Translations under genes and position numbers: made by a program
NCBI GenBank assembly: GCA_035533075.1
Contig: DATLUO010000085.1
Span: 1-32,446, forward strand
DNA from: Pirellulales bacterium
GTDB lineage: Bacteria > Planctomycetota > Planctomycetia > Pirellulales > JAICIG01
Direction: 5' to 3'
DNA: 32,446 bases
Shown here: positions 1 to 32,446 of the stretch, one piece after another
Layout of the letters: each line of letters begins with the position of its first letter
How positions within the stretch are numbered: position 1 is the stretch's first letter
Notes under the pieces: generated by a model
What the model saw: only the letters and a program-made list of their open reading frames with translations
Database searches by the model: none
What the model was told of the DNA's origin: nothing

Positions 1-1
1 T

Positions 2-49
2 TACCTGGGCGTGGCAGAACAATCGTGGCCCGTTGAGCGGATGCACTAA
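2..49 (+). CDS. C-terminal tail of an upstream gene (partial)
   Basis: From base 2 one frame is open for 15 codons, ends YLGVAEQSWPVERMH, and stops at the TAA at 47-49. That stop directly abuts the ATG of the next gene at 50, with no spacer. The tail is too short to assign to a family. The abutting stop and start suggest translational coupling, so the next gene probably continues an operon that begins left of the window. The call rests on the coding-like residues and the tight junction; chance openness over 15 codons is possible. Confidence 0.4.
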   Translation, partial: YLGVAEQSWPVERMH

Positions 50-2590
50 ATGTATGGCCGTGCTCGAACAGCGGTTCTCATGACAATGGCATGCTTGCTT
101 TGTCTTGCCCCGTCGTTGCTTCATGCCGCCGATTTGCACGACGCCCAAAAGCTGTACCACACGGGCAAGTACGCCGAAACGATCGACATGGCCGCCCAGG
201 CCATTGCCGCCACTGACATCAGCGAAGCCTGGCCCATTCTGAAGCTCAAGGGCGAGTTGACGCTGGGCCGCTATGCCGATGCCCGAAAGACGCTGGAAGC
301 CGCGTTGGGCCGCTTTCCTTACAGCGCTCAGCTTCATTGGCTGGGCCGTGAGGTTTATCGCTTCAACAATTTGCCCGACCGCGCCAAGCGAATGGTCGAC
401 GAGCTGGGCGAACAGCTTCGGCAGGCGCCCTGGCGGTATCGCGACGCGATCAATGAAGTGGTGGTGGGGCGGTTCATGCTCTCGCAGGGCGTCGATCCCA
501 AGCAGGTGCTCGACGCCCTGTTCAACGATGCCAAGAAGCAGCAGCCCAACGCGGCCGGACCGTGGCTCGCCAGCGGCGAGCTGGCCCTGGAGAAGAACGA
601 TTTCGCGCTCTCCGCCGAGGCCTTTGAGCGGGCAGCCAAGCTGGCTCCCGACGATCCCGACGCCAAGCTCGGCCTGGCGCGGGCCTTTGCGCCCAGCGAT
701 CCGAAGCTGGCTCAGGATGCGATTGAAGCGGCGTTGGCGATCAACCCATTTCACCTGGAAAGCCTGTTCTTTCTGATCGACGACCACGTTGATTCCGAAC
801 GCTACATCGAAGCCCGCGAGCTGCTCGATCGCGTGCGCGAGATCAATCCCGAACACCCTCGCCACTGGGCGTATCGGGCCGTTCTGGCGCACTTGAACAG
901 CGAGCCGCAACAAGAGACCGAGTGCCGCGAGGCGGCGCTGCGCTCGTGGACCACCAATCCCGAAGTCGATCACCTGATCGGCACCAAGCTGTCGCAAAAA
1001 TACCGCTTTGCCGAAGGTGCCCGATATCAGCGGCAGGCGCTCAAGTTCGACCCCGGTTATTTGCCGGCCAAGATGCAGCTCGCGCAGGACCTGCTGCGGC
1101 TAGGCGACGAAGACGACGGCTGGCCGCTGGCCGATGAGGTCTACGACAAAGACGGCTACAACGTGCTGGCCCACAACCTGGTGACGCTGCACGACAGCAT
1201 CGGCCAGTTCCGCACGCTGGCGGGCGGCGGCTTCCTGGTGCGAATGGATGCCCGTGAGGCGGAGATTTATGGTACACGCGTGCTCGCTTTGCTTGGGCGG
1301 GCCAAGGTGCAGCTTTGCAAAAAGTACGAGGTGAAGATCGATGAGCCGGTGGTGGTGGAGCTGTTTCCGCGGCAGGAGGATTTTGCCATCCGCACCTTCG
1401 GCATGCCGGGCGGAGCGGGTTTTCTGGGCGTCTGCTTCGGCCGCGTGATTACGGCCAACAGCCCGGCCTCGCAAGGCGAACACCCGACGAATTGGGAAGC
1501 GACGCTCTGGCACGAATTCTGTCACGTCGTCACGCTGCACAAGACCGCCAACAAGATGCCGCGCTGGCTGAGCGAAGGGATTTCGGTGTATGAAGAACGG
1601 CAGGCCGATCCGACCTGGGGCCAGACGATCAACGCCCGCTATCGCGAGATGATGCTGGGCGACGACCTGACGCCGGTCAGCCAGCTCAGCGGCGCGTTTT
1701 TGCACCCGCCCACGCCGCTGCACCTGCAATTCGCCTACTACGAGTCGTCGCTGGTCGTGGAGTTCTTGGTCGAGAAACACGGTCTGCCGACGCTGAAACG
1801 GATTTTGGTCGATCTCGGCGTCGGCATGCCGATCAACGATTCGCTGGCCCGCTATGCCGGCTCGCTCGACGCGCTCGATCGCGACTTCGCGGAGTTCGCG
1901 GTCAAACGGGCGGAACAAATGGCTCCCAGGGCAGATTGGTCGGACCCGAAGTTGCCTGCCGCGGCCGGGTCAACGGCCGTGGCGGCCTTCCTCAAGGAGC
2001 ACCCAGCGAACTACCAGGCTTTGCAGCGGCTGGCGGCGCGGCTGATCGCCGACAAGCAGTGGCAAGCGGCGTCGGAGCCGCTGAAAAAAATGGCCGACCT
2101 GTACCCGGACGACGGCGGCGGCAGTAACCCCTACGCTCCGCTGGCCACGGTCTATCGGGAACTGGACGACAGGAAACAAGAGCGTGCCGCCTTGGAAAAG
2201 CTGGTTTCTCTCACGGACGACAACGTCGACGCCCTCAGCCGGCTGATGGAACTATCGCTGGCGGCTGAAGACTGGCCGGCCGCGTTGAAGTTCGGCGATC
2301 GGCTGCTGGCCATCAACCCGTTGCGGCGGGCGCCGTATCGCGGCCTGGCGACCGCGGCCCAGCGAACGGGCGACGACCCGCGCGCCATCGCGGCCTGGCG
2401 GGCGTTGCTCCAGCTCGATCCGCTCGATCCGGCCGAGGCTCACTATCAACTGGCCACGCTATTGCACAAAACGGGCGACCTGGCGGCCGCCAAGCGTCAA
2501 GCACTCCAGGCGTTGGAAGACGCCCCGCGTTATCGGGCAGCACAGCGGGAGCTGTTGGCAATCGTAGCCGAAATGGAAAAAAAACCGTAG
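50..2590 (+). CDS. Secreted TPR protein with an embedded gluzincin-type (HExxH) peptidase domain
   Basis: An 846-residue protein. A signal peptide covers residues 1-26, with cleavage predicted after LLHA. Residues about 28-350 form TPR-like helical repeats (AAKLAPDDPDAKLGLARAF is typical), and more TPRs lie at about 650-840. Between them is a peptidase-like domain with HEFCH at 488-492 and the motif MPRWLSEGISVYEE, whose E509 lies 17 residues after the second His. This is the HExxH...E zinc-ligand pattern of the gluzincin 'peptidase MA-like' families. The catalytic residues are all present, so activity is plausible; the substrate is unknown. The ATG touches the preceding stop and no Shine-Dalgarno is seen, so coupling is likely. 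The stop codon lies inside a dispersed repeat (see 2585-2625). The architecture is clear, the substrate is not. Confidence 0.85.
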   Translation: MYGRARTAVLMTMACLLCLAPSLLHAADLHDAQKLYHTGKYAETIDMAAQAIAATDISEAWPILKLKGELTLGRYADARKTLEAALGRFPYSAQLHWLGREVYRFNNLPDRAKRMVDELGEQLRQAPWRYRDAINEVVVGRFMLSQGVDPKQVLDALFNDAKKQQPNAAGPWLASGELALEKNDFALSAEAFERAAKLAPDDPDAKLGLARAFAPSDPKLAQDAIEAALAINPFHLESLFFLIDDHVDSERYIEARELLDRVREINPEHPRHWAYRAVLAHLNSEPQQETECREAALRSWTTNPEVDHLIGTKLSQKYRFAEGARYQRQALKFDPGYLPAKMQLAQDLLRLGDEDDGWPLADEVYDKDGYNVLAHNLVTLHDSIGQFRTLAGGGFLVRMDAREAEIYGTRVLALLGRAKVQLCKKYEVKIDEPVVVELFPRQEDFAIRTFGMPGGAGFLGVCFGRVITANSPASQGEHPTNWEATLWHEFCHVVTLHKTANKMPRWLSEGISVYEERQADPTWGQTINARYREMMLGDDLTPVSQLSGAFLHPPTPLHLQFAYYESSLVVEFLVEKHGLPTLKRILVDLGVGMPINDSLARYAGSLDALDRDFAEFAVKRAEQMAPRADWSDPKLPAAAGSTAVAAFLKEHPANYQALQRLAARLIADKQWQAASEPLKKMADLYPDDGGGSNPYAPLATVYRELDDRKQERAALEKLVSLTDDNVDALSRLMELSLAAEDWPAALKFGDRLLAINPLRRAPYRGLATAAQRTGDDPRAIAAWRALLQLDPLDPAEAHYQLATLLHKTGDLAAAKRQALQALEDAPRYRAAQRELLAIVAEMEKKP

Positions 2591-2625
2591 GGTGGGGCAA
2601 GCGAGCTTGCGAGCGCCGGCCCACC
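2585..2625 (+). repeat. Dispersed gene-end repeat, copy a (overlaps the stop codon)
   Basis: This copy starts GTAGGGTGGGGCAAGCGAGC and ends GCGCCGGCCCACC. Outer arms GGTGGG and CCCACC can pair around a GCGAGC-TT-GCGAGC direct repeat. The TAG of its GTAGGG start is the stop codon (2588-2590) of the TPR-peptidase gene. Other copies lie at 7973-8011, 12903-12941, 13006-13043, 29256-29295 and 29314-29352. Confidence 0.9.
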
Positions 2626-2644
2626 GTTAGCGACCATACCGAAT

Positions 2645-3451
2645 ATGAAACTCCGCCTTTCCTTCATCGTCGTCCTACTGCTGTCTCTCACCGCGGTCAC
2701 ATTCGCCCAGCGCGGTTGGCGTCGGCACCGGATGATCGACCCGAACATGAACGATCGCCGCGGCGTGCCGGAGTGGGAAAACGACAAAGAGTTCAAGAAC
2801 GACGTGTTCACGTTCGTGCGGATTCAGTACACCTCCGAGTGGTACGACCGCTGGCTCACCGACTTCCCCGACAGCGACCTCAATTTTTCGTACCGCTTGC
2901 ACGAATTGACGTCCCTCGATGTCGATCCGCGCGGCAAAATCCTGCAGCTCACCGACGAACAGATTTTCGACTATCCGTTTATCTACATCATCGAGCCGGG
3001 CACGATGATGCTCACGGAGGAGGAGGTTTCCGCGTTGCGGCGATACCTGCTCAACGGCGGCTTCTTGATGGTCGATGATTTTTGGGGTGAGGCCGAGTGG
3101 TATGGTTTCTACCGCAACATCAAGCGCGTCTTTCCCGACCGCGAGCCGGTCGAGCTGCCCTTGGAACACGAGCTATTCCATTGCGTCTACGATCTGAAGC
3201 AGAAGCCGCAGATTCCCAGCATTCACGCCTGGTACAGCGGCCACACCTTTGAGCGCTGGGACGCCCAGGAGCCGCACTATCGGGCACTCTTCGACGACAA
3301 AGGCCGCATGATGGCCATCATCTGCCACAACACCGACCTGGGCGACGGCTGGGAACGCGAGGGCGAAGACCCCGGCTACTTTCGCGAGATGTCCGAGAAG
3401 TGGGCGTACCCGCTGGGGATCAATATCGTAACCTACGCGATGACGCACTGA
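2645..3451 (+). CDS. DUF4159 domain-containing exported protein
   Basis: A 268-residue protein. A signal peptide covers residues 1-21 (hydrophobic IVVLLLSLTAVTF, then A-Q). The mature part matches the DUF4159 pattern: FTFVRIQYTS near the start, then YPFIYIIEPGTMMLTEEE, then LRRYLLNGGFLMVDDFWGE. DUF4159 has a glutamine-amidotransferase/ThuA-like fold often found in BatA/MoxR/DUF58 clusters; its biochemical role is unknown. The gene starts 54 bp after the previous one, across a dispersed repeat. A MoxR ATPase follows about 320 bp downstream on the same strand, which fits the usual genomic company of this family. No catalytic residue can be assigned with confidence. Confidence 0.85.
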   Translation: MKLRLSFIVVLLLSLTAVTFAQRGWRRHRMIDPNMNDRRGVPEWENDKEFKNDVFTFVRIQYTSEWYDRWLTDFPDSDLNFSYRLHELTSLDVDPRGKILQLTDEQIFDYPFIYIIEPGTMMLTEEEVSALRRYLLNGGFLMVDDFWGEAEWYGFYRNIKRVFPDREPVELPLEHELFHCVYDLKQKPQIPSIHAWYSGHTFERWDAQEPHYRALFDDKGRMMAIICHNTDLGDGWEREGEDPGYFREMSEKWAYPLGINIVTYAMTH

Positions 3452-3466
3452 AGTCGAGCAAGAGCA

Positions 3467-3599
3467 TCATGTCGTCTGCGGCAGTTCCACGATCTTATCG
3501 TCCAGTTTCGCGGCCGCATACGCCAGCGCCTGGCGGAGATCGTCGTCGTCCAACTCTGGGTATTCTGCCTTCAACTCTTCGCGATCACGGTAGATGGAG
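3467..3599 (-). pseudogene. DUF433-like antitoxin C-terminal remnant
   Basis: On the minus strand a 43-codon stretch reads REELKAEYPELDDDDLRQAL, then AYAAAKLDDKIVELPQTT, ending at a TGA (3467-3469). The pattern 'YP-L--DD---AL-YAA' is typical of the C-terminus of DUF433 antitoxins, which pair with DUF5615 PIN-like toxins. No start codon or N-terminal half is visible upstream; the reading frame instead enters a CACGAAGAGCAC-type repeat at about 3600. I read it as a truncated remnant. The family call is from pattern recognition only. Confidence 0.5.
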
Positions 3600-3600
3600 G

Positions 3601-3621
3601 CACGAAGAGCACAAGGAGACG
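3601..3621 (+). repeat. CACGAAGAGCACAAG-type short dispersed repeat
   Basis: The motif CACGAAGAGCACAAGGAG occurs here, and CACGAAGAGCACAAAGACC occurs again at about 7594-7612. Both copies lie in gene-poor gaps. Here it separates two antitoxin-like gene remnants on opposite strands, consistent with past insertion or recombination. Confidence 0.45.
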
Positions 3622-3624
3622 AGG

Positions 3625-3699
3625 ATGAGCAGTGTTGAACAACTGGAGGAGCCGGTCCGCAATCTGACAGTCGAAGAGCTGGCGGCGTTTCGGTCCTGA
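3625..3699 (+). pseudogene. N-terminal remnant of a small antitoxin-like gene
   Basis: The ATG at 3625 opens a 24-codon frame (MSSVEQLEEPVRNLTVEELA, then AFRS) that stops with TGA. It resembles the start of a common family of small addiction-module proteins that begin MS-VE-LE-AV--L--EELA-FR and normally run to about 60-75 residues. Here the frame ends after 'AFRS'. It faces away from the DUF433-like remnant at 3467-3599, so this 316-bp gap looks like the decayed site of one or two toxin-antitoxin modules. No intact toxin is visible. Confidence 0.4.
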
Positions 3700-3767
3700 T
3701 TTACACAGTATGATGCGGACGTCTGCGATCAATCGCGCAACTCCTAGATTTTGGTCTTGCTATCTTT

Positions 3768-4778
<1,011 letters not shown>

Positions 4779-4788
4779 AATCTGGGCT

Positions 4789-6858
4789 ATGATCCATGTC
4801 ATGCCGAGGTTGCTGTTGTTCCTTTCGCTGGTGCTGGTCCTTTTGGCCGGCGGCGCCCCACGTGTACTCGCGCAAATCAAACCGGCCGACGGTCTGAACG
4901 GCTGGCTGCGGGCACTCGAAAAATCGCTGCCGCGCGAAGCCGCGAAGTTTTCGGCCGAGAGCGACGCGGCGCTCGACAAGGCCGCCGATGCCGTCGAGCA
5001 GTGGGCGGCACAAATCGCCACCTTCCGAGACGCCAAGACAAGCAACCAGTTTTTCGAGGGCATCGTGCTGTTGCTCGAGGCCAAGAACCGGGCTGACCGC
5101 CTGCTCGATACGACGCTCGAACTGCGGCGGCAGTTTGCCTCGCTCGACGACACGCCTCAGCGCAACGCGTCCCTTTGCGCCTACCTGGCCGCCACCAGCC
5201 GGTTGATCGATCTTTCGGGGCGGTTGCGCTATTTGCAGGTCGACGCGGTCAACACCGCCGGCCCCAGGCTGGTCGCCCGGCCCGGCGAGCGGCTGCCGTT
5301 GCTCGACCGCTTCACGCGCGACAAAAGCTCCGTCGGCGCCTTTTTCGCCGCGCGATTTTGGATCGCCCCCGACGAACAAGGCCGCTTGCCTCGCGTCGAT
5401 CGCACCACTCGCGACCGCGTGCTGCAGTTGGCCGGCCAGGTCGACGAGCCGGCGCTGTTGCCTCTCTTGGTCCAGTCGCTCATTGCGCCTGAAGCCAGCC
5501 CGGAGTGGACGATCTCGCTGGCCGAGGCCATCCGCCGCGTCGGGTTGCCGCAGGAGCCTTGGCCCGATCCACTGGAAACACTGCCGCCGCCGCCCATCAC
5601 TCCCAGCCGTTTGCACGAGGTGCTGGCCGACATGCCGGTCTCGGCGTTGCCGGGCGACCTGGCCCGACGGCATGCCGAGCTGATCGCCTGGCTCGAAACA
5701 CTGATGCGCGACGGGCTGAGCGAGCCAAGTTACCGCATCGGAACCTTCGAGGTGCGGCCCGGCGATTTTCTGCTGATGCGCAACCCGTCGCCCTACAATC
5801 AATTCACCGACCTCTCGCCGGGGCTGTTCACGCATGTCGGCGTGGTGACGCTGGCCCGCGGCCGCGACGGCACGAACCGCATGGTGCTGGTCGATTTGCC
5901 CGAACGCGGCAATCGCATTCCGGCGGCAAACGTCGAGACCTACGTGCAGCGCAGTTTGCACTACTGTTTTTTGCGCCATCCCGATCCGCAGGTGGCCGCC
6001 GGGCTGGCCCAGGCGGCGCACGACGTGATCGGCAACGAATCACTGTTCGATCTCAACTTTCGGTTGCAGGGCATCCTGGGGCTGAAAGGCCAACCGCTGT
6101 CGGGCAAGAAAATCGAAACTTATTGCGCCGGCCTGCTGTTGCTGTGCGCTTTTCAGACGTCCGCCCCGCGCGAAGAATTCTTTCCGGTGCGCGAGCACCC
6201 GCGTGGCGGCAACACGCTGGAAAACCTGGCCAAGCTTGGCCTGTCGATGGACGACGATTTCATCTCGCCCACCGGGGCCCTCTTTTCACAGAAGCTGACG
6301 TTGGTCGGCCGTCGCGAGCCGATGTACGATCCGCGGCGCGAGGTGGAAGAGGGCGTGTTCGACCATTTCGCCTGGCTGCTGGCCAACCGTACGCTGGTGC
6401 CTTCGCCCGACTGGTTCCAGTCGCTGCGGCTGAAATTGGCCGAGGCGGCCAGCGGCAACAGCGTGCTGGCCGAGGCGCTGGCCAAGGCCGCCCGCGTCAA
6501 CGCGCAGACCGACCTGGTGTCGGCGGCCAAGGCGGCGGCGGTGATCGAAACGCTCGACGAAATCGCCTTCGGCGCCAGCGGAGAATTCCTGGATGCTTGG
6601 GACTTTTTGCACGACCTGCCGGCCGAGCAGCTTGCCCGCGAAGGAGAGCCGGCGGAAGACGTGGCCGACGCCGCCCGATTGCAGTCGCGGCACGCCGCCG
6701 TCTATCAGACCTTCCGGGCCGGCCGACTTTCGCCCCGACGGCTACGAATGGAGCTGGTAAAGTATTATACTGATTCTGGGAAACGGGAGCTGGAGCAGCG
6801 GTTTTTCACGTCTACTTCAAATTCTGGAACAGAAGCAAAAAGCGGAGAGGCACAATGA
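4789..6858 (+). CDS. Exported YiiX/NlpC-P60-like (peptidase C92-type) cysteine hydrolase
   Basis: A 689-residue protein. I start it at the ATG at 4789, 10 bp after the MoxR stop; an in-frame ATG at 4801 is an alternative. Either start leaves a strong signal peptide (LLLFLSLVLVLLAGG, cleavage near VLA-Q28). Residues about 30-310 are helical with no domain I recognise. From about residue 317 there is a permuted papain-like fold: VRPGDFLLMR, then LFTHVGVVTLAR with candidate catalytic His349, then KIETYCAGLLLLC with candidate Cys446. This is the motif order of YiiX/YebB-type NlpC/P60 relatives. Such enzymes cleave amide or ester bonds in cell-wall or lipid substrates; the substrate here is unknown. 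The stop overlaps the next ATG (ATGA). The fold is fairly likely, catalysis is inferred. Confidence 0.7.
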   Translation: MIHVMPRLLLFLSLVLVLLAGGAPRVLAQIKPADGLNGWLRALEKSLPREAAKFSAESDAALDKAADAVEQWAAQIATFRDAKTSNQFFEGIVLLLEAKNRADRLLDTTLELRRQFASLDDTPQRNASLCAYLAATSRLIDLSGRLRYLQVDAVNTAGPRLVARPGERLPLLDRFTRDKSSVGAFFAARFWIAPDEQGRLPRVDRTTRDRVLQLAGQVDEPALLPLLVQSLIAPEASPEWTISLAEAIRRVGLPQEPWPDPLETLPPPPITPSRLHEVLADMPVSALPGDLARRHAELIAWLETLMRDGLSEPSYRIGTFEVRPGDFLLMRNPSPYNQFTDLSPGLFTHVGVVTLARGRDGTNRMVLVDLPERGNRIPAANVETYVQRSLHYCFLRHPDPQVAAGLAQAAHDVIGNESLFDLNFRLQGILGLKGQPLSGKKIETYCAGLLLLCAFQTSAPREEFFPVREHPRGGNTLENLAKLGLSMDDDFISPTGALFSQKLTLVGRREPMYDPRREVEEGVFDHFAWLLANRTLVPSPDWFQSLRLKLAEAASGNSVLAEALAKAARVNAQTDLVSAAKAAAVIETLDEIAFGASGEFLDAWDFLHDLPAEQLAREGEPAEDVADAARLQSRHAAVYQTFRAGRLSPRRLRMELVKYYTDSGKRELEQRFFTSTSNSGTEAKSGEAQ

Positions 6859-7571
6859 AACGATCTTTGACCGGATTCGTGGTCGTCACTTTGACCATCG
6901 TGTTGACGGCGGGCACTTGGGCGGCACAGAAAAAGAAACCCACCAGAAACGGTTCGGCCAATGCGACGCCGACTTCGTCGAGCAGCGCGGCCGGAAGCTC
7001 GGAACCGGAGTTGCCGGGCGATCCACGTTTGGCGAAAATGGAGAGAGACTTCGTCATCGAGGTGGCGGGACTGGCCAAAGAATATGAACGCAAGAAAGAC
7101 CTTGACCGCGCCCGCGAATGCTACGAGCAGATATTGAAGCTCGTCCCGCACCATCCCGACGCCGAAAGGAAGCTGAAGGAGATTCGCGGCAAGGAGATGA
7201 TGGCCGAAAAGAAAAAGCTGACGGTGCGAGCGACCGACGGCTGGCAAGACACGGGCATCAACGTGATCGCCAATCGGCCGCTGTCGATTCATGCCGAAGG
7301 GACCTGGACCTTCCGGATGGAACAGGTTCTCGACGCCGACGGCATGGAGATCCCCAAAGAGCTGAAAGAGTTCAATCTCGGTTGTCTGGTGGGCAAGATC
7401 GTGTCGGCTGGAAGCGCCGAGGAAAACCAGCCGTTCATGGTCGGAAAAGACGTGGAGATCGCGCCGGACCAACCCGGCCGGCTGTGGCTGCGGATGTACG
7501 ACAGCGATCCGACCGACAACAAGGGCCTGTTGAGCGTCGAGATTCTGGGGACGTTCGAGAAAGGGAAGTAG
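6855..7571 (+). CDS. Exported protein with one TPR and a LecA/PA-IL-like beta-sandwich
   Basis: A 238-residue protein. The ATG overlaps the previous stop by 4 bases, so translation is probably coupled. A signal peptide covers residues 1-24. A charged linker follows, then one TPR-like helix pair (about 60-100, DLDRARECYEQILKLVPHHP). The C-terminal part (about 117-236) reads GWQDTGINVIANRPLSI, GTWTF, LGCLVGKI, PFMVGKD, GRLWLRMYDS, DNKGLLSVEI. This is the layout of LecA/PA-IL-like sugar-binding beta-sandwiches, which are common in planctomycete exported proteins. The canonical LecA calcium-site residues are only partly visible, so sugar binding is an inference. The operon context suggests it works with the hydrolase encoded before it. 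Confidence 0.7.
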   Translation: MKRSLTGFVVVTLTIVLTAGTWAAQKKKPTRNGSANATPTSSSSAAGSSEPELPGDPRLAKMERDFVIEVAGLAKEYERKKDLDRARECYEQILKLVPHHPDAERKLKEIRGKEMMAEKKKLTVRATDGWQDTGINVIANRPLSIHAEGTWTFRMEQVLDADGMEIPKELKEFNLGCLVGKIVSAGSAEENQPFMVGKDVEIAPDQPGRLWLRMYDSDPTDNKGLLSVEILGTFEKGK

Positions 7572-7972
7572 GGACGCCTGGCCGCAACAAAGGGAAGCCA
7601 CGAAGAGCACAAAGACCGTAGGGCGGGACTGGCCTGCGCAAAATCGCGGCTTGCGGACCATTTGAAGTGATGCTGGTTTTGTTCCCGCCACGACGGGGCT
7701 TGCCGCTCGTCGTTCTACGCACCTCGCGCGTCAGCCGCGTAGCGGCGAGATAGTTTAGCCGTGGGGCGCAAGCCCACGGTACCGATGCGGCAGATTAGGC
7801 AAGCCGCGTAGCGGCGACAGAGGTATCGCACCACGCGCTCTGTCGCCGCTGCGCGGATCGTTGGTGTCCCTCTTTCGTGGGCTCGCGCCCACGGCTAAAC
7901 CCTGCCGTCCCTACGGGACTGAGAAACGCAACGGGGCGCGACGCGGCGGCGGAAGTTGGCGACGTCGATCAC

Positions 7973-8011
7973 GGTGGGCCGGCGCTCGCAAGCTCGCTGG
8001 TCCCACCCTAC
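7973..8011 (-). repeat. Dispersed gene-end repeat, copy b
   Basis: This copy reads GGTGGGCCGGCGCTCGCAAG and ends GGTCCCACCCTAC on the plus strand. It therefore points leftward, in the transcription direction of the gene ending at 8098, about 87 bp beyond that gene's stop. Confidence 0.85.
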
Positions 8012-8058
8012 CGCCCTCTGCCCCAGCCACCATCTTGTTTGCCATCCGCAGGCGACGG

Positions 8059-8081
8059 CAACTGGCGGATTCCGCCAGTTG
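8059..8081 (-). terminator. Perfect 10-bp hairpin downstream of the 8098-9444 gene
   Basis: CAACTGGCGG (8059-8068), loop ATT and CCGCCAGTTG (8072-8081) form a perfect 10-bp stem 17 bp past the stop codon of the minus-strand gene. There is no T-run after it, so it may be a non-canonical terminator, an mRNA 3'-end stabiliser, or just another palindromic repeat. Confidence 0.4.
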
Positions 8082-8097
8082 GCCAACAAGGGGGGTG

Positions 8098-9444
8098 TCA
8101 CCGCGAAGGAAAACGCAGCTCCGTGTCGTTTGCGGCCACCTTTTTGTAACTGCTGGCTCGCACGCCGCTGGGATACGTCAGGCGAAACCAATAGCCGCCC
8201 GACAGGGAGACGCGATCGCCGGCGGTGTGGCTTTTCCAGGGATAGGCGTCTTCGGACCTGCCGGCCAGCGACCACAGTTTGTGGTCGGTGTTGTAGACGA
8301 ACTCGATCGTCGTGTCCGGCGGTGCCACCAGCCGCACGCGCGGCCTGTCGCTGGCTGGCTCCGCGTTCTGGCCGCGGTGATACTCGATTCGTAGGTTGCC
8401 CATCCGCTTGGCGCACTCGTTGATTCCTTGTTGAAGCACTGCGTCCAATTGGCGGCCGAGTGGACTCCGCACGGGCTGCACCGGCGGTTCTTGTTCGCTC
8501 GCCTTGCCGGCCGCTTCGGCCAAGCTTGCCCGACGCGCGGCGACCGTGGCCGCACCGCTGCGGCGCAGCGTATCGAGCTGCTGGCGCAACGCCGCCTCCA
8601 TCCGCAGGTAAATCTGGTCCATCATCGGTCGGTCCGCGGGACGCTCGAAACGCTGCCGCCGACGCAGGTTGATCTTCACCAATTCGGCCACCAGCTCTTC
8701 CAGGGGAGCCAGCGCCCGCATCGTTTCGACCTTCAACTCAACGTCGGTCACGTGCAGAGTGCCGCCGCTGACGGAGACCTTGGGAGCCTCAAACACCAGG
8801 CCCTGGCCGCGCAGGGCCTGGGCCACCGCCTGTTCGATCTGCCCATAACCGATCTGGCCTTGCTGTGGCAGATCGAGCGCGAAAACATGGTCGAGCCAGA
8901 GCGTGCCGTCGTCGTGGCCGGGTTCGACGAACGCACCGACCAGGCCCATGCCTCGGGCACAAGCGTCGATGCCGTTCTGCAGCAGGTCGCCAAGCTGCCG
9001 CAACCGCTCGTCGAGCTGCCGCTGCTTTTCCTCGTCGTCGCCCGGCTGCTGGGCCAGCGTCAGCTCGGCCGCGACAACGGCTTCCATCCGCCGGTAATAG
9101 GGATCCATGACCTGCTGGCTGCGCGAGCGCGCAAACAGATGCTGCCGGCGGATTTCGATGGCAAGCTGGTCGAGGAACACGGCTTTCAGCAGGTCGCCGT
9201 CGGCCAGCCAATAGTCGAGCGAACCACCGTCCGGCCGGTCGGCGAAGGGGCCGGCGTCTTTGACCCACAGCATGCGGCCCACGATCTTGTTCGAGGGCGG
9301 CGTATAGGCGACGTCGCCCGCCCGCAACGACTCGACCGCCAAGGCGCGAAGCTGGTTGAACGTGATTTCCGCGGCACGGGCTCCCGCGGCCAGCGGGCCG
9401 ACGGCAAACAGGGCCGCGTAAAGTATAAAACAACCGCGGTGCAT
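8098..9444 (-). CDS. Exported protein of unknown function with an internal duplication
   Basis: A 448-residue protein from the ATG at 9444, chosen because AAGGAG (9454-9459) sits 9 bases upstream and a signal peptide follows immediately (FILYAALFAVGPLAAGARAA). A longer start at 9501 lacks both. I recognise no family. The protein contains two related blocks. The first (about 83-170) includes VMDPYYRRMEAVVAAEL and LGDLLQNGIDACARGMG. The second (about 246-346) includes MMDQIYLRMEAALRQQL and LDAVLQQGINECAKRMG. A basic helical segment precedes each block. The C-terminal 90 residues look beta-rich (TTIEFVYNTDHKLW, GGYWFRLTYPSG). It is monocistronic, with a repeat-rich 3' flank. Confidence 0.75.
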   Translation of the reverse strand: MHRGCFILYAALFAVGPLAAGARAAEITFNQLRALAVESLRAGDVAYTPPSNKIVGRMLWVKDAGPFADRPDGGSLDYWLADGDLLKAVFLDQLAIEIRRQHLFARSRSQQVMDPYYRRMEAVVAAELTLAQQPGDDEEKQRQLDERLRQLGDLLQNGIDACARGMGLVGAFVEPGHDDGTLWLDHVFALDLPQQGQIGYGQIEQAVAQALRGQGLVFEAPKVSVSGGTLHVTDVELKVETMRALAPLEELVAELVKINLRRRQRFERPADRPMMDQIYLRMEAALRQQLDTLRRSGAATVAARRASLAEAAGKASEQEPPVQPVRSPLGRQLDAVLQQGINECAKRMGNLRIEYHRGQNAEPASDRPRVRLVAPPDTTIEFVYNTDHKLWSLAGRSEDAYPWKSHTAGDRVSLSGGYWFRLTYPSGVRASSYKKVAANDTELRFPSR

Positions 9445-9453
9445 GCCGGTTTG

Positions 9454-9459
9454 CTCCTT
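9454..9459 (-). promoter_or_regulatory. Ribosome-binding site that decides the start at 9444
   Basis: AAGGAG on the minus strand lies 9 bases before the ATG at 9444. The alternative ATG at 9501 has no comparable site. Confidence 0.6.
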
Positions 9460-9563
9460 CTCAGAGACCCAGGTGACTATCTTTCTGAACGATCTTCGCA
9501 TGGGAAACTCATCACATACTAACCTGCCGCGGCCATAACATGCTTGTGGGGCGTGATGTTCAT

Positions 9564-9568
9564 GGAGG
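9564..9568 (+). promoter_or_regulatory. Ribosome-binding site that decides the start at 9576
   Basis: GGAGG lies 7 bases before the ATG at 9576. It favours that start over the in-frame ATG at 9540. Confidence 0.6.
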
Positions 9569-9575
9569 TATACGC

Positions 9576-9878
9576 ATGCATTTGCAGCAAGCTCACGAGC
9601 TGTTCTCTCGGCGGCGGGACCGGTCGATGTTCGAGGTACACACCTCGTTGCGGGGCGAGCAGGCCTGGCCGTTGTCGGCCGCGGCGGCGGTGTCGCTGTC
9701 GGGTCAGCTTGACGACTGCCTGACGGGCGACGACTTGGACCTGGCGCTCAGCGATTTCTTGCAGCTCTATCGCCACGGTATCGTCGGCCGCGACGATCTG
9801 GAAGCGGAAATCGGCCGCGTCATGCTGGCTCTGGCCGACGCGGAACACGAATTGGCCGCCTCGGCCGTTGAGCGATGA
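9576..9878 (+). CDS. Small hypothetical protein
   Basis: A 100-residue soluble protein from the ATG at 9576, which has GGAGG 7 bases upstream. I do not recognise the family. It starts MHLQQAHELFSRRRDRSMFE and is acidic and helical in its C-terminal half (LDDCLTGDDLDLALSDFLQL, then DDLEAEIGRVMLALADAEHE). It has no signal peptide, no TM segment and no Cys pair. It is divergent from the exported protein at 8098-9444, with about 130 bp between starts, and upstream of the toxin-antitoxin pair. The helical C-terminal half and the good ribosome site argue that it is real. Confidence 0.55.
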   Translation: MHLQQAHELFSRRRDRSMFEVHTSLRGEQAWPLSAAAAVSLSGQLDDCLTGDDLDLALSDFLQLYRHGIVGRDDLEAEIGRVMLALADAEHELAASAVER

Positions 9879-9982
9879 GAACCGCAGTCGTGGAGATGCC
9901 TGTCGTTCGCGCTTAATGGAGCGCGAAACAACTGGTCGATTACCTTGGGCGATTTTGCCGTGCGTTGGGATGCCTGAGTTGA

Positions 9983-10011
9983 TTGACCAATGGTTTGATC
10001 TAGCGTAGCCT
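9983..10011 (+). promoter_or_regulatory. Possible promoter of the toxin-antitoxin pair
   Basis: TTGACC (9983-9988) and TAGCCT (10006-10011) are separated by 17 bases and lie just before the toxin ATG at 10021. The spacer region begins with ACCAATGGT, a small inverted repeat that could be an operator half. The -10 match is weak, and a leader this short would leave almost no room for a ribosome site. Confidence 0.2.
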
Positions 10012-10020
10012 GAAGCAACC

Positions 10021-10341
10021 ATGGCTTTTGTCGTCAACCTGAAGGAATCGGTCATCGACGACTTGCGCTGGTTGGGCCGCAAGCATGGCCGGCTGCTGCT
10101 CAAAGAGGCGGAAAGGCGATTGTCCGTCGATCCGCTCGCGGAAGCTCGCAACATGAAAACGTTGCGGCCAAACCCTGTGGCGCAGCGCGAACTTCGATTG
10201 TCCGGGAAATATCGAATCTTATTCAACGTAGATCCTGCCGACGAGATCGTCACGATCGTGCTCGTTGGCGAAAAACGCGGCGATGCCCTAATCGTCCAGG
10301 GCGAGGAGTTCACAGAACATGAAAGTCATCCCCCTGAGTGA
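10021..10341 (+). CDS. RelE/ParE-superfamily toxin
   Basis: A 106-residue basic protein. An N-terminal helix pair (VIDDLRWLGRKHGRLLLKEA) is followed by a beta-rich core with MKTLRPNPVAQRELRLSGKY, then RILFNVDPADEIVTIVLVGEK. The pattern 'L--NP-A--ELRL-GKYRI-F-VD' belongs to a RelE-like family of mRNA interferase or gyrase-type toxins; the sequence alone does not say which. It overlaps the next gene by 23 bases, and that gene encodes a Phd/YefM-like antitoxin, which supports the assignment. Toxin-before-antitoxin order is less common for RelE partners and recalls higBA modules. Confidence 0.8.
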   Translation: MAFVVNLKESVIDDLRWLGRKHGRLLLKEAERRLSVDPLAEARNMKTLRPNPVAQRELRLSGKYRILFNVDPADEIVTIVLVGEKRGDALIVQGEEFTEHESHPPE

Positions 10342-10558
10342 AGCGAGGGCCAACTTGAGCCGTTATGGCCATCTGTGCCATGACGAACCGATCATTGTAA
10401 CGGTCAACGGAGTTCCCAGCTTCCAGTTGGTGCCTCTTGAAGAGGACCGGGCCTTGGTCGATCGACTCATCGAACATAATCCCAAGTTTCGAGAGATCTT
10501 GGAAAAGAGACTTGACGAGCGAGGCGTCTCGGTCAAGGCGGCACTGCGACGTCTGTAA
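10319..10558 (+). CDS. Phd/YefM-family antitoxin
   Basis: A 79-residue protein. The N-terminus (MKVIPLSEARANLSRY, then EPIIVTVNGVPSFQLVPLEE) is the Phd/YefM fold, which dimerises and binds operator DNA. The charged C-terminal tail (about 45-79, KFREILEKRLDERGVSVKAA) would be the part that wraps and neutralises the toxin. Its ATG lies 23 bases before the toxin stop, so the two are translated from one message and probably coupled. It ends 13 bp before the convergent TolC-type gene. Confidence 0.85.
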   Translation: MKVIPLSEARANLSRYGHLCHDEPIIVTVNGVPSFQLVPLEEDRALVDRLIEHNPKFREILEKRLDERGVSVKAALRRL

Positions 10559-10571
10559 GGCTGTCTTCCAT

Positions 10572-11996
10572 CTACAAATCGCCGACGGCGCGGCGCAAGC
10601 GGAACCAGGCCAGCGCGGCGTCGTAGGTGGCGTTGTAGAAATTGGCGTAGCTCTGCACGCGCTGCGCTTCGGCGTCGAGCACCTCGGTGTAGGTGCTCAA
10701 TTGCTGGCGGTAACGGTCCTGCACCACGTTCACGTTCTCTTCGGACTGGGTGACGGCCACCTGCGAAACCTCGACCCGCTCGCGGGCCTCGGCCAGGTTG
10801 AGCCAACGGGTGCGCACCTCCAGGGCGATGGCCGCCGCCTGGTCGGCCCGCTGCCGCAACAATGCCCGGCCCTGCTGCTCTTGCGCCTGGGCCTGCCGCC
10901 GCGAGGCGCCGCCGTCGTAAAAGTTCCAACTTCCCACGGCCGTCGCCGCCCAGATGTCGCGATTGCTCAACGTGTTGAAGCCGAGGTAGGCGTAGTTCAA
11001 GCCGACGTTGACGTTGGGCCGCACCGCCGCCCGCGTCACTTGGGCCTGGGCGTCCAGGGCCCGCGCCTGTTGCGTCAACGAAATCAGCTCGGGCCGGTTG
11101 CGCAGGGCCTGCTGTGTAAGCCGTTCCAGGTCGGCGGTGTCCCCGCCGTCAAGCGGCGTTCTGGCGCGTAGCGCGGCGGCGGGAGGCGGCCGGCGATCGG
11201 TCCGCTCCTGGGGCCGCACTTCTTCGGCCGACTTCGGAGGGCCGACTTCGTCCAGTTCGACCACCCGCTCGAGCGGCCGCAGCAAATAGCGGTTGTAGGT
11301 GGCCCACGCGATGCTTTCCGCGTTGCGGGTCTGGATTTCGCGCAGCCGGGCATTGGCCAGCGACACCTCGGCCGACAGCTCCTCGTTGCGCGTGGCCATG
11401 CCGACCCGCTGCCGGTTTTTCACATCGGCCAGGAACGAGCTTAGGCGGCTGACGTCGCTACGGGCGACTGCCAGGTTGCGTTTGGCTTGCAACACGCCGA
11501 CGTAGGCTTCGGCCACGGCCAGCTTCAAATCGAGCGCCGTGCGAAACTGCTCCGCGCGCTGCTGGGCGGCCCTCGCGCCGGCCGCGTCGATCGACGCGCG
11601 GATTTTCCCGCCGGCATAAATGGGCTGGTTCAGCGAGTTGATGGCAATCGGGATATTGTTCTGAGTGACGCCGAACAGGAAGGGGACGGTTCCGCCCGCT
11701 TGCGGGCCGCCGCCCGACGCGCCGGAGCCGGCGAACGCCGGCGAATTAATGCCCGGCGTAGGACTGAGCAACTGGGCATCGATGACGTTGGCGGTTCCCC
11801 TGGGAAGCCGGCCGCGCTGGGCCGCCGCCAGGTTGAGTCCGGCTGCGCCGGTGTTCAGCCGCTGGGCCTGCAACTGCGGATTGGCCGAGAGCACGATCCG
11901 CCAGGCGTCGCCCAGGTTCTCGGCGCGCGCCGTTGCCGACGCCGCCAACCACAGCAGTGCACACCAGACCGGTTTTCCGCAAGCGCGTTTCGTCAT
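10572..11996 (-). CDS. TolC-family outer-membrane efflux protein
   Basis: A 474-residue protein. A signal peptide covers residues 1-25 (cleavage ARA-E). The mature part has the two long helical-hairpin repeats of the outer-membrane efflux family: LGDAWRIVLSANPQLQAQRL near the start, LALAEAY-type helices in the middle, and a second repeat beginning LTQQALRNRPELISLTQQAR. Near the C-terminus is VVQDRYRQQLSTYTEVLDAE, typical of the last helix. Two Gly/Pro-rich insertions (about 80-105 and 260-290) lengthen the loops. Such proteins trimerise into an exit duct for RND, MFS or ABC pumps. No inner-membrane pump or adaptor is in the window, so the substrate is unknown. It is convergent with the antitoxin gene. 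Confidence 0.9.
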   Translation of the reverse strand: MTKRACGKPVWCALLWLAASATARAENLGDAWRIVLSANPQLQAQRLNTGAAGLNLAAAQRGRLPRGTANVIDAQLLSPTPGINSPAFAGSGASGGGPQAGGTVPFLFGVTQNNIPIAINSLNQPIYAGGKIRASIDAAGARAAQQRAEQFRTALDLKLAVAEAYVGVLQAKRNLAVARSDVSRLSSFLADVKNRQRVGMATRNEELSAEVSLANARLREIQTRNAESIAWATYNRYLLRPLERVVELDEVGPPKSAEEVRPQERTDRRPPPAAALRARTPLDGGDTADLERLTQQALRNRPELISLTQQARALDAQAQVTRAAVRPNVNVGLNYAYLGFNTLSNRDIWAATAVGSWNFYDGGASRRQAQAQEQQGRALLRQRADQAAAIALEVRTRWLNLAEARERVEVSQVAVTQSEENVNVVQDRYRQQLSTYTEVLDAEAQRVQSYANFYNATYDAALAWFRLRRAVGDL

Positions 11997-12418
11997 CCGA
12001 AATCGTTTCCCCCAGCATCAGCCCCGCAGTTTTCGACATGGGGCATTAGTACCGAATCGGCCGAGAATGCCGACGAACATTGACTTTAGTTGTGGTAACG
12101 ACTTTTACTCGCATTCGTGTGGGCGACGCGTCTTGCCCGGTGTTCCTACCCTTCCGGCCCACGCCCACCGCCGCCTGCCGGCGATAAACCAAGGCGGAGC
12201 GGGCCATTTCCGATACGGGCCGCCAAATTGCTCGAAAGTCGTCAAACTCGCCTCGCGCGGCGCATTTGGCCCACATGGGGCAAATGCACTCGGCGGGGCG
12301 GATTTGACGGATTCTTGACCATCTCGGCTGCCAACGGTGGCTACCGTCGTCGAACCCGTCGCGAATGAACTAAGCTTGTTTCGACGCTCCTCACAGCCAA
12401 ACAGGTCAGGCCCAAGCC
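11997..12418. other. Divergent intergenic region between the TolC-type and HAMP genes
   Basis: This 422-bp gap separates two genes transcribed away from each other, so both promoters should be here. I see no credible gene. It is less GC-rich near 12050-12115. It contains one clear inverted repeat (12262-12287) and a TTGACC at 12316-12321 without a convincing -10. Confidence 0.5.
12262..12287. promoter_or_regulatory. Inverted repeat in the divergent promoter region
   Basis: GCATTTGGCCC (12262-12272), ACAT and GGGGCAAATGC (12277-12287) form 11-bp arms with one mismatch. Its place between divergent genes and its short loop fit an operator for a dimeric regulator, but a chance palindrome cannot be excluded. 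Confidence 0.3.
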
Positions 12419-12895
12419 ATGAAACGTTTCAAACGCAAGCGACTCCTCGTCGATCGTCAGGTGCAGGGCGCCTTTTTGCTGCGCGCGGTAGGCTACTGGC
12501 TGATGTGCCTGGTGACCGTGGTTTTGTTGATCACGTTCACCAACATGATCGCCGAACCCGCCAAGCTGTTGCTGACCGATATCGACAACCCCTGGTTCCG
12601 TCTGGGGCCGACGGTGGTGTGCGGCCTGTGCTTCTTGCCGGTCGTCATTTACGACTTTCTGCAGCTCAGCAATCGGCTGGTCGGTCCGCTGGTGCGCCTG
12701 CGGCGGGGCATGCGAGCGCTGGGCGAGGGCCGGCACGTCGAACCGATCAAGTTCCGCGACGGCGACTTCTGGCGCGAGTTCGCCGATGAATTCAACGCCG
12801 TCGCCCGCCGGGTTCACGAGGCAGGCGGCTGCTGCGGCCGGCAATCGAGCGAGAGAACCGCGCCGGAGCTTGTCAGCGTGGGCAGCGGCGATTAG
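12419..12895 (+). CDS. Small membrane protein with two TM helices and a HAMP-like domain
   Basis: A 158-residue protein. A basic N-terminus (MKRFKRKRLLVDRQVQ) precedes TM1 (about 18-43, FLLRAVGYWLMCLVTVVLL). An exported loop of about 20 residues and TM2 (about 61-82, LGPTVVCGLCFLPVVIYDFL) follow. Then comes a HAMP-like segment (about 83-135): NRLVGPLVRLRRGMRALGEG with the usual P and G, then FRDGDFWREFADEFNAVARR. HAMP domains pass signals from membrane sensors to output domains, but here nothing follows except a short Cys-containing tail. It may be a stand-alone relay or a partner of another sensor. A gene-end repeat starts 8 bp after the stop. Confidence 0.75.
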   Translation: MKRFKRKRLLVDRQVQGAFLLRAVGYWLMCLVTVVLLITFTNMIAEPAKLLLTDIDNPWFRLGPTVVCGLCFLPVVIYDFLQLSNRLVGPLVRLRRGMRALGEGRHVEPIKFRDGDFWREFADEFNAVARRVHEAGGCCGRQSSERTAPELVSVGSGD

Positions 12896-12902
12896 CCTTT
12901 CC

Positions 12903-13043
12903 GTAGGGTGGGGCCAGCGAGCTTGCGAGCGCCGGCCCACCAGTCCGAGGCGCCAGGCGTCAGGATAAACAAACCTGATGCCTGATGCCTGATGCCTTCC
13001 CCGGAGTGCCGGCGCTCGCAAAGCTCGCTCGCTCCCACCCTAC
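12903..13043. repeat. Composite block: two convergent gene-end repeats around heptamer repeats
   Basis: Gene-end repeat copy c (12903-12941, plus orientation) and copy d (13006-13043, minus orientation) face each other. Between them lie AGGCGCCAGGCGTCAGG (12948-12964) and three perfect CCTGATG heptamers (12974-12994) followed by CC. The heptamer stretches are related on opposite strands. The block fills the space between the HAMP gene and the esterase gene. A similar convergent pair occurs at 29256-29352. Confidence 0.85.
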
Positions 13044-13082
13044 CTGTTGCACAACCCACGGTTCACCATCGACGAGCTTGCC

Positions 13083-13985
13083 ATGATCTCTTGCCGCTTC
13101 GCCTGCACGGTTTCGCAGTTTGTGTTGCTTGCACTTTTCTTCTCGCCACGACACACTTGTGCCGTGGACGACTATCAGCCCGGACCCGATTCGCAGCGTC
13201 AGCCCGGCGTACCGCAGGGCAAGGTCACGCAGCACTTCTGGAAGAGCAAGGTGTTCGAGGGCACCGAGCGCGACTACTGGGTCTACGTGCCGGCGCAGTA
13301 CACGCCCGAAGAGCCGGCGGCGGTGATGGTCTTTCAGGACGGCGGCGGCTACGTCGATGAAAAACGCGATTTCCGCGTTCCCATCGTGTTCGACAACCTG
13401 ATCTTCGGCGGCGACATGCCGGTGACCATCGGCCTGTTTATCAATCCGGGATCCTTTCCGCCGAAGGAGCCCAACGGGCAGGCGAAATCGAATCGCAGCT
13501 TCGAGTACGACACGCTCAGCGACCAGTATGCCCGCTTCCTGTTGGAGGAGATGCTGCCCGAACTCGCAAAGAGCTACAAATTGGCAGACGACGCTTCCGC
13601 ACGGGCGATCTGCGGCATCAGTTCCGGCGGCATTTGCGCGTTTACGGTGGCCTGGCAGCGTCCCGACGCCTTCAGCAAGGTGCTGAGCCATGTGGGGAGC
13701 TTCACGAACATCCGCGGCGGGCACGTCTACCCGGCCCTGATCCGCCAGACGGAAAAGAAGCCGGTCCGGGTGTTCTTGCAGGACGGTTCGGGCGACCTGG
13801 ACAACAAGTTTGGCAACTGGCCCTTGGCCAATCAGCAGATGGCGGCCGCACTGAAATTCGCCGGCTACGATTATCAGTTCGTCTACGGCGACGGTGGACA
13901 CAACGGCAAGCACGGCGGCGCCATTCTGCCCGACTCGCTTCGCTGGCTGTGGCGAGATTACAAGCCGCCCGCGGCGAACAAATAG
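13083..13985 (+). CDS. Exported alpha/beta-hydrolase esterase (enterochelin-esterase-like)
   Basis: A 300-residue protein from the ATG at 13083; an in-frame TTG at 13047 lies next to a repeat and is less likely. A signal peptide spans about residues 1-27 ([18 protein letters not shown]). The fold resembles Fes/IroE and esterase-D proteins: [31 protein letters not shown], then the nucleophile elbow CGISSGG with Ser180 in the GxSxG position. [10 protein letters not shown] (about 232-241) would hold the acidic residue, and [10 protein letters not shown] holds His273. A complete triad is therefore visible. The substrate is probably a short-chain or sugar ester, but this is inferred from the family. 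It seems to be a single-gene unit. Confidence 0.8.
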
Positions 13986-14033
13986 CCTGTCCGGCCCAGT
14001 TTACGCGGCATGGGGCCGTGCGCTGCTTGAGCG

Positions 14034-15857
14034 ATGCCGTTCCGACTGCATTTACCGCTCATCCTTGCCGATGTTGAGAAAGTGCTACACGCCTTTCCTT
14101 GGATACAACCGGCAGGCTCGCGACCGTACAGAGACGTGCGGCAAGTGCGCTGGCGCGCACCCCGTCACCTGCTGGCAATGCTTGGTCTTTGCAGCCTGGC
14201 TATCGCTGCAATGGGCTGTAGAACTGCCCCGCCAATGACGAAGGCGACCAAGCCAGTCGCCGGCAGGCAAAACGGTCTGGCTGTTGGCAACCAACCACCG
14301 CCGTCCGTTGGGCCGCCGATCTCGTCAGCCACACCGCCGTCCGCCGGGCCGCCGGTTTCGTCACCAACGCCGCCAGTTTCGTCGGCCCTGCCGACGGCTG
14401 TGCCCGCGGCGCTGCAGTTTGTGAATCGTCCCGGTGGTCCCCAAGCGGCTGACCCACGCATCGCGGTGCGGCCAGCGAGCTTTCAGCCGGAAGAGCCCCT
14501 TCCGCCGGCGGACGCAACCGCGCCGGCCAACGCGGCGGTCGCCCCGTTGACCTTGCCCGCAGCCATCGAAACGTCGTTGGAACAAAACCCCGATCTCGTG
14601 GCGCTGCGGCAGGCCGAGGGTGTGAGCCGCGCGGTGGTGGGAGTGGCACGATCGTTTCCGTTCAATCCGTTCTTCCAGTTTCAGGCCACGCCGGTGGAAC
14701 AGGCGCCGGCCGCGGCGAAAGCGGCCGAGCCGAACTCCGCCCAGAAGATATACCAGTATTATTTGGTGATGCAGACCTTCGAGTTGGCCCACCAGCGAAA
14801 GCACCGCGAACGGGCGGCGCTGGCGCAGCTCAGCAGCGTGCGGTGGAACGTCTTTCAGGCCGAGCTGCAGAACATCGCCCTGACCGAGCAGTTGTTCATG
14901 GCCGCGCTCTATCAGCGCGGCCTGCGCGACCTGGCCCGCGCGGGCGCCGACCTGAGCGGCAGTCTGCTCTCGGTGATGGAGCGGCAATTGGCGGCCGGGC
15001 AGGCCTCGGCGGCCGATGTGGCCACCACGCGCATCGACGCCCGTGCCACCCGGCAGCAGGCCCGCCTGGCCGATGCCAACTATCAGACCTCGCTGCTGGC
15101 CTTGCGGCGGCAATTGAACCTGCCCTACGGCGCAAACGTCGATCTCGTGGGCGACCTGGCCGAGCTGGAGTTTGTGCCGGTCGACGCCGAGCACCTGAGC
15201 CAGGTGCCTTCTCTCCGCCGGGCCGTGTCGAAGGCCGACAGCGGCGAAGCGATCATCCGCGAGCTGGCATCGGGGCGGCCCGACGTGCTGGCCGCGCAGT
15301 CCCTGGCGGTCGCGGCCGCGGCCAACCGCGACCTGGCGCGGTCCAACCGCGTGCCCAACTTGATCGCCGGGCCGTACTACCAGTCCGACGACTTCGGCAT
15401 CAAGTATTTCGGTTTTCGCGGGCAGGTCGACATCCCGGTGGCCAACACCGGCCGGCCGCTGGTCCGCCAGCGCACCGCCGAGCTGCGGCAGCAACAGGTG
15501 ACGGCCGAGCAGCTTCGCAATCGCGCCGAGCAAGAGGTGCGGGCGGCGCTCGATCGCTATGAGCGGGCGCGGCGGTTGGCGGTCGATTCGGCGGCCGACC
15601 TGGGCGAGGGGATGCCCGTCGAGTTGCAACGGCTGGAGCAGCAGTTCCAGGCGGGCGAGGTCGACATGATGCGCATTTTCACGGCCCGCAGCAGCCTGCT
15701 GCAGTTGCGGCGTGCCTATCTCGATTCGCTCAACGAGCTGGCTTTGGCCGCGGCCGGCGTGACCGCCGCAACCGGCCTTCCGCCCGACGCGCTGATACGC
15801 GTTCGGGCAACTCCCCTGCCGCCGCCGTTGCCGCCTTCCGCCGCGCCGCAGGACTAG
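14034..15857 (+). CDS. TolC-family outer-membrane protein (CzcC-like), probable lipoprotein
   Basis: 607 residues from the ATG at 14034, but the true start is uncertain. A lipoprotein-like signal (HLLAMLGLCSLAIAAMGC) begins at about residue 45, so a GTG at 14145 or the ATG at 14178 may be used. A Pro/Ser/Ala-rich linker (about 75-185) follows the Cys. The rest is an outer-membrane efflux domain: LTLPAAIETSLEQNPDLVAL, long helices such as ALTEQLFMAALYQRGLRDLA, and a second repeat with ANRDLARSNRVPNLIAGPYY. The last helix (EVDMMRIFTARSSLLQLRRA) is typical of CzcC-type metal-efflux ducts, though metal specificity cannot be read from it. No pump or adaptor gene is nearby. Confidence 0.85.
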   Translation: MPFRLHLPLILADVEKVLHAFPWIQPAGSRPYRDVRQVRWRAPRHLLAMLGLCSLAIAAMGCRTAPPMTKATKPVAGRQNGLAVGNQPPPSVGPPISSATPPSAGPPVSSPTPPVSSALPTAVPAALQFVNRPGGPQAADPRIAVRPASFQPEEPLPPADATAPANAAVAPLTLPAAIETSLEQNPDLVALRQAEGVSRAVVGVARSFPFNPFFQFQATPVEQAPAAAKAAEPNSAQKIYQYYLVMQTFELAHQRKHRERAALAQLSSVRWNVFQAELQNIALTEQLFMAALYQRGLRDLARAGADLSGSLLSVMERQLAAGQASAADVATTRIDARATRQQARLADANYQTSLLALRRQLNLPYGANVDLVGDLAELEFVPVDAEHLSQVPSLRRAVSKADSGEAIIRELASGRPDVLAAQSLAVAAAANRDLARSNRVPNLIAGPYYQSDDFGIKYFGFRGQVDIPVANTGRPLVRQRTAELRQQQVTAEQLRNRAEQEVRAALDRYERARRLAVDSAADLGEGMPVELQRLEQQFQAGEVDMMRIFTARSSLLQLRRAYLDSLNELALAAAGVTAATGLPPDALIRVRATPLPPPLPPSAAPQD

Positions 15858-15864
15858 CATAAAG

Positions 15865-16075
15865 CCCTGGGTTCAGGGTTCGGGGTTCAGGGTTCAGGAA
15901 AGAGCCCGAGAAGCACGGCCGGCCAGCGAGCCGGTCGCGGGCCAGACGTTCTTGGCTTGGCAGATCGCCGCCGATCCGCCCGTGAATTGCAGCAACGCGA
16001 CGTGCTGGCCAGCCTGCTGCCGCGTTAACTTTTCGATGTTGGACCCCGAACCCCGAACCCCGAACCTCGAACACC
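15865..16075. repeat. Inverted clusters of GGGTTCR heptamers around a 142-bp core
   Basis: On the left (15865-15898) GGGTTCAGGGTTCGGGGTTC continues for four heptamer units. On the right (16041-16075) the same unit appears on the other strand as CCCCGAACCCCGAACCCCGA, continuing CCTCGAACACC. The clusters face each other around 15899-16040. On the minus strand the core keeps an open frame with coding-like residues (NIEKLTRQQAGQHVALLQF, then AKNVWPATGSLAGRAS) ending at TGA 15894-15896 inside the left cluster. It may be a gene fragment or mobile cassette; no start codon lies within it. The rest of the gap up to 16172 shows nothing else. Confidence 0.6.
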
Positions 16076-16172
16076 GGCCGGCGGCTTGCCCTGCCGCGGC
16101 GTTCAACGTATCCTAAAACTCAAATTGCCCGCCTTTGACCGGAATGTCCGGACCCCACCTGTGAGACTCACA

Positions 16173-18851
16173 ATGAGCTTGATCCGCGCGTCGCTGTTGT
16201 CATTCTCCCTGGGCGCGTTGTCGCTCGCCGCCACCAGCGTGGCCCACGCCCAGGCCACCCAGTCCAAAGTCGCCAAACCGGCGGCCAAGCCCGCTGCGGC
16301 CAAGCCCGCTGCCAAGACAGTGGCCGCGATCGATCCGCTCGATTGGCCCACCTGGCGCGGACCGGAGCAAAACGGCATCTCGCGCGAGACCGGCCTGATC
16401 GACCATTGGGACACCGAGGGCGACAACGTGCTCTGGAAAAGCACCGCCCTGGGCAGCCGCTCCACGCCCATCGTGATGCGCGGCAAGCTCTACACCATCT
16501 GCCGCCACGAGCCGGGCACGCCCCGCGAGCAAGAAAAAGTGGTCTGCGCCGACGCCGCCACCGGCGAGATCCTCTGGGAGAACCGCTTCAACGTCTTTCT
16601 CTCCGACGTGCCCAAAGAACGCCTCGGCTGGTCGTGCTGCACGGGCGACCCCGCCACCGGCCGCGTCTATGTGCTGGGCGTCTGCGATTACTTCCAATGC
16701 CTCGATGGCGACACGGGCGAAACGATCTGGTCGCACTCGCTCAGCGAAGAATACGGGTTTTTGAGCACCTATGGCGGCCGCACCAACGTGCCGGTGGTCT
16801 ACGAAGATATGGTCCTGATCAGCGCGGTGGTCATCGGCTGGGGAGAGATGGGCGTGCCCGCCCATCGGTTTGTGGCCTTCGACAAGGCGACGGGCGTGCC
16901 GGTCTGGTTCAACGGCACGCGGCTGCGGCCCGACGACACGACGTACAGCACGCCCGTGCTGACGGTGCTGGGAGGCCAGGCGGCGATGGTGTTCGCTTCA
17001 GGCGACGGCGGCGTGTGGGCGTTTCAGCCCCGCACCGGCCGGCCGCTGTGGAGCTATCAGTTGTCGCTGCGCGGGGTCAACATCACGCCTGTGATTGATG
17101 GCGATACGGTCTATGTGAGCCACAGCGAAGAGAACCCTCCGCCCGATACCTCGATGGGCGCCTTTTGTGCCATCGATGGCACCGCCAACGCCGACCCGGC
17201 CGCCAAGAATATCGACATCACCAAGTCGGGCGGCAAATGGCGCGACAAAGAGATCATGGTCGGCAAGAGCTCGCCGATTCTGGTCGATGAATTCTACGAA
17301 GCGGGCCTCGTCGATCGCCGCATCTATGCGCTCGATGATTCAAACCTGCTTTACATCTTCGACGCCCAGACGGGCAAGCAGATCGGCCGCAAACAGCAAC
17401 TGCTGGGCACCATCACCCGCGCCAGCCCGGTCTATGCCGACGGCAAGATTTACGCCTGCACCACCAGCGCCTGGCACGTTTTAAAGCCGACCAAGAGCGG
17501 CGCGAAGATCACGCATCGGCTCCGCTTCGGCCAGGGCGAAGAGGTCCACGGTTCGCCGATCGTCTCTCACGGCCGCGTTTATCTGCCGACCACCGAGACG
17601 TTGTATTGCCTGGCAGACAAAGACGCCAAGACCGGAGTCGATCAACGCCCCGAGCTGCCCAAGGAAGACGAACTGACCGACAAAGAGCCGGCACACGTGC
17701 AGGTAGTACCGGTCGAGTCGCTGATCGAGCCGGGCGGCGTGGTCGAATACACGGTGCGGCTGTTCAATGCCCGCGGCCAATCGCTGGGCGACGCGAAGGA
17801 AGTGAGCTTTAGCGTCGACGGCGGCGGCACCATCGACGACGACGGGCACTTCACGGCCGACGACAAACACCAGCAGGCCGGCGTGGTGGTGACGGCGCAG
17901 GTGGGCGAGTTGACAGGGACGGCCCGGATTCGCATCGTGCCCCCGCTGCCCTGGAAATACGACTTCGCGAACCAGAAGGTGCCGGTCACCTGGGTTGGTG
18001 CCCGATATCGCCACATCGCCCTCGATTTCGACCTGCTGGAATCGCTGAAAATGCAAGACCAGCGGGCAGGGCAGCTCTACATCTATTTCATGACGGCCTT
18101 CACGAACAGCGGCCAGGAGAAAGCGAGCTTCAACGACCGCACTCCGCGCCGCGCTTGGACCGACTTTCTTCGCTACCTGGAACTGGACGAAAGCGACGTG
18201 ATGAAGACGCTCGCAGGCGCCCAGCAAGAGCTGGAGCCGGCCTTGAAGTTGGTGAAAGAGTCGGGGGCCATCGCCGACTACAAATGGTCGTCGGTCAAGG
18301 GCGACGTTGGCCTTGACGTGGCCAAGGGCAAGCCCGAAAACGAAGGTAGCGACGTAGAGGGCAGTGACGTAAAGGGCAGTGGCGTGATGGTGAAGATCAC
18401 CACCATACCGAAGGGCACCCGCAGCCAATGCTGGATGGGGCCGCCCAAGTTTCACGACTACACGGTCCAGGCCGACGTGCGGGGAGCGATCCGCGACGGC
18501 AAGCAACCCGACGTCGGGCTGATCGCCCAGCGTTACACGCTCGACCTGATGGGCGTGAAGCAGCAACTGCAGATTCGCTCGTGGACCTCGGAGCTGGGGC
18601 GGTTTTCGAAGACGGTGCCGTTCAAGTGGAACTACGACACATGGTACACGATGAAGTTCCAGGCGTCGGTGGAAGAGGGCAAGGCGGTGCTGAAGGGCAA
18701 AGTCTGGCCGCGTGGCGAAGACGAGCCGGAAGAGTGGTCGATCGAGGTGGCCGACGACGCCCCGAACGTGATCGGCAGCCCCGGCCTGTTCGGCAACGCC
18801 AGCGACGCGGAAATCTTTTTGGACAATATCGAAGTCAAGGAAAACAAGTAG
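16173..18851 (+). CDS. Exported PQQ-type beta-propeller protein with Ig-like and C-terminal beta domains
   Basis: An 892-residue protein from the ATG at 16173, which directly precedes a signal peptide (about 1-26, ending VAHA-Q). A repeated AAKPA linker (28-52) leads to a PQQ-like WD-type propeller (about 57-505): WPTWRGPEQNGISRETGL, VVCADAATGEILWENRF, YFQCLDGDTGETIWSHSL, IYALDDSNLLYIFDAQTGKQ. Next is a bacterial Ig-like domain (about 530-610, VSFSVDGGGTIDDDGHFTA). The remaining 280 residues end with a beta-sandwich-like domain (FHDYTVQADVRGAI, PGLFGNASDAEIFLDNIEV). Planctomycetes carry many such propellers; they are usually not proven dehydrogenases and may be scaffolds. Near residue 728 a short tandem (GSDVEGSDVKGSGV) is coded by near-identical 15-base units. 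Confidence 0.85.
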   Translation: MSLIRASLLSFSLGALSLAATSVAHAQATQSKVAKPAAKPAAAKPAAKTVAAIDPLDWPTWRGPEQNGISRETGLIDHWDTEGDNVLWKSTALGSRSTPIVMRGKLYTICRHEPGTPREQEKVVCADAATGEILWENRFNVFLSDVPKERLGWSCCTGDPATGRVYVLGVCDYFQCLDGDTGETIWSHSLSEEYGFLSTYGGRTNVPVVYEDMVLISAVVIGWGEMGVPAHRFVAFDKATGVPVWFNGTRLRPDDTTYSTPVLTVLGGQAAMVFASGDGGVWAFQPRTGRPLWSYQLSLRGVNITPVIDGDTVYVSHSEENPPPDTSMGAFCAIDGTANADPAAKNIDITKSGGKWRDKEIMVGKSSPILVDEFYEAGLVDRRIYALDDSNLLYIFDAQTGKQIGRKQQLLGTITRASPVYADGKIYACTTSAWHVLKPTKSGAKITHRLRFGQGEEVHGSPIVSHGRVYLPTTETLYCLADKDAKTGVDQRPELPKEDELTDKEPAHVQVVPVESLIEPGGVVEYTVRLFNARGQSLGDAKEVSFSVDGGGTIDDDGHFTADDKHQQAGVVVTAQVGELTGTARIRIVPPLPWKYDFANQKVPVTWVGARYRHIALDFDLLESLKMQDQRAGQLYIYFMTAFTNSGQEKASFNDRTPRRAWTDFLRYLELDESDVMKTLAGAQQELEPALKLVKESGAIADYKWSSVKGDVGLDVAKGKPENEGSDVEGSDVKGSGVMVKITTIPKGTRSQCWMGPPKFHDYTVQADVRGAIRDGKQPDVGLIAQRYTLDLMGVKQQLQIRSWTSELGRFSKTVPFKWNYDTWYTMKFQASVEEGKAVLKGKVWPRGEDEPEEWSIEVADDAPNVIGSPGLFGNASDAEIFLDNIEVKENK
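18348..18386 (+). repeat. In-frame 15-base tandem repeat inside the propeller gene
   Basis: Three successive units approximate GGTAGCGACGTAGAG, GGCAGTGACGTAAAG and GGCAGTGGCGTGATG and encode GSDVE, GSDVK and GSGVM. This looks like recent slippage in a surface linker. Confidence 0.6.
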
Positions 18852-18852
18852 G

Positions 18853-19176
18853 GTGCAGATGTTCGTGCTGGATGTGTTGCACCATGACGCGGTCGAGCAG
18901 GTCTCATCCATCGTACGGCTATTGAACGACACCAGCGGTTGCGTGGGCTGGCGCGAATTCTGGCCGCGCGATTTCACAACCACGGAGGTGGTCTCGGCTC
19001 TGGTTGCTTTGGAACATGACGGCCACGTGAGAGCGCTGCGCGAACGCTCAGCCGGAGACGACCTGCTCGCCGTCCCGTCGGGCCAGCCCGACGCTTCCGC
19101 TTGCGAAGAAATCTGGTTTGCACTAACCGAGGACGGTCGCCGTCTGTTGGACGAATGGGATCCGCCTCGAAATTAG
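18853..19176 (+). CDS. Small winged-helix-like hypothetical protein
   Basis: A 107-residue protein starting at the GTG at 18853 (or the ATG at 18859), 1 base after the stop of the upstream propeller gene. It is not recognised as a named family. The layout is HDAVEQVSSIVRLLNDTSGC (helix), TTTEVVSALVALEHDGHVRA (helix-turn-helix-like), then EEIWFALTEDGRRLLDEWDP. 'F-LTEDGR-LL-EW' resembles the wing and last helix of winged-helix regulators. DNA binding is not certain. The tight spacing to the propeller gene and the second propeller gene 34 bp downstream suggest a three-gene unit. Confidence 0.6.
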   Translation: MQMFVLDVLHHDAVEQVSSIVRLLNDTSGCVGWREFWPRDFTTTEVVSALVALEHDGHVRALRERSAGDDLLAVPSGQPDASACEEIWFALTEDGRRLLDEWDPPRN

Positions 19177-19210
19177 CCTTTGGCAATTGTTTTACTCACG
19201 AGAAAAAAAC

Positions 19211-21259
19211 ATGCTCTGCATAAACCGTCTCAGTTCCGTCGCGCTGCTGTTAGCCGCGGCCATCGTGGCATCGTCGCAACTGGCTTGTTCTGAAAACAAG
19301 GCTCCGCCGGCTCAACCGAACGCCGCGGCGAAGAACGATCTCACTCCGCCCAAGGTCGAAACGTCGACGGAAACCACGCCGACCAGGGAAGAGAAAGAGC
19401 CGGCTGCTGACATGCCGGCGGAAAGCACAACGGAGCCGGCGGCCACCGAAGAAAAGCCGGCGAGCGAAACTCCGAAGGAAGAACCCGCCGAAGAGAAGCC
19501 CGCGGCCAGCGAGAAGTCGCCGCAGACAAGCAAGAGCGAAAGACCCGCCGCCAAGACGGCCAAGGCCGAAGAGCCAGGCGGATTGACCACCGAGTGGAAC
19601 CAGTGGGGCGGTTCGCCCATTCGCAATAACACGCCCGTGGCCAGCAACGTTCCGACCGAGTGGAACGTCGGCGAGTTCGACAGCCAGACGGGCGAGTGGC
19701 AGCGCGACAGCGCGCAAAACATCAAGTGGGTTGCCCGGCTGGGGAGCCAAAGCTACGGCAACCCGGTCATCGCCGACGGCAAGGTGTTTGTCGGCACCAA
19801 CAACGGAGCGGCTTACCTCGAACGATACCCGGCCAGCGTCGATCTGGGTTGCCTGCTGTGCTTCAGTGAAGACGACGGGCATTTCCTCTGGCAGCATTCC
19901 AGCGAGAAGCTGCCCACCGGCCGCGTCCACGATTGGCCGCAGCAGGGCATCTGCTGTGCGCCGTTGGTGGAAGGCCAGCGGCTGTGGTTCGTCACCAGCC
20001 GCGGCGAAGTCGCCTGCCTCGACACCGAAGGTTTTCAGGACGACGAAAACGACGGCCCCTTCAAGGGCGAGGCGAACGAAAACAAAGACGAGGCCGACGT
20101 GGTCTGGTATCTCGACATGATGAAGGAACTGGGCGTCTCGCAACACAACATGTGTAGTTGCTCGGTGACGTCCGCGGGCGATCTGCTGTTCGTCAACACG
20201 TCGAACGGCGTCGATGAAGGGCACACCAACATTCCCGCGCCCCAGGCGCCGAGCTTCCTCTGCCTCGACAAGAACACCGGCGAGGTGCTCTGGTCGGACA
20301 ATTCGCCGGGCGAGAACATTCTGCACGGACAATGGTCGTCGCCCTCTTACGCGGTGATCGACGGCGTGCCGCAGGTGCTGTTCGGCGGCGGCGACGGCTG
20401 GCTGCGCAGCTTCCGCGGCGAGGCGACCGATGACGGCAAGCCCGAGTTGCTCTGGGAGTTCGACTGCAATCCCAAGATCGCCAAGTACAGCGTGAGCGGA
20501 CGCAGCACGCGCAACCACATCATCGGCACGCCGGTGATCTTTGACGACCTGGTCTACATCGCCGTGGGCGAAGACCCCGAACACGGCGAAGGCAACGGGC
20601 ATCTGTGGTGCATCGATCCCACCAAGCGCGGCGACGTGAGCAGCGAGTTGGCCGTGAAGGTCGACGACCGCAAGCACGTGCTGCCCAAGCGGCGGTTGCA
20701 GGCCGTCATTCCTGAAGACGGCGAGGTGGCCATCGACAATCCGAATTCGGCCGCCGTCTGGCACTATGCCGAGTACGACTGGAACGGCGACGGCAAGATC
20801 GCCGACTTCGAGGAGAAGATGCACCGCACCTGCGGCACGGTGGCGATCAAAGACGGCCTGCTGTTCATCCCTGATTTCAGCGGGCTGTTCCACTGCCTCG
20901 ACGCCAAGACCGGCAAAGTCAACTGGACGCACGACCTGTTCGCGGCCACCTGGGGTTCGGCCATGATCCTGGGCGACAAGGTCTATGTGGGCGACGAGGA
21001 AGGGAAGATTTCGATCTTCGGCTTATCGGCCGACCCGGTGGTGGCCATGAAGAAGAAGGAGAAGGACAACGAGGAAGATCCGGACGAGTACGAGCCGCTG
21101 GCGCAGATCGAGATGGGCAACGCGGTCTACAGCACGCCGGTCGTGGCTAAGAACGTGCTTTACATCTCGAACAAGTCGCACTTGTTCGCCATCGCCAAGC
21201 CGGGCGAGGGCGAGCAGGCCAACGCGGCGCCGCCGGCCGCGGAAGTTGCCGGCAAGTAA
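19211..21259 (+). CDS. Exported PQQ-type beta-propeller protein with an EF-hand loop
   Basis: A 682-residue protein from the ATG at 19211 (an upstream TTG at 19187 is less likely). The N-terminus (RLSSVALLLAAAIVASSQLA, then C) looks like a lipoprotein signal with a weak lipobox. A long Pro/Ala/Glu/Lys-rich spacer (about 30-130) is typical for crossing or extending from the envelope. The propeller follows: WNQWGGSPIRNNTPVAS, KWVARLGSQSYGNPVIADGK, FLCLDKNTGEVLWSDNSPGE, FHCLDAKTGKVNWTHDLF. At residues 523-534 the loop DWNGDGKIADFE fits a canonical calcium-binding EF-hand (D1, N3, D5, G6, I8, E12). It shares fold and context with the propeller at 16173-18851 but is clearly diverged. A GCGGTGGCTGGGGCAG repeat begins 5 bases after the stop. 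Confidence 0.85.
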   Translation: MLCINRLSSVALLLAAAIVASSQLACSENKAPPAQPNAAAKNDLTPPKVETSTETTPTREEKEPAADMPAESTTEPAATEEKPASETPKEEPAEEKPAASEKSPQTSKSERPAAKTAKAEEPGGLTTEWNQWGGSPIRNNTPVASNVPTEWNVGEFDSQTGEWQRDSAQNIKWVARLGSQSYGNPVIADGKVFVGTNNGAAYLERYPASVDLGCLLCFSEDDGHFLWQHSSEKLPTGRVHDWPQQGICCAPLVEGQRLWFVTSRGEVACLDTEGFQDDENDGPFKGEANENKDEADVVWYLDMMKELGVSQHNMCSCSVTSAGDLLFVNTSNGVDEGHTNIPAPQAPSFLCLDKNTGEVLWSDNSPGENILHGQWSSPSYAVIDGVPQVLFGGGDGWLRSFRGEATDDGKPELLWEFDCNPKIAKYSVSGRSTRNHIIGTPVIFDDLVYIAVGEDPEHGEGNGHLWCIDPTKRGDVSSELAVKVDDRKHVLPKRRLQAVIPEDGEVAIDNPNSAAVWHYAEYDWNGDGKIADFEEKMHRTCGTVAIKDGLLFIPDFSGLFHCLDAKTGKVNWTHDLFAATWGSAMILGDKVYVGDEEGKISIFGLSADPVVAMKKKEKDNEEDPDEYEPLAQIEMGNAVYSTPVVAKNVLYISNKSHLFAIAKPGEGEQANAAPPAAEVAGK

Positions 21260-21264
21260 AACAT

Positions 21265-21289
21265 GCGGTGGCTGGGGCAGAAGCTGGCC
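21265..21289 (+). repeat. GCGGTGGCTGGGGCAG-type dispersed repeat
   Basis: GCGGTGGCTGGGGCAGAAGC followed by TGGCC lies just after the propeller stop codon. The same unit forms both inner arms of the inverted-repeat element at 25205-25432, and a partial copy (CTCTGCCCCAGCCACC) lies at about 8015-8030. Confidence 0.7.
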
Positions 21290-21401
21290 GAGTTGGATCC
21301 GTCACTTCCGCAAGGCGAAGTCGGCCAGCGATGCCACGGTCGGCGATCTCCCGGGAGCCGGCATACCTTCTTCCTCGCTTTTTACCCAAGTAGGACACAG
21401 C

Positions 21402-21776
21402 ATGACCAAGCGAGTTCTGGACGTCGGGCAGTGCAGCGTCGACCACGCCGCCATTCGGCGGCTGATCGAAGGCCAGTTCGGCGCCCAGATGGTGCAGTCG
21501 CAGGGCATCGACGACACGCTGAAGCGGCTGGCTGACGAGCGGTTCGACTTGGTGTTGGTCAACCGCAAGCTCGACGCCGATTACAGCGACGGCCTGAATG
21601 TGATTCGCGCCATCAAGGCCGAAGCGTCGTTATCGTGTACGCCGGTGATGCTGGTGAGCAACTATCCCGACGCGCAGGAAGCGGCGGTTGCCGCGGGCGC
21701 CGTGCCCGGCTTCGGCAAAGCGGAGCTGGACCAGCCGGCCACGCGTGAAAAGCTGCGGCCACACTTGTCTTCGTGA
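21402..21776 (+). CDS. Stand-alone pseudo-receiver (CheY-like) domain
   Basis: A 124-residue protein from the ATG at 21402; the frame is open further upstream, but that part overlaps a repeat. The CheY-like layout is clear: KRVLDVGQCSVDHAAIRRLI (beta1-alpha1), FDLVLVNRKLD (beta3), PVMLVSNYPDAQEAAVAAGA (beta4-alpha4), VPGFGKAELD (beta5). The Asp that would be phosphorylated is Asn54, and the acidic Mg-binding pair after beta1 is replaced by Gly9-Gln10. Ser86 and Lys106 keep the switch-Ser/Thr and Lys positions. It should therefore be unable to accept a phosphate in the normal way and probably works as a protein-binding module. No histidine kinase is nearby. Confidence 0.75.
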   Translation: MTKRVLDVGQCSVDHAAIRRLIEGQFGAQMVQSQGIDDTLKRLADERFDLVLVNRKLDADYSDGLNVIRAIKAEASLSCTPVMLVSNYPDAQEAAVAAGAVPGFGKAELDQPATREKLRPHLSS

Positions 21777-21848
21777 CCCGTTTGTAGGGGTTCCTTGGCA
21801 CATCCGAACTGGGTGCGCGATCCGGCGATTCAATGATGTGAGGCTCGA

Positions 21849-22160
21849 ATGGCGATCTTGCAAGAGCTGGAAAAAGAGTTCTCGACCCGCGCGATGGAAC
21901 GTCACGGAGTGGTGCTGATGCGCCCTGCCGGCGCGATGGAGTACGTTGCACGTTGCGCCGAGCACAGCATCGAGGTGCTCGGCATCGACGGCTTTCGTGT
22001 GGACGGCGACCAAATTCAGCCGCTTATGGAGCACAGCATTGACTTAAGCCTGTCGCCTCGGCCAACGAGCGAACAAATCGGTAGCCACGAGCAGGCGGTC
22101 GAGTTCTTAAAGGCACACGGCGGATCCGATCTTTGGTTCGAGATCGTCGTAGACGCGTAG
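21849..22160 (+). CDS. Small hypothetical protein
   Basis: A 103-residue soluble protein: MAILQELEKEFSTRAMERHG, then LMRPAGAMEYVARCAEHSIE, VLGIDGFRVDGDQIQPLMEH and AVEFLKAHGGSDLWFEIVVD. The phrase 'I-VLGIDGFR-DGD-I-P' recalls small immunity-like proteins often seen alone in planctomycete genomes, but I cannot assign a function. There is no signal peptide or TM segment. It starts 72 bp after the pseudo-receiver gene and may share its message. Confidence 0.6.
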   Translation: MAILQELEKEFSTRAMERHGVVLMRPAGAMEYVARCAEHSIEVLGIDGFRVDGDQIQPLMEHSIDLSLSPRPTSEQIGSHEQAVEFLKAHGGSDLWFEIVVDA

Positions 22161-22245
22161 CCGATCCTTCGATCAGCGCGGTAATCGGGTAAATCGGCAT
22201 TCGGCGCACCGATAGCAGTAAGGGAGGACCGAGCGACTCAGCCGC

Positions 22246-22374
22246 TCACTCTTGTTCCTCAACTCTCCTGCCCAGATTCAGTGATCGCCAGTCGCTCTTC
22301 ATCCATTCGCATATCTCATCGTAAGTGCGGCAGAAAACTTGATGCTGGTGCCCGACCGGATCAAAAGCGACGGT
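22246..22374 (-). pseudogene. C-terminal remnant of an unidentified gene
   Basis: On the minus strand a 42-codon stretch reads TVAFDPVGHQHQVFCRTYDE, then ICEWMKSDWRSLNLGRRVEE and QE, ending with TGA (22246-22248). An in-frame stop lies just before it and no ATG, GTG or TTG starts it, so the N-terminus is missing. The residues look protein-like (aromatic and charged, 'FDP-G-QHQVF--YDEI-EWM'), reminiscent of SUKH/SMI1-type proteins, but this is weak. It lies downstream of the minus-strand co-chaperone-like gene. Confidence 0.35.
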
Positions 22375-22424
22375 TCATGTCCGCATTATACGCCCCGCCG
22401 GCTGGCGGTTCCAGGCAGATGTCG

Positions 22425-23468
22425 TCAGACGGGACGCTTGAGCTCCGTCACGACGAACGTCGCGCCGACCACGACCAGGCCGACGATCATCGCATAGAAC
22501 ACCGACTTGGCAAAGCCCCATTTCAAGGCGTGGCCGGTGATGGCCGCGATGACCATCGTGCCCATCACGCTGAAGTTGAAGGCGATGAACATCGCCATGC
22601 GCTGCTGCTTCTTGCGCGCGGCCTTGTCGATCGGAGGGGCTTTGACCGCCGGCTTGGCGGACGTCTTGGCAGCCGCGGGAGTCGCCGCGGGTGCCGCCGC
22701 CTCGACGGGCCGCGCCGGCCCGCTCGCTTGCTCGGCTGCCGCCGCTTCGCGCGAATAGTGCTTGCCGATGACCTGGTTGACGTCGCCCGGCGTCACCAAC
22801 ACCAGCCGCACCGGCATGCCAAACCGCAGACGCAGCAAGTCTTCGATTTCCGGAGGAAGCAGATGAGGCGCCATCATCAGCACCCGTCCGTCGGCCACCA
22901 TCAGCGGCACGCACGACTGCTGGCGGGCCGTGAGGGCGGGCACCTTGGGCAACAGCGATTCGTCGATCTCGGCGTCGGACAGTTCGATAAACGGCAGCCC
23001 GATCGATTCGGCGTACACCGGCATGACTTGCTCGGCCGGCGCGGAGCGTTGCTGCAAGAGGGCGTCGCGCACTTCGACGCCGATGGTTTTCGACAGCCGA
23101 CGGGCTTTCTCGAGTTGCTCGGCGGTCACGACCTTGCGGGCCACCAACAGCTCTTCGAAGGTCTTGGCCTTGCCCGCCGAGGCCGCCGCGGCCCGGCCGA
23201 GCGAAGTGTCGTACTCCGTCTTGCGCACGTTGTCGGTCAGGCAGAGCATCGCCTGGCACAGCTCGTTCAGCAGGGCCTGCGACTGCGGCCCGTATTCGCC
23301 GGACGCGTACTTGCGCACGTGAGCATTCAGTTTGCGATAGCTGGCGCGGACCGCGTTCGCATCGTCCTCGAACAGCTTCAGGCCCAGAAGCTGGTAATGG
23401 TTGAGCGGACGGGCCGTTTCTTGGATGCCCAACCAGTCGCGATAGACGTCGATTTGCGTGCTGCTCAT
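22425..23468 (-). CDS. Membrane-anchored J-like/MshEN protein, putative Hsp70 partner
   Basis: A 347-residue protein starting 24 bp after the Hsp70 stop. Residues 20-92 resemble a J domain: LNHYQLLGLKLFEDDANAVR, then SYRKLNAHVRKYA and DNVRKTEYD. The HPD tripeptide needed to stimulate Hsp70 is absent; the aligned stretch reads R52-K53-Y54. Residues 103-240 match an MshEN domain (FEELLVARKVVTAEQLEKAR, IGLPFIELSDAEIDESLLPK, VPLMVADGRVLMMA), a module that binds cyclic di-GMP in some type II and IV secretion ATPases. An Ala/Pro/Lys linker (241-285) leads to two TM helices (about 291-312 and 321-341), so the domains face the cytoplasm. Operon pairing suggests it recruits the Hsp70 to the membrane. 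Confidence 0.75.
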   Translation of the reverse strand: MSSTQIDVYRDWLGIQETARPLNHYQLLGLKLFEDDANAVRASYRKLNAHVRKYASGEYGPQSQALLNELCQAMLCLTDNVRKTEYDTSLGRAAAASAGKAKTFEELLVARKVVTAEQLEKARRLSKTIGVEVRDALLQQRSAPAEQVMPVYAESIGLPFIELSDAEIDESLLPKVPALTARQQSCVPLMVADGRVLMMAPHLLPPEIEDLLRLRFGMPVRLVLVTPGDVNQVIGKHYSREAAAAEQASGPARPVEAAAPAATPAAAKTSAKPAVKAPPIDKAARKKQQRMAMFIAFNFSVMGTMVIAAITGHALKWGFAKSVFYAMIVGLVVVGATFVVTELKRPV

Positions 23469-23492
23469 TTCGTCCCCTTATCGGACAGCCGT

Positions 23493-25064
23493 TTATTCCA
23501 CCAGATAGGAACCGGCCAGAGCAGCATAATTGTCGATCTGCTGTTCGTCGAGGCCGCCGCGGCGTTCGATCTCGATGGCCGCTTCTTTGCCGCCCGTCTT
23601 GTCGCGGGCGCGCACCCGCACGCGGCCGTCGCTGCCGTAGGCATACGTCACCTCGACCGGCGCCCCCTTGGGCAAGTTGGGCGGCAACTGCGTGATGCTG
23701 CAATTCCCGATCAGCGAGCAGGCCGCCGGATCGGGAGCGTCGCCTTCGATCACCCTCACCGTAACCCGCACCTGGCCGGTCTCGGTGGTGTTGAATACCT
23801 GCTGCTTCTCGACGGGCAGCGTCGTGTTGCGGGGAATCATCACGTGGTTATGCGGCTTGCCGGTCTTGGGGTGCTTCAGGATCACACCCAGACTGTGCGA
23901 GTTGACGTCGTCTTGCTTGACGTTCTTGAGGTGCCGCTTCACTTTTTCGGCCAGGTCGCTGCCGGTGCGGCGGAACTTGGCTTCCAAAATGGCCGCGTGA
24001 ATCGCCGCCCCCTGGGCCACGGCCGTGTGCGGCGACAGGCCTTGATACGGCTTCTTGCCCGTCACTTGCTCCAACATCGCCGGCACTTTGGGCATCAGCG
24101 TCGAGCCGCCCACCAGCACGATGGCGTCGAGATCGCTGGGCTGAATCTTGGCCTGTTCGATGACCAACTCGGTGGTGTCGATCGTGCGCTGCAGCAAGTC
24201 GGCCGTCAATTGCTCGAACTGCTCGCGCGTCACCGGCACGGAGACGCTCTTGCCTTCGAAGCGGCAGACGACGCTGGTCTGGTTCTTTTGCGACAGCTCG
24301 ATCTTGGCCAGGTCGCAGTCGTTGCGCAGCACCTGGCTGGCGACCGCCGATTCGCGCGGGTCGGCGCCGTGCCGCTTCTTGAACTCATCGGCGACGTAGT
24401 TCAGCAGCCGGTCGTTCCAGTCGATACCGCCCAGATAGACGTCGCCGTCGGTGGCCAGCACCTGGAAGTGCGTGGGCATATACTTGACCACCGTCACGTC
24501 AAACGTGCCGCCGCCCAAGTCATAGACGAGCGCCATGCGCGGCTTGTCGAAACTGCCCGCACCCAACTCGCCGCGTTGCCAGGCATAGGTCAGCGTGGCC
24601 GCCGTCGGCTCGTTGATGATGTCGACCACGTTCAGACCCGAAATGCGGCCGGCATCTTGCGTGGCCTTGCGCCGGGCGTCGTTGAAATAATACGGCACGG
24701 TGATGACGGCGTTGCCGATCTTGCCGATCCGCTTCTCGGCGTCCTGCCGCAGCTTTTTGAGAATCAGCGCCGAAAGGAACTCCGGCGTGATCTCATGACC
24801 GTCGAAGGTCCGCTTGTATTCGGTGCTTCCCATGTGCCGCTTGACGCGCTCCACGACGTGGTCGGGATCTTCCATCGCCGCGCGGGTGCGGCTTGGTCCC
24901 ACGATCACGTGGCCGCTTTGCGCCAGCAGGATGAGGCTGGGCGTTTCGATTTCTTCTTCTTCGTTCAGCAGGGCAACGGGATTGCCCTCGGCGTCCAGGT
25001 GCGCGATCGCCGAAAACGTGGTTCCCAGGTCGATGCCGACCGTCTGGCCTTCTTTGAATTCCAT
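23493..25064 (-). CDS. Hsp70-family chaperone lacking the C-terminal lid
   Basis: A 523-residue DnaK-like protein. The ATPase domain (about 8-375) keeps the phosphate loops: VGIDLGTTFSAIAHL, VVDIINEPTAATLTYAWQ, MALVYDLGGGTFDVTVV and DAIVLVGGSTLMPKVPAML. A beta-type substrate domain follows (about 385-495: HSLGVILKHPKTGKPHNHVM, IPRNTTLPVEKQQVFNT). DnaK is normally about 610-640 residues; here the protein ends shortly after the beta domain, so most of the alpha-helical lid is missing, as in HscA/HscC-like side branches. A J-like/MshEN membrane protein is the second gene of the unit. No GrpE or HPD-bearing DnaJ is present. A specialised membrane-linked role is inferred. Confidence 0.92.
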   Translation of the reverse strand: MEFKEGQTVGIDLGTTFSAIAHLDAEGNPVALLNEEEEIETPSLILLAQSGHVIVGPSRTRAAMEDPDHVVERVKRHMGSTEYKRTFDGHEITPEFLSALILKKLRQDAEKRIGKIGNAVITVPYYFNDARRKATQDAGRISGLNVVDIINEPTAATLTYAWQRGELGAGSFDKPRMALVYDLGGGTFDVTVVKYMPTHFQVLATDGDVYLGGIDWNDRLLNYVADEFKKRHGADPRESAVASQVLRNDCDLAKIELSQKNQTSVVCRFEGKSVSVPVTREQFEQLTADLLQRTIDTTELVIEQAKIQPSDLDAIVLVGGSTLMPKVPAMLEQVTGKKPYQGLSPHTAVAQGAAIHAAILEAKFRRTGSDLAEKVKRHLKNVKQDDVNSHSLGVILKHPKTGKPHNHVMIPRNTTLPVEKQQVFNTTETGQVRVTVRVIEGDAPDPAACSLIGNCSITQLPPNLPKGAPVEVTYAYGSDGRVRVRARDKTGGKEAAIEIERRGGLDEQQIDNYAALAGSYLVE

Positions 25065-25099
25065 GCTGTAAGTCCATAAGAACAGGCTGCTATTGAGCG

Positions 25100-25128
25100 A
25101 TTGTCGGTCGCCAAGCGGCGAGAGTCAA
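25100..25128 (-). promoter_or_regulatory. Candidate sigma-70-type promoter of the Hsp70 unit
   Basis: On the minus strand TTGACT (25123-25128) and GACAAT (25100-25105) are separated by exactly 17 bases and lie 35 bp before the Hsp70 ATG. The spacer contains TCGCC-AAGC-GGCGA as a 5-bp inverted repeat. No CIRCE-type heat-shock element is visible. Planctomycete promoters are poorly defined, so this rests on generic consensus. Confidence 0.35.
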
Positions 25129-25149
25129 CGGGGCAAGACCAAGTCAGAG

Positions 25150-25202
25150 CCAAAGACCAAAGGCCCGAGCCCCAAGCCCCCCGGTCTTTGGTTTGGGCCT
25201 TT
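25150..25202. repeat. Interlocked inverted repeats (pseudoknot-like order)
   Basis: CCAAAGACC (25150-25158) and AAAGGCCC (25159-25166) are followed by GGTCTTTGG (25183-25191) and GGGCCTTT (25195-25202). Each arm has a perfect partner, but the order is a-b-a'-b' and not nested. This would fold as a pseudoknot in RNA, or may reflect two overlapping repeat copies. Confidence 0.5.
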
Positions 25203-25204
25203 AG

Positions 25205-25432
25205 ACTTCACGCGGCTGAGAATGAGACATTGGCGGTGGCTGGGGCAGAGTCTGGCCAGGTGGAGGCCGGCACTTCGTTCATCTTGGCGGCCAGACGATG
25301 CCCCGGTGCGGCCAACCGGGGCATCGCTTGGCCCCCCACGCTTTTGATGGGCGCCAGCCGCTATCTGGCCAAGCTCTGCCCCAGCCACCGCTTTTGCCCT
25401 CGGAAAAATGTCTCATTCTCGGCCGCGTGAAG
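25205..25432. mobile_element. MITE-like element with 27-bp terminal inverted repeats
   Basis: The left end ACTTCACGCGGCTGAGAATG (continuing AGACATT, to 25231) is repeated inverted at the right end (25406-25432: AATGTCTCATTCTCGGCCGC, then GTGAAGT) with one mismatch. Inside, GGCGGTGGCTGGGGCAGAG (25232-25250) faces CTCTGCCCCAGCCACCG at about 25375-25391. In the middle is a perfect 12-bp hairpin, CGATGCCCCGGT (25296-25307) and ACCGGGGCATCG (25315-25326). There is no transposase and no long frame, so it would be non-autonomous. No clear target-site duplication was identified at the outer ends. Confidence 0.6.
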
Positions 25433-25518
25433 TATAGGTTTTCGAGTTTGCGGCTTCAGCCAGGGTTCGACCGAAAGACGCCGTAGCTTCTCGACTCGGA
25501 AAATCTTGCCCAGCTTAC

Positions 25519-25546
25519 TTGATTTACGAGCTATTGTTGGTATGTT
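25519..25546 (+). promoter_or_regulatory. Candidate promoter of the TIGR03000 gene
   Basis: TTGATT (25519-25524) and TATGTT (25541-25546) are separated by 16 bases, in an AT-richer stretch about 55 bp before the ATG. A purine-rich stretch (GGGGAGCTAGGA) lies just before the start codon and can serve as ribosome site. Confidence 0.35.
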
Positions 25547-25602
25547 TGGGTTGTGCGGGGTCGTCAAGATTTACCCAGTCATTCCAGGGGAGCTAGGAAT
25601 CA

Positions 25603-26655
25603 ATGTTCAAGAGAATTGCGTTAGGTGCGGCTGTTCTGGCCACAGCGTTGGTCTGTGACGGCTCGCGAGCGGATGCGTTTTGGGGGCACAGCAGTGGTGG
25701 CAGCTACGGAAGTTGGGGCTCCAGCGGCGGCGGTTACTATGGGGGCTGGGGTTCGTACGGCGGTTCGTACGGCGGCGGAGGACACCACCGTCACCACCAT
25801 CGGCATGCGGCTTACTACGGTAGTTGGGGATCGAGCGGCGGTAGCTGGGGTTCCAGCGGCGGATATGCCGGTTGGGGTTCCAGCGGCGGAAGCTGGGGAT
25901 CGAGCGGCGGTTCGTGGGGTGGCGTGGTAACGACGGCGCCGGTTATGAACGGCGCACCGGTCTATGGCGCTCCGTCTGTCTCGCCTCCGCCCCCTCATCC
26001 TTCCGACATGCCCGCCGACGGCAACTTGCCAGGCGGCCCGGCGCCCGACGACAACATGCCGCCCGACGAGGGCGCCCCGTTGCCTCCGACCGACAACAAC
26101 ACCAGCCTCTACCGGCCGTCGGCCACCGCCATGTTGACGGTCCGCGTGCCGGCACATGCCCAGGTGTTTGTGAACGGTCTGCCAACGAGCAGCACGGGCA
26201 CGGTGCGTCGTTACGTCTCGAATGGCCTGCGATGGGGTTACAATTACACCTATCAAATCCGGGCCGAGATCGTTCGCGACGGCCAGACCATCACCGAGAA
26301 CAAAACCGTCAAACTGCAGGCTGGCGACAAGTCGGACGTTGAGTTCGCGCTCAATGGTTCAAACTCAGACCCGATCGCCAACCAGCCGGTCCGCACCAGC
26401 GTAACGCTGCACGTGCCGGCCGATGCCAAGGTCTTCCTGTCGGGCAACGAGACCTACGGCGACGGCGAGGTGCGCACGTTTACCACCACGAAGCTGGCCC
26501 AAGGCCAGACGTGGGGGAACTACGTGGTGCGCGTCGAGGTCGAACGCAACGGCCGCACGCTGAGCAAAGAGGAGACGATCGAGGTCAAAGGCGGCGACGT
26601 CCTCGATCTGAGCCTCGATGTCGATGCTCCGCAAGTGGCCCGCGCCGGCCAATAG
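25603..26655 (+). CDS. Exported protein with two TIGR03000 domains and Gly/Ser/Trp repeats
   Basis: A 350-residue protein. A signal peptide covers about residues 1-25 (RIALGAAVLATALVCDGSRA). Residues 29-107 are a low-complexity region built from GSWGSSGG units with a His-rich insert (GHHRHHHRHAAYYG). A Pro/Asp-rich linker (about 120-170) follows. Two homologous beta domains come next: about 178-252 (VRVPAHAQVFVNGLPTSSTG, RRYVSNGLRWGYNYTYQI) and about 265-342 (LHVPADAKVFLSGNETYGDG). Both match TIGR03000, which is described only from Planctomycetes. Function is unknown; an envelope or surface structural role is inferred. The His cluster could bind metal. It has its own upstream region and an RBS-like GGGGAG/AGGA. 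Confidence 0.88.
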   Translation: MFKRIALGAAVLATALVCDGSRADAFWGHSSGGSYGSWGSSGGGYYGGWGSYGGSYGGGGHHRHHHRHAAYYGSWGSSGGSWGSSGGYAGWGSSGGSWGSSGGSWGGVVTTAPVMNGAPVYGAPSVSPPPPHPSDMPADGNLPGGPAPDDNMPPDEGAPLPPTDNNTSLYRPSATAMLTVRVPAHAQVFVNGLPTSSTGTVRRYVSNGLRWGYNYTYQIRAEIVRDGQTITENKTVKLQAGDKSDVEFALNGSNSDPIANQPVRTSVTLHVPADAKVFLSGNETYGDGEVRTFTTTKLAQGQTWGNYVVRVEVERNGRTLSKEETIEVKGGDVLDLSLDVDAPQVARAGQ

Positions 26656-26760
26656 CGCTGTCGGCTTTTTACGGTGCGGCCCCGGCGGCCCGTCGATTCC
26701 ATCGGCCCTCGCACGGATTTCGTTCTGTGCGGGGGCCGGTTGTTTTGGTATCACAACAGC

Positions 26761-27366
26761 ATGCCCGCGAGCGAAACCCTTCACGAACCAGAAAGGCGAC
26801 CGGCGAACTTTGCCTGGCCGCGGCGCGTGCGGTTGATCGTCAGCGCCGCGCTGGTTTGGCATCTGGTCGGCCTGCTGGTCGGTCCCATTTCTTCGCCGCC
26901 TTCGATCTTGGGCGACCGTTTGCAGGCGATCTATCTCCCGTATCTGCAGGCCGCCTACCTCAATCACGGCTATAAGTTTTTCGGTCCCGATCCGGGGCCG
27001 AGCCATCTCGTGCGATACGCGATCGAGATGCCCGACGGCGACAAGATCGAGGGGACGTTTCCCGATCGCAAAGTGCATTGGCCGCGTCTGTTCTATCACC
27101 GGCACTTCATGCTGAGCGAGTTTCTGGTGGGCCTGGCCGGTCCCTGGGAGCCGGAGTTCGACTGGGACCGCCAGCCACTTTCGCCACCGCAGGAAGCCTA
27201 CGTTGAATCTTACGCTCACCATCTGCTGAAGAAGTATGGCGGCCGACGCCTGACGCTTTACCTGGTCGAACACCGGCTGCCGTCGCCGCAGGAGGTGATT
27301 GACGGCATGCGGCTCGACGACTCCCGGCTATATCGCTCTCGCAAACTCGGCTCATTCGAGAGTTGA
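26761..27366 (+). CDS. Membrane-associated partner of the HTTM protein
   Basis: A 201-residue protein from the ATG at 26761; the frame is open back to 26674, but the extra residues look non-coding. One hydrophobic segment (about 20-42, RLIVSAALVWHLVGLLVGPI) anchors it. The rest would be extra-membrane: YLQAAYLNHGYKFFGPDPGP, then VRYAIEMPDGDKIEGTFPD, RLFYHRHFMLSEFLVGLAG. I know no named family, but small proteins of this type commonly sit directly before HTTM genes in planctomycetes, and the next gene starts only 7 bp downstream. The two probably form a complex. 'GPDPGPSH-VRY' is the most distinctive stretch. Confidence 0.7.
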   Translation: MPASETLHEPERRPANFAWPRRVRLIVSAALVWHLVGLLVGPISSPPSILGDRLQAIYLPYLQAAYLNHGYKFFGPDPGPSHLVRYAIEMPDGDKIEGTFPDRKVHWPRLFYHRHFMLSEFLVGLAGPWEPEFDWDRQPLSPPQEAYVESYAHHLLKKYGGRRLTLYLVEHRLPSPQEVIDGMRLDDSRLYRSRKLGSFES

Positions 27367-27373
27367 ACGATCG

Positions 27374-28405
27374 ATGGAACTGATCCGCGAATACGTGCGC
27401 GAGGCAGGACAGGGGGGGCTGGCGGGCTGGAACCGCTTCTGGTTCACGCCCGCCGACCCCGCCACGCTCGGCCTGATTCGCGTCATGGCCGGCGCCATGC
27501 TCCTTTATACGCATCTGGTGTGGACCCTCGGCTTGGCCGACTTTTTCGGGGCCGAGAGCTGGACTTCGCCGCACGCCGCCAGCCTCGCTCTCGCCGATTC
27601 GGGCACGTACGCCTGGAGCTACTTCTGGCTCATTCAGTCGCCGGCGCTGCTCTGTGCGGCACACATCGCGGCGCTCGTGGTGTTCGCCCTGCTCATGCTC
27701 GGCCTGTTCAGCCGAGTGGTGTCGATACTGGCATATCTGGCCGCGGTGTCTTACGTGAATCGCGTGCCGGGCGCGCTTTTCGGACTCGACCAGATCAACT
27801 GCATGCTGGCGATGTACTTGATGATCGGCCCCAGCGGCGCGGCCTACTCGCTCGATCGGCTGCGGCTGCCGCGCGCAGCCGACGGACCGCGACCGCCGGC
27901 CGCGCCTTCGACGAGCGCGAACCTGGCGGTCCGCCTGATGCAGGTCCACATGTGCGTGATCTATTTCTTCGCGGCGATGGGCAAGCTGCGCGGCGATTCT
28001 TGGTGGTCGGGCGACGCCATGTGGCTCTCGGTCGCCAATCTCGAATACCAGTCGTGGGACGTGACCTGGCTGGCTCGCTGGCCGTTGCTGTCGGCGATCG
28101 CCACGCAAGTCACGGTCTACTGGGAGCTGTTCTTTTGCGTGCTGGTCTGGCCGCGGCTGACGCGGCCCCTCATGCTGGTGCTGGCGGTGCCCGTCCACTT
28201 GGGGATCGCGGTTTGCATGGGGATGATTACCTTTGGTCTCATCATGCTGGTGGGCTGTGTTTCATTTGTTCCGCCGTGGTTGGTACGATGGTGTCTTGAG
28301 CGTGGCGGGCACAAACGAGCAGGGGAGGGCCTGGGGGCGCGCGTCGCGCAAGTCTCGACGCGACGTTCGCGGCCCAGTGTGGCGGGCGGCCGCCGCGGCT
28401 CGTAG
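27374..28405 (+). CDS. HTTM-domain membrane protein (vitamin K gamma-carboxylase-like)
   Basis: A 343-residue protein from the ATG at 27374. It has several TM helices and the HTTM signature: LGLIRVMAGAMLLYTHLVWT in the first helix, FFGAESWTSP in the first loop, LCAAHIAALVVFALLMLGLF, then YVNRVPGALFGLDQINCMLA. The conserved core VRLMQVHMCVIYFFAAMGKL with GDSWWSGDAMW follows. HTTM is the membrane part related to vitamin K-dependent gamma-glutamyl carboxylase; bacterial members mostly lack the lumenal carboxylase domain, and their reaction is unknown. The last 30 residues are Arg/Gly-rich and unlike the family, and the stop (TAG) falls in a GTAGCGTAAGCG repeat, so the natural end may have been altered. 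Confidence 0.85.
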   Translation: MELIREYVREAGQGGLAGWNRFWFTPADPATLGLIRVMAGAMLLYTHLVWTLGLADFFGAESWTSPHAASLALADSGTYAWSYFWLIQSPALLCAAHIAALVVFALLMLGLFSRVVSILAYLAAVSYVNRVPGALFGLDQINCMLAMYLMIGPSGAAYSLDRLRLPRAADGPRPPAAPSTSANLAVRLMQVHMCVIYFFAAMGKLRGDSWWSGDAMWLSVANLEYQSWDVTWLARWPLLSAIATQVTVYWELFFCVLVWPRLTRPLMLVLAVPVHLGIAVCMGMITFGLIMLVGCVSFVPPWLVRWCLERGGHKRAGEGLGARVAQVSTRRSRPSVAGGRRGS

Positions 28406-28428
28406 CGTAAGCGTCCTCGCTTGCGGAG
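28401..28428 (+). repeat. GTAGCGTAAGCG-type short repeat at the HTTM stop
   Basis: CGTAGCGTAAGCGTCCTCGC, continuing TTGCGGAG, supplies the TAG stop of the HTTM gene (28403-28405) and contains GCGTAAGCG and CGCTTGCGG as related inverted arms. It recalls the gene-end repeats that supply stops elsewhere in the window, but differs in sequence. Confidence 0.45.
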
Positions 28429-28459
28429 GTCTAAAAGACGGCAAGGCGGAACGTGCAAC

Positions 28460-28840
28460 ATGTCTACTTCCAAACGACTCGCAATCGTGCTGGGCGCGGT
28501 CTTGCTCGTGTCAGGCGGCCGCGTTTCTCACGCTCAGCCGCTGTTGCGCGAAGGCGACCACGAAGCCGAAGCGGACCACGAGGCCGGACCCGACCCCGAA
28601 GCGGTCCGCCGGCGGGCCTCAGCGCGGCAGCAGGCGGAACTGGAAGAAGAGCGGCGGTTGAAGTTGCAGCAAGAGTTGATGCGACTCCAAGGCGAGCGGA
28701 TGCTGGCGGAGCAGGAGGAAATCAAGCGGCGAGACCGCATGATGCGGTATGCGCTGCTGATCGCCGTCGCCGTGATCGCGACCACGCTCGTCGTCGCCTA
28801 TGTCCGGTCGCAGGGGGCCGAGACCAAAGAACCGCCATGA
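28460..28840 (+). CDS. Coiled-coil protein with N-terminal signal and C-terminal TM helix
   Basis: A 126-residue protein from the ATG at 28460. An N-terminal hydrophobic stretch (about 4-24, [17 protein letters not shown]) ends with SHA-Q and looks like a signal peptide. Then come an acidic His/Asp/Glu segment ([20 protein letters not shown]) and a strong Arg/Glu/Gln coiled coil (about 52-92, [20 protein letters not shown]). A C-terminal TM helix (about 97-116, [19 protein letters not shown]) ends it. It has no homology I recognise. Its stop overlaps the next gene (ATGA), so it is coupled to yjbQ, and it follows the HTTM gene by 54 bp. Confidence 0.7.
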
Positions 28841-29259
28841 AATCACTGACCGAGTATTTGACCTTCAACCTGCCCGAACGCATGGGCTTCGTGAACATCA
28901 CGCCGCAAGTGGCCGACGCCGTCCGGCGCAGCGGCGTAAGCGAGGGGCTGGTGCTGGTGAACGCCATGCACATTACGGCCAGCGTGTTCATCAACGACGA
29001 CGAGTCGGGCCTGCACGATGACTATAAGCAATGGCTGGAGCAACTCGCGCCGTTCGATGCCTCGCCGCGGCGCTACCGGCACAACCGCACGGGCGAAGAC
29101 AACGCCGACGCCCATATCAAGCGTCAGATCATGGGCCGCGAGGTCGTGGTGGCCATCACCGCCGGCAAGCTCGACTTCGGCCCCTGGGAGCAGGTTTTTT
29201 ACGGCGAGTTCGACGGCCGGCGGAATAAACGAGTGTTGCTCAAGGTGATCGGGGAGTAG
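28837..29259 (+). CDS. yjbQ: YjbQ family protein (UPF0047)
   Basis: A 140-residue protein, the usual length of the family. The conserved stretches are present: [54 protein letters not shown] and [20 protein letters not shown]. The E. coli YjbQ has weak thiamine-phosphate synthase activity; the physiological role is unsettled. The longer open frame upstream is not coding, because the ATG at 28837 coincides with the family start and overlaps the previous stop by 4 bases. The TAG stop is the first part of a gene-end repeat. Confidence 0.93.
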
Positions 29260-29352
29260 GGTGGGAGCGAGCGAGCTTGCGAGCGCCGGCCCACCATGCG
29301 CGACGTTGATCGAGGTGGGCCCGCGCTCGCAAGCTCGCTGGTCCCACCCTAC
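29256..29352. repeat. Convergent pair of gene-end repeats (copies e and f)
   Basis: Copy e (29256-29295, plus) begins GTAGGGTGGGAGCGAGCGAG; its TAG is the yjbQ stop. Copy f (29314-29352, minus) ends GTCCCACCCTAC, 3 bases from the stop of the minus-strand remnant at 29355. The two copies face each other with an 18-bp spacer, so the whole 97 bp can form a long hairpin. It would lie at the 3' end of messages from both sides. Confidence 0.88.
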
Positions 29353-29354
29353 GC

Positions 29355-29552
29355 TCACGCGATGAAAAACGCCAGCCGCGCAAGCACCGGCAAGTTGGCG
29401 TCGACGGCCTCCGTCAGCAGCGTCTGTGCCCGTCGACCGCCTGGCAGCGGCCGGCCGTCGTCGTGTATCACGAGCGTGCCGTCCTGAACCAGATCGAGCG
29501 GCCCGGCTAGCATGCCCGCACGGTCGTGGCCGCCGTCGAGAAACCGCGGCAT
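29355..29552 (-). pseudogene. Probable C-terminal remnant cut off by the tandem array
   Basis: On the minus strand 65 codons read PRFLDGGHDRAGMLAGPLDL, then VQDGTLVIHDDGRPLPGGRR, then AQTLLTEAVDANLPVLARLA and FFIA, then TGA (29355-29357). The residues look coding ('DGTLVIHDDGRP' is protein-like) but I recognise no family. The frame's ATG (29550-29552) lies immediately at the left edge of the tandem array, where unique sequence ends, so the N-terminal part has probably been replaced by the array. Its stop is 3 bases from gene-end repeat copy f, as for intact genes here. It could also be a short intact gene. Confidence 0.35.
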
Positions 29553-29554
29553 GA

Positions 29555-30773
29555 GCCGCAGATGAACGGGCCACCCTCACTTGCGCCGCGCGCGGCGCAA
29601 GTGCCGGCCGTAGCCCGTTCGCTTCGCGAGAGGGAAGCCGTTTACCCCGCGCCCATGCGACACGCGTGTCGCCTCGGCGCGTGCCGCCGGAGACGAACGG
29701 GCCGCAGGCACTTCGGCCGCGCGCGGCCAAAGTGCCGACCGTAGCCCTTTCGCTGGAGCGAGAGGAAAGCCGTTTACCCCTCGCCCATGCGACACGCGTG
29801 TCGCCTCGGCGCGCGCCGCCGCAGACGAACGGGCCGCGGGCACTTTGGCTGCGCGCAGCCAAAGTGCCGACCGTAGCCCTTTCGCTGGAGCGAGAGGAAA
29901 GCCGTTTACTCCGCGCCCATGCGACACGCGTGTCGCCTCGGCGGCGTGCCGCCGGAGACGAATGGGCCGCAGGCACTTTGGCAGCACGCGGCCAAAGTGC
30001 CGACCGTAGCCCTTTCGCTGGAGCGAGAGGAAAGTCGTTTACTCCGCGACCCATGCGACACGCGTGTCGCATCGGCGCGTGCCGCCGGAGACGAACGGGC
30101 CGCCGCCACTTTGGCTGCGCGCAGCCAAAGTGCCGACCGTAGCCCTCTCGCTCCGCGAGAGGAAAGCCGTTTACTCCGCGCCCATGCGACACGCGTGTCG
30201 CCGGAGACGAACGCGCCGCAGGCACTTTGGCAGCACGCTGCCAAAGTGCCGACCGTAGCCCTTTCGCTCCGCGAGAGGAAAGCCGTCTACTCCGCGCCCA
30301 GGCGACACGCGTGTCGCCTCGGCCCGTGTCGCCGGAGACGAACGGACCGCAGGCACTTCGGCCGCGCGCGGCCAAAGTGCCGACCGTAGCCCTTTCGCTC
30401 CGCGACAGGAAAGCCGTCTACTCCGCGCCCAGGCGACACGCGTGTCGCCTCGGCGCGTGGCCGCCGGCGACTCACGGGCCGCACGCACTTTGGCCGCGCG
30501 CGGCCAAAGTGCCGACCGTAGCCCTTTCGCTCCGCGAGAGGAAAGCCGTTTACTCCGTGCCCATGCGACACGCGTGTCGCCTCGGCGCGTGCCGCCGCAG
30601 ACGAACGGGCCGCCCTCACTTTGGCCGCGCGCGGCCAAAGTGCCGACCGTAGCCCTTTCGCTCCGCGAGAGGAAAGCCGTCTACTCCGTGTCCATGCGAC
30701 ACGCGTGTCGCCTCGGCGCGTGCCGCCGCAGACTCATGGGCCGCAGGCACTTTGGCAGCACGCTGCCAAAGTG
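29555..30773. repeat. Tandem array of about 132-bp units carrying two palindromes and a hairpin
   Basis: Ten copies of a 26-bp palindrome (arm CACTTTGGCCGCG, then its complement) start at 29578, 29709, 29841, 29974, 30107, 30223, 30354, 30486, 30617 and 30748. Between them lie nine identical copies of the 16-bp palindrome GCGACACGCGTGTCGC, starting at 29657, 29789, 29921, 30055, 30186, 30302, 30433, 30565 and 30696. Spacing is 131-134 bp except for one 116-bp unit (30107-30223), which has lost the segment after GTGTCGCC. Each unit also holds CCTTTCGC-TCC-GCGAGAGG (or loop TGGA), an 8-bp stem, then GAAAGCCGTTTACTCCG. All units are in the same orientation. Because 132 is 44 codons, several frames stay open through the array; these are not genes. 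Confidence 0.92.
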
Positions 30774-31096
30774 AGCAGGATCCACGGATGACACCCCTCC
30801 AACGGATAAGTCGCAAATCCTTATCGCCAAAGCTTTTGCGCTTCCGCGACGGAATGCGTCGGCATCCGTTTCTACAATGCCGCCTTCCGGGCATTTCAAA
30901 GATGGCCAATTCGCGCCAAACGAAGCCCAGCGATGAACACCGACTTTGCGACCGTTGGCAGCCTTCGAACTCACTTGGCAGCCTTCACTGACCACAACCA
31001 AGCACGCCCCAACGAAAACAAGTCTAAGGCGTTCCCAGCGGTCTTTGGTCATGCAATGGCCTTTCTCGCCCTCGATCGGGTCCGACGAAAAAGAAC

Positions 31097-31213
31097 ATGC
31101 CGAAACAGTGGTTCGACAAGTTGCCCCACACCCACGTGGCGCTCGACGACGCCCTCGGCCAAGGCGCGCTCTTCTGCAATATGCTCGAGGAGGCGCGGGC
31201 CAAGGGGCGTTAG
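31097..31213 (+). CDS. Possible very small protein
   Basis: The ATG at 31097 opens 38 codons ([20 protein letters not shown], then [18 protein letters not shown]) ending TAG, whose CCCGGAT continuation begins a repeat. The amino-acid mix looks protein-like and higher GC than the sequence before it, but there is no clear ribosome site. It may be the tail of a lost gene. Confidence 0.2.
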
Positions 31214-31345
31214 CCCGGATGATTCACCGGCCCCCGAACTTGGCGCGCAGACTGCGCGAACACCAACCCGAAGCGCAAGCGAGCTAAGTCCGTTGCTGAT
31301 CCTCGCTTGCGCTTCGGGTTGGTGTGGGCCGGTGAATAATCCGGG
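31214..31345. repeat. Compound inverted repeat with 24-bp perfect inner arms
   Basis: Outer arms CCCGGATGATTCACCGGCCC (31214-31233) and GGGCCGGTGAATAATCCGGG (31326-31345) match at 19 of 20 positions. Inner arms are perfect over 24 bp: 31260-31283 (ACACCAACCCGAAGCGCAAG, then CGAG) and 31302-31325. The loop is 18 bases. The left half carries a 26-base insert between outer and inner arms, so it is best read as two head-to-head copies of a roughly 45-bp repeat, one of them interrupted. Confidence 0.85.
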
Positions 31346-31414
31346 TAGGCAGGCCGACGACGACGAGGTACTTTGATCACGCCTGGCCGCCAAGAAGCGA
31401 GATCGGCCCCAACA

Positions 31415-32446
31415 TCAGGTCTGCGCCCGATCGTAGTATTCGTCGGACGAGATCAATTGCGAAATGACCATTTCATCGGTTTCGCCGCCTTCGAGTTCGC
31501 CGGCGAAGAAAGCCAGCGCGTCCAGGTCGGCCGGACGGTCCAGGAACTGCTCGAACAGCGAGTCGACCCGCAGGCGATGATATTCGTCGCTATTGAGGAC
31601 AAGGGCCGCAATATCCGAGGGCGACATTCCGTTGCCCATCAGGCCTTCGAAATACGCCAGGTCGCCAGAATTGATCGCGCGGCCCAGCGCGTCCTCGAAC
31701 AGCGCGCTCACGAACCCGGAGTCCGTGCCTCCGCCCCGAGCCTGGTAATACTCCTGCGAGCCGAGCAGCGCCTGCGACATACCCTCGATCGTGCCGCCGT
31801 CGTAAAGATATGCCGACCAATATTGCAGACCGGCTGCGTCCGCCGCCCGCCCCAGGTAGTGCTCGTATAGCGACTCGACCGTGTCGTGCTGAAATTCCTC
31901 CGGAAACGCCAGCTTGACCATTTGGTAAGCGACGTCGCTGCGAGACGTGCCCTGCGTCAGATCGTTGACCCAGAATTGCAGACCGCCCGGCTCGGCCTGA
32001 CGGCCGAACACATCGCGATAGATCTCCTGAATGTATTTCTGGTCGGGAGTGCCCACCGTTCCGTCTTCGAGCAGTTGCTCGTGGATGTTGGCCGTCGCAC
32101 TGACAGTGGCTGACGTGGTGCCGCTGGCCGGCCCGGCCGTCTGATCGATGCTGACCTGGACCGTGTAATGCCCTTCGTCGAAATACTCGTGCTGACCGCT
32201 GACGGCATAGGCGCCTGAAGAGAGCGTGATGCTGCCCGCCGAGGTGCTGCCGTCGCCCCAGTCGATCGTAGCGCTGAAATCGCTGGCCGGTCCAGGGGCG
32301 CCGGAATCGCCATCGGCAAACGTGGCCACGGTCACACCGGTCAAGGTGCTGAACTCATAGCCCGTCACGCTCACAGCGCTGGCGGCGAGGCCGGTGGCGC
32401 CGGTTGTTGTGGCGTTGGCCACGTCCGCAGTGCCGGCGACCGTGAC
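31415..32446 (-). CDS. DUF4214 surface protein with PKD-like domain (5' end outside window)
   Basis: The last 343 codons of a gene that enters from the right edge; the frame is open to base 32446 with VTVAGTADVANA, so the N-terminus is not in view. A beta-rich domain (ASDFSATIDWGDGSTSAGSI, then YAVSGQHEYFDEGHYTVQVS) is PKD-like. It is followed by four DUF4214 repeats of about 50 residues: YIQEIYRDVFGRQAEPGGLQ, SLYEHYLGRAADAAGLQYWS, ALFEDALGRAINSGDLAYFE and SLFEQFLDRPADLDALAFFA, each ending near an 'EYY/EYH' motif. DUF4214 occurs in large secreted or surface proteins, often at their C-termini. The stop is at 31415-31417. Adhesion or matrix roles are inferred. Confidence 0.85.
   Translation of the reverse strand, partial: VTVAGTADVANATTTGATGLAASAVSVTGYEFSTLTGVTVATFADGDSGAPGPASDFSATIDWGDGSTSAGSITLSSGAYAVSGQHEYFDEGHYTVQVSIDQTAGPASGTTSATVSATANIHEQLLEDGTVGTPDQKYIQEIYRDVFGRQAEPGGLQFWVNDLTQGTSRSDVAYQMVKLAFPEEFQHDTVESLYEHYLGRAADAAGLQYWSAYLYDGGTIEGMSQALLGSQEYYQARGGGTDSGFVSALFEDALGRAINSGDLAYFEGLMGNGMSPSDIAALVLNSDEYHRLRVDSLFEQFLDRPADLDALAFFAGELEGGETDEMVISQLISSDEYYDRAQT

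Follow-up and report, generated by a model that had tools for sequence, protein, structure and literature searches.

Dispersed tandem arrays of palindromic units with GTAG-tagged hairpins, probably of REPIN/BIME type, in a Pirellulales genome

The window, the whole stretch of DNA that was analysed (32,446 nucleotides), is one whole contig (C85) of an 8.5-Mb, 296-contig draft genome of a Pirellulales bacterium. All genome-wide counts were taken from sequence searches of this draft assembly. Towards the right end of the window lies a tandem array of palindromic units, followed by a conserved tail (Table 1). The original prediction, made from the letters of this DNA, described ten units of 132 bp, each with two palindromes (here A and B) and a hairpin (here C). 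The array and its ten, nine and nine copies of A, B and C were confirmed, but the unit length is variable, at 116–134 bp. TRF detects the array at 29555–30773, with a period of 131, 9.4 copies and 88% matches, and consecutive B copies are spaced 132, 132, 134, 131, 116, 131, 132 and 131 bp apart. It had also been stated that the array adjoins a truncated gene. A 66-codon fragment does abut the left edge, but the nearest intact upstream gene, which encodes a UPF0047 protein, is complete. The TAG of a separate inverted pair outside the array is the stop codon of this UPF0047 gene. A further inverted-pair repeat at about 31215–31345 holds ACACCAACCCGAAGCGCAAGCGAG in both orientations. A short open frame was read by eye in the tail. 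DUF1501 is among the gene content of the genome, which would fit a planctomycete.

Table 1. Positions in the window of the array, its components and its neighbours.
Feature	Position	Strand	Remarks
UPF0047 gene	28837–29259		nearest intact upstream gene, untruncated
Separate REPIN-like inverted pair	29256–29352	.	outside array; begins GTAG, ends CTAC
Gene fragment, 66 codons	29355–29555	-	weak PKMT_2nd match; runs into left edge of array
Tandem array	29555–30773	+	~131-bp units: 10 A + 9 C + 9 B
Palindrome A, 26 bp	29578–29603 (first copy)	.	
Further A copies, 26 bp each	29709, 29841, 29974, 30107, 30223, 30354, 30486, 30617, 30748		
GTAG-tagged REP hairpin C	29610–29637 (first copy)	+	resembles REPs flanking C26 transposase gene
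Further hairpin C copies (starts)	29741, 29873, 30006, 30139, 30255, 30386, 30518, 30649		
REPIN-like inverted pair, ~96 bp	29610–29705 (first)	.	GTAG-REP, central B, degenerate inverted REP ending GGGCCGC
Palindrome B GCGACACGCGTGTCGC, 16 bp	29657–29672 (first copy)	.	exact matches
Further B copies (starts)	29789, 29921, 30055, 30186, 30302, 30433, 30565, 30696		
Conserved tail	30774–~30995	+	genome matches at array copies, apart from few weak fragments

Palindrome B occurs exactly nine times in the window (29657 to 30696), where shuffles expect 0.08 occurrences. Five of the ten copies of A are perfect palindromes and the rest are symmetric at 22–24 of 26 positions. Hairpin C (GTAGCCCTTTCGCTCCGCGAGAGG), which is carried by the left arm of the unit, consists of GTAG, a stem of ~8 bp and a 3-nt loop, and GTAG precedes the hairpin in all nine copies. 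A fourth, weaker palindrome, CGGC(G/A)CG(T/C)GCCG, is located after B. The unit has two symmetry centres, palindrome A and an imperfect inverted repeat formed by the arms around B, and the latter accounts for the ~71% minus-strand self-matches of the unit. The inner arms around B are inversely similar (4 of 2000 shuffles were as good), with a degenerate partner REP whose tag is GCGG. Aligned with the GTAG REP, the right arm likewise looks like a degenerate inverted copy of it. Each unit can thus be read as a REPIN of ~96 bp that has B in its middle, plus an A linker. A coding role was rejected: the period of ~131 bp is not divisible by three, and reading frames are open on both strands, as GC-rich palindromes would lead one to expect. 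A CRISPR was rejected, in agreement with the original prediction, as the whole 131-bp unit repeats and there are no unique spacers between the repeats.

Given its repeated hairpins, the array could be viewed as a gene for a structured non-coding RNA. It folds strongly on both strands (z -4.8 and -3.2), and there is some strand-asymmetric G.U pairing, but perfect palindromes fold on both strands by construction and, taken as DNA, the array folds equally well relative to shuffles. We identified no Rfam covariance model match in 29555–30995 at gathering thresholds, and a known Rfam RNA was rejected for the array. Arrays contain between 1 and 9 units and have irregular left ends, which also argues against an RNA gene; we consider this explanation very improbable.

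The details of hairpin C point to the GTAG class of REP sequences. Over 48 units the G, T and G of the tag are 98–100% conserved, and the A 79%. The hairpin tolerates G.T on the + strand more often than A.C (41 cells versus 6, mostly at one base pair), a bias that folding of the GTAG strand would produce. Of 49 units, 46 have the dinucleotide CT 3' of the hairpin, although this carries little weight given how common CT is. When the unit was compared by BLAST with all Y1_Tnp (PF01797) loci of the genome, unit positions 55–81 matched, at 88–89% identity, four REPs at the Y1 gene at C26:22954–23181 only. Two of these REPs occur on each side of the gene, with GTAG, the stem GCTCGC/GCGAGC and the loop as in hairpin C; hairpin and REPs also have the 3' tail in common. 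The match covers 26–27 bp with E values of about 2e-4 to 0.009, which vary with database and settings. As a sequence match it is modest alone, and its position and the genome-wide pattern add weight. The C26 Y1 gene is a complete 245-codon frame with an HVH motif and a C-terminal tyrosine motif. Its protein scores above the Pfam Y1_Tnp cut-off and reaches 67 bits, versus a cut-off of 80 for the NCBIfam REP-transposase model.

The REP pattern GTAGCCCNNTNGCTCCGCNAGNGG, written after inspecting both sequences, has 140 copies in the genome, compared with 0 for the reversed control pattern. Many of these copies are arranged in +/- pairs at a distance of about 87 bp or meet in CTAC|GTAG junctions. 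The GC-stem form alone accounts for 112 copies, and REPs with the T(T/C)TCGC stem are, among the matches listed, almost confined to arrays. The GC-stem sister subtype flanks the C26 gene on both sides, whereas the unit's own TTTCGC subtype does not. The whole unit (A, B, tail) was found beside no Y1 gene, either by eye or by BLAST of all Y1 loci. Two positive controls, a Y1 gene on contig C67 between inverted pairs of another repeat and a Y1 gene at C26:19509–20291 embedded on both sides in ~62-bp tandem repeats, indicate that repeat-transposase pairs are detectable in this genome. Unlike these controls, the array has no direct REPtron that we could see. The ~62-bp tandem repeats (gggcatgccgcccgcttgccgggcggt...) around this second Y1 gene lie just up- and downstream of the open frame L057 874–1866 (contig C26).

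The genome has 79 matches to the Acido-Lenti-1 'sRNA' of Rfam (RF01687), many of them as inverted pairs about 148 bp apart; two are in the window, at 7733–7779 (-) and 7875–7920 (+). The Y1 transposase gene on C67 (locus L051 1252–2170) is located between two RF01687 inverted pairs. This suggests that Acido-Lenti-1 represents a mobile repeat of REPIN type and not a gene for an RNA.

The array unit is present at 24 places in the genome: in the window and at 23 or more others, which range from part of one unit to about six units. Read along the unit strand, the array stops at the end of A and a common tail follows, starting with AGCAGGAT or a near variant and conserved over ~200 bases. This holds for nearly every array with an assembled right end; the C64 copy, partly aligned, enters the tail further in. 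In the window the shared feature thus extends past 30773 to about 30995, and two array copies share about 559 bp. The original prediction named, as an outcome that would speak against it, a common dispersed repeat that had merely duplicated here. The repeat is indeed dispersed, but as multi-unit arrays. Units are 88.9% identical within arrays versus 86.4% between loci, and most are nearer to units at other loci than to their own array neighbours. Units are common to different loci and are not local duplicates, and local tandem duplication was rejected on these grounds. At least six contigs end inside or within 14 bases of an array, so that copy numbers in the draft are uncertain, and an assembly artefact or purely local duplication might be suspected. 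Array units, however, differ from one another and resemble units at other loci, and many arrays have unique flanking sequence and are well away from contig ends, making such an origin extremely improbable.

Genes flanking the arrays are ordinary and mutually unrelated, judging from 20 scanned flanking proteins. At 11 places the start of the array is less than 100 bp from a predicted gene; in 9 of them the gene points towards the array, an excess, though from small numbers. For the array, neither target-site duplications nor an empty site could be found. The fixed right end with its adjoining tail, the irregular left ends, and the lack of a Y1 gene flanked by the whole unit could also indicate a non-autonomous element moved by a non-REP enzyme, with the tail as one end, the array as a variable interior and the GTAG hairpin incidental. 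The 20 flanking proteins, however, include no other transposase or recombinase, and hairpin C has tag, loop and 3' tail in common with the C26 REPs. We regard this explanation as quite unlikely. At L032 (about 5936–6070) the tail contains an insertion, an unrelated repeat of ~135 bp (GTAAAGCTTCGCCGAACCCG...) that also occurs in tails at C183, C182, C148 and C6; a 9-bp duplication, CAACGGATA, flanks this repeat in C32.

The array repeats are restricted to one species among the sampled genomes. The original prediction had proposed a search of related genomes for arrays of B. Searches of ~146 other sampled genomes of the order found neither the unit nor the tail, and the only copy of B outside its own genome among these is in the sister genus. 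These order-level DNA searches scored five candidates per genome, so weak relatives could be missed. No B-B arrays were found in 84,980 species genomes or in viral contigs, sets that may omit the window's own genome. The GC-stem REP form has 0 copies in the 146 other genomes sampled, and the pattern GTAGCCCNNTNGCTCCGCNAGNGG has 0 in the sister genus. A dispersed hairpin that shares the core TTTCGCTCCGCGA does occur in the sister genus, with 5 copies in 145 kb, compared with none in random own sequence (142 kb) and none in five other genera (331 kb). Thus, the hairpin seems older than the array design.

Unusual features of these repeats are a near-invariant B common to otherwise different mosaics, an A that changes but stays palindromic, and units that loci have in common instead of local duplicates. 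In 59 unit copies, the whole unit diverges from its consensus by 8.4% and B by 1.3%; no other 16-column window of the unit is as conserved as B, of which 44 out of 51 copies are exact. There are 76 exact copies of B genome-wide and 0 of the reversed control pattern. B is also present in other palindromic mosaic repeats (L124, L075, L069, L125, L126, L128, L079), which contain different palindromes (AAAAGCGTCGCGCGCGACGCTTTT; AAAAGCGACACGCGCGTGTCGCTTTT). Palindrome A varies often yet symmetrically, with Watson-Crick pairs swapped at positions 11/32, 12/31, 14/29, 15/28 and 18/25. A genome generally rich in perfect palindromes was rejected as a cause (21 per Mb observed in random own sequence versus 38 expected). 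The near-invariance of B, its presence in other mosaics and the symmetry-keeping change of A would be accounted for by any one of binding, homogenisation and the repair of imperfect palindromes; B is probably kept constant through binding or cutting by something, or through continual homogenisation.

The original suggestion that the invariant palindrome is a protein site and the variable one a structural element is compatible with the conservation of B relative to the unit, as judged from sequence. Taken further, the arrays could be platforms for a putative sequence-specific DNA-binding protein (of chromosome-organisation or gyrase type) that recognises B as a dimer, with dispersal being secondary. 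The conservation of B, its presence in other kinds of mosaic and its high exact copy number are in line with this, but the arrays are confined to one species and the invariance of B also fits recent spread or homogenisation. We consider this reading unlikely. It is doubtful, too, that several mosaic families share B because a single species-specific protein recognises it, which would turn the arrays into a chromosome-wide binding network or a recombination site by which REPINs are strung together and swapped between loci. No positive evidence was gained for an iteron, a chromosome-organisation site or an RNA source, all of which had been listed originally.

The best reading is that the array is a REPIN/BIME of the GTAG class, unusually built, and that there is no new kind of system here. 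The BIME-type REP array among the original suggestions is supported by GTAG hairpins in inverted pairs, a REP class that flanks a Y1 gene, and dispersal beside unrelated genes. We think it probable that the array is of tandem BIME/REPIN type, with inverted pairs of GTAG REPs, a central B and A at the joints, and that array and tail together form a non-autonomous dispersed element. Points against this assignment are the 79% conservation of the A of the tag, the degenerate tag of the inverted partner, the modest match of hairpin C to the REPs, the sub-threshold NCBIfam score of the C26 protein, and the lack of a Y1 gene beside the whole unit when two other repeats do flank theirs; irregular left ends and the missing target-site duplication or empty site add to these. 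Known REP behaviour and the anatomy of the array lead us to file it as a REPIN/BIME variant, which, by analogy with experimentally studied REP systems, is probably mobilised in trans. The HUH/Y1 transposase on contig C26 (RAYT-like), or a past relative, may recognise the GTAG hairpin on one single strand and would cut nearby at CT. In this way, REPINs in single-stranded form, or whole blocks, could be inserted as copies elsewhere. Unit numbers may then change, and units be swapped between loci, through recombination or slippage of replication at the many near-identical palindromes.

The geometry of hairpin C is shared with the REPs of S. maltophilia, which have an 8-bp palindrome and a 3-nt loop (PMC8266576). 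In known REP systems the substrate is single-stranded DNA, the strand used is the one with GTAG, and cuts fall mostly at CT (PMC8266576). The GTAG REP superfamily comprises 24 published families and has been reported in the Planctomycetes-Verrucomicrobia-Chlamydiae superphylum (PMC3733652); the array has in common with it GTAG followed by a short stem-loop, and HH dimers. As in the BIMEs of Escherichia coli (PMC8266576), inverted REPs alternate in tandem, are extragenic and have GTAG on one strand. The sequences differ, however, one REP per pair is degenerate here, and no counterpart of A and B was identified in the E. coli BIMEs. Ordered tandem clusters of REPINs are already known from Pseudomonas fluorescens SBW25 (PMC3116915). 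There, as here, inverted REP pairs of ~70–110 bp lie between genes, some in tandem including flanking sequence, and Y1 transposase genes with adjacent REP clusters occur in the same genome. The largest ordered SBW25 cluster has four REPINs, whereas the window array has nine, with a palindromic linker A, a near-invariant central B and a constant tail, and its own unit is located away from the transposase. As this case shows, several repeat families that otherwise differ can have a near-invariant palindrome in common within one genome. The origin of ordered tandem REPIN arrays is an open point in the REP literature, for which a 'second mechanism' has been proposed (PMC3116915). With 24 arrays of one type that are graded in unit number, share a constant tail and have units in common between loci, this genome would allow long-read sequencing to trace how arrays grow and exchange units.
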